This document shows, one piece after another, positions 1 to 64,000 of a stretch of DNA of 64,000 nucleotides. The translations under genes were made by a program, and so were the position numbers. Position 1 is the stretch's first letter. Each line of letters opens with the position of its first letter. The notes under the pieces were generated by a model. It was not told the origin of the DNA. It saw nothing but the letters and a program-made list of their open reading frames with translations, and did not search any database. The DNA comes from Halanaerobium kushneri (GTDB lineage Bacteria; Bacillota; Halanaerobiia; Halanaerobiales; Halanaerobiaceae): NCBI RefSeq assembly GCF_900156285.1, contig NZ_FTNC01000015.1, positions 1 to 64,000 on the forward strand. The letters are read 5' to 3'.

Positions 1-277
1 TAAGCCAGGGGAAAAGAGCAGCTTCCTGAAAAACCATAACCCTATCATTACCAGGATTTTGAATCATTTTATTTTTTATCATTACCTGTCCCGAAGAAAC
101 GGGAATTAGTCCTGCTAAAATATTTAAAAGTGTTGATTTTCCACATCCAGAAGGACCAATAAAACTAATAAATTCTTTTTCTTTAATTTTTAAATTAATA
201 TTTCTTAATACTTCTAATTGCCTGCCATTTTCCTGTTTGAAATTTTTATTAACGTCTTTAATATTAAGTAAATTCAT
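1..277 (-). CDS. ABC transporter ATP-binding protein, TauB/SsuB type (partial)
   Basis: The N-terminal 92 residues of an ABC ATPase run off the left edge of the window. The Walker A motif (GPSGCGKST) is intact and is followed by a Q-loop region ending FQEAALFPWL, typical of the nitrate/sulfonate/taurine subfamily that energises uptake of oxyanions or organosulfur compounds. ATG at 277 has the ribosome site AGGAGTGG just upstream on the minus strand. The gene diverges from a cysteine-free Rrf2 regulator at 468, which may control it. The substrate cannot be read from this fragment. Confidence 0.88.
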   Translation of the reverse strand, partial: MNLLNIKDVNKNFKQENGRQLEVLRNINLKIKEKEFISFIGPSGCGKSTLLNILAGLIPVSSGQVMIKNKMIQNPGNDRVMVFQEAALFPWL

Positions 278-467
278 TTAACCACTCCTAATCTACATTA
301 AATCTATAGGAATTAACGTATATATTGTTTAAATTATATATTTCTCTTTTCGAATTGTCAAGTCTAATTTGATATAAATTTCCTGCTATAGTAAAATTAG
401 ATTAGTAAAATAATAAACATTAATCTTTAGATTTATCATTTAAAATGCATTGTGAGGTGTTGATAAA

Positions 468-917
468 ATGGAAATTTCAACTCAAGGTAGATATGGGGTC
501 AGAGCTTTAATTGACCTGGCAGTCCATGCAGGCACAGAAGCTGTATCACTGCGAGAAATATCAGAGAGACAGAATATTTCAGAAAGATATTTAGAACAAA
601 TTTTTGCTGATTTAAAAAAAGCCGGTTTAATTAGAAGTGTCAGAGGAGCTCATGGTGGATATTTATTAAATCGACCACCGGAAAAAATTAGTCTGGCAGA
701 TATTTTGAATATATTAGAGGGGAAAATAGCTCCCGAAGTTCAAATTCAGGATGACCAGAGTGAGGAAGTAGTTTTTAAGACTGTTTCTCAAGAGATCTGG
801 CAAAGACTGGAGAGAGGTATGCATAACTTAATGGAATCGATTACCCTTGCTGATTTAAAACAGAGAATTCGCGAAGTGCAAAAAGAAAAAAGTGAGGGTC
901 ATATGTATTATATTTAA
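468..917 (+). CDS. Rrf2 family transcriptional regulator, CymR-like
   Basis: A 149-residue winged-helix protein of the Rrf2 family. The N-terminal MEISTQGRYGVRALIDLA and the wing segment RGAHGGYLL are diagnostic. It contains no cysteine at all, so it cannot hold the [2Fe-2S] cluster of IscR through the usual three cysteines. That resembles CymR, the cysteine-metabolism repressor, which works with CysK as corepressor. The divergent TauB/SsuB-like ATPase at 1-277 is compatible with control of sulfur uptake. The CymR role is inference; the family call is secure. ATG 468 follows the ribosome site GAGGTG. Confidence 0.9.
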   Translation: MEISTQGRYGVRALIDLAVHAGTEAVSLREISERQNISERYLEQIFADLKKAGLIRSVRGAHGGYLLNRPPEKISLADILNILEGKIAPEVQIQDDQSEEVVFKTVSQEIWQRLERGMHNLMESITLADLKQRIREVQKEKSEGHMYYI

Positions 918-1015
918 TTGAACTTAAGGAGAAAAAATTAAAAATTAGGCTTAAAAATTTATAGCTGGCTAGATTCCTCAGTAAAAATAAATATAAAAAA
1001 TGAAAGGGTGTTATA

Positions 1016-2224
1016 ATGGGTGAATTCTTAAGCTTATACGGAGAGGCAACTATTACAGCGTTCGGCTTTTTCTGGAAATCTGCCTGGGCATTTATTTTAG
1101 GTTATTTTATCAGCTCTATGATTCAGACATTTATACCGAAAGAGAAATTGACCCGTTATATGGGAGAAGCTAATTTTAAAAGTATATCTCTATCTACTAT
1201 TTTTGGAGCAGCATCTTCTTCCTGCTCTTTTGCAGCTCTTGCAGCTGCAAGGGCTCTGGTAAAAAAAGGAGCAAATTTTATAGCTGCTGTTGCTTTTATG
1301 TTTGCTTCTACCAATCTTGTGATAGAGCTTGGAATTTTAATTTTTATTTTTCTGGGATGGGAATTTTTAGCGGCAGAAATTATTGGTGGTCTAGTTTTAA
1401 TTATTATCAGCAGTATTTTATTTAAACTAACATATCCCCAAAAATGGTTAAAACAGGCCAGAAAGAAGGTTGAAAAAGAAGGCCCTGATATTAAAGAAGA
1501 TTTTAACTGGAAAGAGAGATTGAAAAGTAAAAAAGGTTGGAGAATGGTTGGTAATAGTTTTGTAAGTGAGTGGGAAATGGTCTGGGAAGAAATTTTAATT
1601 GGTTTTACTGTAGCTGGTTTTGTGGCAGTATTTGTACCAACGGAAGTATGGAATAAAATATTTTTGATTGAACTTTCCGGCTCCCTGCCTGACTGGCTTG
1701 TAGCAGTTGAAAATGCTATGGTAGCTCCCTTTGTTGCTGCCTTAACTTTTATAGGTTCTATGGGAAATATTCCACTTGCTACAATTTTGAATAATAATGG
1801 AGTTTTATTTGCAGGAATAATGGGCTTTATTTATTCGGATTTGATGGTCCCCCCCTTAGTAGCAGTAAATATTAAATATTATGGCAAAAAAGTAGCTTTC
1901 TATATAGCTGTAATTATGTATATTAGCATTGTTTTTACAGCCCTTATCTTAAATGGAATCTTTGATGTTTTCAATATATTGCCCGACAGCGGGAGAGTTG
2001 TAAGTGAAGTTGCTCGTTTTAAAATAGATTATACTTTTTATTTAAATGTGTTTTTTGCTTTTCTGGCTGGATGGCTAGTTTTTCTCAGAAAGAAGTTTAA
2101 TAAACATCACAGCGATTCAGCAAACGAAATGGAGATGGAAGGGAATGGAAAATTTAAAAAGCTCATTGCTTTTACCTTTATTGCGGTTTTATTTTTGGGT
2201 TTAATCATAAATTTTTTGTTATAA
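1016..2224 (+). CDS. Permease of the YraQ/ArsP (DUF318) family
   Basis: A 402-residue integral membrane protein with about eight to ten hydrophobic segments. The segment ASSSCSFAALAAARALVKKG (near residue 62) is the hallmark of the YraQ/ArsP permease family, and a second family motif lies near NNGVLFAGIMGFIYSDLMVPP. Family members export trivalent organoarsenicals or are associated with heavy-metal loci. Its position just before a copper P-type ATPase suggests a metal or metalloid efflux role, though the copB promoter (2252-2280) lies in the gap, so the two need not be co-transcribed. A charged loop follows residue about 140. The substrate is not determined by sequence. Confidence 0.85.
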   Translation: MGEFLSLYGEATITAFGFFWKSAWAFILGYFISSMIQTFIPKEKLTRYMGEANFKSISLSTIFGAASSSCSFAALAAARALVKKGANFIAAVAFMFASTNLVIELGILIFIFLGWEFLAAEIIGGLVLIIISSILFKLTYPQKWLKQARKKVEKEGPDIKEDFNWKERLKSKKGWRMVGNSFVSEWEMVWEEILIGFTVAGFVAVFVPTEVWNKIFLIELSGSLPDWLVAVENAMVAPFVAALTFIGSMGNIPLATILNNNGVLFAGIMGFIYSDLMVPPLVAVNIKYYGKKVAFYIAVIMYISIVFTALILNGIFDVFNILPDSGRVVSEVARFKIDYTFYLNVFFAFLAGWLVFLRKKFNKHHSDSANEMEMEGNGKFKKLIAFTFIAVLFLGLIINFLL

Positions 2225-2251
2225 ATTGAGTTATTTTATCTTTTGACAGAT

Positions 2252-2306
2252 TTGACTCAAACAATTCCGAGTGTTATACTATGATTAAGATACATGACAG
2301 GGGTAT
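2252..2306 (+). promoter_or_regulatory. copB promoter with CsoR-like operator
   Basis: The -35 box TTGACT (2252-2257), a 17-bp spacer and the -10 box TATACT (2275-2280) form a good sigma-A promoter. The 17-bp element ATACATGACAGGGGTAT lies at 2290-2306, spanning and following the likely transcription start. The same element recurs four more times in the window, always beside metal genes, and fits a pseudopalindromic CsoR operator (ATAC...GTAT with a G run). Confidence 0.8.
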
Positions 2307-2329
2307 AGTTGAATGAGGAGGTATTAAAA

Positions 2330-4264
2330 ATGGATCATCAGAAAATGCTTGAAGATTTTAAAAAACGCTTTAAAATATCTTTGCTGATAACTGCACCGAT
2401 TTTAGTACTTTCACCTATGATTCAAAGCTTTTTTGGTTATACACTGGAATTTACAGGTAGTAAATATTTGTTATTTTTACTTTCTACCGTTATGTTTTTC
2501 TATGGTGGCTGGCCTTTTTTAACAGGGCTTAAAGATGAGTTGAGTGATAAAAATCCAGGGATGATGACTTTAATTGCTCTGGCAATTTCTGTCGCTTATT
2601 TTTACAGTGGAGCGGTTGTATTTGGCCTGGAAGGTAGATTTTTCTTCTGGGAACTGGCAACTTTAATTGTAATTATGCTTTTAGGACACTGGATAGAGAT
2701 GCGCTCGGTAATGGGTGCTTCGCAGGCTTTAGAGGAACTGGCAAAATTAATGCCTGATCAGGCACATAAAATTGTTAATGGAGAAGTCAAGGAAGTTAAG
2801 ATAAAAGAGCTTAAAAAAGGAGACCAGGTTCTGGTCAAACCAGGCGAAAAAGTCCCTGCTGATGGTGTAATCTATGAGGGAGATTCTTATATAGATGAAT
2901 CAATGTTAACTGGTGAGTCAGAACCTGTTGAGAGAGGAAAAGATGAAGAAGTCATTGGAGGTTCAGTTAATGGGGATAGTTCAATTAAGATTAAAATTGA
3001 AAAGGCTGGTGAGGATAGTTACTTATCTCAGGTAATTGAGATGGTAAAGGAATCTCAGGCAGCAAAATCTAAAACTCAGAATTTTGCAGATAGAGCAGCT
3101 TTCTGGCTGACTTTGATTGCGATTACTGCTGGTACTCTTACTTTTGGCAGCTGGTTATATATTACGGGAGATTTAGCTTTCTCAATTGAACGGATGGCTA
3201 CAGTAATGGTTATAACCTGTCCCCATGCTCTTGGACTTGCAATACCACTTGTGGTAGCTGTGTCTACAACCCTATCAGCCAAAAATGGTCTGTTGATTCG
3301 CAATAGAACTGCTTTTGAGAATGCCCGTAAAATAGATACAGTTTTATTTGATAAAACAGGTACTTTAACTGAAGGAGAATTTGGAGTTGAAGCAGTTGAG
3401 ACTTTTACCGATGATTATAATAAAGAAGAGATTTTACAGAAAGCAGCTTCTTTAGAGCAGGAATCAGAACATCCCATTGCAAATGGAATAGTAAAAAAAG
3501 CCAAAACAGATGAAGTTGAACTGCTTAAGGTTGATGATTTTGAAATAATGAAAGGTAAAGGCGTGATTGGAAAGATTAATAATACTGATATGAAGGCCGT
3601 TTCTCCAGGTTATCTGGAAGAAAATAATATAGAAATACCGAATGATGCTTTAAAGGAAGGTCCATTTACAGAAGTTTTTCTGTTAGAAAATGACAAATTA
3701 GTCGGGATGATTAGACTGGCTGATCAGATTAGAGAAAGTTCTTATGAGGTTGTCAAAAAACTTAAGGACAAAGGAATTAAAGTTAAGATGCTGACCGGAG
3801 ATAATCAGAAAACTGCAGAATATGTAAGTAACGAACTCGGTCTGACTGATTTCTTTGCTGAAGTACTACCTGATCAGAAACAGCAGAAAGTGGAAGAACT
3901 GCAGGCAGAGGGTGATTTTGTGGCAATGACTGGTGATGGAGTTAATGATGCACCAGCACTGGCAAAAGCTGATATTGGAATAGCCATTGGTTCTGGTACA
4001 GATGTGGCTGCCGAAACAGCAGATATAATTCTGGTTGAAAGTGATCCACTTGATGTACTCAAACTGATTGACTTTGGTAGTTTAACCTTCAAAAAGATGC
4101 TGCAAAATCTATTCTGGGCTACAGGATATAATGCTTTTGCAATTCCACTTGCTGCAGGGGTTCTAGCCAGTTTTGGTATTATGATTTCTCCTGCTGTGGG
4201 TGCAATTCTGATGTCAATGAGTACAGTTATTGTAGCTATTAACGCCAAATTACTCAAGTTTTAA
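2330..4264 (+). CDS. copB: Copper-exporting P1B-3-type ATPase CopB
   Basis: A heavy-metal P-type ATPase of 644 residues. The membrane metal site is CPH (residues 297-299) in CPHALGLAIP, the signature of the P1B-3/CopB class that exports Cu(II)/Cu(I) or Ag. The phosphorylation motif DKTGTLT has Asp341, the actuator motif is TGES, and the hinge is GDGVNDAPAL. There is no HMA domain and the N-terminus has only a few histidines, shorter than classical CopB. I place the start at ATG 2330 behind GAGGAGGT; a TTG 21 bases upstream lies inside the ribosome site. It has its own CsoR-like operator. Confidence 0.94.
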   Translation: MDHQKMLEDFKKRFKISLLITAPILVLSPMIQSFFGYTLEFTGSKYLLFLLSTVMFFYGGWPFLTGLKDELSDKNPGMMTLIALAISVAYFYSGAVVFGLEGRFFFWELATLIVIMLLGHWIEMRSVMGASQALEELAKLMPDQAHKIVNGEVKEVKIKELKKGDQVLVKPGEKVPADGVIYEGDSYIDESMLTGESEPVERGKDEEVIGGSVNGDSSIKIKIEKAGEDSYLSQVIEMVKESQAAKSKTQNFADRAAFWLTLIAITAGTLTFGSWLYITGDLAFSIERMATVMVITCPHALGLAIPLVVAVSTTLSAKNGLLIRNRTAFENARKIDTVLFDKTGTLTEGEFGVEAVETFTDDYNKEEILQKAASLEQESEHPIANGIVKKAKTDEVELLKVDDFEIMKGKGVIGKINNTDMKAVSPGYLEENNIEIPNDALKEGPFTEVFLLENDKLVGMIRLADQIRESSYEVVKKLKDKGIKVKMLTGDNQKTAEYVSNELGLTDFFAEVLPDQKQQKVEELQAEGDFVAMTGDGVNDAPALAKADIGIAIGSGTDVAAETADIILVESDPLDVLKLIDFGSLTFKKMLQNLFWATGYNAFAIPLAAGVLASFGIMISPAVGAILMSMSTVIVAINAKLLKF

Positions 4265-4314
4265 ATTTAGTCAGGATAGATAAATAAAAAAAGAATATTA
4301 ATTAATATCCATAA

Positions 4315-4363
4315 CCCCAGTTAACTTCAGATTTAAATTTTGAAGTTGGCTGGGGATTTTTTT
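4315..4363 (+). terminator. Rho-independent terminator after copB
   Basis: CCCCAG and AACTTCA at the 5' side pair with TTGAAGTT and CTGGGG at the 3' side, followed by a run of seven T. Confidence 0.9.
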
Positions 4364-4370
4364 GTAAAAA

Positions 4371-4412
4371 ATGATTTATATCATAGCTGACCTTTTAAAA
4401 AACAGTTATACT
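4371..4412 (+). promoter_or_regulatory. Crp/Fnr-type box and -10 element before the CPG ATPase
   Basis: The inverted repeat ATGATTTATATCAT (4371-4384) contains the TGAT-N4-ATCA core of FNR-type sites. A -10 box TATACT lies at 4407-4412, and no good -35 box is visible. With a start about seven bases after the -10, the box centre is at about -41.5, the class II activator position. The regulator encoded at 6682 has the matching recognition helix. Confidence 0.6.
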
Positions 4413-4445
4413 GGTCTTACAAATTAAACAGGGAGGTTGTTCGAG

Positions 4446-6287
4446 ATGAAAAAGAAACTAAAAATAGTTATTATATCAGGAATTTTAATTATACTGGCCT
4501 GGTTAAGCAATTTCTTAAATTATAATCCACTAATTTTTAAGACAGCTATGATAATTGCAGCGGTTATTGCTGGCTATCAGGTAGCGATCAGTGCCTATAA
4601 TACTTTAAAAATGAAGGTAATTAGTATTAATTTATTGGTGACAATTGCTGCAGTAGGGGCAGTAATTATAGGAGAATACTGGGAAGCTGCAGCTGTTACC
4701 TTTCTCTTTGCCTTTGGTTCCTATTTAGAAAGCCGAACAACAGCTAAGGCGAGAAATGCAATTAGAAATTTAATGGATCTGGCACCAAATTTGGCTACAG
4801 TGATTAGAGATGGTAAAGAAAAGGAAATTGCGGCAGAGGAAGTAGAGATTGAGGAGGAAGTAATTGTTAGACCTGGAGAAAAAATACCTGTCGATGGTAC
4901 TGTAATTAAAGGTGAGAGTGAGATTAATCAGGCGGCCATTACTGGTGAATCAGTACCTGTACGTAAGGAAAAGGGAGATGAGGTGTTTAGTGGAACCATT
5001 AATCAGAATGGATATTTGGAAATAAAAACTGAAAAAGTAGGAGATGACACTACTTTTGGAAAAATTATAGAACTGGTGGAGGAAGCTCAGGAAGAAAAAG
5101 CCCCAACTCAAAAATTAATGGAGCGTTTTTCTAAGTATTACACTCCGGGAATTATACTGCTTTCAGTAATTTCTTATTTTATCAGCGGCAGTATCAGACT
5201 TTCTCTAACTTTACTGGTTATCGGCTGTCCGGGAGCACTTGTTATCTCAACCCCGATTTCTATTGTAGCTGGAATTGGTAATGGCGCCAAAAATGGAATT
5301 TTGATCAAAGGAGGTGAGTACTTAGAGAAATCAGGTGAGATTGATCTGCTTGCTTTTGATAAGACTGGAACTTTAAGTAAAGGGGAAGCAGAAGTTGATC
5401 AGATTATAACTTATGCTAAAAGTGAGTCTGAGGTTTTAAGACTGGCTGCAGCAGCTGAATTTAATTCTGAGCACCACCTGGCCCGGGCCATCAAGAATAA
5501 AGCAGAAGTTGAACTGAAAGAAAGCGTTAAATCTCCAGCTAGTTTTGAAACTCATACTGGTAAAGGTGTAACTGCCAGAATCGATGGCAGAGAAATTATG
5601 ATTGGAAACAGCAGATTATTTAAAGAGCAGGGAATTAAAATTCCAGAAAAAATTGAAAGAAAGAAGAATAAATTAGAAAAACAGGGTAGAACAGTTGTAG
5701 TTGTCTCAGAGGCTGAGAAAATTATAGCTTTAATTTCTATTGCTGACCGACCAAGAGAAAATGCCTATCAGATAGCAGAAAAATTAAAGCGGGTTGGTAT
5801 CAAAAAAATTGTAATGTTAACTGGAGATAATGAAAGAATCGCAGAATCTGTGGCTGAAGAACTGAATCTTGACGGCTATAAAGCAGAATTGTTACCTGAA
5901 GACAAGGTAAAAGCAGTAGAGGAATATCAAAAAGAAGGTTATAAAGTTGCCATGGTAGGAGACGGAATTAATGATACCCCATCTTTAGTAACAGCCGATA
6001 TTGGTATAGCCATGGGAGCAGCCGGTACAGATGCTGCAATTGATACAGCAGATATTACTCTGATGGCAGATAATTTAGACAAATTACCTTATGCTGTAGG
6101 CCTGAGTAAAGCCGCAAATAGAAATATAAAGCAGAATGTAGCCTTTGCTGTTCTGGTAGTTTTTGCTCTGCTGGCAGGGGTTTTAGGTCAGAAAGTATTT
6201 TTGGCTTCCGGAATGCTGGTTCACGAGTTAAGCGTTTTAATTGTAATTTTTAATGCTATGCGTTTATTAAGATATAGTACTGAATAA
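4446..6287 (+). CDS. P1B-type heavy-metal ATPase with CPG membrane motif
   Basis: A 613-residue heavy-metal P-type ATPase. It has TGES in the actuator domain, DKTGTLS (Asp305), the hinge GDGINDTPSL and a conserved HP-like loop (NSEHHLARAI). The membrane metal motif is CPG (residues 261-263, in GCPGALVISTP) instead of CPC. The last helix reads HELSVLIVIFNAMRLL, closer to the HEGS/T motif of P1B-4 Co/Fe/Zn pumps than to the Asp of ZntA. There is no N-terminal HMA domain, but a free-standing HMA protein follows at 6373. Zn, Fe or Co export is more likely than copper. Start ATG 4446 is behind GGGAGG; the TTG at 4437 abuts that site. Confidence 0.88.
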   Translation: MKKKLKIVIISGILIILAWLSNFLNYNPLIFKTAMIIAAVIAGYQVAISAYNTLKMKVISINLLVTIAAVGAVIIGEYWEAAAVTFLFAFGSYLESRTTAKARNAIRNLMDLAPNLATVIRDGKEKEIAAEEVEIEEEVIVRPGEKIPVDGTVIKGESEINQAAITGESVPVRKEKGDEVFSGTINQNGYLEIKTEKVGDDTTFGKIIELVEEAQEEKAPTQKLMERFSKYYTPGIILLSVISYFISGSIRLSLTLLVIGCPGALVISTPISIVAGIGNGAKNGILIKGGEYLEKSGEIDLLAFDKTGTLSKGEAEVDQIITYAKSESEVLRLAAAAEFNSEHHLARAIKNKAEVELKESVKSPASFETHTGKGVTARIDGREIMIGNSRLFKEQGIKIPEKIERKKNKLEKQGRTVVVVSEAEKIIALISIADRPRENAYQIAEKLKRVGIKKIVMLTGDNERIAESVAEELNLDGYKAELLPEDKVKAVEEYQKEGYKVAMVGDGINDTPSLVTADIGIAMGAAGTDAAIDTADITLMADNLDKLPYAVGLSKAANRNIKQNVAFAVLVVFALLAGVLGQKVFLASGMLVHELSVLIVIFNAMRLLRYSTE

Positions 6288-6372
6288 AAATGAAAGTTTA
6301 AGTTAATTAAAGAAATTAGGCTTAAGAAATATTTTAGGAATAACCATAATATAAAATTTGGAGGTAATAAAA

Positions 6373-6588
6373 ATGAAAAAAATTAAACTTTATTTAGAAG
6401 AACTGAGCTGTCCTGACTGTGCAAATAAAATAGAACAGGTTTTAAATAAAACTGAGGGAGTCAAAAAAGCTGATGTTCATTATACAACCAGTAAAGCCAA
6501 TGTAGAATACGATTCAGAAAAAATAGAAGTAGCAGATTTAAAAAAAGCGGTTGCAAAAACAGGATATAAGGTAGAAAGGACTAAATAG
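6373..6588 (+). CDS. HMA-domain metal chaperone (CPDC motif)
   Basis: A 71-residue single HMA (ferredoxin-like) domain protein. The metal loop is LSCPDCANK with Cys13 and Cys16, and the C-terminus has the usual GYKV strand. It probably hands metal to the CPG-type ATPase just upstream, which has no HMA domain of its own. No CsoR-like element precedes it, so it likely shares the transcript of the ATPase 85 bases upstream. Start ATG 6373 follows GGAGGT. Confidence 0.88.
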   Translation: MKKIKLYLEELSCPDCANKIEQVLNKTEGVKKADVHYTTSKANVEYDSEKIEVADLKKAVAKTGYKVERTK

Positions 6589-6681
6589 ATAATAAAGGGT
6601 ATCTGTTTTCGCCCAAATTATACTATAAAGTTATAATAAATGGAGAAAGCAGGTACCTAATTAATATTAAAGGGTGATAGT

Positions 6682-7350
6682 ATGGAAAAATGTGAGCACG
6701 AATCATGTGTGAGAAAAGTACCAATTTTTTCTGATCTGGATCATGATAAAATAGCTAAATTAAATAATCTGGTTAAACAGAAAAAATTTAAAAAAGGTGA
6801 ATTAATCTATCTGGAAGGAGAGCTTGGAAAAAATATTTATATTATTGAGTCCGGCCTGGTTAAATTATATAGAAGTAATGAAGAGGGGAATCAGTATATA
6901 TTAAGACTATTAAATGAAGGAGATTTTTTTGGAGAACTGGTTTTATTTAAGGAAGAAAAGTTAAGCAGTAGTGCAGAAGCGGTTGGCGACTGTAATATTT
7001 GTCTGCTTCCGAAAGCTGAAATTGAGAAATTAATTAAATCATCTCCAGAACTTTCCTATAAACTCTTATCAGCAATTACCAGCCGGCTAAATAAAACAGA
7101 AAACAAACTGCAGTCTCTGGCTCTTGAAGATGCAAAAGAAAAAACTATGCGGCTGCTGCTGGAACTTGCCAGAGAAAGTGGTATAGAAAAAGATAATGGA
7201 ATTTTAATAAATTTACCCCTGAGTCGAGAAGGACTGGCAAATTTAATTGGAACAACTCAGGAAACATTAAGTAGAAAATTGTCAGAACTGCAGAAAGAAG
7301 GACTGATTTTATTACAGGGACAAAAGAAAATTTTAATTAAAAATAATTAA
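6682..7350 (+). CDS. Crp/Fnr family transcriptional regulator
   Basis: A 222-residue regulator with an N-terminal cyclic-nucleotide-type beta barrel (residues about 12-120, motif GDFFGELVLF) and a C-terminal winged helix. The recognition helix TQETLSRKLSEL has the E-x-x-S-R arrangement that in FNR reads TGAT half-sites. Four cysteines (4, 9, 104, 107) could bind metal or a cluster, but the spacing is not that of FNR. A TGAT-N4-ATCA box 2.3 kb upstream precedes the CPG ATPase, so this gene may be a local metal or redox-responsive activator. The ligand is unknown. Confidence 0.9.
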   Translation: MEKCEHESCVRKVPIFSDLDHDKIAKLNNLVKQKKFKKGELIYLEGELGKNIYIIESGLVKLYRSNEEGNQYILRLLNEGDFFGELVLFKEEKLSSSAEAVGDCNICLLPKAEIEKLIKSSPELSYKLLSAITSRLNKTENKLQSLALEDAKEKTMRLLLELARESGIEKDNGILINLPLSREGLANLIGTTQETLSRKLSELQKEGLILLQGQKKILIKNN

Positions 7351-7373
7351 ATTAATTGTTTAGCAATTCTTAT

Positions 7374-7408
7374 TATGCTTGTTCCGGGCGGAATAAGCAT
7401 ATTTTTTT
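7374..7408 (+). terminator. Terminator whose T-run overlaps the next promoter
   Basis: TATGCTT and TTCC pair with GGAA and AAGCATA around a short loop, followed by seven T (7402-7408). The last two T are also the first two bases of the next -35 box (TTGACA, 7407-7412). Confidence 0.88.
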
Positions 7409-7461
7409 GACAGAACTAATCCTGAGTGTTATACTATACTTAAGATACTAAATAGGGGTAT
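7407..7461 (+). promoter_or_regulatory. Promoter and CsoR-like operator of the methyltransferase gene
   Basis: TTGACA (7407-7412), a 17-bp spacer and TATACT (7430-7435). The operator-like 17-mer ATACTAAATAGGGGTAT is at 7445-7461. The block from the spacer to the operator is nearly identical to those at 2252 and 21058. Confidence 0.8.
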
Positions 7462-7487
7462 GTAGTATTTAAAAAGGAGAATTAATT

Positions 7488-8138
7488 ATGGGTAATAAGA
7501 ATAAAATTAAAAAAAGATATAACAGAGTTGCTCCTGTTTATGATTCTCTGGAATATTTTATGGAAAAAGGTAAAATGGGGGATTGGCGGGAAAATCTCTG
7601 GCAGAAGGTAAGTAATAGAATTGAACAGTTAAAAGAAAATAATAATAAAAAGGTCAAGTTATTAGAAGCTGGAGTAGGAAGCGGTAAAAATATTGAATAT
7701 TATCCAGAAGAAATTGAAATTTTTGCTGTTGATTTCAGCCCCAAAATGATTAAGGAAGCAGAGAAAAAAGCTGATAAATATAATAAAAAGATAAAATTAC
7801 TGGAAATGGATATTCAAAATTTAAGATTTGAAGATAATTACTTTGATTTAATTGTTACAAGCTGTGTATTCTGTTCGGTTCCAGATCCGATTAAGGGATT
7901 AAAAGAGTTAAAAAGAGTTTTAAAAGAAGATGGTCGAATCTTGATGCTTGAGCATATGCGGAGCCGGAATAAAATGGTAGGAAAATTTATGGACTGGTTT
8001 AACTGGGTCAGCCTTTACACTTGGGGGGCTAACATTAATCGCAGAACAATAGAAAATATAAAAAAGGCGGGTCTGGAATTGGTCGAAGTTAATAATCTGA
8101 TGTCTGATATTGTAAAAGAAATTGAACTAAAAAAATAA
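7488..8138 (+). CDS. Class I SAM-dependent methyltransferase in the copper regulon
   Basis: A 216-residue methyltransferase. Motif I is LEAGVGSGKN, motif II FAVDFSPKMI, followed by the acidic MDIQNL step and a VTSCVFCSVPDP region. The N-terminal YNRVAPVYDSLEYFMEK matches UbiE/PEMT-like small-molecule or lipid methyltransferases. Its promoter carries a CsoR-like operator, so it is predicted to be induced by copper along with the efflux genes. The substrate is unknown; a lipid, a quinone or a thiol compound are candidates only by context. Confidence 0.87.
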   Translation: MGNKNKIKKRYNRVAPVYDSLEYFMEKGKMGDWRENLWQKVSNRIEQLKENNNKKVKLLEAGVGSGKNIEYYPEEIEIFAVDFSPKMIKEAEKKADKYNKKIKLLEMDIQNLRFEDNYFDLIVTSCVFCSVPDPIKGLKELKRVLKEDGRILMLEHMRSRNKMVGKFMDWFNWVSLYTWGANINRRTIENIKKAGLELVEVNNLMSDIVKEIELKK

Positions 8139-8145
8139 ATTAAAC

Positions 8146-8196
8146 TTGACAAAAAGAATATGTAATGCTATTATTAATTATACCCCTTACACGTAT
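8146..8196 (+). promoter_or_regulatory. Promoter and CsoR-like operator of the copZ-like gene
   Basis: TTGACA (8146-8151), a 17-bp spacer and TATTAT (8169-8174). The 17-mer ATACCCCTTACACGTAT (8180-8196) is the reverse orientation of the element seen at 2290, 7445, 8456 and 21096. Confidence 0.78.
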
Positions 8197-8222
8197 AAAG
8201 TATAAAAAGGAGATGTTAAAAA

Positions 8223-8432
8223 GTGAAAAAAACAATTATTATAGAAGGAATGTCCTGTGGGCACTGTGAAATGCATACTAAAGAAGAATTAGAAAAGATT
8301 GATGGTGTTATTTCGGCAACAGCTGATTCTGATAAAGGAGAAGCAGTTGTAGAATTGGAAAAGGAAGTTGCAGAAAGCGAATTTAAAGCGGCTGTTGAAG
8401 AAGCTGGCTATAATTATATAAAGACTGTGTAA
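8223..8432 (+). CDS. CopZ-like copper chaperone (HMA domain)
   Basis: A 69-residue HMA-domain protein. The copper loop GMSCGHCEMH supplies Cys12 and Cys15, and the C-terminus GYNYIKT closes the ferredoxin-like fold. Cytosolic delivery of Cu(I) to CopA or to CsoR is the usual role. GTG 8223 is the start, behind GGAGATG. It has a CsoR-like operator at 8180-8196. Confidence 0.9.
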   Translation: MKKTIIIEGMSCGHCEMHTKEELEKIDGVISATADSDKGEAVVELEKEVAESEFKAAVEEAGYNYIKTV

Positions 8433-8455
8433 ATTTAAAAATTTTTAATTTCAAT

Positions 8456-8472
8456 ATACATGTAAGGGGTAT
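8456..8472 (+). promoter_or_regulatory. CsoR-like operator before the rseC-copA unit
   Basis: The 17-mer ATACATGTAAGGGGTAT, the closest of the five to a symmetrical ATAC...GTAT element. No strong -35/-10 pair is visible in front of it, so it may act on read-through from the copZ promoter or on a weak promoter. Confidence 0.7.
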
Positions 8473-8498
8473 ATTAAGTGAAATAGGGGGTAACTCTA

Positions 8499-8933
8499 TT
8501 GGAAGAATTAGCAACTGTTGTTCAAAAAAATAATGATAAAGTTGAAGTAAGAATCATAAAACATTCTGCCTGTAGTAAATGTGATAAAAATTGTGGACTT
8601 GCTGGTAATAGTCACGATCAGGATCAGGTTTTTTTAGAAGTTGAAGATAAAATTGGTGTTAAAAAAGGTGATAGAGTTTTACTGGAAATGGAAAAGGGTA
8701 ATCTCGTTTTTGCTACTCTAATTGTTTATTTACTTCCGATTTTTTTAATGATTTCTGGATATTTTTTTGGTAGCTGGGTAGCAGCAATATTAAATATAAA
8801 ATCGGTTGAGTTAGCAGGTATTGCCGGAACTTTTATTTTTTTAATTATTTCATTCTTACTAAATAAAATTTTAAATTCTTATTTTGAAAAAATATCTTCT
8901 TTTCAGCCGACAATAAAGAGAGTAATTAATTAA
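8499..8933 (+). CDS. RseC/MucC-like membrane protein with CxxCxxxC motif
   Basis: A 144-residue protein of the RseC/MucC (SoxR-reducing system) type. It has a cytosolic N-terminal domain with Cys25, Cys28 and Cys32 (ACSKCDKNCG), a beta-rich segment (VEDKIGVKKGDRVLLEM), two membrane helices at about 70-92 and 104-124, and a short tail. RseC proteins are linked to redox (Rnf/Rsx) systems; here the gene sits between copZ and copA after a CsoR-like operator. A role in handling copper or reducing a thiol or cluster is inference. TTG start behind AGGGGG. Confidence 0.82.
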   Translation: MEELATVVQKNNDKVEVRIIKHSACSKCDKNCGLAGNSHDQDQVFLEVEDKIGVKKGDRVLLEMEKGNLVFATLIVYLLPIFLMISGYFFGSWVAAILNIKSVELAGIAGTFIFLIISFLLNKILNSYFEKISSFQPTIKRVIN

Positions 8934-8962
8934 AAAAAGGTTATGCTTTAGGAGGAAATATA

Positions 8963-9094
8963 ATGGGAAAAAATAAAAAAGGCTGGTGGCAAAAGTTTGT
9001 TGATAAACTGGCTTCAGCAAATGAGAAACAGTATGGAAATGATGTTCCAGATTGCTGTGGAGATGGAAAAACCAAAAAAGAAAATGGAAAATAA
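8963..9094 (+). CDS. 43-residue PDCC-motif putative metal-binding protein
   Basis: A very small gene with an excellent ribosome site (GGAGGAAAT) starting at ATG 8963. The protein begins MGKNKKGWWQKFVDKLA and carries NEKQYGNDVPDCCGDG, with a vicinal cysteine pair (31-32). It resembles the short LDCC-motif putative metal-binding proteins known from Firmicutes, here with PDCC. It lies 75 bases before copA in the same direction and is likely co-transcribed. A copper-binding function is inference. Confidence 0.75.
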   Translation: MGKNKKGWWQKFVDKLASANEKQYGNDVPDCCGDGKTKKENGK

Positions 9095-9168
9095 TCTTAA
9101 ATTTAAAACTGATTAAAGGTTTTTAAAATAGAATGATTTGAAACAATAATTATGGAGGTGCGAATATC

Positions 9169-11655
9169 ATGGCAGATAAGAAAATAACTTTAAAGATAAC
9201 AGATATGAGTTGTGCCAGCTGTGCTCAGACAGTAGAAAAAGCTTTAAATAAGGCTGTCGGAGTAAAAGAGGCACAGGTTAATTTTGCTGCTGAAAAGGCA
9301 TATGTTACTTTTAACCCTGACAAAAGCAGTAGAGAAAAATTAATAGAGATAGTAAAAAATACAGGTTATGGTGTTAAAGAAGAAAAGACAAAAGTTAGTT
9401 TTGGGATCGATGGCATGACATGTGCTAGTTGTTCAGCAGCTGTTGAAAAAGCTTTAAATAAAAGTGAAGGTGTTTATGGAGCTAATGTAAATATTGCTAC
9501 AGAAAAAGGAACAGTAGAATACGATCCAGAGGTTTTAAGCAAAAATGATTTTCGTGAGATTGTAAAAAATTCTGGTTATGAACTCAGCCGTTTTGAAGAT
9601 GAGGAAGCAGAAAATTCTGCTGAAGGTGCTGAAGATGAGTTAAGTGATGACATGAGAAAAGTAAAAGAAGCGAAAAAGAAAATGTGGGGTACCTGGGCCT
9701 TTACGATTCCAATTATGCTCTGGATGATTCCCGAGATGTTTTTTGGAGTTGCCTGGCCAAATATGACGATTTTTAATTTAGGAATGATTGTTTTAGCTAT
9801 ACCACCACTTTTTATTTTTGGTCGTAAAACTTTTGTTACTGCCTACAGAGCAGTTAGTCACGGTAGTGCCAATATGGATGTTTTAATTGCAATGGGGACT
9901 GGAGCTGCTTTTATTACTGGTCCGGCTGTATTTTTTACCCCGATTGCTAATTATGCCGGAGTTTCAGCAATGATTATGGCTTTCCATTTGACCGGACGTT
10001 ATATAGAAGAGACTGCTAAAGGTAGAGCTTCCCAGGCGATTAGAAAATTACTTGAACTTGGAGCTAAGACAGCAACAATTATAGAAAAGGGTGAAGAAAA
10101 AGAAGTTGCAATAGAGGATGTACAGCCTGGAGACATAATGCTGGTCAAACCGGGAGAAAAAATTCCGACTGATGGTGAAATTGTAGAAGGGAAAACTTCT
10201 GTCGATGAATCAATGGCAACAGGAGAATCAATGCCAGTGGAAAGAAAAGTGGGAGACGAAGTTATTGGTGCAACTGTAAATCAGAATGGTTTGATAAAGG
10301 TTAAGGCTACTAAAGTTGGTAAAGATACTTTCCTTTCTCAAGTAGTTAAAATGGTTGAAGAAGCTCAGGGTACAAAAGTTCCCATTCAGGAATTTGCTGA
10401 TAAAATAACAGGTATTTTTGTACCGACTGTTCTAATTATAGCAGCTCTTACTTTTGTTTCCTGGCTGATTTTTCCTGATGCTTTTAGAGAGGTTGGCTTC
10501 TGGGCTCAGAGTTTCTTACCCTGGGTTAGTCCGGAATTGGGAACAGTTACTCTGGCAATTTTCGCTACAATAGCTGTATTAGTTATTGCCTGTCCCTGTG
10601 CCTTAGGACTTGCAACACCAACTGCTTTAATGGTTGGAAGTGGTATTGGAGCTGAAAACGGAGTCTTAATCCGTAAAGGAGAGGCTATTCAGACAATGAA
10701 AGATGTGCATACTATTGTCTTTGATAAAACCGGTACTATTACTAAAGGTAAACCAGAAGTGACCGATTTAATTGCAGCAGAAAACAGCAGTCAGAATAAA
10801 TTATTGCAGCTGGCTGCAAGCGTAGAAGCTGGTTCTGAGCATCCCCTGGGAGAAGCGATTGTTCGGGGAGCTAAAGATAGAGAAATTAATATTAAAGAAA
10901 TTAAAAATTTCAACTCTGTTATAGGTAAAGGTGTTAAAGCAGAAGTTGAAGGAAAAGAAGTACTGGTCGGCAGCCGCAAACTGATGGAAGAAGCGGGAAT
11001 AGATACAAACAGTTTTGAGGAAGATCTAAAGAGGCTGGAAAATGAAGCGAAAACTGCAATGCTGGCAGCTGCAGATGGTAAAATGCTGGGGGTTGTTGCT
11101 GTTGCAGATGCTTTAAAGGAAGATTCGATTAAAGCAATTGCTGAACTTAAAAAACTGGGTTTAAAAACAGCTATGATAACCGGTGATAATCAGCGTACAG
11201 CTGAGGCTATTGCGCGAGAAGTAGGAATTGACCATGTAGTTGCAGAAGTTCTGCCAGATGGTAAGGTCGATAAAGTTAAAGAACTGCAGTCAAAATTTGG
11301 GGTTATCGCCATGGTTGGTGATGGAATCAATGATGCACCTGCTCTAACTCAGGCCAATGTGGGTATAGCAATCGGTACAGGTACAGACATTGCAATTGAG
11401 TCATCTGATATTACCCTGGTCAGAGGAGATTTATCATCAGTAATTACAGCTGTTAAGCTTTCTCGGGCAACTTTTAAGAAGATCAAGCAGAATCTTTTCT
11501 GGGCTTTCTTCTATAATTTAATTGCAATTCCAGTAGCTATTCTGGGATTATTACATCCTGTGATTGCTGAGATGGCAATGGCTACAAGTTCAATTAGTGT
11601 AGTTACAAATGCTAACTTATTAAGAAGAGAAAATGTTCAGGCAGATTACAAATAA
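9169..11655 (+). CDS. copA: Copper-exporting P1B-1 ATPase CopA with two HMA domains
   Basis: An 828-residue Cu(I)-exporting ATPase. Two N-terminal HMA domains carry CASC (Cys15/18 and Cys85/88). An acidic linker, eight predicted membrane helices, the CPC motif (475-477, in [11 protein letters not shown]), TGES, DKTGTIT (Asp519), SEHPLGEAI and [10 protein letters not shown] complete the class. The last helix has the [12 protein letters not shown] pattern (Met and Ser ligands) of Cu(I) pumps. It closes the rseC-PDCC-copA run downstream of a CsoR-like operator. ATG 9169 follows GGAGGTG. Confidence 0.97.
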
Positions 11656-11658
11656 AAT

Positions 11659-11695
11659 AATAATTCCAGCTTAATATTGATCGGCTGGAATTATT
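11659..11695 (+). terminator. Hairpin after copA
   Basis: A perfect 12-bp stem (AATAATTCCAGC pairing with GCTGGAATTATT) without a long T-run. It is a partial terminator or processing signal. Confidence 0.6.
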
Positions 11696-11757
11696 TAATC
11701 AAATTTATCTTTTGAATATTTTAAAATCGTTAATTATATTATGTGAGGAGGATTTTT

Positions 11758-12033
11758 ATGAATTCATTATGCGAATTAGACAGAAAAGATTTAATTACCC
11801 GTCTTAAAAGAATAGAGGGTCAGGTTCGGGGTCTGCAGAGAATGGTAGATGAAGAAAAATATTGTGTTGATATTTTGCATCAGATTAATGCTGTTCAGGG
11901 TGGATTGAAAAAGGTTGGAATTAAAATTTTAGATAAACATGTGCACGGATGTGTTCAGCGAGCGGTAAAAAATGAGGAAGGCGATGAAGTTATTGATGAG
12001 TTAATGGAAGTTCTGGCTAAGTTTACTGATTAA
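11758..12033 (+). CDS. csoR: Copper-sensing repressor CsoR
   Basis: A 91-residue DUF156-family all-helical repressor. The copper ligands Cys36, His61 and Cys65 have exactly the 25- and 4-residue spacing of Bacillus subtilis CsoR (Cys45, His70, Cys74). Cu(I) binding releases DNA. Family operators are pseudopalindromes with G runs, which fits the five 17-mers in this window. No copy of the element lies directly before csoR, so it may not be autoregulated, or it is read from copA. Start ATG 11758 follows GAGGAGG. Confidence 0.95.
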   Translation: MNSLCELDRKDLITRLKRIEGQVRGLQRMVDEEKYCVDILHQINAVQGGLKKVGIKILDKHVHGCVQRAVKNEEGDEVIDELMEVLAKFTD

Positions 12034-12041
12034 AAGCTAGA

Positions 12042-12069
12042 AAAAGCCAGGGAATATTCCCTGGCTTTT
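12042..12069. terminator. Bidirectional terminator between csoR and htpX
   Basis: AAAAGCCAGGGA pairs with TCCCTGGCTTTT. The stem is flanked by A-run and T-run, so it can end transcripts from both convergent genes. Confidence 0.9.
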
Positions 12070-12095
12070 AATGATTTGTAAAATACTACACTTTT

Positions 12096-12932
12096 TTATT
12101 TAACCTGACGTAGTTTTTTTATTCTTTCTGCTGTAGGTGGATGAGAGCTAAATAATTTAGCCATTCCTTTACTAGAAAGTGGATTTAAAATAAACATATG
12201 AGCTGCAGCTTCATTAACCTGCATTGGTTGTGCTCCCTGACTATAGCGCTCCATTTTTTCCAAAGCACTGGCCAGTCCTTCCGGATTACCAGAAATTTTA
12301 CCACCGGTTTCATCAGCAGTATACTCTCTTGATCTGGAAATTGCCATTTTGATTAAAATAGCTGCCAGAGGAGCAAAGATAATAGCAACCAGCTGCAGTA
12401 AAGCTCCAGCGCCATTATTATTGCGGCGGCCGCCAAAAATCATTCTGAACCTTCCCATTCTGGCTAAAAAGGCAAGTGCTCCTGCCATTACAGCGGCCAT
12501 GGTGCTGATTAGAGTGTCCCTGTTTTTTACATGGGCCAGCTCATGAGCGATTACTCCTTCTAATTCATCTTCATTTAATAAGTTAATTAAACCCTGAGTA
12601 ACTGCAACAGCTGCATGTTCGGGATTTCTACCGGTAGCAAAGGCATTGGGCTGATTTGATGGTGTTAAATATAGCTCAGGCATCGGTAGTTCAGCATTCT
12701 GACTCAGCCTGCGAACAATTCTGTAGATTTCAGGTGCTTCTGCCTCACTTAAGGGTTGGGATTTAGTCATTTTAATTGCAAGCTGATCACTGTTCCAGTA
12801 GCTGATAAAGTTAATTGCCAGGGCAAAGATAAAAGCCATTACAATTCCATCTTCTCCGGCGATCATTCCTCCAAAAAACATAAAGACTATTATTAAAGAA
12901 AACATTAATAAAAATGTTTTTGTGCGGTGCAT
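12096..12932 (-). CDS. htpX: HtpX-like M48 membrane zinc protease
   Basis: A 278-residue protein with two N-terminal membrane helices and a zinc protease motif HELAH (residues 130-134, in VIAHELAHVKNRD). A further hydrophobic pair and the glutamate of SREYTADETGG follow. HtpX degrades misfolded membrane proteins in stress. The length is normal for the family. It is convergent with csoR and has its own promoter region at about 12935-13000. Confidence 0.95.
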   Translation of the reverse strand: MHRTKTFLLMFSLIIVFMFFGGMIAGEDGIVMAFIFALAINFISYWNSDQLAIKMTKSQPLSEAEAPEIYRIVRRLSQNAELPMPELYLTPSNQPNAFATGRNPEHAAVAVTQGLINLLNEDELEGVIAHELAHVKNRDTLISTMAAVMAGALAFLARMGRFRMIFGGRRNNNGAGALLQLVAIIFAPLAAILIKMAISRSREYTADETGGKISGNPEGLASALEKMERYSQGAQPMQVNEAAAHMFILNPLSSKGMAKLFSSHPPTAERIKKLRQVK

Positions 12933-13104
12933 AAGCTCTCCTCCTTAGAGTAAAATATATCTATTTCTAATCTAATTCTACAGCAAGATTATAACTAATA
13001 CAAATTAAAATTTGATGAGAAATTAGGCCTTCTAAATAGAGGAATTTCTTTCTCTTTGTTTAAATATTGATATAGTGATGAAATAAATATAAAAGGTGGT
13101 TATT

Positions 13105-13665
13105 ATGAAAACAGAAAAAGAAAAGATGTTGGCAGGAGAGATGTATAATCCTCACTGTGAGGAATTAATGGAAGATAGAGCTCGAGCCAAGGATTTATGT
13201 TATAAGTACAATAATCTGGCACCACAGGAGGGAGAAAAGAAAAAGATTGTCTTAAAAGAACTGCTGCAGACAGACAAGGCACCCTACATAGAGCCTAATT
13301 TTTACTGTGATTATGGTTATAATATCGAAGTTGGAGAAATGTTTTATGCTAATCACAACTGTGTTTTACTGGATGTAAATACAATAACTATCGGTGATAA
13401 TGTAATGCTGGGACCGGCAGTCCAGATCTATACAGCCACACATCCACTGGAAGAAAAGGCCCGCAATTCAGGCCGGGAACTTGGTTTTCCTGTGGAGATT
13501 GGTGATAATGTCTGGATTGGTGGGGGAGCAGTTATCCAGCCGGGAGTTAAAATTGGTGATAATGCTGTAATCGGAGCTGGAGCAGTGGTAACTAAAGATG
13601 TAGCTGCAGATCATTTTGTTGGTGGTAATCCAGCCCGGGTAATTAAAGAAATTGATAACAGCTAA
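13105..13665 (+). CDS. Maltose/galactoside-type O-acetyltransferase
   Basis: A 186-residue left-handed beta-helix acetyltransferase of the LacA/Maa family. The N-terminal KTEKEKMLAGEMYNP cap, hexapeptide repeats (IGDNVMLGPAV, IGDNVWIGGGAV, IGDNAVIGAGAV) and the catalytic His segment (YTATHPLE) are present. It transfers acetyl from acetyl-CoA to a sugar hydroxyl. The acceptor cannot be predicted. Start ATG 13105 is behind AAGGTGG. Confidence 0.93.
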   Translation: MKTEKEKMLAGEMYNPHCEELMEDRARAKDLCYKYNNLAPQEGEKKKIVLKELLQTDKAPYIEPNFYCDYGYNIEVGEMFYANHNCVLLDVNTITIGDNVMLGPAVQIYTATHPLEEKARNSGRELGFPVEIGDNVWIGGGAVIQPGVKIGDNAVIGAGAVVTKDVAADHFVGGNPARVIKEIDNS

Positions 13666-13722
13666 ATTTTAAACTTAATCTTTGAGCTGCTTAAATAAAT
13701 TTATGACTGAGGAGGCTAAATT

Positions 13723-14475
13723 TTGGATGCTACAACAATAACAATTATATTTATTGTTCTTTCAGCACTGCTGGCAGTCGTCTTCAGAAAAATAAAAAAA
13801 GATAAATGCCTTAAAGATTTTAAAAATGATATGGTTACTCTAGAACTTTTAAATGGTCAGTGTTATAAGGGAGAATTAAATTTAAAAAGTTCAGGCTTAA
13901 AGTTTAATTATTCAGAGTCAATTCAGGATGATCAAAATCTTAAATTCTTGAGTTTTCTGCTTTATAAAAATGAGTATCCAGATATTCAAGCAGTTGTCCG
14001 CTATCACAAGGATTTAACTGAAGAAGGTAAGAAGCTGAGAGAAGAAGATTTCAAAAAAACATTTCATTCTTCCCGCTGGCGCAGGATCAGGCGCTCTATT
14101 TTAAATTTCTTAAAAATTATTAAAGATGCTGTAATTGAAATAATTAATCTGCTGACAAGCCATTTTTCAAAAACAACTCCAGTTGGTGCGGCTATCAGCA
14201 GTAATGACCGCGAAGTTAATAAAATGAAAAATGAGCTTTATGGTCTGGTTGAAACATCCTATGAACCGCTGCTTGAGGATTATATTGGAGAAAGGGTAAT
14301 TTTAGAACTTAAAAAAGGCAGTGAATGGGTTAAATATAATGGAGTTTTAAAGGATTATACAGCAGAGTTTATTGAGCTGATTGATGTAGATTATGCCCCG
14401 GAGACAAGCGGCAGAATTGATGCAGATTTAATAGTTTTAAGAAAATATGGTATAGTTCGCAATTTAAGTGAGTAG
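13723..14475 (+). CDS. Membrane-anchored hypothetical protein with two beta-barrel-like segments
   Basis: I do not recognise a family. The 250-residue protein has one N-terminal membrane helix (about residues 4-21), a basic middle part (SSRWRRIRRSILNFLKI) and two segments of similar pattern: VTLELLNGQCYKGEL (about 39-53) and VILELKKGSEWVKYNGVL (near 204-221). Both look like the first strands of an Sm-like or other small beta-barrel. TTG 13723 is the start, behind GAGGAGG; an overlapping ATG is out of frame. No operon partner explains it. Confidence 0.7.
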   Translation: MDATTITIIFIVLSALLAVVFRKIKKDKCLKDFKNDMVTLELLNGQCYKGELNLKSSGLKFNYSESIQDDQNLKFLSFLLYKNEYPDIQAVVRYHKDLTEEGKKLREEDFKKTFHSSRWRRIRRSILNFLKIIKDAVIEIINLLTSHFSKTTPVGAAISSNDREVNKMKNELYGLVETSYEPLLEDYIGERVILELKKGSEWVKYNGVLKDYTAEFIELIDVDYAPETSGRIDADLIVLRKYGIVRNLSE

Positions 14476-14510
14476 AGATAATCAAACTAAAATCAAAAGG
14501 AGTGGTTTTA

Positions 14511-14849
14511 ATGCCATTTATTAAAGTTCAGACTAATCAAAAAGTAAAAAAAGAAGAAGAGTTATTAAAGAAATTATCAGCTGAGATGGCAGAACAGCTT
14601 GGCAAGCCAGAATCATATATTATGACAGCTCTGGAGGCTGAGCTAAAGATGACTTTTGGCGGCAGTACTGAAAAAACAGCCTTTATTGAAGTTAAAAGTA
14701 TTGGTTTAAAGCAGTCAATGACTGAAGAACTTTCTCAATTCATCTGTGAATTCATGGAAAAAGAGCTGGAGATTGAGCAGGATAGAATCTATATTGAATT
14801 TGCCGATGCTCCGGGTGCAATGTGGGGCTGGGATGGAGGCACCTTTTAG
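14511..14849 (+). CDS. MIF-like tautomerase superfamily protein
   Basis: A 112-residue protein that aligns along its length with macrophage migration inhibitory factor. It begins MPFIKVQTN (Pro becomes the catalytic N-terminal residue after Met removal), then QLGKPESYIM, TFGGSTEKTAFIEVKSIG, DRIYIEFAD and a WGWDGGTF tail. Bacterial members tautomerise phenylpyruvate-like compounds; the physiological substrate is usually unknown. Start ATG 14511 is chosen because Pro must be residue 2 and GGAGTGG precedes it. Confidence 0.92.
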   Translation: MPFIKVQTNQKVKKEEELLKKLSAEMAEQLGKPESYIMTALEAELKMTFGGSTEKTAFIEVKSIGLKQSMTEELSQFICEFMEKELEIEQDRIYIEFADAPGAMWGWDGGTF

Positions 14850-14863
14850 TTAGGGAGGTATTT

Positions 14864-15829
14864 ATGGCTGCACTGATCACAGGTTATTATGTCGAAAAAG
14901 AATATATTAAAAAAATGGATAGTTTAACTGAAGAAATTTCTAATAAAAATGAAGATTCTTTTAGCTGGTATCACCTCAATGTGCTCGAGTCAGAAGCAAA
15001 AGAGTGGTTAAGAGAAAAAAGCGGTTTATCTGATATTGTGATTAAAGAACTGATTTCCGAAGAAACCAGACCCCGAGTTTTAAAAGATGAAGACGGGATT
15101 CTGCTCAACCTGCGGGGCTTAAATTTAAATCCTGACTCAGATGAAGAAGATATGGTTTCTCTGCATATGTGGATCGAACCCGGCAGAATAATTACTACCC
15201 GCAGTGAGCGAGTCTTTACCATTGATGATATCGATAAAAGTTATCAGAGTGGTGATGGTCCCAGGAATACTGCAGATTTTTTAATCAGGGTGCTTGATGG
15301 TGTAATAGATCGGATTAGTGATTATATCTATGATATTGAAGAACAGATTGATGAGATGGAGGAAGAGGTTTTAACTGCAGAAAGATCTAAACTGCGTTCG
15401 ATGATTTCTGAAAAGAGAAGAGAAGCAGTTATCATCCGGCGTTATATAGTTCCCCAGCGGGAATCTATGGCCCGCCTTTATAAAGAAAGAATTGGCTGGC
15501 TTGATGAAGATGATAAAGAATATATCTATGAGTTTTCTAACCGTTCAATTCGCCAGATTGAAGAGTTGGATACTATTAGGGATCGGGCTGCCTTAGTTCA
15601 GGAAGAACTAAATAATAAGATTAATGATCAGATGAATAGAACAATGTATATACTTTCTATAGTTGGGAGTATCTTTTTACCTTTAGGATTTCTAACAGGT
15701 TTATTTGGGATTAATATTGGTGGAATGCCGGGAACTGAAAGCAGTGCTGCTTTTGGAATTTTTTCAGTTTTAATGCTGGCTATTATTGGTATTGAATACT
15801 GGCTGTTTAAAAGAAATGACTGGATTTGA
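14864..15829 (+). CDS. CorA/ZntB-family divalent metal transporter
   Basis: A 321-residue CorA-superfamily channel: a cytosolic alpha/beta N-domain, long coiled-coil helices (about 140-255, RISDYIYDIEEQIDEMEEEV) and two C-terminal membrane helices. The pore signature is GIN (GLFGINIGGMPG) rather than the GMN of classical CorA. With GGMPG this is closer to ZntB-type zinc/cation transporters. Start ATG 14864 follows GGGAGGT, 14 bases after the preceding stop. Confidence 0.9.
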   Translation: MAALITGYYVEKEYIKKMDSLTEEISNKNEDSFSWYHLNVLESEAKEWLREKSGLSDIVIKELISEETRPRVLKDEDGILLNLRGLNLNPDSDEEDMVSLHMWIEPGRIITTRSERVFTIDDIDKSYQSGDGPRNTADFLIRVLDGVIDRISDYIYDIEEQIDEMEEEVLTAERSKLRSMISEKRREAVIIRRYIVPQRESMARLYKERIGWLDEDDKEYIYEFSNRSIRQIEELDTIRDRAALVQEELNNKINDQMNRTMYILSIVGSIFLPLGFLTGLFGINIGGMPGTESSAAFGIFSVLMLAIIGIEYWLFKRNDWI

Positions 15830-15891
15830 TTATTTTAAATGTTAAAATCTTATAAAAAAGTAAATAAAAAATAAGGTTGGTGTTGATTAGA

Positions 15892-17322
15892 ATGAGAGAT
15901 TTAAGTCTTTTAACAGATTTTTATCAGCTGACAATGGCCCAGGGATACTGTGTAAAGGGAAAAACCGAAGAGGCAGTATTTGATCTTTTTTACAGAGAAA
16001 ATCCCTGTGATAATGGTTATGCAGTTTTTGCAGGTTTAGAACAGGTAATTGAATTTGTAGAGAATTTAGAGTTTAAAGAAGAGGATATAGAATATTTGAG
16101 GACTCAGGGTTTTAAGGAAAGATTTTTAGACTATTTAAGAGATTTTAAATTTACAGGTGATATTTATTCAGTGCCTGAAGGGAGTGTTGTTTTTCCAAAA
16201 GAACCTTTACTTAAAGTAGAGGCGCCTATTTTACAGGCCCAGTTGTTGGAAACTCCACTTTTGAACTTTATTAATCATCAGGCTTTGATTGCAACAAAGG
16301 CAGCCAGGATCACAGAGGCAGCTCAGGGTAAGAGTGTACTGGAATTTGGTCTTAGAAGGGCCCACGGCCCGGATGCGGGCGTTTATGGAGCCCGGGCTGC
16401 TGTAATTGGTGGTTGTTCGGGGACTTCCAATGTTTTAACCGGTAAGAAATTTGGAGTTAAGGTCAGCGGCACCCATGCGCACAGCTGGGTGATGAGCTTT
16501 GAAAGTGAACTGGAAGCTTTTCGGACCTATGCGGATAATTTTCCCGATAGTGCTATACTCCTCGTTGATACCTATGATACATTAAAATCAGGAGTACCCA
16601 ATGCAATCAAGGTTTTTAAAGAAATGAAGGATAAAGGAATTGACTCAGAACTTTTTGGAATTAGACTGGACAGTGGAGATCTCGCCTATCTTTCTAAGGA
16701 AGCCAGAAAAATGCTTGATCAGGCCGGTCTGGAGGATGCTGTAATAGTTGCTTCTAATAATCTTGATGAGGATATTATTAGCTCTCTTAATCTGCAGGGA
16801 GCTCAGATCGATCTCTATGGTGTAGGAACAAAACTGATTACTTCCTATGACTGTCCCGCTTTTGGAGCAGTCTATAAGATGAGCGAGTATAATGACCAGC
16901 CCAAAATTAAGCTTTCTGATAATATTGAAAAGATGACTGATCCCGGCAATAAAAAATTGATTAGAATTTATGATCAAAGATCGGGAGAAATTAGAGCAGA
17001 TTTGATTGCCCTAAAGGATGAAGTAATTAGTGCTGACAGAGATTTAGTTCTTTTTGATGCCAGAGACACCTGGAAAACCACAACTCTGAAAAAAGGGAAT
17101 TATCAACTTAGAGAAATGATGAAACCAATTTTTAAAACGGGTAAATTAGTTTATGATTCTCCACAGGTTGCTGAAATTAAGGAATATGCAGAGAAGGAAA
17201 AAGAGAGTCTAGGAGCAGAATATAAAAGGCTGACCAATCCTCATATAATGAAGGTTGATCTTTCGGATAAATTATATGAGCTAAAACAAAAGCTGATTAA
17301 AGAAAATAAAATAGAAAAATAG
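15892..17322 (+). CDS. pncB: Nicotinate phosphoribosyltransferase
   Basis: A 476-residue enzyme of NAD salvage that converts nicotinate, PRPP and ATP to nicotinate mononucleotide. MRDLSLLTDFYQLTMAQGY at the N-terminus and GTHAHSWVMSF, which contains the phosphorylated histidine, are diagnostic. Further family motifs are EFGLRRAHGPDAG and RLDSGDL. The start is ATG 15892, matching the usual family N-terminus. The ADP-ribosylglycohydrolase-like gene 49 bases downstream suggests a shared theme of NAD or ADP-ribose metabolism. Confidence 0.96.
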   Translation: MRDLSLLTDFYQLTMAQGYCVKGKTEEAVFDLFYRENPCDNGYAVFAGLEQVIEFVENLEFKEEDIEYLRTQGFKERFLDYLRDFKFTGDIYSVPEGSVVFPKEPLLKVEAPILQAQLLETPLLNFINHQALIATKAARITEAAQGKSVLEFGLRRAHGPDAGVYGARAAVIGGCSGTSNVLTGKKFGVKVSGTHAHSWVMSFESELEAFRTYADNFPDSAILLVDTYDTLKSGVPNAIKVFKEMKDKGIDSELFGIRLDSGDLAYLSKEARKMLDQAGLEDAVIVASNNLDEDIISSLNLQGAQIDLYGVGTKLITSYDCPAFGAVYKMSEYNDQPKIKLSDNIEKMTDPGNKKLIRIYDQRSGEIRADLIALKDEVISADRDLVLFDARDTWKTTTLKKGNYQLREMMKPIFKTGKLVYDSPQVAEIKEYAEKEKESLGAEYKRLTNPHIMKVDLSDKLYELKQKLIKENKIEK

Positions 17323-17371
17323 AATTTTAATTTTTAAATTCTGGCTAATTTAAAAGGGGGAGGCTGTAATT

Positions 17372-18451
17372 ATGGTTACTAAGCAAGAAAGGGCAAAAGG
17401 TGCTTTAATGGGTGCTTTTATTGGAGAAGCTCTTGGTGTTGGACCCCACTGGTATTATGACCTGAGAGAGATGCGTAAAGAATATGGTGAGTGGATTGAT
17501 GATTATACTGAGCCTAAGTCGGATAGATATCATGGTGGCCTTGAGGCTGGAGAAATATCTCAGGCTGGGATTTTACTGAAAATGATGGCTGAGCATTTAA
17601 TTGAAAATGAGGGGTATGATCAGGCTGCTTTCTGTAAAATGATGGACAACGATTTTTTGCCAAAAATCTCCGGGAAGGCGATGGCTGGCCCGGGAGGATA
17701 TACGAGCCAGTCAATGAGGCATCTCTGGCGGACACGAGTTAAAAAAGGACTACCCTGGGATCAGGTTGCCGGTAATGCTGATACAACTGAGGCCATTGAA
17801 AGAAATATTGCTATGGCAATTTTCTATGCTGATGATCTTGAGGCTTTGAGCCTTAATATAACTGATAATACGGCTTTAACTCAAGCAGATAATTTAATTG
17901 GTTCTTTAACTGTGGCTTATAGCTCAGTTCTGGCTCTATTGGTTCAGGGAGAAAAGCTTGATCCAGAAATTTCAGCAAAACTTATGCAGGCTGTGGATGA
18001 AGGAAAATTACCTTTTCACAAAGTAACTTCTGATAATTTAAATCCACCAGCTAGAGATAATATGGTTAAAGAATCTGACCTCTATGGTGAGGGGATGTTT
18101 GCCTCCCCGGATGCACTGCTTTCACCATCTTATATGGCACGAGCAGTTGAAGACCCAGAGATAGTTATTGAGCCGGCCTGGAAAGCTTCAATTGTTTATG
18201 GCATGCCCTGTGCAATTTATCATATGCTGCCTGCTGTTTACTATCTATCTGCCAGATTTAAAGATGATTTTGAAGCGGGAGTGCTGAATGCCCTCAATGG
18301 AGGTGGCCAGAACCAGGTTAGAACAATGTTAACTGGAGCCTTAATCGGAGCTCAAGTTGGTTTTTCCAGAATCCCAGAAAGATTTATTGAGGGACTGCAG
18401 CAGAAAACTGCATTACTTTCTTTAAGTGATAGAATGGTAGAACATTTATAA
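17372..18451 (+). CDS. ADP-ribosylglycohydrolase-fold protein lacking metal-binding aspartates
   Basis: A 359-residue member of the ADP-ribosylglycohydrolase (DraG/ARH) fold: GALMGAFIGEALGVGPHW at the start, the all-helical body, and the C-terminal TGALIGAQVGFSRIPERF. The two dimagnesium motifs appear lost. The place of TDDT reads GEIS (in LEAGEISQAG), and the place of GGDTDT reads GGGQNQ. It may be an inactive binder of ADP-ribose or NAD, or a differently acting hydrolase. It follows pncB in the same direction. ATG 17372 has GGGGGAGG upstream. Confidence 0.82.
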   Translation: MVTKQERAKGALMGAFIGEALGVGPHWYYDLREMRKEYGEWIDDYTEPKSDRYHGGLEAGEISQAGILLKMMAEHLIENEGYDQAAFCKMMDNDFLPKISGKAMAGPGGYTSQSMRHLWRTRVKKGLPWDQVAGNADTTEAIERNIAMAIFYADDLEALSLNITDNTALTQADNLIGSLTVAYSSVLALLVQGEKLDPEISAKLMQAVDEGKLPFHKVTSDNLNPPARDNMVKESDLYGEGMFASPDALLSPSYMARAVEDPEIVIEPAWKASIVYGMPCAIYHMLPAVYYLSARFKDDFEAGVLNALNGGGQNQVRTMLTGALIGAQVGFSRIPERFIEGLQQKTALLSLSDRMVEHL

Positions 18452-18478
18452 GATTTAAAAATCAAATATAACTTAAAG

Positions 18479-18516
18479 AAACTGCTCTGTTTATTCAATA
18501 TTTCAGAGCAGTTTTG
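18479..18516. terminator. Terminator between the ARH-like gene and the LysR gene
   Basis: AAACTGCTCTG pairs with CAGAGCAGTTT, with T-rich flanks. It lies between convergent genes. Confidence 0.85.
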
Positions 18517-19404
18517 CTATATTCTTCTTAAATGATTAAATAAATCAAAGTATTTATGATATTGATCTTCAAAAACACTATTTTTTAAATAAACAAAATT
18601 GAATTCTCTTTCAATATTAAAATTACTAATTTGTAAATTAGAGATTATATTTTGTTTTAATTCTTTTTTAGCTGCTGTCTGATACATAAATGATATTCCC
18701 TTATTATGTGTAACCAGCTCTTTGATTGCATTTAAATTACCAATCTCTATTGTGCTGCTAAAACTATCTGTACTTAAATTATTTGTGTAAAGAATTTGTT
18801 CTAAAATTTCGCGCGTACCGGAACCATTTTCTCTTAAAATCAAGCGAGCATCTAAGAGATTTTCGAGTTTAAATTTCCTCTTTGTGTATTTTGAATCTGG
18901 AGAGCAGATACCAATAAACTTTTCATTACTAAAAAGCCTATAACCAAATTTTGACTTATCAAAAAACCCTTCCAGAATTGCAAAATTAATTTCTCCATCT
19001 TTTAATTTATGGATTAGATTTTCTGTGTTTTCAACCAGCATATCAAAATTAAGTTCGGGATAATTTTGCATTACTCTATTTAATATTTCAGGCATTACAA
19101 ATTCGCCAATTGAAAGGGTTGCACCAAATTTGATATTTTTTATTCTTGAATTAGCTTTAATGTCTTTTTCTATTTTTTTGCTATCTGCAATCATTCTTTC
19201 TGTATACTTATATAGTTTTTTGCCGGCTTCAGTAACTTCTAAACTTTTACCGTTATAATTAAATAACTTGACTCCATAATTTTGTTCTAAATATTTAATA
19301 TGTTGAGTTACAGTTGGTTGTGTAATATGTAATTTTTTTGCTGTCTGAGTATAGTTTTTTATTCTACATAAATGCCAAAAAGTTTGATGTCTAAAATTTA
19401 TCAT
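18517..19404 (-). CDS. LysR-family regulator, YeiE-like
   Basis: A 295-residue LysR regulator: an N-terminal helix-turn-helix (KLHITQPTVTQHIKYLE) and a C-terminal periplasmic-binding-fold effector domain (RENGSGTREILE motif). It is divergent from a YeiH-type transporter, the arrangement known for YeiE/YeiH in many bacteria. The stretch between them holds the palindrome TTATAAAATTTTATAA. It probably regulates the transporter in response to sulfite or a related anion; that is inference from the pairing. Confidence 0.9.
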   Translation of the reverse strand: MINFRHQTFWHLCRIKNYTQTAKKLHITQPTVTQHIKYLEQNYGVKLFNYNGKSLEVTEAGKKLYKYTERMIADSKKIEKDIKANSRIKNIKFGATLSIGEFVMPEILNRVMQNYPELNFDMLVENTENLIHKLKDGEINFAILEGFFDKSKFGYRLFSNEKFIGICSPDSKYTKRKFKLENLLDARLILRENGSGTREILEQILYTNNLSTDSFSSTIEIGNLNAIKELVTHNKGISFMYQTAAKKELKQNIISNLQISNFNIEREFNFVYLKNSVFEDQYHKYFDLFNHLRRI

Positions 19405-19435
19405 TTTATCTCACCTATAATTTTAATTTATTGAT

Positions 19436-19451
19436 TTATAAAATTTTATAA
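19436..19451. promoter_or_regulatory. Palindrome in the lysR-yeiH intergenic region
   Basis: A perfect 16-bp palindrome, TTATAAAATTTTATAA, between divergent genes. It is a candidate LysR-type site, with a further ATAAAATCAA half nearer yeiH. AT-richness makes chance palindromes possible. Confidence 0.45.
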
Positions 19452-19511
19452 TTTTATTTTATTGGTTTTGTGTTATAAAATCAAGTGTGAAATCAATAAG
19501 GGGGAGATATA

Positions 19512-20531
19512 ATGAAAAATATTACAGATTACATAGCAGGAATTATCCTTACAATTTTATTAGCTTTATCTGCTAAAGCGGTAAGTACTTACATACCAAT
19601 GCATTTGATTAGTGGCAGTGTTTTTGCATTAATTTTAGGTATGTTATTAAATCCGATTATTAAAGAAATCCCTATTTTTAATTCTGGGATCAAATTTGTT
19701 TCAAAGAAGATTCTAAAAACGGCAATTGTATTAATGGGGCTTACTTTAAGTTTTTCTCAGGTTTTATCAGTTGGAGGTTATTCTCTGATAGTAATGACCT
19801 TTACTCTGCTGACAGCTTTTGGGGGAGGTTATGTTTTTGGCCGTTTATTTAATATGAACTGGAAGCTCTCTAGTTTAATTTCTGCTGGAACCGGTGTTTG
19901 CGGAGGCTCTGCAATAGCTGCAGTTGCTCCAACAATTGAAGCAGATAATAGTGATATTGCCTATGCAATTTCAGCAACTTTTATTTTTGATATTATGATG
20001 GTTATTCTTTTTCCAATAGCTGGAAAATATTTTGGTATGAGTGATCTGGGTTTTGGACTCTGGGCGGGAACAGCAGTTAATGATACTTCATCAGTAGTGG
20101 CAGCAGCTTATACATTTTCTGATGCTGCAGGTGCTTTTGCAGTTATTGTAAAATTAACACGAACTTTATCAATAGTGCCCATAGTAATGATTTTTTCGAT
20201 TATTAATGCTCGTAAAAATAAAAAACTTGGAATAAAATCAGATTATCAGGATGAAAATGTAAGTGTAAAAAATATCTTTCCATATTTTATTTTACTATTT
20301 TTATTAATGGTGGGTATTAAAAGCACGGGTTTTATTTCGGCTGAGCTAAGCAGTAATATTGCTTCAATATCTAAATTTATGATGGTTATGGCATTAGGTG
20401 CCATTGGACTAACTACCAATTTTAGAGAAGTATCTGCTTCCGGTGTTAAACCATTATTTCATGGTTTTATAGTTTCTTCTCTGGTTGTAGTTGTTTCATT
20501 TACAGTGCAGTTATTTATTGGTCAGCTGTAA
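19512..20531 (+). CDS. yeiH: YeiH/UPF0324-family putative anion exporter
   Basis: A 339-residue membrane protein with about ten helices. The conserved GTGVCGGSAIAAVAP segment and WAGTAVNDTSSVVAA are hallmarks of the YeiH (PSE, putative sulfate exporter) family. Members are proposed to export sulfite or related sulfur anions such as sulfoacetate products. The divergent LysR gene supports effector-controlled expression. ATG 19512 follows GGGGGAG. Confidence 0.92.
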   Translation: MKNITDYIAGIILTILLALSAKAVSTYIPMHLISGSVFALILGMLLNPIIKEIPIFNSGIKFVSKKILKTAIVLMGLTLSFSQVLSVGGYSLIVMTFTLLTAFGGGYVFGRLFNMNWKLSSLISAGTGVCGGSAIAAVAPTIEADNSDIAYAISATFIFDIMMVILFPIAGKYFGMSDLGFGLWAGTAVNDTSSVVAAAYTFSDAAGAFAVIVKLTRTLSIVPIVMIFSIINARKNKKLGIKSDYQDENVSVKNIFPYFILLFLLMVGIKSTGFISAELSSNIASISKFMMVMALGAIGLTTNFREVSASGVKPLFHGFIVSSLVVVVSFTVQLFIGQL

Positions 20532-20586
20532 TTATTTCATATTAAAAATGTATATGGTAAAATAATTTAAGGGAAATAATAAGCAA

Positions 20587-20880
20587 ATGGGAAATATAAG
20601 ATTTAAGGCATTCGAAGTAAGTGAAGTTAATGAAGAATTTACAGATTACCGGTTATGATTTAGGAATGAATACTGATGGGGGTGTTGGTAGTTTTGTTTG
20701 TGCTATTTTATCAAAATCTGGCTATAATGTTACAGCAGCTACTGGCAAAAAATAGCTTCAGACTGGAAATTAGATTAAATAGATAGTTTTTCACCCCAGA
20801 TATTTTTAGAAGATTTAAAAGACCAGATTGATAAAATGCTGGCTGGGGAATCAAAAGGAAGAATTATTGTGAAATTATAA
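20587..20880 (+). pseudogene. Decayed YhdH/AcuI-type quinone oxidoreductase
   Basis: A shortened, broken relative of the intact gene at 50262. Recognisable pieces in order are MGNIRFKAFEVSEVNEEF (N-terminus), ITGYDLGMNTDG joined directly to GVGSFVCAILSKSGYNVTAA (about 60 residues lost between), ASDWKLD followed by a stop, and KMLAGESKGRIIVKL (exact family C-terminus). Frame changes and in-frame stops separate them. The GTYDLG-to-GVG junction suggests deletion between short GGTGG-like repeats. It cannot encode a working enzyme. Confidence 0.9.
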
Positions 20881-21057
20881 ATTTAGTTAAATAAATATTT
20901 ATTTTAGAAAGAGTAGTTGCTGCTGCAGTTGCTCTTTTTTTAATCAAAAATTATTTAAATTAATTCATATTTTATTCATATTTATTTTCTATAATAAATA
21001 TTGAAGAAAGTTACTCTGGGTAGCACAGTTTAATATTTAACAATTGCGATATTATTG

Positions 21058-21112
21058 TTGACAGAGATAAACCTGAGTGTTATACTATGTTTAAGATACA
21101 TTACAGGGGTAT
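21058..21112 (+). promoter_or_regulatory. Promoter and CsoR-like operator of the DUF305 unit
   Basis: TTGACA (21058-21063), a 17-bp spacer, TATACT (21081-21086) and the operator-like 17-mer ATACATTACAGGGGTAT (21096-21112). The stretch CCTGAGTGTTATACTAT is shared with the promoter at 7407. Confidence 0.8.
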
Positions 21113-21138
21113 CCAGGGGTTAAAAGGAGGAATTCAGA

Positions 21139-21690
21139 ATGAATAAAAGATTAGTATTATTCTTAACTATATTTTTAATCTTTGGCGCGGTATCCATTGT
21201 TTTTGCTCAACCGGGATTTGGTCCGGGAGCAATGATGGGACCAGGAATGATGGAATCAATTGACAGTGAGTATGATTTTTTGGTTAAGATGATACCACAT
21301 CATGAAGAAGCAGTCTCTAAAGCAAAGATTTTGAGATATAATACAAATAGGGAAGAGATGAGGAAGTTTGCTAGAGATATTATAAAGGTACAAACTCAAG
21401 AGATTAAAGAAATGAAAAAATATCTGGCTGAGTGGTATCCAGATAGAACAAATAATTACCAGTATCAGCCGATGATGGGAGATTATAAAGGACTTAGTGG
21501 GGAAGAATTAGATTATGTATTTTTACAGGATATGATTTTTCATCATATGGGAGCAGTTATGATGTCCCAGCAATTAATTGTGCAGGATCTGGCTGAACAT
21601 CGCTCAGTATATTTACTTGCCAGAAGTATTAGAGACAGTCAGCGACAGGAAATTTTTATGATGCAAGACTGGCTTAATCAGTGGTATTAA
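21139..21690 (+). CDS. Exported DUF305 protein, copper-regulon member
   Basis: A 183-residue protein with a Sec signal peptide (cleavage likely after VFA, residue about 23), a Met/Gly-rich stretch (GPGAMMGPGMM) and two copies of the DUF305 ferritin-like helical motif: VKMIPHHEEAV and QDMIFHHMGAVMM. DUF305 proteins occur with copper-resistance genes, and the His/Met-rich motif suits extracytoplasmic copper binding. Its promoter carries a CsoR-like operator 9 kb from csoR. ATG 21139 follows AAAAGGAGG. Confidence 0.9.
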   Translation: MNKRLVLFLTIFLIFGAVSIVFAQPGFGPGAMMGPGMMESIDSEYDFLVKMIPHHEEAVSKAKILRYNTNREEMRKFARDIIKVQTQEIKEMKKYLAEWYPDRTNNYQYQPMMGDYKGLSGEELDYVFLQDMIFHHMGAVMMSQQLIVQDLAEHRSVYLLARSIRDSQRQEIFMMQDWLNQWY

Positions 21691-21766
21691 AGAGATATAG
21701 ATATAAGTCAATTTATTATAGAAGAATTTATTAGTTTTATATTAAAATAATAAAGCAGGAGGGGTA

Positions 21767-22051
21767 ATGATGATGGGATTTGGCCCTGGAATGATGGGTG
21801 GAGGTTTTTCATTTATTTTTTGGATTGTAATTATTGGTGTTGTTTATTATTTCTTTAAAGAATATAATAGAAATAATAATAGAAGGAATGGGAATTCTGA
21901 CTATAGTCGGCATAGAGATTTTGAAAATAGAAAAGAGATTGAATCCAGAAGAAATGAAGATAGAGCAGAACAAATAGCCAGAGAGCGCTATGCAAAAGGT
22001 GAAATCACTAAGGAAGAGTTAAAAGAAATTATTGATAACTTAAATAATTAA
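21767..22051 (+). CDS. Small SHOCT-domain membrane protein
   Basis: A 94-residue protein. A Met/Gly-rich start (MMMGFGPGMMGGG) leads into one membrane helix (about 15-30), an Asn/Arg-rich linker, and a C-terminal SHOCT domain (ARERYAKGEITKEELKEI). SHOCT modules are short oligomerisation domains. It lies 77 bases after the DUF305 gene and is probably in the same copper-responsive transcript. Its Met-rich lead resembles that of the DUF305 protein. ATG 21767 follows GGAGGGG. Confidence 0.85.
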   Translation: MMMGFGPGMMGGGFSFIFWIVIIGVVYYFFKEYNRNNNRRNGNSDYSRHRDFENRKEIESRRNEDRAEQIARERYAKGEITKEELKEIIDNLNN

Positions 22052-22093
22052 GAGATAAATAAATGATTATCTAAAATTTAAAGGAGGAAAATT

Positions 22094-22480
22094 ATGAGTA
22101 AATATGGAATTCAAAAAAGTGTAGAATTATCTTATCAGGATACTGTTGATAAAGTAAAAAATGAGTTAAAAACTGAAGGTTTTGGGGTTCTTGCTGAAAT
22201 AGACATGAAAAAAACATTTAAAGATAAGCTGGAAAAAGATATGAATAATTATGTTATTCTTGAAGCCTGTAATCCGGCTTTTGCTTTTGAAGGTATTGAA
22301 GAAGAGCCTGAACTTGGTCTGCTGCTTCCCTGTAATGTTATAGTTTTTGAAGATGATGAGAAAGTTAATGTAGCAGCGATTGATCCTGTAAAAGCACTGG
22401 GAATGTCAGAAAATGAAAAAGTAAATGAGATTGCCGAGGAAATAAATTCAAGGCTGGAAAGAGTTATAGAAAGTGTTTGA
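22094..22480 (+). CDS. DUF302 domain protein
   Basis: A 128-residue cytosolic DUF302 protein with the typical YQDTVDKVKNELKTEGFGVL start, ACNPAFAFEGI and LLPCNVIVFED. DUF302 proteins are small alpha/beta proteins of unknown biochemistry often found in metal or redox loci. Cys residues occur in both conserved motifs. It is the third gene of the DUF305-SHOCT-DUF302 unit. ATG 22094 follows AAGGAGG. Confidence 0.88.
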   Translation: MSKYGIQKSVELSYQDTVDKVKNELKTEGFGVLAEIDMKKTFKDKLEKDMNNYVILEACNPAFAFEGIEEEPELGLLLPCNVIVFEDDEKVNVAAIDPVKALGMSENEKVNEIAEEINSRLERVIESV

Positions 22481-22484
22481 AAAT

Positions 22485-22513
22485 TTGACAAAACTTAAGT
22501 TAAGTGATATTCT
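22485..22513 (+). promoter_or_regulatory. Promoter of the SAM-riboswitch transcript
   Basis: TTGACA (22485-22490), a 17-bp spacer and TATTCT (22508-22513), about 50 bases before the riboswitch. Confidence 0.7.
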
Positions 22514-22562
22514 CTATAATTAAATAATATTAGTATATTAGATTAATAAAAAAATAAATATT

Positions 22563-22698
22563 TTCATCAAGAGTGGCGGAGGGACTGGCCCTTTGAAACC
22601 CGGCAACCTACCTATAAGGTAAGGTGCTAAATCCTGCATTTCAAAGAAATGATAGATGAGAGGAATATCAAAGCCCTCTCACGAGGGTTTATTTTTTT
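22563..22698 (+). promoter_or_regulatory. SAM-I riboswitch (S-box) with terminator
   Basis: Conserved S-box elements appear in order: CAAGAGTGGCGGAGGGACTG, CCCTTTGAAACCCGGCAACC, AAGGTGCTAAATCCTGC and GATGAGAGG, which closes P1. The hairpin AGCCCTC/GAGGGTTT plus a T-run (22671-22698) follows and is the expected SAM-dependent terminator. GAGAGG can compete for CCTCTC, giving the antiterminator. With abundant SAM, transcription into the downstream metQ-like unit should stop. Confidence 0.97.
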
Positions 22699-22738
22699 AC
22701 CACTTTTGCAGTTTTATTTATGTAGAAGTGGTTTTTTT
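22699..22738 (+). terminator. Second hairpin after the SAM riboswitch
   Basis: ACCACTT pairs with AAGTGGT, followed by seven T. It is a second intrinsic stop directly behind the riboswitch terminator. The remaining leader (22740-22908) shows no further feature. Confidence 0.75.
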
Positions 22739-22908
22739 ATATCCAGAAATAAAGGTAGAGTAATTTTTGTGGATAAAATTAAGAAGAAAGTTAATAATTT
22801 ATGATGGAGGTGATAAGCTAAATTATTTATAAGTAAAGAAATGCTTAGCAGTTGAGAGATAGAGAAAAAAATTTATAATATTTAAAAAAGTAGAGGAGAA
22901 TTTAAATA

Positions 22909-23724
22909 ATGAAAAAAACAATCAAATCAATTTTAATTAGTAGTGGAGTATTTTTAGTAGTGGCTTTATACTTGATTTTAGCGGTAAATACTGTAATGGC
23001 AGCAGACCCAGTTCTAAAAGTTGGTGCAACTGCTGGTCCTTTTGCTCAGATTTTAGAAGCAGTAAAACCTGTTTTGGCAGAAGATGGAGTGGAATTGGAT
23101 ATTGTAGAGTTTAGTGATTATGTAACTCCAAATATAGCACTTGAAGATGGAAGTTTAGATGCAAATACATTTCAACACATTCCCTACTTTGAACGCTTTA
23201 AATCTGATCGTAATTTAGATCTAATTTCAGTGGCAAAAACAATTATAATACCAATTGCGATTTACTCTGATAAATATGAATCACTAAATGAATTACCTGC
23301 TGGTTCTACTATAGCAATTCCCAATGATCCGACAAATGGAGGAAGAGCCCTTCTGTTATTTGAAAAAGTAGGGCTAATTAAATTAGATGAGTCAGCTGGG
23401 ATATCAGCTTCTGTTCTTGATATAACCTCTAATCCTAAAGACCTCAAATTTCACGAAGTAGAGGCTGCTCAAACAGCGAGAGTTATACCTGATGTAGCTG
23501 CAGCAGCTGTAAATTCGAATTATGCACTGGAGCTGGGAATGAATCCCAGAGAAGATTCTATCTATATAGAGGATGAAAATTCTCCTTATGTATGTATTGT
23601 AGCAGTAAGACCCGAAGACAAGAATGATCCATTAATCAAGAAATTTATAGATGCCTATCATTCTGAAACAGTAAGAAACTTCATTAATGAGGAGTTCAAT
23701 GGATCTGTAATACCTGCATTTTAA
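22909..23724 (+). CDS. metQ: MetQ/NlpA-family methionine-binding protein, without lipobox
   Basis: A 271-residue substrate-binding protein of the NlpA/MetQ family: LKVGATAGPFAQILEAVKP, DYVTPNIALEDGSLDANTFQH and AVNSNYALELG are characteristic. It probably binds methionine, as the upstream SAM-I riboswitch indicates. The signal peptide ends NTVMA-ADP with no lipobox cysteine, so the protein should be a soluble periplasmic one, unlike the lipoprotein usual for this family. No metN or metI lies nearby; the permease partner must be elsewhere. Confidence 0.92.
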   Translation: MKKTIKSILISSGVFLVVALYLILAVNTVMAADPVLKVGATAGPFAQILEAVKPVLAEDGVELDIVEFSDYVTPNIALEDGSLDANTFQHIPYFERFKSDRNLDLISVAKTIIIPIAIYSDKYESLNELPAGSTIAIPNDPTNGGRALLLFEKVGLIKLDESAGISASVLDITSNPKDLKFHEVEAAQTARVIPDVAAAAVNSNYALELGMNPREDSIYIEDENSPYVCIVAVRPEDKNDPLIKKFIDAYHSETVRNFINEEFNGSVIPAF

Positions 23725-23791
23725 GTTTGAATCAAATAAAGGAAAATCAGATTATTAACTCAGGAGCAAATAGAATAAAGGAGTTGCAATT

Positions 23792-24964
23792 ATGCCAGAA
23801 TTAAATAAAAAAATAAATAATTTCAGTGATTCAGTAATAAGAAGAATGACCCGTATAGCCAATAAATATGACGCCATAAACTTATCCCAGGGCTTTCCTG
23901 ATTTTGACCCCCCAGTTGAATTAAAAGAATCATTAAGAGAGGTAGCTGCAGGAAGTATGCATCAGTATGCAGTTACCTGGGGAGCACCTAATTTTAGGAA
24001 AGCTCTGGCAGAAAAACAGTCTAAGTTTATGGACTTAGAAATTGACCCGGAAAAAGAGGTAGTTGTAACCTGTGGTAGTACAGAAGCAATGATGGTGGCA
24101 ATGATGACAGTCTGCAGTCCTGGAGATAAAGTGGTCGTTTTTTCTCCTTTCTATGAAAATTATGCTGCCGATGCTATCCTCTCAGGGGCAGAACCTATTT
24201 ATGTAAACCTAAGGCCACCTGAGTTCAATTTTGACTCAAAAGAACTAGAACAGGCTTTAAAAGCAGGCGCTAAAGCCCTGATTTTATGTAATCCATCCAA
24301 TCCAAGTGGAAAGGTATTTAGTCGTAAAGAATTGGAGATAATTTCAGAACTGGTAGAAAAATATGATGCTTTCGTGATCACAGATGAGGTATATGAACAC
24401 ATTGTTTATCCACCTCATCAGCATACATATTTTGCTTCACTTCCAGGAATGTTTAAAAGAACTATTTCCTGCAGCTCACTATCAAAGACATATTCAATAA
24501 CCGGCTGGAGACTTGGTTATTTAATAGCTCCAGAGGAGATAATCGATGGTGCCAGACAGATCCATGATTTTTTAACCGTTGGAGCAGCTGCTCCTCTTCA
24601 GGAAGCAGCTGTCACTGCCCTTAACTTTGATGATAAGTATTATCAGGAATTGGAGCAGAGATATAAAGAGAAAAGAGACTTTTTTCTGAAAGGTTTAGAT
24701 GAGATTGGATTAAAATATACTGAACCTCAGGGTGCTTACTATATTTTGGTTGATATCAGTGAGTTTAACTTTGATAGTGATCTGGAATTTTGTGAGTGGA
24801 TGATTAAAGAAATTGGGGTTGCAGCAGTACCCGGATCCAGTTTCTTTAAAGAAGATGTTCAGCATTTAATCCGATTTCATTTTGCTAAAACAGAAGCTAC
24901 CCTAGAAAAAGCATTAAGCAGACTGGAAAAATTACCTGAAAAAGTAAGACAGAGAAATATATAA
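23792..24964 (+). CDS. PLP aminotransferase, YbdL-like (methionine/aromatic)
   Basis: A 390-residue class I/II aminotransferase. INLSQGFPDFDPP, GSTEAMM, NPSNPSGKV, TDEVYEH and the PLP lysine in SLSKTYSITGW (Lys232) are intact. It belongs to the kynurenine/methionine aminotransferase group that includes Escherichia coli YbdL. Position behind a SAM riboswitch and a MetQ-like gene points to methionine, giving 4-methylthio-2-oxobutyrate. This is supported by context rather than by specific residues. ATG 23792 follows AAAGGAG. Confidence 0.9.
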   Translation: MPELNKKINNFSDSVIRRMTRIANKYDAINLSQGFPDFDPPVELKESLREVAAGSMHQYAVTWGAPNFRKALAEKQSKFMDLEIDPEKEVVVTCGSTEAMMVAMMTVCSPGDKVVVFSPFYENYAADAILSGAEPIYVNLRPPEFNFDSKELEQALKAGAKALILCNPSNPSGKVFSRKELEIISELVEKYDAFVITDEVYEHIVYPPHQHTYFASLPGMFKRTISCSSLSKTYSITGWRLGYLIAPEEIIDGARQIHDFLTVGAAAPLQEAAVTALNFDDKYYQELEQRYKEKRDFFLKGLDEIGLKYTEPQGAYYILVDISEFNFDSDLEFCEWMIKEIGVAAVPGSSFFKEDVQHLIRFHFAKTEATLEKALSRLEKLPEKVRQRNI

Positions 24965-24999
24965 TTAAATCTTAAAAGAAAAGGAAGTGTTTTAAAGAT

Positions 25000-26100
25000 A
25001 TGCATTTAGTAATGGGATCTCCAAATAGATATATGCAGGAAAAAAATATTTTATTAGATGCCGGCCGGCATATTTCTCCCCTGGGAAATAAAGCTTTACT
25101 TGTGGGAGATGATACTACCTTAGAAGTGGTCAGAGAAAAACTCCATAAGAGTTTAAAAGAAAGTGAAATTAAATTTAGAGAAGAAGTTTTTGGTGGAGAA
25201 GTAACGAAAATGGAAGCTCAAAGAATTGCTGATTTACTTAAAAAAGAAAATTTTGATTTGATTGTAGGTATTGGTGGAGGTAAGGCTATTGATACAGCAA
25301 AAGCAGCGGCAGCTTATGCTGATCGCAAACTAATTACAATTCCTACTATTGCTTCAAACTGTGCTGCCTGGACTCCATTATCTGTTTTTTATGATGAGAA
25401 TGGAACTTTTGATGAATATATTATTTTTCAATACAGTCCGACTTTGGTACTTGTAGATACAGTAATTATTGCTGAGTCTCCAATTGATTATTTTAAAGCT
25501 GGAATTGCAGATACAGTAGTTAAATTTTATGAAGCCAGAGCCTCTGCCTCAAATAAAGAAAAAAATTCTCCAACAAGAACAGCTTTAAAGATTGCTGAAG
25601 AGTGCAAGGATATTTTGTTTGAATTTGGTGTCAGGGCAGCAGAGGACCTTGAGGCCAGAAAAGCTACTAAAGCAGTAGAAAAAACTGTTGATAGTATTAT
25701 TGCCCTGGGGGGAATGGTAGGAGGAATCGGTAGTGATAACTGCAGGATTGCTGCAGCCCATGCTGTTCATAATGGACTAACAGTTCTTCCGGGAACCCAT
25801 GACTTTTTACACGGGGAAAAAGTAGCCTTTGGTAATCTGGTTCAGCTGGAACTGGAAAATAGGAGCACTGAGTTTGATGAACTTATCTTTTTACTTAATA
25901 AAATTGACCAGCCAATAACTCTTGCTCAACTTGGTATAGATAATGTAAAGGAAAGTGATCTGGCAAAAGTAGCTGCCAAAAGCTGCAGTCCAGAAGAATC
26001 TATTCATAACCTTCCTTTTAAAGTAACTGAAGCAGATGTTTTAAAGGCTATTAAAAATGTTGATTTAAAAGCCAGAAAATACCTGAGTCAAATAAAATAA
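25000..26100 (+). CDS. GldA/YbdH-like iron-containing dehydrogenase
   Basis: A 366-residue glycerol-dehydrogenase-family protein: the NAD-binding GIGGGKAIDTAKAAA, TIPTIASNCAAWTPLS, metal ligands in GIADTVVKFYEAR and in AAAHAVHNG and THDFLHGEKVAFG. Escherichia coli YbdH (HcxA), a 2-oxoacid reductase, is encoded next to YbdL, and the same pairing occurs here. A likely reaction is NAD(P)H reduction of the oxoacid made by the upstream aminotransferase. The substrate is inferred only from context. Confidence 0.87.
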   Translation: MHLVMGSPNRYMQEKNILLDAGRHISPLGNKALLVGDDTTLEVVREKLHKSLKESEIKFREEVFGGEVTKMEAQRIADLLKKENFDLIVGIGGGKAIDTAKAAAAYADRKLITIPTIASNCAAWTPLSVFYDENGTFDEYIIFQYSPTLVLVDTVIIAESPIDYFKAGIADTVVKFYEARASASNKEKNSPTRTALKIAEECKDILFEFGVRAAEDLEARKATKAVEKTVDSIIALGGMVGGIGSDNCRIAAAHAVHNGLTVLPGTHDFLHGEKVAFGNLVQLELENRSTEFDELIFLLNKIDQPITLAQLGIDNVKESDLAKVAAKSCSPEESIHNLPFKVTEADVLKAIKNVDLKARKYLSQIK

Positions 26101-26255
26101 ATTTCCTTTTAAATATAACAGCCTTCCTGGTCTTAATTATAGAGTTTGATAAATATTCTTTTAATTTGCTTGTTTTATTACAGTCGAAATGTTAAAATTT
26201 GATAGACAAGAAAAATAAAAAATTATTAAATTTTAAGATACAGGAAGGTGCAAAA

Positions 26256-26975
26256 ATGAAGGATAAATTTATCAGTGATTTAAAAAAGACCGGGAAAAAG
26301 GGTATAGAAGAACTACTAATATTTTTGGAGGAGATAGATTTTTACAAAAAACCTGCCAGTATCAGGCATCATCTTAATGTTAGTGGTGGGTTATTAGAAC
26401 ACACAGAAAATGTAAAAAGAGAATATTTAAAATTAAATGAAGAGATAGATGCGGGAATCCCCCGGGAAAATATAATTATACAAGCTTCACTCCATGATTT
26501 AGAAAAATGTTTTGCCTATACTTCAGAGATGCAGCATACAATTACTCCAGGTCAAAATAACTTTTTGAGAAGTCTGGTTAGAGACAATATGGATATGTAT
26601 AACACTTATGGACTTGATAAATATGTAGAAAATAAGGAGTTTATTATTTCTAAAGAGTATGCCAGTGATTTAATTAAATGGTTTAAGGACGGCAGAAATG
26701 TTGCCCCACCAGAGGTGAGAAGTGACTGGGATTATAATGAAAATAATCTTCCCTTAAATCACTCAATGCGGGCAATTCTCGAGTCATCTAAATTTATTGA
26801 TTTAGAAGAAAGAGATGTGCTTGCTATTACTTACCATATGGGACCATATGGCCCTTTTGATGAGCGTAAAAGAAGCAGGGCTGAAGAACTCTATCCTGAC
26901 GTAAGACTTCTTCATCTGGCTGATTCTATTGCAACTAAAAAAGAGGATATTACCGAAGACTTAAACGGGAAATAA
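26256..26975 (+). CDS. HD-domain protein
   Basis: A 239-residue protein with an HD phosphohydrolase-type core: RHHLNVSGGLLEHTENV followed by QASLHDLEKCF and later HSMRAI and TYHMGPYGPFDER. The family hydrolyses phosphoester bonds in nucleotides or signalling molecules; the substrate here is unknown. The start is placed at ATG 26256, behind AGGAAGGTG, rather than 57 bases upstream. No operon partner. Confidence 0.85.
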   Translation: MKDKFISDLKKTGKKGIEELLIFLEEIDFYKKPASIRHHLNVSGGLLEHTENVKREYLKLNEEIDAGIPRENIIIQASLHDLEKCFAYTSEMQHTITPGQNNFLRSLVRDNMDMYNTYGLDKYVENKEFIISKEYASDLIKWFKDGRNVAPPEVRSDWDYNENNLPLNHSMRAILESSKFIDLEERDVLAITYHMGPYGPFDERKRSRAEELYPDVRLLHLADSIATKKEDITEDLNGK

Positions 26976-27059
26976 ATAATTTGTATTAAAAATTAAAAAC
27001 TAGATTACTAATTATAGCTATCAATTTTTATAGTCCTTGTAATTGAGGTGTTTTTAATA

Positions 27060-28172
27060 ATGAAAAAGAGAATAGAAATATCCCAGGAAGAGATTGATTA
27101 TCTTAAAGCTAAGGACCAGCGTATGTCAGATTTAATTGAATATGTTGGCGAAATTAATAGACAGTACAATCCTGATTATTTTACTGCTTTAACTCAGAGT
27201 ATTGTCTATCAACAGCTTTCTGCCCAGGCTGCTGATTCTATCTGGAAAAAAGTAACTGATCTTCTTCCTGAATTAACTCCGGAGGCTGTTGCTTCTGTCT
27301 CAAATAAAGAGCTTAAAGAATCTGGACTTTCTGAAAGGAAAATTGATTATCTTAATAATCTGGCAGAGGCTGTTCTGGAAGATAAAGTTCAGCTGGCAAA
27401 TATTGATCAGCTGTCAGACCAGGAAATTATTGATCAATTAGTAGAAGTTAAAGGGATTGGCCGCTGGACTGCAGAGATGTTTTTAATCTTTTCTTTAGTT
27501 AGAAGAGATGTAATTAGTTATAATGATTTAGGCATCAGGAAGGGAATTCAGTGGTTTTATGGTTTGAAATCTGAACCAGATGAAAAGGATTTTAAAAAAT
27601 TTAAAAGTACATTTTCTCCCTATAATACGGCAGCTTCTTTTTATATCTGGGAGGTAACTACTCAGAATTTAGATCAAGATTTTAAGAGTGCAGCAGAACT
27701 AAAAACTGATAATAAAGTAGCTTATTATGATTCTCCTATTGGATTAATAGAAATTCAGGCTGATAAAGGTGAACTAATAAGTCTTCATTTTAAAGATAAA
27801 AAGCCTTATCAGCAGGATATGACAGCTGTTTTATTAGAGACCAAAAAGCAGCTGGATCAATATTTTGCAGGAGCAAGAAAAAAGTTTGAACTTCCACTTA
27901 AAATTGAAGGCACTGATTTTCAAAAAAGAGTCTGGAAACAGTTAATAGAGATTCCTTATGGAGATACTTTTTCTTATAAGGAAGTGGCAGAAGCAATATC
28001 AAATGATAAAGCATATAGAGCAGTTGGGAATGCTAATAATAGAAATAGTATTCCACTTATTATCCCCTGTCACCGGGTAACTGCAAGTAATGGTAAGTTA
28101 GGTGGCTATGGAGCAGGAATTTGGCGAAAGAAATGGCTGCTTAAACATGAAAAAGAAAATTTATATTTTTAA
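27060..28172 (+). CDS. Fusion of DNA-3-methyladenine glycosylase and O6-methylguanine methyltransferase
   Basis: A 370-residue fusion. Residues about 1-215 are an AlkA-type HhH-GPD glycosylase: SIVYQQLSAQAADSIW, the hairpin VKGIGRWTAEM and catalytic Asp156 in YNDLGI. Residues about 220-370 are a complete Ogt/MGMT domain: FQKRVWKQLIEIPYGDTFSY and IIPCHRV with acceptor Cys337, then GGYGAG. One protein could remove alkylated purines and directly reverse O6-alkylguanine. The two domains are usually separate genes. Start ATG 27060. Confidence 0.93.
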   Translation: MKKRIEISQEEIDYLKAKDQRMSDLIEYVGEINRQYNPDYFTALTQSIVYQQLSAQAADSIWKKVTDLLPELTPEAVASVSNKELKESGLSERKIDYLNNLAEAVLEDKVQLANIDQLSDQEIIDQLVEVKGIGRWTAEMFLIFSLVRRDVISYNDLGIRKGIQWFYGLKSEPDEKDFKKFKSTFSPYNTAASFYIWEVTTQNLDQDFKSAAELKTDNKVAYYDSPIGLIEIQADKGELISLHFKDKKPYQQDMTAVLLETKKQLDQYFAGARKKFELPLKIEGTDFQKRVWKQLIEIPYGDTFSYKEVAEAISNDKAYRAVGNANNRNSIPLIIPCHRVTASNGKLGGYGAGIWRKKWLLKHEKENLYF

Positions 28173-28180
28173 TGATGAAA

Positions 28181-28222
28181 CTGATATTTTCTACTTTTAA
28201 AAGTAGAAAATATCAGTTTTTT
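28181..28222 (+). terminator. Terminator with perfect 36-bp palindrome
   Basis: CTGATATTTTCTACTTTT (28181-28198) is followed immediately by its exact complement (28199-28216) and a T-run. With no spare loop bases it is an unusually long perfect hairpin. Confidence 0.92.
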
Positions 28223-28488
28223 ACTTTATTAGAAGAAAAAAATTAAAAAGTTGTATATTTAATTATTTTTTTATTTTATTTTGATATTTTGTATTAAAGT
28301 AATTAATCTCAAGTATGGAAACATAATATAATAATATTAAAAATAATAAAGGAAAAACATTTATTTTATTGAATCTTATATTAGTAATATTTTATTTAGA
28401 GAAACTTTATAAACTGAGTAAAGTAAAATTATAAAGTGAGAAAAGTCTTAATTAAATGCTTACTGGCAAAAATTGTGGGTGAAGTGAA
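28223..28488. other. AT-rich intergenic stretch, no gene seen
   Basis: About 266 bases, very AT-rich. A hairpin ACTTTATA/TATAAAGT lies around 28403-28437. I see no open frame with a ribosome site and no convincing promoter pair. Confidence 0.5.
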
Positions 28489-29397
28489 ATGGATATATTA
28501 TTAGAAGATATCCGTGCTAAAAATGCAAATAAAATTACCTGGATTGGATTTTTTGTAAATCTTATTTTAACAGTAATTAAATTAATTGCAGGAATATTAG
28601 GGAATAGCACTGCAATGATTGCTGATGCCATTCATTCTCTATCAGATTTCACAACGGATATAGTTGTTTTAATCAGTTTTAGAATAGTTAGAAAACCACC
28701 TGATAAAGACCATAATTATGGTCATGGGAAATTTGAAACTCTTGCAACAATAATTATTGGTATCGCATTATTTATTGTTGGATTAGGAATTTTATATTCT
28801 AGTATAAAAAATATTTATTTAGTAATTATATTAAAAAATAATCTAGAATCACCTGGGATTATTGCAGTAATTACAGCATTATTATCAATGATAACAAAAG
28901 AGCTATTATTTAGATTTACATTAAAAATAGGTCAGGAGATAAAGAGCTCTGCAGTAATTGCAAATGCATGGCATCACAGATCTGATGCATTTTCTTCTAT
29001 TGGAACTTTTCTAGGTATAGGAGGAGCAATTTTATTAGGAGATAATTGGGAAATATTAGATCCGATTGCAGCAATAATTGTTAGTATATTTATCATGAAA
29101 ACCGCTTATGACATTTCAATAGGTAGTATCAAAGAATTACTCGAAGAATCCCTTGATGTTATCACTAATAAAGAAATATTAGAAATTATAGAAAATGTTG
29201 ATAAAGTTAGATCACCACATGAACTAAAAACAAGAAAAGTTGGAAATAAAATCATAATTGATATTCATATAAATGTTGAAAATACTTTAAATATTATTGA
29301 GGCTCATAAAATTAATGATGAAATCGAAAGAAAAATTAAAGCAGTATATGGTAATGATACTATTATAAATATTCATACTGAACCTGAAGATGATTAA
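28489..29397 (+). CDS. Cation diffusion facilitator (CDF) family transporter
   Basis: A 302-residue CDF transporter with six membrane helices and a C-terminal cytosolic metallochaperone-like domain. The transport site is formed by His49/Asp53 (IHSLSD) and His162/Asp166 (HHRSD), an HD-HD set like that of zinc-selective eukaryotic ZnTs, whereas YiiP has DD-HD. Zinc or another divalent metal is likely exported by proton exchange. The codons are more AT-rich than in neighbouring operons. Confidence 0.93.
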   Translation: MDILLEDIRAKNANKITWIGFFVNLILTVIKLIAGILGNSTAMIADAIHSLSDFTTDIVVLISFRIVRKPPDKDHNYGHGKFETLATIIIGIALFIVGLGILYSSIKNIYLVIILKNNLESPGIIAVITALLSMITKELLFRFTLKIGQEIKSSAVIANAWHHRSDAFSSIGTFLGIGGAILLGDNWEILDPIAAIIVSIFIMKTAYDISIGSIKELLEESLDVITNKEILEIIENVDKVRSPHELKTRKVGNKIIIDIHINVENTLNIIEAHKINDEIERKIKAVYGNDTIINIHTEPEDD

Positions 29398-29420
29398 ATA
29401 TGATAATATGGGGGGATATA

Positions 29421-29987
29421 ATGAAAGCAATAATTATTAGTGGGTCCCCAAGAAAAAAGGGAAACACAGAAGCAGTACTGTCTTTGTTTGAAAATAAATT
29501 AAAAAATCATGGCATTTCTACAAAAATGATTAGTTTGTCAGATAAGGATATAAATCATTGTTTGCATTGTGACAAATGTATAGGTATAAATAGCTGTACT
29601 CAAAATGATGACTTTAATAATATATATAAATTAGTTTTACAAAATAAGGGATTAATTATTGGAAGTCCAGTTTATGTAGGTGCTCCTACCTCATTAATAT
29701 TGGCTCTGCTGCAAAGAATGACATATGTTTCGTTTAATAATAATCAAACATTGTCAAAAAAAATTGGAGGACCAATTGCAATAGCTGGGGAAACGGGGCA
29801 CCTTACTGCAATAAATTGTTTAGTTGATTTTTATTTAGTTAATGAAATGATAATACCAAGTTCGAATTATTGGAATATAGGTACTGTAGTTAACGCGAGA
29901 GATGTATTAAAAGAGGAAAATGGATTATCATATCTAAAAAGATTTGCGAAAAATTTTGCTTGGTTAATTAGAAAAATAGAGGAGTGA
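29421..29987 (+). CDS. Iron-sulfur flavoprotein-like NAD(P)H oxidoreductase
   Basis: A 188-residue flavodoxin-fold protein: the FMN phosphate loop GSPRKKGNTEAVL, then a cysteine set CLHCDKCIGINSC (Cys47, 50, 53, 59) as in iron-sulfur flavoproteins, and GSPVYVGAPTSL. It probably moves electrons between NAD(P)H and an acceptor. ATG 29421 follows GGGGGG, 23 bases after the CDF gene. Its AT-rich composition matches the neighbours 28489-30289. Confidence 0.88.
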   Translation: MKAIIISGSPRKKGNTEAVLSLFENKLKNHGISTKMISLSDKDINHCLHCDKCIGINSCTQNDDFNNIYKLVLQNKGLIIGSPVYVGAPTSLILALLQRMTYVSFNNNQTLSKKIGGPIAIAGETGHLTAINCLVDFYLVNEMIIPSSNYWNIGTVVNARDVLKEENGLSYLKRFAKNFAWLIRKIEE

Positions 29988-29992
29988 ATTTA

Positions 29993-30289
29993 GTGAAAAA
30001 TGTTGATAGGTTATTTGTGAGAATAGATTATACAAATAATAATAAAGATTTTGGGAATAATGATTTTGATGATCATATAGATTACCTGACGAAAATTTCG
30101 GCAGAAAGATTTTTTATTGGTGGAGGGTTTGAAAATAAGAAAGGCGGGATGATAATTTTTAAAGCTAGAAATTTAAAAGAGGCAAAGAAAATAGCCAAAA
30201 ATGATCCTTTAATAAAAAGAGGATTATATACTTATGAGATATATGAATGGAATTTAGTTTTAATATCTGAGGAATCAGGCAAGCTTTAG
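29993..30289 (+). CDS. YCII-related domain protein
   Basis: A 98-residue protein with the YciI-like ferredoxin-fold pattern: DDHIDYLTKI (His-Asp active-site pair), IGGGFENKKGGMIIF and NDPLIKRGLYTYEIYEW. The function of most family members is unknown. GTG 29993 is preferred over GTG 29984 because GGAG lies too near the latter. It is packed 5 bases after the flavoprotein, indicating one transcript. Confidence 0.82.
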   Translation: MKNVDRLFVRIDYTNNNKDFGNNDFDDHIDYLTKISAERFFIGGGFENKKGGMIIFKARNLKEAKKIAKNDPLIKRGLYTYEIYEWNLVLISEESGKL

Positions 30290-30443
30290 TAATCGGTTAA
30301 CAGAAAGTGCAGATGGAAATCCTTAAAAAATGCCCTGACAGAAATAAATACTTCTGATAAAATCACGATTATTAATCAGCTTAAGTAAGATTATAATGCG
30401 GCAGAACTATGCCGAATTTTTAATTTAAAGGGAGGGATTACTT

Positions 30444-31166
30444 TTGAGTAATAAAAAAATAATAAATACAGAAATTATAAACTCCAGAGATGGTGTCTTC
30501 GATATGTTAGATATTTTGATGGAGGAAAGAGAAAGTGAATTTTGGGATAAATTTTATTCAGATCGAGAAAAAGAAATACCTTTTTTTAAGAATAAAGTAG
30601 ATGAAAACTTAGTTGATTATATTAAAAATGACTATTTAAAACCTGGGAGAACGCTTGAAATTGGTTGTGGCCCGGGAAGAAATGCAATTTATTTGGCAAA
30701 AAATAATTTTGCTGTTGAGGCTATAGATTACTCGGAAGTTTCTATTGAATGGGCAGAGGATAGAGCAGAAGCAGCAGATGTGTCAGTAGATTTTCAATGT
30801 CTGTCATTTTTTGATTATGATACAGCAGAAGAAACGTTTGATTTTATATATGATTCAGGAGTTTTACATCATATAAAACCACACAGAAGGTTTGAATATT
30901 TGAGAAAAATATGGAAACTGCTTAAACCTAATTCTTATTTTGCTTTAGTTTGCTTTAACCTTAAGGGTGGTGCTAACATATCAGATTATGATGTTTACCG
31001 TAATTATTCAATGAAGGGTGGGTTAGGTTTTAGTGAATATAAGTTGAAAAAAGTTTTAAGCCCTTTTTTTGATATTATTGAATTTAGAGAAATGAAAAAG
31101 ATGGAAACAGATCTGTTTGGTGAAGAATTCTTGTGGACTGCTTTAATGAAAAAAAGTCGTACCTAA
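30444..31166 (+). CDS. SAM-dependent methyltransferase
   Basis: A 240-residue class I methyltransferase of the tellurite-resistance TehB/Methyltransf_11 style: WDKFYSDREKEIPFF, motif I LEIGCGPGRNAIYLA, motif II EAIDYSEVSIEWA and DFIYDSGVLHHI. The substrate is unknown. TTG 30444 is the start, behind GGGAGGG. It stands alone; the gap before it (30290-30443) shows only weak hairpin sequence. Confidence 0.88.
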   Translation: MSNKKIINTEIINSRDGVFDMLDILMEERESEFWDKFYSDREKEIPFFKNKVDENLVDYIKNDYLKPGRTLEIGCGPGRNAIYLAKNNFAVEAIDYSEVSIEWAEDRAEAADVSVDFQCLSFFDYDTAEETFDFIYDSGVLHHIKPHRRFEYLRKIWKLLKPNSYFALVCFNLKGGANISDYDVYRNYSMKGGLGFSEYKLKKVLSPFFDIIEFREMKKMETDLFGEEFLWTALMKKSRT

Positions 31167-31200
31167 CTTTGATGAACAAATAATCTTGGTTTAACTTAAA

Positions 31201-31389
31201 GACAGTAACGATGTTGTTGCTTGTTTGAAAATGATCCATATAGCTATGGATGAAAATTATTATGATGAAAATAAAAAGGGACGATATGGTGACACAGGAT
31301 ATATTTATAATATTCATTCTCCCAGAAACCCAGATAATGGCGAGATTTTTAATACCAGTCTTGGTATTTTAAAGAAATATAAAGCTTGA
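31201..31389 (+). pseudogene. Possible gene remnant, C-terminal piece
   Basis: One open frame of 62 codons (beginning DSNDVVACLKMIHIAMDEN and ending NTSLGILKKYKA) with no ribosome site and a stop just upstream. The residue composition looks protein-like, so it may be the C-terminal end of a lost gene. I do not recognise the family. Confidence 0.4.
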
Positions 31390-31398
31390 TGGGCTATT

Positions 31399-31908
31399 CT
31401 AAAATTTATTCCAGACCAGCACGTCAGATAGAGCTTTTTTAGAAGGCATGTTTACACTCTCTTCATCATAATAACCAACAGACATCAAGGTCATTAATTC
31501 CATATCCTGGGGACAATTAACCACTTCTTCCATCTGTTTTGAATGTTCTTTTTGATAGGAATTAACCCAGCAGGTACCAAGATTATGTGACTTAGCAGCT
31601 ATCATAATATTTTCGGTAGCAGCTGATGCATCCTGTAGAGGAGTAGTAGCTTTATCCTGGTTTATAAAAACAGCTATACAGGCTCCAGCTTCTTCAATAA
31701 ATCTACCATACCGAGCAAGGGAGGCAATTTTGCTTTTGGTTTTTTGATCAGTAATAACTAAAAAAGACCAGGCCTGTCTATTGTTACCGGTGGGTGCAAG
31801 TCGAGCACAATCAATTATTTCCTCAAGAATTTCCTCCGGTATTTTTTTATTAATATATTTCCTGACACTTCTCCGCTCTTTAATATTTTTAATAGTCTCA
31901 TTTGACAT
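31399..31908 (-). CDS. Nitroreductase-family flavoprotein
   Basis: A 169-residue FMN nitroreductase-fold protein: IKERRSVRKYINKKIP, ARLAPTGNNRQAW (FMN phosphate contact), ASAATENIMIAAKSHNLGTCW and SVGYYDEE. The family reduces nitro compounds or quinones, and some members act on other flavin substrates. It is transcribed leftward, alone, behind GGAGG. Confidence 0.92.
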   Translation of the reverse strand: MSNETIKNIKERRSVRKYINKKIPEEILEEIIDCARLAPTGNNRQAWSFLVITDQKTKSKIASLARYGRFIEEAGACIAVFINQDKATTPLQDASAATENIMIAAKSHNLGTCWVNSYQKEHSKQMEEVVNCPQDMELMTLMSVGYYDEESVNMPSKKALSDVLVWNKF

Positions 31909-32103
31909 AATCTATTCCTCCTTTTAAAATTTATACTTTATATTAGATTATCATTAAATAGACTGATTTTGCAAATTTGTTATAATTATAAAATAGGAGC
32001 TTAATATTTAAAATCTATAATCACTTTTCCTTTCTTAAAAGTCAATTTCTTGCTATAATAATTACAGTAATTAAAATTTTTATCAGTTTGGAAAGGTGAT
32101 TAG

Positions 32104-32616
32104 ATGAGTTTATCAATTATTGCAGCAATGGATCAGAATCAATTAATAGGGAAAGATGAAAAAATACCCTGGGATTTGCCGGCGGATTTAAAATACTTTA
32201 AAAAAACAACTATGGGAGCACCCGTAGTTATGGGGAGAAAGACTTTTGAGTCAATTGGCTTTCCCTTACCAGGTAGAAGAAATATCATTCTGACCAGAAA
32301 TAAAGATTATGCAGCTGAAGGCTGTGAGGTAGTTCATTCTCAGAAAGAAATATTAGCTGAGTTTTTAGAAATAGAAGAAGAAGCTTTTATAATTGGCGGA
32401 GCCGAAATTTATAGACAATTTTTACCTTATTGTAATAAATTATATTTAACAATTATTGACCATGAATTTTCTGGTGATACATATTTCCCTGAGTTTGACC
32501 GGCAGAATTGGGATCAGATATCAGAAAAGGAAGGCAAGACTGACAGCAGCAATCCTTATCAATATTCCTATCATGTTTATCAGCGTAAAAATAAAAATTA
32601 TAGGAGTGATTTTTAA
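32104..32616 (+). CDS. folA: Dihydrofolate reductase
   Basis: A 170-residue DHFR that makes tetrahydrofolate with [45 protein letters not shown] and [11 protein letters not shown] are all canonical. The stop overlaps the thyA start by one base (TAATG), indicating translational coupling. Order folA-thyA is reversed from the more common thyA-folA. Confidence 0.97.
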
Positions 32617-33407
32617 TGAAGCAGTATCTTGAAATGTGTCAGCATATTTTAGACAATGGAGTGGATCGAGAAGATCGAACAGGAACAGGCACCCGCAGTA
32701 TCTTTGGCCATCAGCTGAGATTTGATCTGCAGGAGGGTTTTCCTTTAATGACAACCAAAAAAGTATACTGGAAGGGAGTTGCTTATGAGCTGCTCTGGTT
32801 TTTAAAGGGAGACACTAATATTAAATACCTGAATGATAATGATGTCCATATCTGGGACGAATGGGCTGATGAAAATGGAGATTTAGGTAATGTCTACGGT
32901 CACCAGTGGAGGAGCTGGGAAGGAAGAGAAGGTACAGTAGATCAGATTTCTCAGGTTATTGAACAGATTAAGGATAATCCTTATTCAAGGAGATTAATTG
33001 TTAATGCCTGGAATGTGGGAGATTTAGATAAGATGGCTTTACCACCATGTCATCTGCTGTTTCAATTTTATGTAGCTGATGGTAAGCTTTCCTGTCAGTT
33101 ATATCAGCGATCCTGTGATACTTTCTTAGGAGTACCATTTAATATTGCAAGCTACAGTCTGCTGACCCATATGATAGCTCATGTTGTGGGACTAGAAGTT
33201 GGTGAATTCGTCTGGACTGGTGGTGATGTGCATATTTATCAGAATCATTTTGATCAGATTAAAGAACAGTTGAGCAGAGAACCAAGACCACTGCCCCAGA
33301 TTAAAATTAATGCAGAAACTGACAATATTTTTGATATTGACTTTGAAGATATTGAGCTGATTGGCTATGACCCTCATCCTACTATAAAGGGAGAAGTTTC
33401 AGTTTAA
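32616..33407 (+). CDS. thyA: Thymidylate synthase ThyA
   Basis: A 263-residue ThyA that methylates dUMP with methylene-tetrahydrofolate, producing dihydrofolate for Fol[19 protein letters not shown], catalytic Cys145 in [28 protein letters not shown] and DVHIYQNH are diagnostic. The family length is normal. Coupled with folA by a one-base overlap. Confidence 0.98.
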
Positions 33408-33427
33408 TTGAAAAAGGAGAATAGTTA

Positions 33428-33598
33428 ATGAGACTATTAAGACTTAAAAATTGGGGTTTATCCCTGAAATTAAAAACTTTATTTTTAAAAGCTGTCTCAA
33501 TTATAACTTCTCTGCTGTTAGCAGTTCTTTTGCTATTTGCATTTCCTTTAATAGCAAAAGATTCTGTAGCAGGGGGAAGCTTTTCAGATAAAAAATAG
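33428..33598 (+). CDS. 56-residue single-helix membrane peptide
   Basis: A short open frame beginning MRLLRLKNWG behind AAAAGGAG, 20 bases after thyA. It has a basic start, one hydrophobic helix (AVSIITSLLLAVLLLFAFPLI, about residues 22-42) and a polar tail. It could be a signal peptide or membrane anchor of a truncated gene or a genuine small protein. I do not recognise it. Confidence 0.5.
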   Translation: MRLLRLKNWGLSLKLKTLFLKAVSIITSLLLAVLLLFAFPLIAKDSVAGGSFSDKK

Positions 33599-33659
33599 TC
33601 AGAATTTTGGCAAGTTAATATTTATAAACTATATTTTATTTTTTAACAGGGAGGACACA

Positions 33660-34244
33660 ATGACTAAATCAATTAGAAAAGATATTAAAATTCGTCCGGA
33701 AACTCATAAAGACTATCAAGATATTATATCGCTTGTACTCCGGTCTTTTGCAGAAGGAACACCATATTCAGATGGTACTGATGTTTTAGCATTAATTGAA
33801 GAAATTAGAGATTCCAAATATTATATACCGGGACTATCATTTGTAGCTGAACTTGATAATAAAATTGTCGGACACTTTTTATTTTCACATTTTCCTTTAT
33901 CTGCAGCAAAAGAAGGCGGATATAAAAATGAAGCTGAAACTGAAATAGTTATGCTGGCCCCGGTAGCAGTACATGCAGATTACTTTAAGCAGGGAATAGG
34001 TACTGCTATGCTGACTCAGGGAATTGCAAAAGTAAGAGAGTTAGGATATCGGGGAATAACAGTTGAAGGTGATTTTAATTTTTACAACAGGCTCGGCTTT
34101 AAGACTTCAGGTAAATATGATATTTATCCAACCAGCGGCTATCCTATGGAAGATCCAAGGTGTATGATGTGTCAGGAAACTTTTCCGGGTTCACTTGCAG
34201 ACATTAAAGGTTATGTGGTCTATGATATGTATTATAATGCTTAA
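33660..34244 (+). CDS. GNAT-family N-acetyltransferase
   Basis: A 194-residue acetyltransferase: IRPETHKDYQDI, VGHFLFSHFP, then the acetyl-CoA loop region HADYFKQGIGTAML and YRGITVEGDFNFYNRLGF. It resembles YhbS-like putative acetyltransferases. Acceptor unknown. ATG 33660 follows GGGAGG. Confidence 0.9.
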   Translation: MTKSIRKDIKIRPETHKDYQDIISLVLRSFAEGTPYSDGTDVLALIEEIRDSKYYIPGLSFVAELDNKIVGHFLFSHFPLSAAKEGGYKNEAETEIVMLAPVAVHADYFKQGIGTAMLTQGIAKVRELGYRGITVEGDFNFYNRLGFKTSGKYDIYPTSGYPMEDPRCMMCQETFPGSLADIKGYVVYDMYYNA

Positions 34245-34279
34245 AAAAGTGTTATTAACTATCAGAAAAGGAGGTAATT

Positions 34280-34693
34280 ATGAAAATCTCCAAAGAAATT
34301 AAAACTTTATTGAAAAACAATAAATTGTGCAGTATGGCAACCTGTTGGAATCAAAAGCCTTACTTATCATTAATGAATTTCACTTATTTAGAAAAAGAAA
34401 ATATAGTGATATTGAGCAGTAGAAAAAACAGCAAAAAATATAATAATATTCAAAAAAACAAAAATATTTCACTACTGGTGTCTTCAGATTCACTTAACAA
34501 AAGTGCTACATTTTTGGGCACAGCTCAGATTATAACTTTAGAAGATGAAAAAGAAGAGTATTATAGAAAAATACATTTGAAAAATTGTGAGATGCCTCAA
34601 TTTATTTTAGGAGAGAATATTAATTTAATAATTTTTAATATTGAAGAGGTTATTATTTCTGACAGTCAGGATAATGTTAAGTATATTGGTTAA
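34280..34693 (+). CDS. Pyridoxamine-phosphate-oxidase-fold flavin protein
   Basis: A 137-residue split-barrel protein: MKISKEIKTLLKNNKLCSMAT, KPYLSLMNFTYLE and SRKNSKKYNNIQKNKNISLLV follow the PNPOx/FMN-binding pattern. The function is unknown; such proteins bind FMN or F420-like cofactors. Position 36 bases after an acetyltransferase gene suggests co-transcription. Confidence 0.82.
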   Translation: MKISKEIKTLLKNNKLCSMATCWNQKPYLSLMNFTYLEKENIVILSSRKNSKKYNNIQKNKNISLLVSSDSLNKSATFLGTAQIITLEDEKEEYYRKIHLKNCEMPQFILGENINLIIFNIEEVIISDSQDNVKYIG

Positions 34694-34921
34694 TAATCAT
34701 AATATATTGGAATCATAAAATTGAAATAGTATAAAATTTTAAGAAAGTAAGTCACTTGAACAGGAGCTTTAGAAATTAATTAGATTGAATCCTGTAACAA
34801 TCAGTTAGTAAATAGGACTCCCCTGGTAATAAAATATAATTAAATCCCTAACTTTAGATAGGTGTATTTTTTTATTTTATAATATATTATTAATTTAATG
34901 AATCTTTAGGAGGGGTATTAT

Positions 34922-36406
34922 ATGATGTTTTTATTAAACCAGTCAAATTTTTTGTCAGTTAAGACAATCATTTTATTTTCAGCAGTTTTTGTTTTTTGTT
35001 CACTGGGTTTGTTATTTTTATTTATTGTCTTAAAAAAACTTTTACAGGGAAAAAGAATTAAAATATTTGCTATCTGGACTGCTTTTTGCTTAATTACAGC
35101 ACTGCTATTATATAATGCAGGTTTTTTTGGAAATTATATTGATGTACAGGCTGCTGAAAATAAAAACTACAGCAGAGAAGAATTAGTTCAGGATTTAAAA
35201 CAGCTTGAAAATATTATTATGGATGAAAATCCTCTTATTTTTGCTAATAGAGAAAAATTGAAATCTGATTTTGCTGACAGTTATAGTCTGATTGATGAGG
35301 GTATGACAGAGTTAGAATTTTACAGGTTGATTAATCCCTTAATTGCTGATGTTAACTGCGGTCATACAAATTTATATATTTCTGAGGCATTAGAAAAAAA
35401 TAGAGAAAAAAAGGCAAGATTTTTTCCGCTGCAGATAACACTTGTAAATGATGAACTTTTTATATTAGAAAATGATCCGAAAAGTGGAATTAAAGCAGGC
35501 GCTAAGATTAAAGCAATTAATGGTTTAAGCAGTGAACAGATTATTAAAAAATTAATTACAAATATTAGTGGAGATGGAAATGGTGAAGCAAAACAGAGAT
35601 ATATTATAAGCAGGTATTTTAACAGCAGATTTTATGATTTTGTTGATAATTCAGATGAATTTACAGTTGAATATCAAAATAGTGAAGGAAATAGAATTAC
35701 TGCTAATTTAAATGCTGAGTATAATAGTGATTATAATTTAAATTCCTGGAGCCTTCATTTTGAAGCTTATCAAGATGGCAACTATTATGAAAGAAAAATA
35801 TTTGATAATTATGCTCTACTCGATGTAAATGTTTTTATGCAGGAAAAAGAAGAGAAGTTTGAGCCATTTTTAGAGGATTTTTTCTTAGAGTTAAAAGAAA
35901 AAGAAATTTCAAAGTTGATTATTGACCTCAGGGGTAACTTTGGAGGTAATCCATTTATGTCAAAAAAATTACTTTCTTATCTGGTTAATAAAGAAAGTAA
36001 ATATTTTACCGAAGAACTTCCTTTTCTCCAGCGTTTATTAGGTTTTACAGATCCTATTAAATTTGCTAAAAATAATTTTGAAGGAGAAGTTGTTCTTATA
36101 ACAGATGGAGCAAATTTTTCAACGTCTGCTCATTTCTGTGCATTTTTTAAATACCACAAACTTGGTACTTTAGTGGGAAGTAGAACCGGTGGATCATATA
36201 TCTGTACAGATAGTTCAAAAGATACCGTCTTAACTAATACCCGGCTGCGTCTCCATTACTCTACCCTGGCATATGAGCTTGCAGTAGAAGGTCTGCCAAA
36301 GAATCATGGAATTGAGCCAGATATAACTACTAAGAACAATATTAATGATATTATTAATAAAAGAGATTTTCAGCTGGAACGTTCTTTAGAAGTTTTAGGA
36401 ATATAA
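34922..36406 (+). CDS. Membrane-anchored S41-family peptidase
   Basis: A 494-residue protein with two N-terminal membrane helices (about 10-38 and 45-65), an extracytoplasmic helical cap (YSREELVQDLKQLENII) and a C-terminal tail-specific protease domain: DLRGNFGGNP, TDGANFSTSAHF (likely nucleophile Ser400 or Ser402) and GSRTGGSYIC. There is no clear PDZ domain except a short GIKAGAKIKAING piece. The substrate is unknown. ATG 34922 behind AGGAGGGG. Confidence 0.88.
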   Translation: MMFLLNQSNFLSVKTIILFSAVFVFCSLGLLFLFIVLKKLLQGKRIKIFAIWTAFCLITALLLYNAGFFGNYIDVQAAENKNYSREELVQDLKQLENIIMDENPLIFANREKLKSDFADSYSLIDEGMTELEFYRLINPLIADVNCGHTNLYISEALEKNREKKARFFPLQITLVNDELFILENDPKSGIKAGAKIKAINGLSSEQIIKKLITNISGDGNGEAKQRYIISRYFNSRFYDFVDNSDEFTVEYQNSEGNRITANLNAEYNSDYNLNSWSLHFEAYQDGNYYERKIFDNYALLDVNVFMQEKEEKFEPFLEDFFLELKEKEISKLIIDLRGNFGGNPFMSKKLLSYLVNKESKYFTEELPFLQRLLGFTDPIKFAKNNFEGEVVLITDGANFSTSAHFCAFFKYHKLGTLVGSRTGGSYICTDSSKDTVLTNTRLRLHYSTLAYELAVEGLPKNHGIEPDITTKNNINDIINKRDFQLERSLEVLGI

Positions 36407-36424
36407 AGTTTATTATTTTAAAAA

Positions 36425-36452
36425 CTTCCCTTCAATAAGAAGGGATTTTTTT
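36425..36452 (+). terminator. Terminator after the S41 peptidase
   Basis: TCCCTTC pairs with GAAGGGA around AATAA, followed by seven T. Confidence 0.88.
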
Positions 36453-36554
36453 ATTTTGAATGAAGTAAGTAATAATTGATAAATTAATATTTATTGTAGA
36501 ATATTGTACTGGATTATATAAGAAAAAAAGTTAGTAATTCTATGGGGGCAGATT

Positions 36555-37030
36555 ATGGAAGGTAGATTAAAGAAAATTTCAGATAATATTTTGTATATGC
36601 CGGCAAATTATGATACAGATAGACCAATGATTTAGGTGGAATAACCTGCATAATTGAAAATGTTGGAGGAGATCATTCCCCAGATTCTACAGTAATATAT
36701 GTAAAAGAGGAAAAAGTTCTATTTTTGGGTGACTGTCTGGGACCGGATATATATAAAGATAAAGAAAGTTATGATATTGATAGATTGTTTTCTTTATTTA
36801 ATAAGTTGAAAAGTTATGATGCAGAAAAATATGTAGAATCTCACTGGAAACCCGAAAGTAAAGAAGAGTTTTTTAGTTATATAGATAAAATGAAGTTGAT
36901 TGCATATATAACCAGAAGAAATGAAGGTAGTTTTAAAAAAATAGAAAAAGAGGTAAAAGAAAAATTAAATAGAGAAATAAATAAAGATGATTATGAATTA
37001 ATAAATTATTTTATTAATGGTCTTGTGTAG
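36555..37030 (+). pseudogene. Decayed metallo-beta-lactamase-fold hydrolase
   Basis: It starts MEGRLKKISDNILYMPANYD, reaches a stop after 26 codons, and resumes in another frame as GGITCIIENVGGDHSPDS and VLFLGDCLGPDIYK, then runs to a normal-looking C-terminus at 37030. The HxHxDH zinc segment that should lie between the two parts is missing, so about 40-60 residues have been deleted. The downstream 101-residue frame has an internal GTG start but no full fold. Confidence 0.82.
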
Positions 37031-37135
37031 TTAGTGGGTAGTAAGAATTGAAACTGACTTATGAAGCTATTTAGACAGGCATTTAGATTCTGCCTGATCT
37101 CAGAGCTTATAAAAAATAAATAAGGAGGTAATTTA

Positions 37136-37501
37136 ATGGGGGAAATCAAAAGAAGTGATATCAATGAGGAATGGGCACATTCTGGAATTGTTGAAGCAGG
37201 GGATTTTGTTTTTATAAATTATTGTGTTGGTAATGTTGGAAAAGATATTGAAAAGCAAATTAATGGATCTTTTGATCATTTAAGCAGCCGCCTGGAGAGC
37301 ATAGGTCTGACATTAGAGTCAGTAGTAAAAATTGATTGTATGTTTAGAGATATCTGGAATATTCCTGTAATGGAAAAAGTAATAAAAGAAAGGTTTGCAG
37401 GTAAATATCCAGCCAGAAAATCAATTCAGACAGAGTTTGCTCACCGCGGTGGTCAGGAAGGCCTTTTATTTCAACTTGATGCTGTTGCTTTTAAAGGATA
37501 A
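37136..37501 (+). CDS. RidA/YjgF-family protein
   Basis: A 121-residue Rid-family protein: GIVEAGDFVFINYCVGNV, HLSSRLESIGLTLESVVKIDCM and the arginine in YPARKSIQTEF that binds the carboxylate of imine substrates in RidA. It could deaminate reactive enamine/imine intermediates, though the subgroup is not the archetype. ATG 37136 follows AAGGAGG. Confidence 0.87.
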   Translation: MGEIKRSDINEEWAHSGIVEAGDFVFINYCVGNVGKDIEKQINGSFDHLSSRLESIGLTLESVVKIDCMFRDIWNIPVMEKVIKERFAGKYPARKSIQTEFAHRGGQEGLLFQLDAVAFKG

Positions 37502-37559
37502 GCTTATAAAATCTCAGGCAAAATTAAAAAAAGATGATATTAAATAATTAAGGTGATTA

Positions 37560-38417
37560 ATGATGAGAACTGAAAAAGAAGTCTTATCTCAGTTTCAAAA
37601 ATGGGCCAGAAATAATGAATTGATTAGAGCAGCAGTTTTAACAAGTTCTAGGGTCAAATCTGATTCAGAAACTGATTTTTTATCTGACTATGATATTGAG
37701 CTCTATGTATCTGATTTAAGCAGCTTTAAAAAAAATGACGAATGGCTTAAAGAGTTTGGATCAATTATGGTCCGCTGGCCTTTTAAGCCTCGTTCGACAG
37801 GATTTAAAAATGCTTCCTGGCTAACTCGGCTTGTTTTATTCAATGATGGGGTCAGGATTGATTTTCAGATTACAGATCAGCTGGAAATAGAAGAAGATGT
37901 TTATGACAGCGGCTATAAGGTTTTGCTAGATAAAGATGGAATAACTGAAGGGCTTTTGGAACCAAGTTATTCAGAGTATATTATAAACAAACCTGAACAA
38001 TTAGAATATGAAACTCTGGTAAATGAGTTCTGGTGGGATGCTTATTATGTTCCCAAATATCTCTGGAGAGAACAGCTTCCTTTTGCTAAATACATGCTTG
38101 ATTATTCACTCAGATATTCTTTTCTACATAAGGTTATTGAGTGGCATATCGGTCTAAAAAATGACTGGTCAGTAGAAACTGGGATTTTTGGCAAAAGGTT
38201 TAAGGAATATTTAGATGACGAACTATGGGCAGAATGGAAAAAAACATATGCTGGTGCTGATCTTGAAGAAAACTGGGAAGCATTTTTTAAGATGATTGAT
38301 TTTTTTAGAAGACTTGCAAAAAATATTGCTAAAAAGTTAGGTTACACTTATCCAGAGGAGGTAGATAAACGGGTTAGTAATTTTTGTAGGGAAATACGAG
38401 AAAAGAAAAGGGAGTGA
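37560..38417 (+). CDS. ANT(6)-like aminoglycoside adenylyltransferase homologue
   Basis: A 285-residue protein matching the AadK/ANT(6) streptomycin adenylyltransferase family: RAAVLTSSRVKSDS, the nucleotidyltransferase acid pair in SDYDIELY (Asp42/Asp44 counted from the second Met), VRIDFQITD and the C-terminal helical substrate domain (EFWWDAYYVPKYLWREQLPFA). Whether it confers resistance is unknown; chromosomal homologues may have other roles. It overlaps the next gene by 4 bases. Confidence 0.88.
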   Translation: MMRTEKEVLSQFQKWARNNELIRAAVLTSSRVKSDSETDFLSDYDIELYVSDLSSFKKNDEWLKEFGSIMVRWPFKPRSTGFKNASWLTRLVLFNDGVRIDFQITDQLEIEEDVYDSGYKVLLDKDGITEGLLEPSYSEYIINKPEQLEYETLVNEFWWDAYYVPKYLWREQLPFAKYMLDYSLRYSFLHKVIEWHIGLKNDWSVETGIFGKRFKEYLDDELWAEWKKTYAGADLEENWEAFFKMIDFFRRLAKNIAKKLGYTYPEEVDKRVSNFCREIREKKRE

Positions 38418-39305
38418 AGACTTTGATAAACTTGAGAAGGTATAAGCTTTTAGCTGATTTTGAAAAGGTAAGTCAATTTTTAGATGATAACTATAATTTA
38501 AAGACTCTAAATAGTTATCTCTTAAGACAGTTTTTTGAGTATGCTCATACTCATCCTTATTTTAATTATAAGAAAACTCATCATTTTGGTCTCTGGGAAG
38601 ATGGAGATAAACTTGTTGCTTTAGCATGTTATGAGATGGAGCCTGGCGAATGTTTTTTAAGTGTGAGAGAAGGATATAATCATCTATTAGCTGAGATGAT
38701 TGATTATGCAGAAGAAGAATTAGCTGCTTTGACTGATAATCAGAAAAAATTAAATGTCTGGACTACAGATAGCGAAAAGAAAATAAGAGAGCTTCTATCA
38801 GAAAAAGGTTATAAAAAAATATACACTGAACCTGTCACTATCTTTTCTTATGAAAAGGATTTTATTGAGCTTGATCTGCCAGCAGGTTATTCAATGTTTT
38901 CATTAGAAGAAGAAAATAACATAAAAAAGATACATTCATGTCTCTGGAAGGGATTTAATCATGGACCTGAACCAGATAATAATTATGATGGGAGGCTGTT
39001 GATGCAGAGTGGACCCAATTTCAGAAAGGATTTAACTACAGTTATTAAATCACCTGATGGTGAATATGTCTGTTATGCAGGAATGTGGTTTGATAGTCAG
39101 AATAAATATGCTTATTTAGAACCCCTGGCAACAGTACCTGAACACAGGAGAAAAGGACTGGCAACAATTGCACTTACTGAAGCAATGAAAAAAAACCAAA
39201 AAATTGGGCGCTAAATATTGTTTTGGTGGAATTTCTGATTTTCATCAAGCAATCGGTTTCGAAACTATTTGTCTAAGAGAAAAATGGGAAAAGATTTTGA
39301 AATGA
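38414..39305 (+). pseudogene. GNAT acetyltransferase split by a +1 change in an A8 run
   Basis: The frame from GTG 38414 (TTG 38423 is an alternative start) encodes a two-part GNAT protein. It ends at 39214 with the odd tail MKKNQKIGR just inside the acetyl-CoA motif EHRRKGLATIALTEAM. Reading the A8 run (39188-39195) as A7 continues the family sequence as KKLGAKYCFGGISDFHQAIG to a stop at 39305. So a one-base insertion interrupts an otherwise complete gene. It may be a fresh mutation, transcriptional slippage or a sequence error. Confidence 0.8.
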
Positions 39306-39314
39306 GGTTAAAAG

Positions 39315-40334
39315 ATGGAATCTGATTTAATTAATAGATTCAGCGGGACAGCAGAAGAAATTGGTATTTTAATTGGTAAATCTATTGGGGGCAAAAAATT
39401 CCTGAATAATATTTCGAAAATGATTGAAGCGGTTAATAATAGTTATGGAATAAATTATAAAAAACTTAAAAATGAATCAATGTTCTGGTTTGAAAATTTA
39501 CCTGAAGATTATCAAAAAGAATTGGAGGGCATTTCCCGGGGAGCAAATTTTCCAATAGAAAAAATAGCTCAGTGGTATTTTAGCAGTATGTGTACAGATA
39601 ATGGTTGTACAAGTTTTATTACTAAAACTAAAGATTCTTGCTGGATAGGTAGAAATAATGATTATTTGCTACCAGAATCATGGGGCCATATAAATATTAT
39701 TGAAGTGGATAACAAAATTCCAGTTATGCTATTTGGTTTAGAGGGGGATATATTTTCGGGGACAGGTTTTAATAAAGAAAAATTATGGATTCACTATAAT
39801 CACTTACCTGTCTGGGATATTCCTCTGGAGTATAGAAAGAAACTTTCTCCATTTGTTTTTATAAGAAAAGCACTGGAAAGCTGTAAATCAGTTGATGAAG
39901 TAGAAAGGTTGCTGCAGAATACGGTTAGAGATGGTGGAATGAATTTATTTGTTGTTGATGGAAAAAACAATCAAAGCTCTGTTTTTGAATGCAGTTCTCA
40001 GCTTTATAAAAAAAGGAGAATAGAAAGCTCATATATTGCAGGAGCCAATCACTATTCTGAAATCAAGGTGCCTGCTGGCTGTAATTTTGATTTTAAAGAT
40101 TCAATTAAAAGACAGGAAAAAGTTGAAAATCTTTTGTTAAAAAATAAGAAAGGCTTATCTCTCCAGAAAATGATAGATATTTTATCCAATTCTGAGGTTG
40201 AACAAAATAACAATTTATCAGGTACTGTTTATTCTAATATAGTCTGTCCAGCTGATAATTTAATTTATTTTGCCTATGATGGATTTCCAGCTGCAAGTAA
40301 GGGTAACTGGCAAAAAATCGAATGGGAATGGTAA
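39315..40334 (+). CDS. C45-type (acyl-CoA:6-APA acyltransferase-like) Ntn hydrolase
   Basis: A 339-residue protein of the C45 peptidase/isopenicillin-N acyltransferase-like family. The motif NGCTSF gives a probable N-terminal nucleophile Cys98 after self-cleavage, then CWIGRNNDYLLPE, MLFGLEGDIFSGTGFN and FVVDGKNNQSSVFEC. Relatives hydrolyse amides such as carcinine or acylated amino acids. The substrate is unknown. ATG 39315 lies 9 bases after the true end of the preceding broken gene. Confidence 0.85.
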   Translation: MESDLINRFSGTAEEIGILIGKSIGGKKFLNNISKMIEAVNNSYGINYKKLKNESMFWFENLPEDYQKELEGISRGANFPIEKIAQWYFSSMCTDNGCTSFITKTKDSCWIGRNNDYLLPESWGHINIIEVDNKIPVMLFGLEGDIFSGTGFNKEKLWIHYNHLPVWDIPLEYRKKLSPFVFIRKALESCKSVDEVERLLQNTVRDGGMNLFVVDGKNNQSSVFECSSQLYKKRRIESSYIAGANHYSEIKVPAGCNFDFKDSIKRQEKVENLLLKNKKGLSLQKMIDILSNSEVEQNNNLSGTVYSNIVCPADNLIYFAYDGFPAASKGNWQKIEWEW

Positions 40335-40351
40335 TAGTTAGGAGTGAGAAT

Positions 40352-41029
40352 ATGAGTGCAGTAATACAGCAGATAGAAATGGGAAAAGCAAATTCTTATT
40401 TAATAGAAGCAAAAAACGGATATATTTTAGTTGATGCAGGGATGCCGGATCAGGTAGATATAGTAAGCAGGTTTTTATCTAAAAAGAATGCTGATCTAGA
40501 AGATATCATTTTAATTATAATAACCCATGTTCATTATGATCATGTAGGCAGTTTAGCAGCTCTGAAGGAAAAAACAAATGCTGAGGTACTGGTTCATAAA
40601 AAAGAAAAAGAACTATTAGAAAATGGTAAAACTGAATTTCCTGAAGGAACAGTATTTATATCAAAGATAATTTCTAAGCTGAGCAATTTGATTTCAGAAA
40701 GTAAGTTTAAAGCAGTGACACCGGATATTACAGTTGATGATTATTATGATTTAAAGCAGTATGGAATCAAAGGGGAGATTATCCATACTCCCGGACATAC
40801 AGGCGGTTCTATAAGTGTTATAATAAATGGAGAAGATATAATTTGTGGAGATACTTTATTTAACTTTATGCCTCACTCTGTATATCCTCCATTTGCCAAT
40901 AATAAAGATGAGTTAATAGAAAGCTGGCAAAAAATAAAAAGCTACAACTGTAAAAGATTTTATCCCGGCCACGGCAGTATTTTTACAGAAGAAAAATTTA
41001 TCAAAACTCTGGAGAAAAAGTTGCAGTAG
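40352..41029 (+). CDS. Metallo-beta-lactamase-fold hydrolase
   Basis: A 225-residue MBL-fold enzyme with a full dinuclear zinc site: THVHYDHVG (His59, His61, Asp63, His64), HTPGHTGGS, CGDTLF and PGHGS. Glyoxalase II-like small hydrolases have this layout; the substrate is unknown. Start ATG 40352, behind TAGGAG, rather than the overlapping upstream ATG. Confidence 0.93.
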   Translation: MSAVIQQIEMGKANSYLIEAKNGYILVDAGMPDQVDIVSRFLSKKNADLEDIILIIITHVHYDHVGSLAALKEKTNAEVLVHKKEKELLENGKTEFPEGTVFISKIISKLSNLISESKFKAVTPDITVDDYYDLKQYGIKGEIIHTPGHTGGSISVIINGEDIICGDTLFNFMPHSVYPPFANNKDELIESWQKIKSYNCKRFYPGHGSIFTEEKFIKTLEKKLQ

Positions 41030-41140
41030 ATAAATTAAATGATAAAAAATATTTTCACTTCGAAGTTCGCTCTGGAAATATCAAAATAAGAGTTGGAAGA
41101 TGATTTTTCATCAGGGGACAATAATAGGTGAGGAAGTAAT

Positions 41141-41209
41141 ATGAATAGAAAATTAGCGTATAAAATAGCAGATGAATATTTTGTTTCATGGTTAGAACAG
41201 GATATATAA
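41141..41209 (+). pseudogene. 22-codon gene remnant
   Basis: ATG 41141 behind GAGGAAG opens MNRKLAYKIADEYFVSWLEQ and stops after 22 codons. It looks like the start of a longer protein whose remainder is lost. A SnoaL/NTF2-like origin is a guess from the EYFVSWLEQDI pattern. Confidence 0.35.
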
Positions 41210-41240
41210 AAATTATTGTGATAAAAGGGAGAGAATAATT

Positions 41241-41498
41241 ATGAAAGAAGATGATCTAATAAAGAAATATGGTTTAACTGAAGAAGATAAAGAAAAATTG
41301 CTTGAAGAAATAAAGTATTATTTTGAAGTAGAACGAGATGAAAAGCTTGGAATTATAGCTTCTGAAAAAATACTAGAATTCTTTTTAGAAACAATGGGAG
41401 ATTATGTTTATAATAGAGCCCTTGATAATACAAAACAGTGGTATGACCAGCGGATGGAAAATTTGGAATCCGATTTTTTTGCACTTTATAAATATTAG
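41241..41498 (+). CDS. DUF2164 family protein
   Basis: An 85-residue helical protein with the DUF2164 pattern: LTEEDKEKLLEEIKYYFEVER, DEKLGIIASEKILEFFLE and DYVYNRALDNTKQW. Function unknown. ATG 41241 follows AGGGAGAG. Confidence 0.85.
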   Translation: MKEDDLIKKYGLTEEDKEKLLEEIKYYFEVERDEKLGIIASEKILEFFLETMGDYVYNRALDNTKQWYDQRMENLESDFFALYKY

Positions 41499-41524
41499 GT
41501 TTATCCCTGGAGGGGGGTATATTG

Positions 41525-41971
41525 ATGGATTTTAAATTTGTAGCTATTAATTTAGAATATCTAGCAGAAATAAAAGACTGGAAATATGATGGATTTATTA
41601 AAAAAATTTATGTAGATCCTTATTTTGAAAATACTGATGAAAATAATATTGAATTAAGGGGTCCAGGCGGTTGTATAGGTTTTGTAGCCTTAACTCAAAA
41701 TAAATTGGCAGGATTATTTGAATATTATTTTAGGGGAGAAATTATAGAAATTGGTCTTGCTTTAAACCCTGCTTTTGTCGGAAAAGGATATGGAAAAGAT
41801 TTTGTAGAACAGGGAATAGCTTTTGGAATAGAATATTTTGCTTATCAGGAAGAATATATTAAGCTGAATGTAAATATTAATAACAAAGCTGCAAGAAGAG
41901 TTTATAAAAAGGCTGGATTTAAAGAATATGATAGAGAAGATGATTCAATAGAAATGAGAAAATATATCTGA
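41525..41971 (+). CDS. GNAT-family N-acetyltransferase
   Basis: A 148-residue acetyltransferase of the RimJ/RimL-like type: IEIGLALNPAFVGKGYGKDF (acetyl-CoA loop GKGYGKD), YIKLNVNINNKAARRVYKKAGF and a short C-terminal strand. Acceptor unknown. ATG 41525 is preferred over TTG 41522 by spacing to GGAGGGG. Confidence 0.9.
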   Translation: MDFKFVAINLEYLAEIKDWKYDGFIKKIYVDPYFENTDENNIELRGPGGCIGFVALTQNKLAGLFEYYFRGEIIEIGLALNPAFVGKGYGKDFVEQGIAFGIEYFAYQEEYIKLNVNINNKAARRVYKKAGFKEYDREDDSIEMRKYI

Positions 41972-42039
41972 ACTAATCTAAAAAATAGATAAAATTTTTA
42001 AAAATAAAGTTTTATATTAAAATAATCTGGAGGTAGGAA

Positions 42040-42537
42040 ATGGACTTTACAATTGATGAAATGAAAAATAGTGACTGGGAAGATGTAAAAAGAATATATA
42101 TTCAGGGTATCAAAACAGGAAATTCAACTTTTGAAACTGAAGCTCCTGACTGGGAGAATTGGGATCAGGGACATATTAAAGAATGCCGTTTAGTTGCCAG
42201 AAGCAGCGGCAGCGTAATCGGCTGGGCTGCCTTAAGCCCTATTTCTAGCAGGTGTGTTTATCGAGGAGTTGCAGAATTAAGTATTTATATTGACCAGGAT
42301 TACAGAGGAAACGGAATTGGAAAGACTTTATTAAAAGAAATAATTAAATTATCTGAAGAAGAGGGTTTCTGGACTCTGCAGTCTGGAATTTTTGTTGAAA
42401 ATAAAGCCAGTCTCAAACTTCATAAAAAGTTCGAATTTAGAGAAGTTGGTGTCCGGGAAAAGATTGGTAAAATGAAAAATGGTTCCTGGAGAGATGTTGC
42501 TTTACTGGAAAGAAGAAGTAAAAAAGTGGGAACCTAA
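42040..42537 (+). CDS. Phosphinothricin-type GNAT acetyltransferase
   Basis: A 165-residue protein of the Pat/YncA group: IYIQGIKTGNSTFETEAPDW, VIGWAALSPISSRCVYRGVAE, DQDYRGNGIGKTLL and VENKASLKLHKKFEFREVG. Homologues acetylate phosphinothricin, methionine sulfone or similar amino-acid analogues. ATG 42040 follows GGAGGT. Confidence 0.92.
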   Translation: MDFTIDEMKNSDWEDVKRIYIQGIKTGNSTFETEAPDWENWDQGHIKECRLVARSSGSVIGWAALSPISSRCVYRGVAELSIYIDQDYRGNGIGKTLLKEIIKLSEEEGFWTLQSGIFVENKASLKLHKKFEFREVGVREKIGKMKNGSWRDVALLERRSKKVGT

Positions 42538-42632
42538 TCGTTATTATTTGCTAAGAAATACTTTCTAAATTTTAAAAAATTAGAAAAATATATTGATTGA
42601 TAATAATATTTTGAATATATTTAATTTTTCTA

Positions 42633-42661
42633 TTGACAAATAATTAAGTAATTGTTATAAT
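42633..42661 (+). promoter_or_regulatory. Perfect consensus promoter with no gene behind it
   Basis: TTGACA (42633-42638), 17-bp spacer, TATAAT (42656-42661). It is among the best promoters in the window, yet it leads into a noncoding, highly self-complementary stretch. Confidence 0.85.
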
Positions 42662-42667
42662 TATCTA

Positions 42668-42930
42668 CAGTGAAATTATAGGGGGAGAAGTTTGATGAAA
42701 GTGCGTTTATTAATTTAATCAGTCAACTGAATATTTTGTACTTCTTTAAAATTTTAAAATTAATTCCTGGGGATTTTTCTGTCCAATTTTAAAATATCCT
42801 TAAGGAGTGAATTTTAAAGAGTACAGTTAAATTAATAAACTCTAGTATAATAGTAAATATTAAATATAGATATATTATATATAGCATATTATTGGATACT
42901 ATGGGATTATTGCCCATAGTTTTTAATTTT
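42668..42930 (+). ncRNA. Candidate structured RNA with terminator
   Basis: From the predicted start near 42668, the transcript contains GTTTATTAATTTAA (42705-42718), which is exactly complementary to 42827-42840. Inside, GTACTTCTTTAAAATT (42738-42753) pairs with 42809-42824 except for one bulge. This closes a rod of about 136 nucleotides with a large 5'-side bubble. The hairpin ACTATGGG/CCCATAGT plus T-run (42898-42925) ends it. The only open frame is a seven-codon MKVRLLI peptide behind GGGGGAG. I recognise no known RNA family; a 6S-like role or a mobile-element remnant are alternatives. Confidence 0.55.
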
Positions 42931-43039
42931 TATAATATAAATGATTTTTACTAGCATTTAAAATTAACTTTGTATTTAGAATTTTGAAAAATCACCTTTA
43001 TTAATGGGATTTTTATATTAAATTATAAATATATCAATT

Positions 43040-43075
43040 AAGCCATGGGTTTATTAACTAGCCCATGGCTTTTTT
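43040..43075 (+). terminator. Second terminator in the 42.6-43.3 kb gap
   Basis: AAGCCATGGG pairs with CCCATGGCTT, followed by a T-run. No coding gene lies between it and the hairpin at 42898. Confidence 0.85.
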
Positions 43076-43108
43076 ATGTTTAAATTTAAAAGAATGGGGG
43101 GAAATAAA

Positions 43109-43168
43109 ATGGATTATACACTGGTACTTAAAAATGGGAAAAGTTTAAAAGAGGTATTTAAATTCTAG
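43109..43168 (+). pseudogene. 19-codon frame, probable gene remnant before speD
   Basis: ATG 43109 behind GGGGGG opens MDYTLVLKNGKSLKEVFKF and then stops. A second ribosome site (GGGGGCGG) and a ten-codon frame (MIIIIEGKLK) follow at 43201, and the downstream out-of-frame sequence KIVEIEITTEIMTLNLRI looks protein-like. This is probably a short decayed gene or leader peptides. Confidence 0.35.
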
Positions 43169-43306
43169 GAGATTTTAATTATTAAAAGGGGGCGGTCATT
43201 ATGATTATAATAATAGAGGGAAAATTAAAATAGTTGAAATAGAGATAACGACTGAAATAATGACTTTGAATTTACGAATTAATACTTGAATGGTGAGGTA
43301 ATATAT

Positions 43307-43705
43307 ATGATAAAAACTAAAAAAGAGATTTTAGGAAAACATATTGTTCTTGAAATCAGTGAATGTAATAATAAAAAACTGAATGATGTTGAATTTGTTG
43401 AAAAAATAATGGTTAAAGCAGCTCTGACTGCGGGATTAGAGATTAGTGATGTAGTATTTAATCAGTTCAAATCTCAAGGGGTAACAGGAGTAGTCATGAT
43501 AGCAGAATCTCATCTGACTATTCATACCTGGCCTGAACTGGGATATGCGGCAGTTGATTTATTTACCTGCAGTCAAAGTTTTAATACTTTTGCTGCTGTA
43601 GATCTAATTAAAGAGAAATTTGAAGCAAAAAGAACTGAAGTTGAAGAAATTAAAAGGGGAACTATAAAAGAGAATAAATTAAGTAGTTTAATTCATTTTT
43701 GCTAA
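43307..43705 (+). CDS. speD: S-adenosylmethionine decarboxylase (SpeD) proenzyme
   Basis: A 132-residue pyruvoyl enzyme precursor. The self-processing site is Glu67-Ser68 in AESHLTIHTWPELGYAAVDL, with His73 and Cys88 at the +5 and +20 positions found in Thermotoga maritima AdoMetDC. It makes decarboxylated SAM for spermidine synthesis. No speE is nearby, and some SpeD homologues have become ornithine/arginine decarboxylases, so substrate is not certain. Start ATG 43307 behind GGTGAGGT. Confidence 0.9.
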   Translation: MIKTKKEILGKHIVLEISECNNKKLNDVEFVEKIMVKAALTAGLEISDVVFNQFKSQGVTGVVMIAESHLTIHTWPELGYAAVDLFTCSQSFNTFAAVDLIKEKFEAKRTEVEEIKRGTIKENKLSSLIHFC

Positions 43706-43756
43706 GTTAGAGCAGCTTTGAATAACTTAATTTATATTAAATAGGAGGAAATAAGA

Positions 43757-44788
43757 TTGAATTTAATAGATTTAGGTTGGAATCAGGATTTTGAAGATAA
43801 ACTAGCCCAAACTAAAAAACGGGATGATTTTCAAATAGCTCGAGTAGCTATAGAATATAAAGGAATGTACAAGTTATATACTGAAGCAGGAGAGGTTTTA
43901 GCTGAGGTAAAGGGTAAGATGCGCTATAATAATAACTTTCCTGCAGTAGGAGACTGGGTAGTAATAGATCTGCAGGATAATGGAGCAAGAGCAATTATCC
44001 ATGATATACTGCCCAGAAAAAGTAAATTTTCACGCAAGGTTGCAGGAGATGACACTAAAGAACAGATAGTAGCTGCCAATATTGATACGATATTTATTGT
44101 TACTTCCTTGAACCAGGATTTTAATTTAAGAAGACTGGAAAGATATTTAACAATTGCCTGGGATAGTGGTGCTAAACCGGTAATAGTGTTGAGTAAGGCG
44201 GATTTATGTGAAGATCCGGAGGCAAAAAAAGTTGAAGTGGAAACTGTAGCTTTTGGAGTTCCAATTCATATAGTTAGTTCACTAAGTGGAGAAGGACTGA
44301 ATGAACTGGAAGAATATTTAGAGACTGGATATACAGCAGCTTTATTAGGATCTTCTGGAGTTGGAAAATCCACGATTATTAATCAGCTGATGGGCAGCGA
44401 AAAAATGGAGGTTAATGAGATTAGAGTCAGTGATGGTAGAGGTAAGCATACTACAACTCACCGGGAATTAATTGTTCTGGAAACAGGAGGTATTGTAATA
44501 GATACTCCCGGGATGAGGGAAATTCAGCTCTGGGATGGAAGTGAGGGAATCAAAGAGAGTTTTGAAGATATAGAAGCTCTGGCCCAGAGATGTAAATTTA
44601 ATGACTGTCAGCATGATTCAGAACCGGGCTGTGCTGTTAAAAAAGCAATAGAAGAGGGAGAATTAACTGAGGAGAGATTGGAAAGCTATAGAAAATTAGA
44701 AAGAGAATTATTATTTATTGAACGCAAGAAAAAATATGGTACAGTACGAGCTGCTAAATTAATGAATAAAGACATATTTGGTTTTTAA
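43757..44788 (+). CDS. rsgA: Ribosome small-subunit biogenesis GTPase RsgA
   Basis: A 343-residue circularly permuted GTPase. An N-terminal OB domain (FPAVGDWVVIDL) is followed by LSKADL (G4) before GSSGVGKST (G1) and DTPGMRE (G3), then the zinc finger RCKFNDCQHDSEPGC. It acts in 30S maturation. TTG 43757 is the start, behind AGGAGGAA. Confidence 0.97.
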   Translation: MNLIDLGWNQDFEDKLAQTKKRDDFQIARVAIEYKGMYKLYTEAGEVLAEVKGKMRYNNNFPAVGDWVVIDLQDNGARAIIHDILPRKSKFSRKVAGDDTKEQIVAANIDTIFIVTSLNQDFNLRRLERYLTIAWDSGAKPVIVLSKADLCEDPEAKKVEVETVAFGVPIHIVSSLSGEGLNELEEYLETGYTAALLGSSGVGKSTIINQLMGSEKMEVNEIRVSDGRGKHTTTHRELIVLETGGIVIDTPGMREIQLWDGSEGIKESFEDIEALAQRCKFNDCQHDSEPGCAVKKAIEEGELTEERLESYRKLERELLFIERKKKYGTVRAAKLMNKDIFGF

Positions 44789-44800
44789 ACTTATAAGAAA

Positions 44801-44840
44801 AATCCTTCAAAATTTATTAAATTATTTTGGAGGATTTTTT
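44801..44840 (+). terminator. Terminator after rsgA
   Basis: AATCCTTCAAAAT pairs with ATTTTGGAGGATT (one mismatch), followed by T-run. The next 159 bases show no gene. Confidence 0.85.
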
Positions 44841-44999
44841 ACTTTATAATGGAAATATATCTTAGATTGAAAAATTGAAAAAATAAGTATTTGATAGTTT
44901 AGTATTGCTGCTAAATAATTATTCATTAAATTAAATTTATAAAGTGAAAGCTAAAAATATAATTATAAAGACAGACTTCAAGATAAGGATAGTGATTAA

Positions 45000-45513
45000 A
45001 TGAGTAAAAAAGCAGAAAAAATGGATAATTTATTTGATGAAAGAGCAAATTCCTATGATGAACATATGAGAAACAATGTTGTTAATTTTGAAGAATTTTA
45101 TAAAAGTATTGCCAGCCCAATTAGCAGAACAGATTAAAATAATTAATGATTCATATTTAACTGTAGATTTGCATCAAAAGGAATTTGATTATGTAATATC
45201 AGTAATGACTTTTCATCATTTATTATACAGTTCAAAAAAGAATTTATATACTAAAATTTGCAAATCGTTAAAAGTTGGTGGTAAATATATTGAAGGAGAT
45301 TATATAGTTTCTGAAGAAAAAGAAAAGATTTTATTAGAAAAGTTTGAGTTAAGCAATCAAAATAAAAGCATAGAGGATGGCTTTTTTCATATTGATATTC
45401 CATTCTCACTAAAAACAGAAAAAGAACTGTTAAATGAAGCTGGTTTCCATAATTTTAATTTGATTTTTAAAAAAGATGAGGTAGCTGTTTATGTGCTCAG
45501 AAAGGAAGAGTAA
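45000..45513 (+). pseudogene. Methyltransferase gene missing its SAM-binding motif
   Basis: ATG 45000 opens MSKKAEKMDNLFDERANSY and continues to FEEFYKSIASPIS, the usual lead of a class I methyltransferase, then stops after 45 codons. In the next frame the protein resumes at PAQLAEQIKIINDSYL and runs through FDYVISVMTFHHLLYS to a normal C-terminus at 45513. The LDLGCGTG motif I segment between is absent, so a deletion plus frame change inactivated it. Confidence 0.85.
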
Positions 45514-45514
45514 A

Positions 45515-46582
45515 ATGAAAAAAGAAAAGTTAAACGAAATTGAAAATACGTTCAGAAAAAGAGTAAAAAAAGACTCAAAAGTTAAAAATGCTTATTTGCT
45601 GCTTCATTCTGATAAATTAAATTTTCATTTAAATATTGCAGAGGGAAAAACTGCTGATTTAGATGCAGACCCTCAACAGCCCAATTATATGGCCAGTGTT
45701 GGCAAATTGTTTACTTCAACTATTATAAGTATTTTATATGAAAGAGGAAAACTTGATTTTAATGATAAAATCAGCAGTTATTTAGATGATGATTTGTTAA
45801 GTGGACTGCATATCTATAAAGGAAAAGATTATACTGATAGTATTACTATTAAACATCTGTTAAAACAACGCTCTGGTTTATATGACGATTTTTGGCCATT
45901 ACTTGATAAAATAATTGAAGATAGCAATTTTAATATGAGTCCGCGAAAAGCTGTTATCTGGGCTAAAAACAATTTAAAATCTTATTCACCCCCTGGTAGA
46001 AAGACTAAATATACAGATACTAATTATCATATTTTAGGACTGATAATCGAAAATATAACTAAAAAACCATTTCATGAGGTACTAAAAGATGAAATTTTTC
46101 TTCCACTTGCAATGAAAAAATCATCAATGCTTCATTATTCTGAACCTCTGAAAGCATATTCCTTCCCGACTGCTCGCTTTAGTATTAACGGAAAGGTGCT
46201 TAATGATTCTAAGGCTTTTGCCGGACTTGATTTCAGTGGGGGTGGAGTTGTGGCAACTACTGAAGATTTACTTAAATTTATGCAGGCTTTAAATGCTGGT
46301 GAATTGATCAAAAAAGAAACCTTAAAGCAGATGATTAGTGATTCTAATAAATTATTTTTCGGTGTAGATTATGGCTATGGTATCTGGAAGTTTAAAACTA
46401 TTCCAATTTTAATGCCAGAAAAATATTACTGCTGGGGTTGTGTTGGGGCAACAGGAGCCTTTATGTTTTATCATCCTCAGTTAGACACATATTTAATTGG
46501 GAATTTTAATGATGTATCTTATCAGCGTAAAGGGCTTAAATTTATGATAAATGTAATAAAAAAATTATTAAAGGCGGCATAA
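45515..46582 (+). CDS. Serine hydrolase of the class C beta-lactamase fold
   Basis: A 355-residue penicillin-binding/beta-lactamase-related serine hydrolase: SVGK (Ser61-Lys64), YTDTNYHILG (Tyr-x-Asn-type motif) and a late GCVGATGAFMFYHP in place of the KTG box. No signal peptide is visible, so it is probably cytosolic, perhaps an esterase or peptidase and not an antibiotic hydrolase. ATG 45515 follows AGGAAGAG. Confidence 0.87.
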   Translation: MKKEKLNEIENTFRKRVKKDSKVKNAYLLLHSDKLNFHLNIAEGKTADLDADPQQPNYMASVGKLFTSTIISILYERGKLDFNDKISSYLDDDLLSGLHIYKGKDYTDSITIKHLLKQRSGLYDDFWPLLDKIIEDSNFNMSPRKAVIWAKNNLKSYSPPGRKTKYTDTNYHILGLIIENITKKPFHEVLKDEIFLPLAMKKSSMLHYSEPLKAYSFPTARFSINGKVLNDSKAFAGLDFSGGGVVATTEDLLKFMQALNAGELIKKETLKQMISDSNKLFFGVDYGYGIWKFKTIPILMPEKYYCWGCVGATGAFMFYHPQLDTYLIGNFNDVSYQRKGLKFMINVIKKLLKAA

Positions 46583-46792
46583 AAATAAACTTTATTGTTT
46601 AAATTATAAATTATAGATTTAAAATATAGATCTAGTCATACTTGGTTCTTTAAGAAGATTAAAAGTATTTATTTTAGAAAAAAGTTAATTTTACTGTTAT
46701 AATAGAGATATTAAGTGCTTTGTTCTTACTGAGAATTAATGTTTAAATATTTTAGCTGATAAATATATTTAATTTAAAGAAGGGAGCCGATA

Positions 46793-47233
46793 ATGAGTTA
46801 TCCAGAACCAACAGTTGGAGCAGTAATATTTAACCCTGATGACAAAATACTTCTCTGTAAATCTCACAAATGGGGTGACAAGTATATTATTCCGGGAGGA
46901 CATATTGAACTTGGAGAAAAAATGGAAGAAGCATTAAGGCGTGAAATTCTTGAAGAAACTGGTCTGGAAATATATGATATTAACCTAATCAGTATTAAAG
47001 AAAGTGTTTATAATGAGACTTTTCATGAAGAAAAACATTTTATTTTTATAGATTATATCTGCAGAACAGATTCCACCAGCGTGATTTTAAATGATGAGGC
47101 GGAAGAATATGTGTGGGTTGATTTAAACGAAGCAGATAATTACGAATTAGGTGGATTTATTAAGCCACTTTTAGATGAACTGAAAAATGGGCAGGGATCA
47201 GATTTTAAAACAGAAGTTTTTTATGGATATTAA
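46793..47233 (+). CDS. NUDIX hydrolase
   Basis: A 146-residue NUDIX enzyme with an intact box: GGHIELGEKMEEAL followed by RREILEETGL. It cleaves a nucleoside diphosphate linked to another moiety; the substrate is unknown. ATG 46793 follows AAGGGAG. Confidence 0.93.
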   Translation: MSYPEPTVGAVIFNPDDKILLCKSHKWGDKYIIPGGHIELGEKMEEALRREILEETGLEIYDINLISIKESVYNETFHEEKHFIFIDYICRTDSTSVILNDEAEEYVWVDLNEADNYELGGFIKPLLDELKNGQGSDFKTEVFYGY

Positions 47234-47335
47234 TAACTATCCACTATCCAGAGGTTAATTTAATCGTCGAAGTATACTTTAGTTATTAACTTATTGAAAA
47301 TAGATTAGAATTTTTATAAAAGAAAGGTGTTCTCA

Positions 47336-48373
47336 ATGATTAAAGCAGAGAAATTAAAAAGGGGAGATAAAATAGCAGCTGTCAGCCTTTCCTGGGGTGG
47401 AGCAGGTGATAAAAAATTTAATTATAGATATAGAATAGGAAAGAAAAGAATAGAAGATATTTTTGGCTTAGAAGTAGTTGAAATGCCAAATACATTAAAG
47501 GGTAGTGAGTATTTATATCAAAATCCAGAAGCCAGAGCTGAAGATTTGATGAACGCATTCGAAAATAAAGAAATAAAAGCAATATTTTCTAATATAGGTG
47601 GAGATGATACTTTAAGATTACTGCCATATATCGATTTTGATATCATAAAAAATAATCCTAAAATTTTTATGGGGTATTCGGATACAACTGTTAATCATTT
47701 TATGTGCTATAAGGCAGGACTGACAAGCTTTTATGGTCCGAGTATACTGGGAGAATTTGCTGAAAATGTAGAAATGCATGATTATACTGTAGAATGGCTT
47801 AAAAAATCACTGTTTACAGACAGTGCTCCTGGTAAAATTTATCCCAGTCAAAACTGGACTTCTCAATTTTTAGCCTGGGATGATCAGGAAAATAGCCAAA
47901 TAAAAAGAAAAATGGCCGAAAACCGAAAAGGATATGAACTTCTGCAGGGAGAAGGGAAAGTTAAAGGTGGATTAATTGGGGGCTGTATAGAAGTGCTGGA
48001 CTGGTTAAGAGGAACTGTTCTCTGGCCTGAACTCGATGAGTGGGAAGATAAGATACTTTTTTTAGAAAGTAGTGAAGATAAACCATCTCCCGACTATATA
48101 CGCTGGTACCTGAGAGCAATGGCGGCTCAGGGAGTTTTTGATAAAATTAAAGCATTAATTATAGCAAAGCCCTATGCTGAAAAATATTATGAAGAATATA
48201 AAGTAGAATATTTAAGAGTTATTCGAGATGAAGCTGGACGGGATGATTTACCGATTCTTTATAATCTAAACTTCGGCCATACTGCTCCAATGTGTATTTT
48301 ACCGTATGGAGTAGAAGCAGAAATAAACTGTTCTGATAGGTCTTTTGCAATAACTGAATCAGGAACTGTTTAA
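47336..48373 (+). CDS. S66 peptidase, MccF/LD-carboxypeptidase-like
   Basis: A 345-residue S66 family protein: LKRGDKIAAVSLSWGG, SNIGGDDTLRLLPYID and the nucleophile Ser115 in GYSDTTVNHF, then GGCIEVLDWLRGT and GHTAPMCILPYG. The subgroup resembles microcin C7 self-immunity protein MccF more than muramoyl LD-carboxypeptidase. It may cleave peptidyl-nucleotide toxins or a peptidoglycan peptide. ATG 47336. Confidence 0.9.
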   Translation: MIKAEKLKRGDKIAAVSLSWGGAGDKKFNYRYRIGKKRIEDIFGLEVVEMPNTLKGSEYLYQNPEARAEDLMNAFENKEIKAIFSNIGGDDTLRLLPYIDFDIIKNNPKIFMGYSDTTVNHFMCYKAGLTSFYGPSILGEFAENVEMHDYTVEWLKKSLFTDSAPGKIYPSQNWTSQFLAWDDQENSQIKRKMAENRKGYELLQGEGKVKGGLIGGCIEVLDWLRGTVLWPELDEWEDKILFLESSEDKPSPDYIRWYLRAMAAQGVFDKIKALIIAKPYAEKYYEEYKVEYLRVIRDEAGRDDLPILYNLNFGHTAPMCILPYGVEAEINCSDRSFAITESGTV

Positions 48374-48503
48374 TATTAGAAGTATAAAGATTTGCTACTT
48401 AGAGTTAGAGGAAATTAGAACATAAATTAGATAAAAGTTAAAGAATATATTTTGAAATATTAACAGTTTTACAGTAAAGTATTAAATAGATGGAGGGATT
48501 TTG

Positions 48504-48968
48504 ATGTTTAAAGAAATGCGCAGAAAAGACAGACAGATTGAAAAAAAGAAAGCAGAAACAGTTTTAAAAAATGGAGAATATGGTGTTTTAGCAACAGTAA
48601 ACGAAAACGGTTATCCTTATGGAGTACCTCTAAGTTATGTTTTTTATAAGGGATCAATTTATTTTCACAGTGCTACTGAAGGTCAGAAGCTGGCTAATAT
48701 TGAAAACAATAATAAAGTTTCATTTACAGTTGTTGGTAAGACCGATGTTGTAGCCGAAAAGTTTACTACTAAATATGAAAGTGTAATTATCTTTGGTAGA
48801 GCTGTTGAAGTATCTGAAAATGAAAAAGAGGAAGCACTTTTAGAGTTGATAAAAAAATATTCTCCAGATTATGTTGAAGAGGGCAGCCAATATATTAAAA
48901 AAACAGGCAGTGCGGCTAAAGTTATTAAAATTGAAAGTGATCACATATCTGGTAAGGAAAGAGCATAA
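48504..48968 (+). CDS. NimA-like FMN-binding split-barrel protein
   Basis: A 154-residue pyridoxamine-phosphate-oxidase-like protein: MRRKDRQIEKKKAETVLKNG, YGVLATVNENGYPYGVPL and FYKGSIYFHSATEGQKL. This is the pattern of nitroimidazole-resistance (Nim)-type proteins. Actual activity on drugs is not implied. ATG 48504 is chosen over TTG 48501. Confidence 0.9.
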   Translation: MFKEMRRKDRQIEKKKAETVLKNGEYGVLATVNENGYPYGVPLSYVFYKGSIYFHSATEGQKLANIENNNKVSFTVVGKTDVVAEKFTTKYESVIIFGRAVEVSENEKEEALLELIKKYSPDYVEEGSQYIKKTGSAAKVIKIESDHISGKERA

Positions 48969-49033
48969 AATTTTAACTTAGATTGAATTTTAAATTAAAA
49001 TTAAACTTAAACATAATATGAGGTGTTTTAATA

Positions 49034-50143
49034 ATGGCAGGTTCAATATTAGGTGATATATTTAAAATTTCAACCTGGGGAGAATCTCACGGTAAGGCCC
49101 TTGGAGTTGTAATAGATGGTTGTCCGGCAGGACTTGAATTAAGTGAAGCAGATATACAAAAAGATCTGGATAGAAGAAAACCGGGTCAGTCTCCCTTTGC
49201 TACTCCAAGAAAAGAAGGAGATAAAATTGAGATTTTATCCGGAGTATTTGAAGGTAGAACAACAGGAACACCAATTTCGTTAATAATATATAATAAAAAT
49301 CAGAAATCAAAGGATTACTCTGCTCTAAAAGATGTATATAGACCGGGGCAGTCAGATTATACATATGATTTAAAATATGGACATCGAGATCATAGGGGAA
49401 GTGGACGTTCTTCTGGAAGGGAAACAGCAGCAAGAGTAGCAGCAGGAGCAGTTGCAAAAAAACTGCTTTCAGTTTTAGGAATTGAAATAACAGCCTATAC
49501 AGCTTCAATTGGTCCAATAGAGGTTGACCCTGATAACTTTGACCAGAATTATATAATGGATAACTTTTTATATATGCCTGATCAGGATGCTGTAAAAAAA
49601 GCAGAAGCATATTTAACTGAAATGATAGACGAAAATAATTCATCTGGTGGAACTATTGAATGTAATGTTAAAAATGTACCTGCAGGTCTGGGTGATCCTG
49701 TATTCGATAAATGTGAGGCTCTTCTTGCCAGGGCAGTTATGTCAATTGGAGCAACCAAAGGTGTAGAAATGGGAAAAGGTTTTAAAGCTGCTGAAATGAG
49801 TGGTTATGAACATAATGATTTTTATAGATATAATGATAGTGGAGAAATTATAAAAGAAACAAATAATGCTGGTGGGACTTTAGGAGGTATTACTGACGGC
49901 AGTGAAATTCAGCTTAGAGTTGCTGTAAAACCAACTCCTTCTATAGAGAAGACCCAGCTTGCAGTCAATAGATCCGGGGAAAATATTAATCTTAATATTC
50001 ACGGCAGACATGATCCAATTATTGTTCCAAGAGCAGTTGTTGTTGTCGAATCAATGGTTGCTTTAACTTTAGTTGATTTACTATTGAAAAATATGACCTC
50101 AAGAATAGATTATATTAAAAAAGTATTTAATGCTGAAAATTAA
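49034..50143 (+). CDS. aroC: Chorismate synthase
   Basis: A 369-residue chorismate synthase, last step of the shikimate pathway, FMN-dependent. GDIFKISTWGESHGKALGVVIDG, YRPGQSDYTYDLKYGHRDHRG and GSGRSSGRETAARVAAGA are canonical. It is not in an aro operon here. ATG 49034 follows GAGGTG. Confidence 0.98.
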   Translation: MAGSILGDIFKISTWGESHGKALGVVIDGCPAGLELSEADIQKDLDRRKPGQSPFATPRKEGDKIEILSGVFEGRTTGTPISLIIYNKNQKSKDYSALKDVYRPGQSDYTYDLKYGHRDHRGSGRSSGRETAARVAAGAVAKKLLSVLGIEITAYTASIGPIEVDPDNFDQNYIMDNFLYMPDQDAVKKAEAYLTEMIDENNSSGGTIECNVKNVPAGLGDPVFDKCEALLARAVMSIGATKGVEMGKGFKAAEMSGYEHNDFYRYNDSGEIIKETNNAGGTLGGITDGSEIQLRVAVKPTPSIEKTQLAVNRSGENINLNIHGRHDPIIVPRAVVVVESMVALTLVDLLLKNMTSRIDYIKKVFNAEN

Positions 50144-50261
50144 AAGTAAAATTTTCTAACTATAAATTACAGTAAAAGTAATCGGCCTATATTTAACACT
50201 TTCCTTAAATTCTGATATTATTGTTATTATAAATTATTATTAAAACAAGGGGTGTTTAGCT

Positions 50262-51248
50262 ATGGATAATATAAATTTTAAGGCCTTAGAAATAAGAGAA
50301 GTTGATAATAAATTTGAAAGAAATATTATAGAAAAAGAAATAAATGATCTTCCCGAAGGGGATATGCTTGTCAAAGTTAAATATTCATCCCTAAATTATA
50401 AGGATGCTCTTTCGGCAGCCGGAAACAGGGGAGTTACAAAAAATTATCCTCACACTCCCGGGATAGATGCTGCAGGTGTGGTGGTTGAAGATCAGAGCAG
50501 CAACTTTCAAGAAGGAGATAAAGTTATTGTTACTGGTTATGATCTGGGGATGGATACTGATGGTGGTTTTGAAGAATATATCAGGATTCCTTCAGAATGG
50601 GCTGTAAAACTGCCCCAAAATTTAACTCTAAAAGAGAGCATGATTTATGGGACAGCAGGTTTTACAGCAGCTCTTTCTGTATATAAATTGTTAGCATCAG
50701 AACTTCCTGGAAAAAAAGTTCTGGTTACTGGTCCTAGTGGTGGAGTTGGCAGTTTTGCCTGCAGTATTTTAGCCAAAAAAGGTTATCAGGTTACTGCAGC
50801 TACCGGAAAAACTGATGCCAGAGATTACTTTAATAATTTAGGAGTAAATGAGGTTATTAGTAGGTCTGAAATTGATGATAAATCTGGTAGAATGCTGCTT
50901 AAAGAAAAATGGGATGGGGTTATTGATACTGTTGGTGGAAATATGCTGGCAACAGCTATTAAATCAACTAAATATGCTGGAGCAGTTACCTGCTGTGGTA
51001 ATGTTGCTTCGGCAGAATTACCGATTAATGTCTATCCATTTATTTTAAGAGGTGTCAGTTTACATGGTATTGATTCAGTTTTATGTGATAAAAAATTGAG
51101 AACTGAAATTTGGGATAAGCTGGCAGCAGATTGGAAGATAGAAAGTTTGGCTTCCATAGGTAAGGAAGTTGGTTTAAATAATTTAAGTAAGAATATTGAT
51201 AAGATGCTTGCTGGAAATTCAAAAGGAAGAATTGTTGTTAAATTGTAA
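50262..51248 (+). CDS. YhdH/AcuI-family acrylyl-CoA reductase-like oxidoreductase
   Basis: A 328-residue medium-chain dehydrogenase of the YhdH/YhfP group: VKYSSLNYKDALSAAGNRGV, HTPGIDAAGVVV, GTAGFTAALSVYKL and VTGPSGGVGSFACSILAKKG (NADPH fold). Relatives reduce acrylyl-CoA or quinones. A decayed paralogue sits at 20587-20880. ATG 50262. Confidence 0.93.
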   Translation: MDNINFKALEIREVDNKFERNIIEKEINDLPEGDMLVKVKYSSLNYKDALSAAGNRGVTKNYPHTPGIDAAGVVVEDQSSNFQEGDKVIVTGYDLGMDTDGGFEEYIRIPSEWAVKLPQNLTLKESMIYGTAGFTAALSVYKLLASELPGKKVLVTGPSGGVGSFACSILAKKGYQVTAATGKTDARDYFNNLGVNEVISRSEIDDKSGRMLLKEKWDGVIDTVGGNMLATAIKSTKYAGAVTCCGNVASAELPINVYPFILRGVSLHGIDSVLCDKKLRTEIWDKLAADWKIESLASIGKEVGLNNLSKNIDKMLAGNSKGRIVVKL

Positions 51249-51293
51249 ATAGATGTTTTAGATTTGTAAATATTATAAGAGGTGGAATATATA

Positions 51294-52532
51294 ATGCAGG
51301 AAACACCAAAGGGGAATCGTCCCCATATTGGCGTCTTTGGTAGAAGAAATGCAGGAAAGTCAAGTTTGATAAATAGTTTAACAAATCAGGAACTGGCACT
51401 TGTTTCTGAAGTTCCCGGGACAACAACTGATCCGGTCTATAAGGCAATGGAGCTGCAGCCGCTTGGTCCGGTAATGATGATAGATACAGCCGGTATTGAT
51501 GATAGCGGTGAACTTGGCAAACTGAGAGTTAAAAAAACCATGGAGGTCATTCGTAAAATTGATTTAGCTGTTATGGTTATAGATCCTGAACATGGAATTG
51601 AAGACTATGAGAAAGATTTATTAGCTAAATTTTCTGATGCAAATACCCCTGTTGTAGCTGTAGTAAATAAGACTGATCTTAATTTTAATCAGGCTGAGAT
51701 ATTCAGCAGTGTTGAAACTGAAACTGAAATTAAGCCTGTTTTTGTGAGCACTGTTGCCAAAGAAGGAATAGAAGCTTTAAGAGAAGAGATAGTTAATAAA
51801 ATGCCAGCAGATACAGAAGAATCTTTTATTGTTGGTGATTTAGTCAATCCAGGTGATACTATTGTTCTGGTTACTCCTATTGATCTTGCTGCTCCCAAGG
51901 GGAGGTTAATCTTACCTCAGGTGCAGACAATCAGGGACATTCTTGATCATGACGGAATAACAATGGTCTGTAAGGAAAGAGAACTAAAACTTACTCTGGA
52001 TAAATTAAAAGAACCTCCCAAGCTTGTTGTTACAGACTCACAGGCTTTTATGAAAGTAGATGCTGACGTACCAGATGATATACTCTTAACCGGATTTTCT
52101 ATTTTATTTGCCCGCTATAAAGGTGATCTTGAAATCTTTTTGAGAGGGGCAAAGAAAATGGAGAATTTACAGCCAGGAGATAAAGTTCTAATAGCAGAAG
52201 CCTGCACTCACCGTCGGCAAGCAGACGATATTGGTACAGTTAAGCTTCCCCGCTGGTTAAGATCAAGAGTAGGTGGAGAGCTAGAATTTGATCATGTTTC
52301 GGGAAGAGAATATCCGGATAACTTAACAGATTATGATCTTATTCTTCACTGCGGCAGCTGTATGTTAAATAAAAAAGAAGTGCTGTCCAGACTTAAAGAG
52401 GCCGATGAGCTTGGTGTTCCAGTTATTAATTACGGGATGGCAATTGCTCAACTGCACGGTATTTTAGATAGAGCTTTAAAACCATTTACTTCTGCTTACA
52501 GAATGTGGCTGGCTGAAAAAGAAGAATTTTAA
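51294..52532 (+). CDS. hydF: [FeFe]-hydrogenase maturation GTPase HydF
   Basis: A 412-residue HydF, scaffold for assembly of the 2Fe subcluster. The GTPase domain (GRRNAGKSSLINSL, EVPGTTTDPV, DTAG) is followed by a dimerisation domain and an iron-sulfur domain with Cys304-x-His306 and His352-Cys353-x-x-Cys356. Its presence implies an [FeFe]-hydrogenase plus HydE and HydG elsewhere; neither is in the window. Start ATG 51294 behind GAGGTGG. Confidence 0.97.
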   Translation: MQETPKGNRPHIGVFGRRNAGKSSLINSLTNQELALVSEVPGTTTDPVYKAMELQPLGPVMMIDTAGIDDSGELGKLRVKKTMEVIRKIDLAVMVIDPEHGIEDYEKDLLAKFSDANTPVVAVVNKTDLNFNQAEIFSSVETETEIKPVFVSTVAKEGIEALREEIVNKMPADTEESFIVGDLVNPGDTIVLVTPIDLAAPKGRLILPQVQTIRDILDHDGITMVCKERELKLTLDKLKEPPKLVVTDSQAFMKVDADVPDDILLTGFSILFARYKGDLEIFLRGAKKMENLQPGDKVLIAEACTHRRQADDIGTVKLPRWLRSRVGGELEFDHVSGREYPDNLTDYDLILHCGSCMLNKKEVLSRLKEADELGVPVINYGMAIAQLHGILDRALKPFTSAYRMWLAEKEEF

Positions 52533-52596
52533 TAAAATATACTGTTAAATTGCGAAAGCTTATATTTTATATTATAAAAATTTAGGAGATGGATTG

Positions 52597-54021
52597 ATGT
52601 TTAAAGATACAAATCAAGAAGATTACGGTTCTACCCGGGTAGAAAAAGATAGTATTGGTGAAAAGAAGATAGCAGCTGATTCTTATTATGGGATCAATAG
52701 TATTAGAGCCCGGGAAAATTTTAATATTAGCAGGGAAAATGTTCATCCTGAACTGATTAGGTCAATTGCTGTTATTAAACAGGCAGCAGCAGCAACAAAC
52801 TATGAGCTGGGGTTGTTAGAAGAAGGAAAAAAGGATGCTATTTTAGAGGCCTGTTCTGAGATAATAAATTCAAATGTAGCTGAGGAATTAAAGCTTGATG
52901 CTTTTCAGGGTGGTGCAGGAACTTCAACAAATATGCTGGTAAATGAGATAGCTGCCAATCGGGCTCTGGAAATACTGGGGCATAAAAAAGGTGACTATCA
53001 TATTATTCATCCCAATGATGATCTTAATAAAGGACAGTCTACAAATGATGTTTATCCAACAGCACTAAGAATTGCTGTTCTAAAGCTGCTTGTACCTCTG
53101 ACAGAATCGGTATCAAAACTGCAGAGTGCTTTACAGGCAAAGGAAAAAGAATTTTCTTCAATAATTAAACTTGGGAGAACTCAACTTCAGGATGCAGTAC
53201 CTATTACTTTAGGACAGGAATTTTCAGCATATGCTGAAGCTGTAAATAGAGATCGCTGGCGTCTTTATAAGATTACTGATAGGTTGAAAAAAATAAATCT
53301 TGGCGGTACAGCTGTTGGTACCGGACTTAATACATCTCATTCCTATATTTTTAAAATTGCCAAACAGCTTAGAAATTTCAGTGGCTTAAGTCTTTCTCAT
53401 TCTGAAAATATGATTGATATTACTCAGAATATGGATATTTTTGTTGAAGTCTCAGGATTATTAAAGGCAGCTGCAGTAAATTTAAATAAGATTGCCAGTG
53501 ATTTAAGGCTGCTTGCTTCAGGTCCAGCTGGTGGGATTGGAGAGATCAGACTTCCTGCAGTACAGGCGGGTTCTTCAATAATGCCGGGGAAAGTAAATCC
53601 AGTGATCTGTGAGATGATCAACCAGCTTTCTATTGAAGTTATCTGCTGTGATCAGGCTATAACTATGGCAGCCAGAGATGGCCAGTTAGAATTAAATGCT
53701 TTTGGTCCTCTTATTGCCAGTAAAATATTAAAAAGCTTAGAGATGATGAAAAATGGGATAGATAAGTTTGTTGATAAATGTATTAAGGGGATTGAGGTAA
53801 ACCAGGATAGATGCCAGCAAATTTTAGATAATAGTCTGGCTGTGATCACCAGCCTTGTTCCCTACATAGGTTATGATCAGGCGAGTATTCTGGCCAGGGA
53901 AGTACGGGAAAGTGATAAAACACTGCGGGAGTTAATTGTAGAAAAGAATATATTCAGCAAATCGGAACTGGAAGAAATATTAAAAATAGAGAATATGACT
54001 TCTCCAGGGAGAAAAAAATAA
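52597..54021 (+). CDS. aspA: Aspartate ammonia-lyase
   Basis: A 474-residue class II fumarase/aspartase: GAGTSTNMLVNEIAANRAL, GQSTNDVYPTALRIA, GRTQLQDAVPITLGQEF and the active-site loop GSSIMPGKVNPV. It reversibly converts aspartate to fumarate and ammonia. AspA genes are recurrent neighbours of hyd maturation genes in anaerobes, as here with hydF. ATG 52597 (TTG 52594 is the alternative). Confidence 0.93.
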   Translation: MFKDTNQEDYGSTRVEKDSIGEKKIAADSYYGINSIRARENFNISRENVHPELIRSIAVIKQAAAATNYELGLLEEGKKDAILEACSEIINSNVAEELKLDAFQGGAGTSTNMLVNEIAANRALEILGHKKGDYHIIHPNDDLNKGQSTNDVYPTALRIAVLKLLVPLTESVSKLQSALQAKEKEFSSIIKLGRTQLQDAVPITLGQEFSAYAEAVNRDRWRLYKITDRLKKINLGGTAVGTGLNTSHSYIFKIAKQLRNFSGLSLSHSENMIDITQNMDIFVEVSGLLKAAAVNLNKIASDLRLLASGPAGGIGEIRLPAVQAGSSIMPGKVNPVICEMINQLSIEVICCDQAITMAARDGQLELNAFGPLIASKILKSLEMMKNGIDKFVDKCIKGIEVNQDRCQQILDNSLAVITSLVPYIGYDQASILAREVRESDKTLRELIVEKNIFSKSELEEILKIENMTSPGRKK

Positions 54022-54057
54022 AAATTTGATTTAAAATATTAAAGGGAGGTTATTTAA

Positions 54058-54396
54058 TTGCAAAAATTTGCTTTTTTTGCGTTTAACGGTAATTTAATGT
54101 GTTTTCAGCATGTGCTCCTTAATGTTCTTGATTTAGATGAAAAGGGTCATGAAACAAAGGTGATAATTGAAGGGGAAGCTGTAACCTTAATTCAAAAACT
54201 TGAAGAATCTAATAACAAACTTTATTTTGAAGCAAAAGAAAAAGGACTTATTGATTGTATTTGCAGGGCCTGTTCTGCTAAACTTGGAGTTCTTAAATAT
54301 AATCAAAGCACTGAGATTCCCTTAAAAGGAGATATGAGCGGTCATCCTTCGATGAAATCTTACATAGAAGCTGGGTTTGAAATCATTACACTTTAA
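54058..54396 (+). CDS. DsrE-like small protein with CxCxxC
   Basis: A 112-residue protein resembling the DsrE/DsrF fold: FAFFAFNGNLMCFQHVLLNV at the start, then KVIIEGEAV and a cysteine set in DCICRACSAKLG (Cys67, 69, 72). The family handles sulfur transfer or is of unknown function. TTG 54058 behind GGGAGG. It follows aspA by 36 bases. Confidence 0.78.
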   Translation: MQKFAFFAFNGNLMCFQHVLLNVLDLDEKGHETKVIIEGEAVTLIQKLEESNNKLYFEAKEKGLIDCICRACSAKLGVLKYNQSTEIPLKGDMSGHPSMKSYIEAGFEIITL

Positions 54397-54399
54397 GAT

Positions 54400-54441
54400 A
54401 AAAACAGCTATCTGCCATTAGATTAACAGGTAGTTGTTTTT
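54400..54441 (+). terminator. Terminator after the DsrE-like gene
   Basis: AAAACAGCTATCTG pairs imperfectly with CAGGTAGTTGTTTT, followed by T. Confidence 0.75.
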
Positions 54442-54544
54442 ACAATGGTCTGGGAAGTATCTCAACCATAACAAATTCTACTCCATTAATTGATGTTGAA
54501 TTATCGTGACAGGCTTTATGAGTGTAAGTGGAGTCAAAAAGAAT
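54440..54544 (-). pseudogene. 34-codon remnant on the minus strand
   Basis: An open minus-strand frame with no start or ribosome site, ending SINGVEFVMVEILPRPL. The regular alternation of residues looks like a real protein C-terminus, so it may be what remains of a lost gene. I do not recognise the family. The rest of the gap (54545-54657) shows nothing. Confidence 0.35.
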
Positions 54545-54657
54545 TTAAGGTTTGAAGTAATTTAGAGTATTAAAGAATAAATCAGAGTAATCAACTTATA
54601 TTTAAATTTTTGGCTAGATAATCCATTTGAAAATGAAACAGAATTAATTTATACTAG

Positions 54658-54692
54658 AAAAGACTGCTAAAGTTAATAAGTAGTCTTTTTTT
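54658..54692 (+). terminator. Terminator before the iron ABC operon
   Basis: AAAGACTGCT pairs with AAGTAGTCTTT (one mismatch), followed by a T-run. Confidence 0.8.
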
Positions 54693-54753
54693 ATTCTGCA
54701 TTGAGAATGAATTTCATTTTCGCTGAATTGAAAAATTATGGAGGTGCATTTAT

Positions 54754-55596
54754 ATATTACTAAATACAAAGAATTTAAAAGTTGGATATGATGATAATCT
54801 TGTTGTTAAAGGTTTAGATATAGAGATTCCTGAACATAAAGTTACAGCTATTATTGGAGCAAATGGAAGTGGTAAATCAACTTTACTTAAAGCTATTACC
54901 AGGATAATTCCCTATAGTTCAGGAAATATTATTTTAAATGGCAAAGATATTTCTACTATTGATACAAAAGAACTTGCAAAAAAATTATCAATTTTGCCTC
55001 AAACTCAGGAGATTGCTGATGGTCTTACAGTAGGGGAACTTGTTTCCTATGGACGTTTTCCACATCAAAGTGGATTTGGCCGGCTTAAAAAAGAAGACTA
55101 TGAGGCAATTAATTGGGCACTTGAGGTTACAGGTACAGAAAAGTTTAAATATCGATCTTTACAGGCTTTATCCGGTGGTCAACGGCAGAGAGTATGGATA
55201 GCGATGGCACTGGCGCAGGAGACAGATACAATTTTTTTAGATGAGCCAACAACCTATCTTGATTTAGCTCATCAATTGGAAGTATTAACACTGCTTGATA
55301 GTTTAAATCAAAAGGAAAGACGTACGATTGTTATGGTCTTACATGATTTAAACCATGCGGCCCGTTTTGCTGATTATATTATTGCAATGAAAGACGGTAA
55401 AGTGGTTAAAGCTGGAAGTCCAGAAGAGGTTATTTCAGCTGAGGTATTAAAAGAAATTTTCAATATTGATGCTCTTATTGGTAAAGACCCTGTAACAGAT
55501 AAACCGATGTGTGTAACATATAATATTATAAATGGAGGTAATAATGATGAAAAAGAGAATTTTAGCGATTACGGTGATACTGCTTCTGGTTTCTAG
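54754..55596 (+). CDS. Iron-siderophore/haem ABC transporter ATPase, apparent ATA start
   Basis: A 280-residue FecE/FepC-type ATPase: Walker A GANGSGKSTLL, Q-loop LPQTQEI, signature LSGGQRQRVWIAMALAQ, Walker B TIFLDEPTTYLDL and His switch VLHDLNHAA. The frame from LLNTKNLKVGYDD onward is complete, but no ATG/GTG/TTG precedes Walker A; the first such codon (TTG 54994) lies beyond it. ATA 54754-54756 sits exactly where Met belongs and 9 bases after GGAGG, so a non-standard or mutated start is implied. It overlaps the binding-protein gene by 53 bases. Confidence 0.85.
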   Translation: MLLNTKNLKVGYDDNLVVKGLDIEIPEHKVTAIIGANGSGKSTLLKAITRIIPYSSGNIILNGKDISTIDTKELAKKLSILPQTQEIADGLTVGELVSYGRFPHQSGFGRLKKEDYEAINWALEVTGTEKFKYRSLQALSGGQRQRVWIAMALAQETDTIFLDEPTTYLDLAHQLEVLTLLDSLNQKERRTIVMVLHDLNHAARFADYIIAMKDGKVVKAGSPEEVISAEVLKEIFNIDALIGKDPVTDKPMCVTYNIINGGNNDEKENFSDYGDTASGF

Positions 55597-56428
55597 TTTT
55601 ACAATGCTCGCAGCTGAGCCTAAAAATACAATTACTTATCAGTCAGAAAATGGCCCGATAGAGGTGCCTGCAAATCCGGAAAGAGTTATAGTGCTGTCCA
55701 CTTTTACAGGAAATGTTCTGGCTTTAGATGTTAACTTGGTAGGAGTGGACTCCTGGTCTAAAAATAATCCAAATTATGATCTGGAGGGAATTCCAGCAGT
55801 AAGTGATGATAATCTGGAAAAAATATTGGAATTAAATCCTGACCTAATTATTGGGCTGTCAAATATAAAAAACATCAGTAGATTAAAGCAAATAGCACCA
55901 ACTGTAACCTTTACATATGGCAGGCTTGATTATCTAGAACAGCATCTTGAAATAGCTAAACTGCTTAATAAGGAAGAAGAGGCAAGAAAATGGATAAACG
56001 ATTTTAAAGCAAGAGCAGCAGAAGCTGGTCAAAAAATTAAAGATAAAATTGGAGAAGATGCAACTGTAACAGTTATTGAAAACTTTGATAAAGAATTATA
56101 TGTTTTTGGAGAAAATTGGGCCCGAGGTACTGAAATATTATATCAGGAAATGGAACTGAAAATGCCGGATAGAGTTAAAGAGCTTGCTTTAGAAACTGGA
56201 TTTCATGCACTTTCATTTGAGGTTTTACCTGAAATTGCCGGTGACTATCTAATAATTTCAAAAAACTCTGATTCTGACACATCTTTTCAGGAAACTGAAA
56301 CATATGAAAATATTCCGGCTGTTGAAAATGACAGAGTTTTTGAAGCAGATGCAAAAAAGTTCTATTTTAATGATCCAATAACACTTGAATATCAGCTTGA
56401 ATTTATCAAGGATAGTTTTTTAAATTAA
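55544..56428 (+). CDS. Iron-complex ABC substrate-binding protein, no lipobox
   Basis: A 294-residue type III (FecB/FhuD-like) binding protein: signal peptide MMKKRILAITVILLLVSSF followed by an AA-E type cleavage region, PANPERVIVLSTFTGNVLAL, NPDLIIGL and VENDRVFEAD. No cysteine follows the signal peptide, so it is predicted soluble in a periplasm. ATG 55544 (or 55547) follows GGAGGT inside the ATPase gene. Ligand: a ferric siderophore or haem. Confidence 0.92.
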   Translation: MMKKRILAITVILLLVSSFTMLAAEPKNTITYQSENGPIEVPANPERVIVLSTFTGNVLALDVNLVGVDSWSKNNPNYDLEGIPAVSDDNLEKILELNPDLIIGLSNIKNISRLKQIAPTVTFTYGRLDYLEQHLEIAKLLNKEEEARKWINDFKARAAEAGQKIKDKIGEDATVTVIENFDKELYVFGENWARGTEILYQEMELKMPDRVKELALETGFHALSFEVLPEIAGDYLIISKNSDSDTSFQETETYENIPAVENDRVFEADAKKFYFNDPITLEYQLEFIKDSFLN

Positions 56429-56457
56429 GACTAATTTTTATATAATGAGGGTTTTTA

Positions 56458-57462
56458 ATGGAAAATGAAAAGAATAGAATGGAATTTAAATATCTTATAT
56501 TGAGTAGTTTTGTCCTGCTCATTTTATCCTTTTTTGCTGCAGCAGCACTTGGAGCAGCTGAAATACCTTTTTCTCAGGTCTGGAAGGCAATCACTTTTAC
56601 TGGCAGCTCAGATAATATTTTAATGATCCAGGAAATAAGGCTTCCCAGGATTACAGCAGCAGTTATTGTTGGAGCAGCACTTGCGGTTTCTGGAGCTGTA
56701 ATGCAAGGAATGACAAGAAATCCCCTGGCTGATCCTGGTTTATTTGGATTGACAGCAGGAGCAAATGCGGCTCTTGCTTTTGCTATTGCACTTTTTCCAG
56801 CTCTTAATTATTTTGGAACAATGCTTGCCAGTTTTATCGGAGCAGCTGCAGGAGCTGGACTGGTTTTTGGAATAGCATCTCTTAATAAACGGGGATTTTC
56901 ACCTTTTAGAATTGTTCTGGCAGGATCAGCAGTTTCTACTTTTCTTTATGCTGTAGCTGAAGGAGTTGGAATTTATTTTCAGATTTCTAAAGATGTTTCA
57001 ATGTGGACAGCAGGAGGATTGGTGGGAGTATCCTGGAGTCAAGTTTTTACAATAACTCCTTTTATTATTCTGGGTCTGACTGCAGCTTTCTTTTTATCAC
57101 GACAGCTGACTATTTTAAGTTTAAAAGAGGAAATTGCAATCGGTCTGGGACAGAAAGTTTTAAAAACAAAGGTAATTTTATTTTTGGTGATTATTATCTT
57201 AACTGGCGCTGCTGTTGCTTTAGTGGGTAATATTGTCTTTTTAGGATTAATGATACCACATATTGTAAGAGCTGCTGCAGGAAGAGATTATAGATATGTT
57301 CTTCCACTTTCTGCTGTTTTTGGCTCCACTTTTATGCTGCTGGCAGATCTTTTGGGACGTACTATAAATGCACCTTACGAAACCCCAGTTGTTGCAATTA
57401 TTGCTATACTTGGACTGCCGTTTTTTTTAATTATTGTTAACAGAAGGAGAAGCGATTTTTAA
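56458..57462 (+). CDS. FecCD-family iron ABC permease (1)
   Basis: A 334-residue permease with about ten helices: IRLPRITAAVIVGAALAVSGAVMQGMTRNPLADPG, given here only as a family pattern at residues 60-95, and FLGLMIPHIVRAA (EAA-like loop). It forms the membrane channel with the next gene. Its end overlaps the next start by one base. Confidence 0.94.
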   Translation: MENEKNRMEFKYLILSSFVLLILSFFAAAALGAAEIPFSQVWKAITFTGSSDNILMIQEIRLPRITAAVIVGAALAVSGAVMQGMTRNPLADPGLFGLTAGANAALAFAIALFPALNYFGTMLASFIGAAAGAGLVFGIASLNKRGFSPFRIVLAGSAVSTFLYAVAEGVGIYFQISKDVSMWTAGGLVGVSWSQVFTITPFIILGLTAAFFLSRQLTILSLKEEIAIGLGQKVLKTKVILFLVIIILTGAAVALVGNIVFLGLMIPHIVRAAAGRDYRYVLPLSAVFGSTFMLLADLLGRTINAPYETPVVAIIAILGLPFFLIIVNRRRSDF

Positions 57463-58469
57463 TGATTCATCCAGAGACTATAAAAAAACAGCGTTTAATA
57501 ATTTTAATTTTGTTTTCATTAATAATTTTGACCTCAGTCCTAAATCTGGTATTAGGAAATTCTATCTTATCACTTGATAGAATATTACCAGTTCTAATGG
57601 GGGAGGGTAATTTTAATGAAAATTTTATTTTGTTTTCTATTCGCCTTCCCAGGCTTATAATTACAATTCTGGCGGGGATGGCACTTGCTCTTTCTGGTTC
57701 AATACTACAGGAACTGACACGAAATGATCTGGCTGATCCGGGTATAATTGGAATTAACTCTGGAGCTGGTTTTGCAGTTGCTTTATTTTTTCTTTATTTT
57801 CCAGTAGAAGCAGGAAAATTTATTTTTTTACTTCCTTTAGCAGCATTTGCAGGAGCATTAGTAACCGCTATTTTAATTTATCTTTTTTCTTACAGCAGTA
57901 AAACAGGTTTAAAGCCTGTTAAACTCATCTTAGTTGGGGTTGGTTTTTCCACAGCATTATCCGGTGCGATGATGGTTTTAATTTCTTCTGCAGATAGAGC
58001 AAAAGTAGAATTTATTTCTCGCTGGCTTGCTGGTGATATTTGGGGAACAGACTGGCCATTTGTACTGGCACTGCTGCCCTGGATTTTAATTTTACTGCCA
58101 TCTGCATTTTACAAAGCCAACAGCTTAAATATTCTTGCATTAGGAAATGAAGTTTCAGTTGGCGTAGGGATGAAGGTAAAAAAAGAGCAGGGGATTTTAC
58201 TGTTGATAGCTGTAGGTCTTGCTGCAGCAGCAGTATCAGTGAGTGGTGGAATTGCATTTATTGGTCTAATGGCTCCCCATATTGCCAAGACTTTGATAGG
58301 AAAAAGAAACCAGCTCTTTATTCCAGTAGCTGTTTTAACTGGAGGCTGGCTTCTACTTGCTGCAGATACAGTTGGGAGAAATATATTTCAACCAGAAGGT
58401 ATAGCCGCAGGAATTATGGTAGCAGTAATTGGAGCTCCATATTTTGTTTATTTAATTTCGAATAACTAA
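57462..58469 (+). CDS. FecCD-family iron ABC permease (2)
   Basis: A 335-residue second permease subunit: IRLPRLIITILAGMALALSG, NDLADPGIIGINSGAGFAV and FIGLMAPHIAKTLIG. It starts inside the preceding stop (TAATG), indicating coupling. Its stop overlaps the convergent acr3 stop by 4 bases, leaving no room for a terminator between. Confidence 0.94.
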   Translation: MIHPETIKKQRLIILILFSLIILTSVLNLVLGNSILSLDRILPVLMGEGNFNENFILFSIRLPRLIITILAGMALALSGSILQELTRNDLADPGIIGINSGAGFAVALFFLYFPVEAGKFIFLLPLAAFAGALVTAILIYLFSYSSKTGLKPVKLILVGVGFSTALSGAMMVLISSADRAKVEFISRWLAGDIWGTDWPFVLALLPWILILLPSAFYKANSLNILALGNEVSVGVGMKVKKEQGILLLIAVGLAAAAVSVSGGIAFIGLMAPHIAKTLIGKRNQLFIPVAVLTGGWLLLAADTVGRNIFQPEGIAAGIMVAVIGAPYFVYLISNN

Positions 58470-59548
58470 AAATATTTTTTAGTTTTATTTGCTATTTTAA
58501 CCAGAGTTAACATCACTGGAACCTCAACTAAAACTCCAACAACTGTTGCAAGTGCTGCCCCGGACTGCAGACCAAAAACTGAAATAGCAGTAGCTACAGC
58601 CAGTTCGAAAAAATTGCTGGCTCCGATCATACCTGCAGGAGCAGCTACAGAATGTTTAATCTTCCAGATCTTAGACCATCCATAAGCAATAAAAAAGATA
58701 AAGAAGGTTTGAATAGTCAGCGGTACTGCAATTAAGAGAATATGGAAGGGATTATTCAAAATAACATCTCCCTGAAAAGAGAAGAGTATAATTAAGGTTA
58801 AAAGTAGGCCAACGATTGTTAATTCACTTAAATTTTTCAGAAAAACATTTTCAAACCACTCTCTACCTTTATTTTTAATTAGATATTTACGAGATACATA
58901 ACCGGCACTTAAAGGCACGACAATATACAGGATTACTGATAATAAAATAGTATTCCAGGGTACTGTAAGTTCATTTAATCCTAAAAGAAACATGACTAAA
59001 GGAGCATAGGCAAAGACAAGGACTAAATCATTTATTGAAACCTGAATTAAGGTATAAGCTGGATCCCCATCAGTAAGGTAGCTCCAGACAAAAACCATTG
59101 CCGTACAGGGAGCTGCTCCAAGCAAAATGGCACCAGCAACATATTCCTGAGCCAGTCCGGCCGGAATAAAATTTTTAAATATTATCTGTAGAAAAAACCA
59201 GGAGAAAAAATACATTGTAAATGGTTTGATCAGCCAGTTGCTGACTAAAGTTACAGTTAAGCCTTTTGGCTTTTTACCCGCCTCAAAAATTGAACTAAAA
59301 TCAATCTGAACCATCATTGGATAGATCATAAACCAGATTAAAATAGCAACTGGAATAGATACTTGAGTATATTCAAAATTGCTTAAAGTATTAGGAAAGG
59401 CAGGCCATAACCTTCCAACTGCAACTCCAATAATAATGCAGAGTCCTACCCAGACGCTCAAATATTTTTCGAAGACACTTAAAGAATTATCATTATTTGT
59501 AGCTTCACTTGCATCTTTTTCGTTTATATTTTTTAAATTATCACTCAT
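58466..59548 (-). CDS. acr3: Arsenite efflux transporter Acr3
   Basis: A 360-residue Acr3-type As(III)/proton antiporter with ten helices. GAILLGAAPCTAMVFVWSYL holds the conserved cysteine essential for arsenite transport, and PVAILIWFMIYPMMVQIDF and GASNFFELAVATAI are family motifs. A charged N-terminal extension of about 25 residues precedes the first helix. It has its own upstream copy of the element shared with arsR. Confidence 0.95.
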   Translation of the reverse strand: MSDNLKNINEKDASEATNNDNSLSVFEKYLSVWVGLCIIIGVAVGRLWPAFPNTLSNFEYTQVSIPVAILIWFMIYPMMVQIDFSSIFEAGKKPKGLTVTLVSNWLIKPFTMYFFSWFFLQIIFKNFIPAGLAQEYVAGAILLGAAPCTAMVFVWSYLTDGDPAYTLIQVSINDLVLVFAYAPLVMFLLGLNELTVPWNTILLSVILYIVVPLSAGYVSRKYLIKNKGREWFENVFLKNLSELTIVGLLLTLIILFSFQGDVILNNPFHILLIAVPLTIQTFFIFFIAYGWSKIWKIKHSVAAPAGMIGASNFFELAVATAISVFGLQSGAALATVVGVLVEVPVMLTLVKIANKTKKYF

Positions 59549-59576
59549 AGTTATTTCTCCTTCTTTATATCATTAG

Positions 59577-59597
59577 ATTCGATTTTACTCATATAAA
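59577..59597 (-). promoter_or_regulatory. ArsR-box-like element before acr3
   Basis: ATTCGATTTTACTCATATAAA (plus-strand, 21 bases) matches 19 of 21 bases of the element at 60552 in front of arsR. A weak promoter (TTGATT, 16 bp, TATATT on the minus strand) lies just upstream of it. Confidence 0.6.
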
Positions 59598-59734
59598 ACT
59601 TTAAAAATATAGAACAGCAGTCTGAAGAATCAAAACTGCTATTCTGCTTATTTTATAATATTTTGCTTTTATATGAATTAAAATATAATATGATTAAGCT
59701 AGTTTTAAATTAGAGCATGGCTTAAACAGCTGTA

Positions 59735-60136
59735 TTATATTTCATCATTTTTTACTTTTTCAATTAAATCTTTAACTTTTTGATCAATAATTTCTCTTGT
59801 CTCTCTAAAGAAATCCATTGGGTGACCATCAGGATCATCTAATCCCCAGTCTTCCCTGAATTTACACGGTACATTAGGACATTCGACCCCACAGCCCATT
59901 GTAATTACAATATCAAGTTCAGATGGGATTTCTTCCAGTAATTTTGGATAATGATCACTGATATCTATACCAACTTCATCCATTGCCTTAACAGCATTTG
60001 GCTTTACTTCTGAAGATGGATTTGTACCTGCACTATAAACATCCAGGATATCACCGGCATATTCTCTTGCGAAACCTTCTGCCATCTGACTGCGGCAGGA
60101 ATTACCAACACAAACAAAAGCTACTTTATACTTCAT
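59735..60136 (-). CDS. arsC: Arsenate reductase ArsC (LMW-phosphatase fold)
   Basis: A 133-residue ArsC: the phosphatase loop CVGNSCR (Cys9-Arg15), the general acid region DWGLDDPDG and resolving cysteines in TMGCGVECPNVPC (Cys82, 86, 91). It reduces As(V) to As(III), which Acr3 exports. The cysteine spacing is nearer the TMGCG...CP subgroup than to pI258 ArsC. It lies 16 bases after arsR. Confidence 0.95.
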   Translation of the reverse strand: MKYKVAFVCVGNSCRSQMAEGFAREYAGDILDVYSAGTNPSSEVKPNAVKAMDEVGIDISDHYPKLLEEIPSELDIVITMGCGVECPNVPCKFREDWGLDDPDGHPMDFFRETREIIDQKVKDLIEKVKNDEI

Positions 60137-60152
60137 TTAGTTTCTCTCCCCT

Positions 60153-60527
60153 TTAATTATTATTTTGAAAAATATCGCTGTCTGGAAGTGTCTCACAGCT
60201 TAAAGAACTGGATTTGTATTTTTCCAGCCTTTTTAAATCTTCTCTGGCATCTTTATAATTAAGCAGTTCTTCTTCAATTAATAGCTTAATAAAATCATGT
60301 TCAGCCAGCAGATCATCATTTAGGTGATAATATATCCACTGAGCATTTTTTTGGCCCTTAATTAAATTAACCTGCTTTAATTTGGCCAGATGTCTGGAGG
60401 CATTGGATTGATTTACCTGCATAAGATTTTCTAATTCGCAGACACAGAGCTCACTCTTGGCTAAAAGATTTAAAATTCTAATTCTATTCTCATGGGCCAG
60501 AGCTTTTAAAATTTCAATAATATCCAC
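60153..60527 (-). CDS. arsR: ArsR-family arsenic-responsive repressor
   Basis: A 124-residue ArsR/SmtB winged-helix repressor. The As(III) site is Cys28-Val-Cys30 in ELCVCELENL, at the start of the DNA-binding region; VNQSNASRHLAKLKQ is the recognition helix. GTG 60527 is the start, behind GGGAGG. It heads the arsR-arsC transcript, from a promoter with an adjacent repeated element. Confidence 0.95.
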   Translation of the reverse strand: MDIIEILKALAHENRIRILNLLAKSELCVCELENLMQVNQSNASRHLAKLKQVNLIKGQKNAQWIYYHLNDDLLAEHDFIKLLIEEELLNYKDAREDLKRLEKYKSSSLSCETLPDSDIFQNNN

Positions 60528-60551
60528 TTTTGATCCTCCCTATATTTGAAT

Positions 60552-60602
60552 ATTCGATTTTAATCATATTAATATTATATTTTTATTTTTAAATAAAGTC
60601 AA
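60552..60602 (-). promoter_or_regulatory. arsR promoter and operator-like element
   Basis: On the minus strand, -35 TTGACT (60602-60597), a 17-bp spacer and -10 TATAAT (60579-60574). The element with plus-strand sequence ATTCGATTTTAATCATATTAA (60552-60572) directly follows, where a repressor would block initiation. The same element precedes acr3. Confidence 0.75.
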
Positions 60603-60818
60603 GATTTTTATAGTTATTTTTCAAAAGTTAACATAGAATTAACTTAGAATTTAAATAGCTTTTTTTATTGAAATTTGTGGGGAATAGTAGAAAAATTTTG
60701 TTTTATAATTACTATTAATAAATTTTATTGCAATTTATAATCAAATTAGAACAAATAATATTATTAAATTAAAATTTATTAATAAATAATTTTAAAATTA
60801 TAGAAAGGAAACAATAAT

Positions 60819-61676
60819 ATGAAGAAATTTCATGACAAACCAAATAGATATGTAGGAGAAATTGTATTAAGAGTTAAAGACCTGAATAAATCTCTAGACT
60901 TTTATAAGAATGTTATGGGTTTTGATATTTTAGAAGTACAAGAAGAAAAAGCTATATTAACAGCAGATGGTTTAACTCCTATAGTAACTCTAATTTATTC
61001 TGAAGATATAATAAAAAAAATTTCCAGGAAAACCGGATTATATCATTTTGCAATTTTACTGCCGGATAGATTTCAGCTGGGATTGTTTCTAAAAAATTTA
61101 GATGAAAATAATTATCCCATAACAGGTGGAGCAGATCATGGTGTAAGTGAAGCAATATATCTTAAGGATCCAGATGATAATGGAATTGAAGTTTATTCTG
61201 ATTTTGACAGTAGTGATTGGAGGAGAAGAAACGAAAAGATAGAAATGGTAACTGATCCTCTTGATTATATGAGTTTGCTGGCTGAAATTGGTGATAATAA
61301 ATGGACAGGAATGCCTAAAGAAACTAAAATAGGACATATTCACCTTCATGTTAATGACCTGGCAGAAGCGGAACAATTTTATGTTAAAGCTTTGGGCTTT
61401 GATATTATACAAAAAATGGGTGGATCTGCTTTATTCTTATCGACAGGTGGATATCATCATCATATTGGGTTAAATACCTGGAATGGTGTTGGTGCAGATC
61501 CTTTACCAGAAAACTCAGCAGGAATGGAATATTACACAATAAAGTTTCCGGGTGAAAAATCAAGAAATGAAAGTATTAAAAATTTAAAAAAATTAGGATA
61601 TAAAGTTGTAGAAAAGGGAAATAATATATTTACAGAAGATCCTGCCGGTAATTCTATAAAAATAGTTGTTGATTAA
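60819..61676 (+). CDS. Two-domain VOC protein, CatE-like
   Basis: A 285-residue protein with two glyoxalase/VOC modules: IVLRVKDLNKSLDFYKNVMG (residues 16-35) and HIHLHVNDLAEAEQFYVKAL (about 173-192). Metal ligands are plausible at HFAILLPD, GIEVYSD and GYHHHIGLN. It matches catechol-2,3-dioxygenase/YfiE-like proteins of Bacillus. For an anaerobe a dioxygenase role is doubtful, so another VOC activity is possible. ATG 60819 follows GAAAGGA. Confidence 0.87.
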   Translation: MKKFHDKPNRYVGEIVLRVKDLNKSLDFYKNVMGFDILEVQEEKAILTADGLTPIVTLIYSEDIIKKISRKTGLYHFAILLPDRFQLGLFLKNLDENNYPITGGADHGVSEAIYLKDPDDNGIEVYSDFDSSDWRRRNEKIEMVTDPLDYMSLLAEIGDNKWTGMPKETKIGHIHLHVNDLAEAEQFYVKALGFDIIQKMGGSALFLSTGGYHHHIGLNTWNGVGADPLPENSAGMEYYTIKFPGEKSRNESIKNLKKLGYKVVEKGNNIFTEDPAGNSIKIVVD

Positions 61677-61963
61677 AAATTGTTTTAAAATCAAAATCTG
61701 TAAAATTAAATATATGAGAATTTAAAGTAAAGCTAAAAACCTTCAGAAAAGTTATTGACTTTAATTTAGAGTGGGAGCTGTGATAAAATAAAAAAAAGTA
61801 TTATTTTCTGAACATGATTTCTGTGATCTTGCCCTAAGGTATATAAAAACAAGAGTAAGTTATCAAATTTAAGTTAAAGTAGTAAAACACAAATTATTTT
61901 TGAAATTTATTAAGATGCCAGTCATTGTAAGGAATCAGCTTTGATATTGAGGAGTAGATATTC
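61677..61963. other. Intergenic stretch without a recognised gene
   Basis: About 287 bases between the VOC gene and the DUF3147 gene. TTGACT at 61757 could be a -35 box, but the -10 region is poor. No open frame with a ribosome site is seen. Confidence 0.4.
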
Positions 61964-62314
61964 ATGACATATTTAATATTTAAGACGTTAATTTCTGCGA
62001 TTATAATTGTTGCTGTCTCAGAAATATCCAAAAGAAGTTCTCTGTTTGGAGCAATTTTAGCTTCACTTCCATTAGTTTCTTACTTAGGAATCATCTGGCT
62101 CTATATAGATACTCAAAGTAAGAAGCAGGTGGCTCAGCTGTCAAAAAGTGTTTTCTGGATGGTTATACCATCTTTATCTTTTTTTATTGTTCTGCCAGTA
62201 TTATTAAAGTCTGAATTAAATTTTTATCTCTCACTGGCTATTTCAACAGTGATTATGGTTGCTGTATATTTTGGCATGGTATTTATACTGCAGAGATTTG
62301 GAGTTAATATCTAA
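61964..62314 (+). CDS. DUF3147 family membrane protein
   Basis: A 116-residue protein with four membrane helices: TYLIFKTLISAIIIVAVSEI, SKRSSLFGAILASLPLVSYL, a third near VFWMVIPSLSFFIVLPVLL and a fourth near the end. DUF3147 proteins have no known function. ATG 61964. Confidence 0.88.
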   Translation: MTYLIFKTLISAIIIVAVSEISKRSSLFGAILASLPLVSYLGIIWLYIDTQSKKQVAQLSKSVFWMVIPSLSFFIVLPVLLKSELNFYLSLAISTVIMVAVYFGMVFILQRFGVNI

Positions 62315-62380
62315 AAATTTTTAATTAGTTAAATCGCGATGGAAAATTAAATAAAATTAGCATCTCAATTGGAGATGATT

Positions 62381-62442
62381 TACCCTCAGAGAAACTTCAT
62401 TTGTTTAGTAGATAATGGTTTTTCTGGGGGTATTTATTTTTT
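62381..62442 (+). terminator. Terminator after the DUF3147 gene
   Basis: TACCCTCAGAGAAAC pairs with GTTTTTCTGGGGGTA over 15 positions counting two G-U pairs, followed by T-rich sequence. A smaller hairpin, CATCTC/GAGATG, precedes it at 62361. Confidence 0.75.
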
Positions 62443-62450
62443 GAAATAAA

Positions 62451-62520
62451 TATAACATAAAAAAATATTGACAAATATAATGTTATAACATATAATTAAA
62501 TTATATAAATTAATGTTATA
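62451..62520 (+). promoter_or_regulatory. Consensus promoter with three evenly spaced ATGTTATA sites
   Basis: -35 TTGACA (62468-62473), a 17-bp spacer and -10 TATAAT (62491-62496). The palindrome ATGTTATAACAT (62480-62491) fills the spacer. A TATAACAT half-site at 62451-62458 and an ATGTTATA half-site at 62513-62520 lie exactly 31 bp to either side, centre to centre. This is an operator array for an unknown repressor. Confidence 0.7.
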
Positions 62521-62542
62521 AATTTGAGGAGGAGGAATAATA

Positions 62543-62752
62543 ATGAGTAAAGGGATCGAAGAAAAAAGAAAAGGACTGTTTATACATTTATTTGCTTATT
62601 TAATGGTATGTCTAATTACATTTACAGTTGATATGTTAACTTCACCTGGTTTCTATTGGTTTTACTGGCCAGTATTAGGAATGGGAATTAGTGTAGCTAT
62701 TCACTGGTTTGTTGATTTTGGTTATTACAATTATTTTGACAATAAACTATAA
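62543..62752 (+). CDS. 2TM-domain small membrane protein
   Basis: A 69-residue protein with two membrane helices (FIHLFAYLMVCLITFTVDML and a second around WPVLGMGISVAIHWFVDF). It fits the 2TM domain family of unknown function. The gene has a very strong, apparently repressed promoter. ATG 62543 follows GGAGGAGG. Confidence 0.8.
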   Translation: MSKGIEEKRKGLFIHLFAYLMVCLITFTVDMLTSPGFYWFYWPVLGMGISVAIHWFVDFGYYNYFDNKL

Positions 62753-62793
62753 AATTTTTTTATTAGTATTTTAAATTATTGGAGGTAATATTA

Positions 62794-63783
62794 ATGAAAA
62801 CTAGAATATCCCCTATGTTGTGGCCTTTTTTAGCTGTGACTTCACCTTTATTAATACCTTTTCTAATTAAGAAAAATAGTTATTACAAGAATAATAAAAT
62901 TAGAGCAGATAAATTAAATGCCCAAAGAATTAAAAAGGCAGAATCGATTGAATTACCTGAAGTAGAATCACTTAAAATAAAGGTGTTGGTTGAATGGAAA
63001 ACTAAAAAAGACTTTTCAGGAGATGCTGGAGTTTCCTATCTTTTCAGCACTGAATATGGTTCTATGTTATTTGATATTGGACATGGTGGAGAAAATGATG
63101 TATTAGTAAGTAATGCTGAAATCTTTGATTTTGATTTAAATCAGATTAAGGCATTAATAGTGTCTCACTTGCATAAAGATCACATGGGAGGACTAAAAGC
63201 AGCTAGAGAAAAAACTGTTAAAGTTCCTGAAGTGCTGCTGCCGGATAGTAAAATTAATTGTTACCTTCCAGATACTGCTGAAGTAGATAATTTGAATCCA
63301 GTAATTATTGAAAAACCAGAGCTTCTAAATGCTGGTATAGCAACTACTGGTCCTCTTGCAAGAAGTCTCTTTTTCTTAGGTTATACTGAAGAACAGGCCT
63401 TAATAATTAATATAAAAGATAAAGGACTCGCTATATTTACAGGTTGTGGACATCCTACTATAGAGCTAATACTGGATATGGTCAAAAAGATTAGTGATCA
63501 ACCCATATATGCAATAGGTGGAGGACTGCATTTTCCTTTAACAGAAGGCAGAGGAAATAGTTTTGGTTTTGAATTACAGCGAATATTTGGAACAGGAAAA
63601 CCACCCTGGGAAAGTTTAAGCGAATCTGATTTGAAAAAAACTATAGATACCATCAATAAGGTTGAACCAGAAAAGGTGTTTTTGTCTGGACATGATTCCT
63701 GTGATTATGCCTTAAACTATTTTAAGAAGAATTTAAATGCAGAGTTAAAAACATTAAAAGCAGGAGATGATTTAAGAATATAA
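62794..63783 (+). CDS. Membrane-anchored MBL-fold hydrolase
   Basis: A 329-residue protein with one N-terminal membrane segment (about 8-26) and a metallo-beta-lactamase domain: VSHLHKDHMGG (His125, His127, Asp129, His130), FTGCGHPTIE and IYAIGGGLHFPL. The GCxHPG-like and GGLH motifs place it near the dihydropterin-phosphate (RFA-P synthase-related) MBL group. It lies 41 bases after the 2TM gene and likely shares its promoter. ATG 62794. Confidence 0.88.
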   Translation: MKTRISPMLWPFLAVTSPLLIPFLIKKNSYYKNNKIRADKLNAQRIKKAESIELPEVESLKIKVLVEWKTKKDFSGDAGVSYLFSTEYGSMLFDIGHGGENDVLVSNAEIFDFDLNQIKALIVSHLHKDHMGGLKAAREKTVKVPEVLLPDSKINCYLPDTAEVDNLNPVIIEKPELLNAGIATTGPLARSLFFLGYTEEQALIINIKDKGLAIFTGCGHPTIELILDMVKKISDQPIYAIGGGLHFPLTEGRGNSFGFELQRIFGTGKPPWESLSESDLKKTIDTINKVEPEKVFLSGHDSCDYALNYFKKNLNAELKTLKAGDDLRI

Positions 63784-63976
63784 ATTACAGTTTATTTCAT
63801 AATATTATTTGTTAAGTTTTCCAGATGAAATTCATTTAAACTTCAGATAGAATATTGGTCTTTGTAATACTTCCTAAATATATTAGAGCACATTTAGCTA
63901 ATATTTTAACTTTAAAAATCATTTATTAGTATGATAAAATTAATAAAGGTAACTTTTAATAGTTAGGAGATGCAAA

Positions 63977-64000
63977 ATGGATAATATTCAAAGACAAGAA
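63977..64000 (+). CDS. Start of an unidentified gene (partial)
   Basis: ATG 63977 behind TTAGGAG opens MDNIQRQE and runs off the right edge. Nothing more can be said. Confidence 0.45.

Follow-up and report, generated by a model that had tools for sequence, protein, structure and literature searches.

Amino-acid attenuators of the trp/ilv type combine a leader peptide with alternative RNA helices. In Listeria, the attenuator rli80 of hflXr (lmo0762) carries a 14-amino-acid leader with an RLR motif, and its target is an additional copy of a GTPase that associates with the ribosome (PMC6310831). The msrDL-msrD leader encodes the very short hydrophobic peptide MYLIFM, which ends in UAA and adjoins an intrinsic terminator; the inducers are cladinose macrolides, and the stalled ribosome obstructs the terminator (PMC10314930). 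Leaders of the ABC-F genes cplR, vmlR and lsaA of Gram-positive bacteria, as described in the cited part of a further study, consist of an upstream ORF (uORF) of 3–4 amino acids and a terminator (PMC10201436).

The locus described here lies in a 64,000-nucleotide stretch of the Halanaerobium kushneri genome, hereafter the window. Very probably, in our view, the 5' leader of its speD-rsgA2 operon acts as a ribosome-mediated transcription attenuator. Its placement in the attenuator class is well supported, since a short ORF, mutually exclusive helices and a terminator precede translation-related genes.

Anatomy and distribution of the leader

The features of the leader and of the genes that follow it are these:

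42633..42661, + strand: promoter TTGACA-17-TATAAT of the sigma-70/SigA type, 12/12 consensus match, with TG 5' of the -10
42680..42687, + strand: Shine-Dalgarno sequence AGGGGGAG of the leader ORF
42695..42718, + strand: leader ORF ATGAAAGTGCGTTTATTAATTTAA, MKVRLLI-stop
42705..42718, + strand: arm A (anti-antiterminator), formed by the final codons and the stop codon of the leader ORF; exact pairing with 42827-42840, with covariation
42738..42753, + strand: 5' arm of the inner stem P2, folding with 42809-42824 with one bulge
42765..42784, + strand: apical block TCCTGGGGATTTTTCTGTCC (TCCCGGGGATTAGTGCGTCT in relatives), conserved in the alignments
42809..42824, + strand: 3' arm of P2, from the fold
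42827..42842, + strand: strand B (antiterminator) TTAAATTAATAAACTC, which in thermodynamic folds of most leaders pairs with A if the leader is free and with C if A is blocked
42898..42920, + strand: terminator T1, with loop segment C1 (42903-42912, GGGATTATTG) complementary to B but for one mismatch
43040..43071, + strand: terminator T2, with loop segment C2 (43047-43056, GGGTTTATTA) complementary to B at 10/10 positions
43109..43168, + strand: short ORF with a Shine-Dalgarno sequence, 3' of T2 (MDYTLVLKNGKSLKEVFKF-stop), possibly a second leader, read from the sequence only
43201..43233, + strand: short ORF MIIIIEGKLK-stop, from the sequence; relatives have mini-ORFs here too (MIVNQREV..., MIAIRKEV...)
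43307..43705, + strand: speD, S-adenosylmethionine decarboxylase, the probable first regulated gene (TIGR03330, 142.7 bits, cut-off 75.65; PF02675)
43757..44788, + strand: rsgA2, accessory long RsgA-type GTPase, which would be the second regulated gene (PF03193, TIGR00157)

The consensus promoter, the two terminators and the exact 14-bp pairing proposed by a first-pass annotation are all present. Of the perfect inverted repeats in 42601-42900 it is the longest, and its length, reached by 1 of 500 dinucleotide shuffles, is unusual for this AT-rich region; only three 14-bp exact repeats with arms no more than 150 nt apart occur in the whole 64 kb. The inner stem P2 of the same annotation is real in the folds, where a P2-like stem was found in most relatives as well, but it requires one bulged base. 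The claim that no coding gene follows was mistaken, as a mini-ORF with a Shine-Dalgarno sequence lies at 42695-42718 and both speD and rsgA stand 3' of T2 on the same strand. The codons of this ORF are ATG AAA GTG CGT TTA TTA ATT TAA, seven before the stop, and arm A makes up its 3' half, ending together with the stop codon. Taken by itself, the fold energy of this RNA is not unusual (z -2.0), and the case is therefore built on comparison with relatives.

The same layout was present at 14 loci of Halanaerobiia, the window and thirteen relatives, in a set gathered by DNA search, by a covariance model built from six leaders and from the upstream regions of rsgA2 genes. All share a near-consensus promoter, a mini-ORF, helix A:B and one or two terminators at similar spacing. 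The promoter scores 10–12 of 12 in every leader (TTGACA in 13 of the 14), arm A lies 39–53 nt after the -10, B follows A by 66–153 nt, and segment C of the terminator loop follows B by 37–72 nt. The leader of genome G027 was recovered, weakly (E 0.006), by a wider model built without it. A contig pattern scan placed leaders in hosts that include Halanaerobium salsuginis, H. saccharolyticum and Orenia metallireducens; its eight matches were real only in Halanaerobium and Orenia. Model R2 gave no match in 291 genomes of Clostridia, a weak negative given the strict filters. Five IMG/VR pattern matches, which had no strand B, were attributed to chance, as were most short blastn matches (E about 1e-4), which were AT-rich.

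An Rfam scan and a covariance search had been recommended with the first description. The former (Rfam 15, gathering and relaxed thresholds) found no family or riboswitch match for the leader, and the latter helped to gather the loci above, with a main helix that covaries through compensatory changes. The conserved layout, the covarying helix and the lack of an Rfam family bear out the idea of a new regulatory RNA, but one that is a cis-acting operon leader and not the stand-alone RNA envisaged. The only Rfam match in the window is a SAM riboswitch (RF00162, 22561-22662, 89.1 bits).

Mutually exclusive helices and the proposed switch

As A and B were chosen by eye, pair counts are biased upwards, towards a helix, and it is with this bias that 90.2% of cells over 16 pairs were paired in the leader alignment. 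Four pairs have changed on both sides, and the covariation score was reached by 0 of 500 shuffles; the count of double-change pairs was less striking (reached by 27 of 500). Every slid register was much worse. Most telling are the leaders G015, G042, G012 and G058b, as in these the end of the ORF and B have changed together. In the window, a change from ATC to ATT is synonymous and is matched by a G-to-A change in B.

Arm A is repeated in most terminator loops (GGGUUUAUUA), as GGGTTTATTA or a close variant (22 terminators), and strand B therefore has two partners, A or the terminator. The B:C pairing was stronger than that obtained with shuffled loops (mean z -3.1 over the 22 terminators, 18 of them below 0.05), T1 of G011 being one that failed this control. 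The leader G012 lacks GGGTTTATTA and has a different loop, GGACTATTGGTC, complementary to another part of B. An intrinsic terminator lies between the leader ORF and the first structural gene, and the helices are mutually exclusive, B pairing with A or with C; the first of them overlaps the ORF.

When the nascent RNA was folded with a ribosome footprint blocking A, most leaders placed B on C, at one terminator or at both; G042 switched weakly, and G058a at neither terminator. B preferred C even with A free in G024 and G058b, and the folds of G025, G017, G057a and G058a gave no pairing of B with C2. For the window, the folds support a successive action of B at T1 and T2. Since B:C is less stable than most of the terminator stems, the switch, or capture, must be kinetic.

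In the mechanism that we propose, ribosomes in the OFF state would translate the seven-codon ORF and leave, whereupon arm A would pair with B; with B occupied, T1 and T2 would form and transcription would stop. In the ON state, a ribosome stalled at the end of the ORF would cover A and free B. Strand B could then pair with segment C, which lies in the 5' half and the loop of the terminator, as it emerges, and delay the hairpin, and RNA polymerase would read into speD and rsgA2.

Probable regulated genes, leader peptide and proposed signal

Operons with rsgA2 follow 12 of the 14 leaders, directly in eight loci, as speD-rsgA2 in the window and as acetyltransferase-rsgA2 in three. One leader precedes an ABC-F gene (ribo_prot_ABC_F, 414 against a cut-off of 380) and one, in H. 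salsuginis, precedes bpsA-speD. A target resembling ribosome-protection genes follows 1 of the 14 (the ABC-F gene), the rest preceding rsgA2, GNAT or polyamine genes. The H. kushneri genome has a second RsgA (G000:C31) with 34% identity to RsgA2 of the window; nearly every genome of the class has another RsgA, whereas the long form occurs in no more than some twenty of 59. The literature searches made found neither a paper on rsgA attenuation nor a functional study of an accessory RsgA paralogue, and rsgA and its synonyms are absent from the main text of a 2010 survey of premature terminators.

Some loci depart from this arrangement. At L045 (G009), a gene recognised by eye as an IS30-type transposase lies just upstream of speD-rsgA2, at the expected site of the leader; SpeD of this locus has ETNLTIHICPE instead of ESHLTIHTWPE, and may therefore have lost self-processing. 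At L048 (G035:C41), a terminator with loop GGGTTTATTTAACC persists upstream of rsgA2, and the leader, A and B were not found there. L063 and L064 (G005 and G010, two genomes of the same genus) hold broken remnants of rsgA2 beside a SAM-dependent methyltransferase-like gene, which suggests repeated loss of rsgA2. In the window, a profile scan of part of the stretch showed a run of resistance-like families around the element (37560-48373), comprising streptomycin adenylyltransferase (PF04439), GNATs, an AAT family, a beta-lactamase family, NUDIX and an S66 peptidase.

The signal would be impaired translation, and we lean towards a ribosome-targeting inhibitor that acts in concert with the nascent peptide, which is short and hydrophobic (V-G-L-L-I-stop). 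SpeD and BpsA, however, are not classical resistance genes, and the same attenuator might instead sense a shortage of polyamine (or Mg2+), poor translation or termination holding the ribosome on the leader and inducing SpeD or BpsA together with RsgA2 for ribosome assembly. The leaders before speD-rsgA2 in the window and before bpsA-speD in H. salsuginis would join two steps of one polyamine pathway, but 12 of the 14 copies have no polyamine gene, the ABC-F and acetyltransferase targets suit inhibitors better, and the literature searched held no bacterial precedent; we consider this signal rather unlikely.

The usual form of the leader peptide is MxVGLLI-stop, the relatives having MKVGLLI, MQVGLLI (three times), MNVGLLI, MEAGLLI, MRVSLLIR, (V/M)KVSLLIG, MIVGLLIK and MKFLLI. 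An ORF with a start codon is present in 13 of the 14 leaders; G058b, which reads ...QGGLLV-stop without a clear start, is ambiguous, and both the start codon and the Shine-Dalgarno sequence are uncertain in G057b and G058b. Most relatives have a G-rich, Shine-Dalgarno-like sequence 5' of the ORF (weak in G012, G027 and G024), and the stop is TAA in 12 of the 13 clear ORFs. Codon 3 is Val in nine of the ten main-type leaders and uses all four GTN codons at a position outside the helix, which suggests selection on the peptide. Since Val, Leu and Ile make up four of the six codons after the start in most leaders, scarcity of the corresponding charged tRNAs might stall ribosomes on V-G-L-L-I, as in a branched-chain amino-acid attenuator. 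This is improbable, as no identified downstream gene makes or transports these amino acids, and the leaders G027 and G024 keep the parts of the switch with MKRRVF-stop and MKRTVF-stop.

The closest copies share a conserved apical block (GGGGAUUAGUGCGUCU) to which the attenuator model assigns no task, as might be expected if the leader were a riboswitch or bound a protein, with the block as the ligand site and the ORF incidental. In G011, G015, G027 and G058b the block is poorly conserved although A, B and C are retained; the Shine-Dalgarno sequence, the start codon and the Val codons are conserved, and with no Rfam match we give such a leader little credence. A second ORF in the block (GTGCGTCTA...) showed no conservation among relatives.

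We think it very unlikely that the element acts in trans, as a small RNA with its 3' end at T1 or T2. Its own strong promoter, two terminators and intergenic place would agree with this, and the OFF state of the attenuator should yield such a short transcript anyway, but the element keeps its place before rsgA2 operons, B has complements in the terminator loops, and the ORF looks translated, all of which argue against it. Finally, the divergent 6S RNA or mobile-element relic of the first-pass annotation, to which the long imperfect hairpin might point, can be dismissed almost entirely, as a canonical 6S RNA lies elsewhere in the genome (G000:C21:148798-148971, 100.8 bits), no 6S match occurs here to E = 10, and the leader is a single copy in its own genome by DNA search, matches nothing in plasmid and phage collections and is conserved in position 5' of rsgA2 operons.

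Returning to the attenuator, we find the leaders best explained as a family of stalling-peptide attenuators, so far unlisted, that would sense translational stress. Leader-peptide attenuators mark genes needed only when ribosomes are in trouble, and their repeated occurrence before a second RsgA suggests that the accessory paralogue is an inducible ribosome defence and not a spare assembly factor. Judging from this regulation, and by analogy with HflXr, RsgA2 may protect or rescue ribosomes. Through SpeD and BpsA, the synthesis of polyamines would be coupled to stress on translation. More speculatively, the leaders could form a new family of MxVGLLI-stop arrest-peptide attenuators that induce accessory RsgA, for protection or rescue, along with polyamine synthesis; one antiterminator strand would disarm T1 and then T2, as both loops repeat the leader arm.

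Comparison with known attenuators

Further leaders and mini-ORFs were observed near rsgA genes. A second class of mini-ORFs with good Shine-Dalgarno sequences (MIVNQREV..., MIAIRKEV..., MIVIKKEM..., MIVIDKFGV...) occupies the gap that separates the last terminator from the gene after it, even without the first leader, at 43109-43233 of the window and at L003, L005, L023, L043, L047 and L048 before rsgA2 or its operon. They may add a further level of control, and Clostridia have ...EV... mini-ORFs that resemble them. In Clostridia, attenuator-like leaders of other sequence, with the peptides MELSVMVIAS, MITMIMVITQ and MIACVKVIAV, were counted before 8 of 29 long RsgA genes and before 1 of 29 housekeeping genes, a crude comparison, as the housekeeping copies are mostly inside operons and the terminator finder missed some leaders visible by eye. 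Upstream of the long rsgA of Clostridia at L067, L085, L092, L098, L072 and L075 lies a family of leader peptides unlike that of the window, namely MELSVMVIAS, MIACVKVIAV, MITMIMVITQ, MIVLYEVIMS and MRKVYEVILN, each with a stop, and terminators follow; L067 and L098 share downstream sequence such as CTTAAAACTAAATATNGGCG.

With attenuators of the trp/ilv type, the leader of speD-rsgA2 has the leader peptide and the alternative helices in common, but it has no biosynthetic target that matches the leader codons. As in the cplR, vmlR and lsaA leaders, a uORF is combined with a terminator, although in the cited part of that work the uORFs are shorter, the targets are others, and the MxVGLLI family is not described (PMC10201436). 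The msrD leader is similar in its very short hydrophobic peptide with a UAA stop and in its ABC-F target, as in one copy here; in msrD, however, the stalled ribosome obstructs the terminator, whereas here a separate strand B would swap partners (PMC10314930). The likeness to rli80 of hflXr is one of layout, with no sequence relation claimed: a small ORF overlapping the anti-antiterminator is followed by an antiterminator and a terminator, and the target is an extra copy of a GTPase (PMC6310831). In contrast to hflXr, the leaders described here encode 6–8 amino acids of the form V-G-L-L-I-stop, precede an RsgA and not an HflX paralogue, and often have two terminators whose loops repeat arm A.
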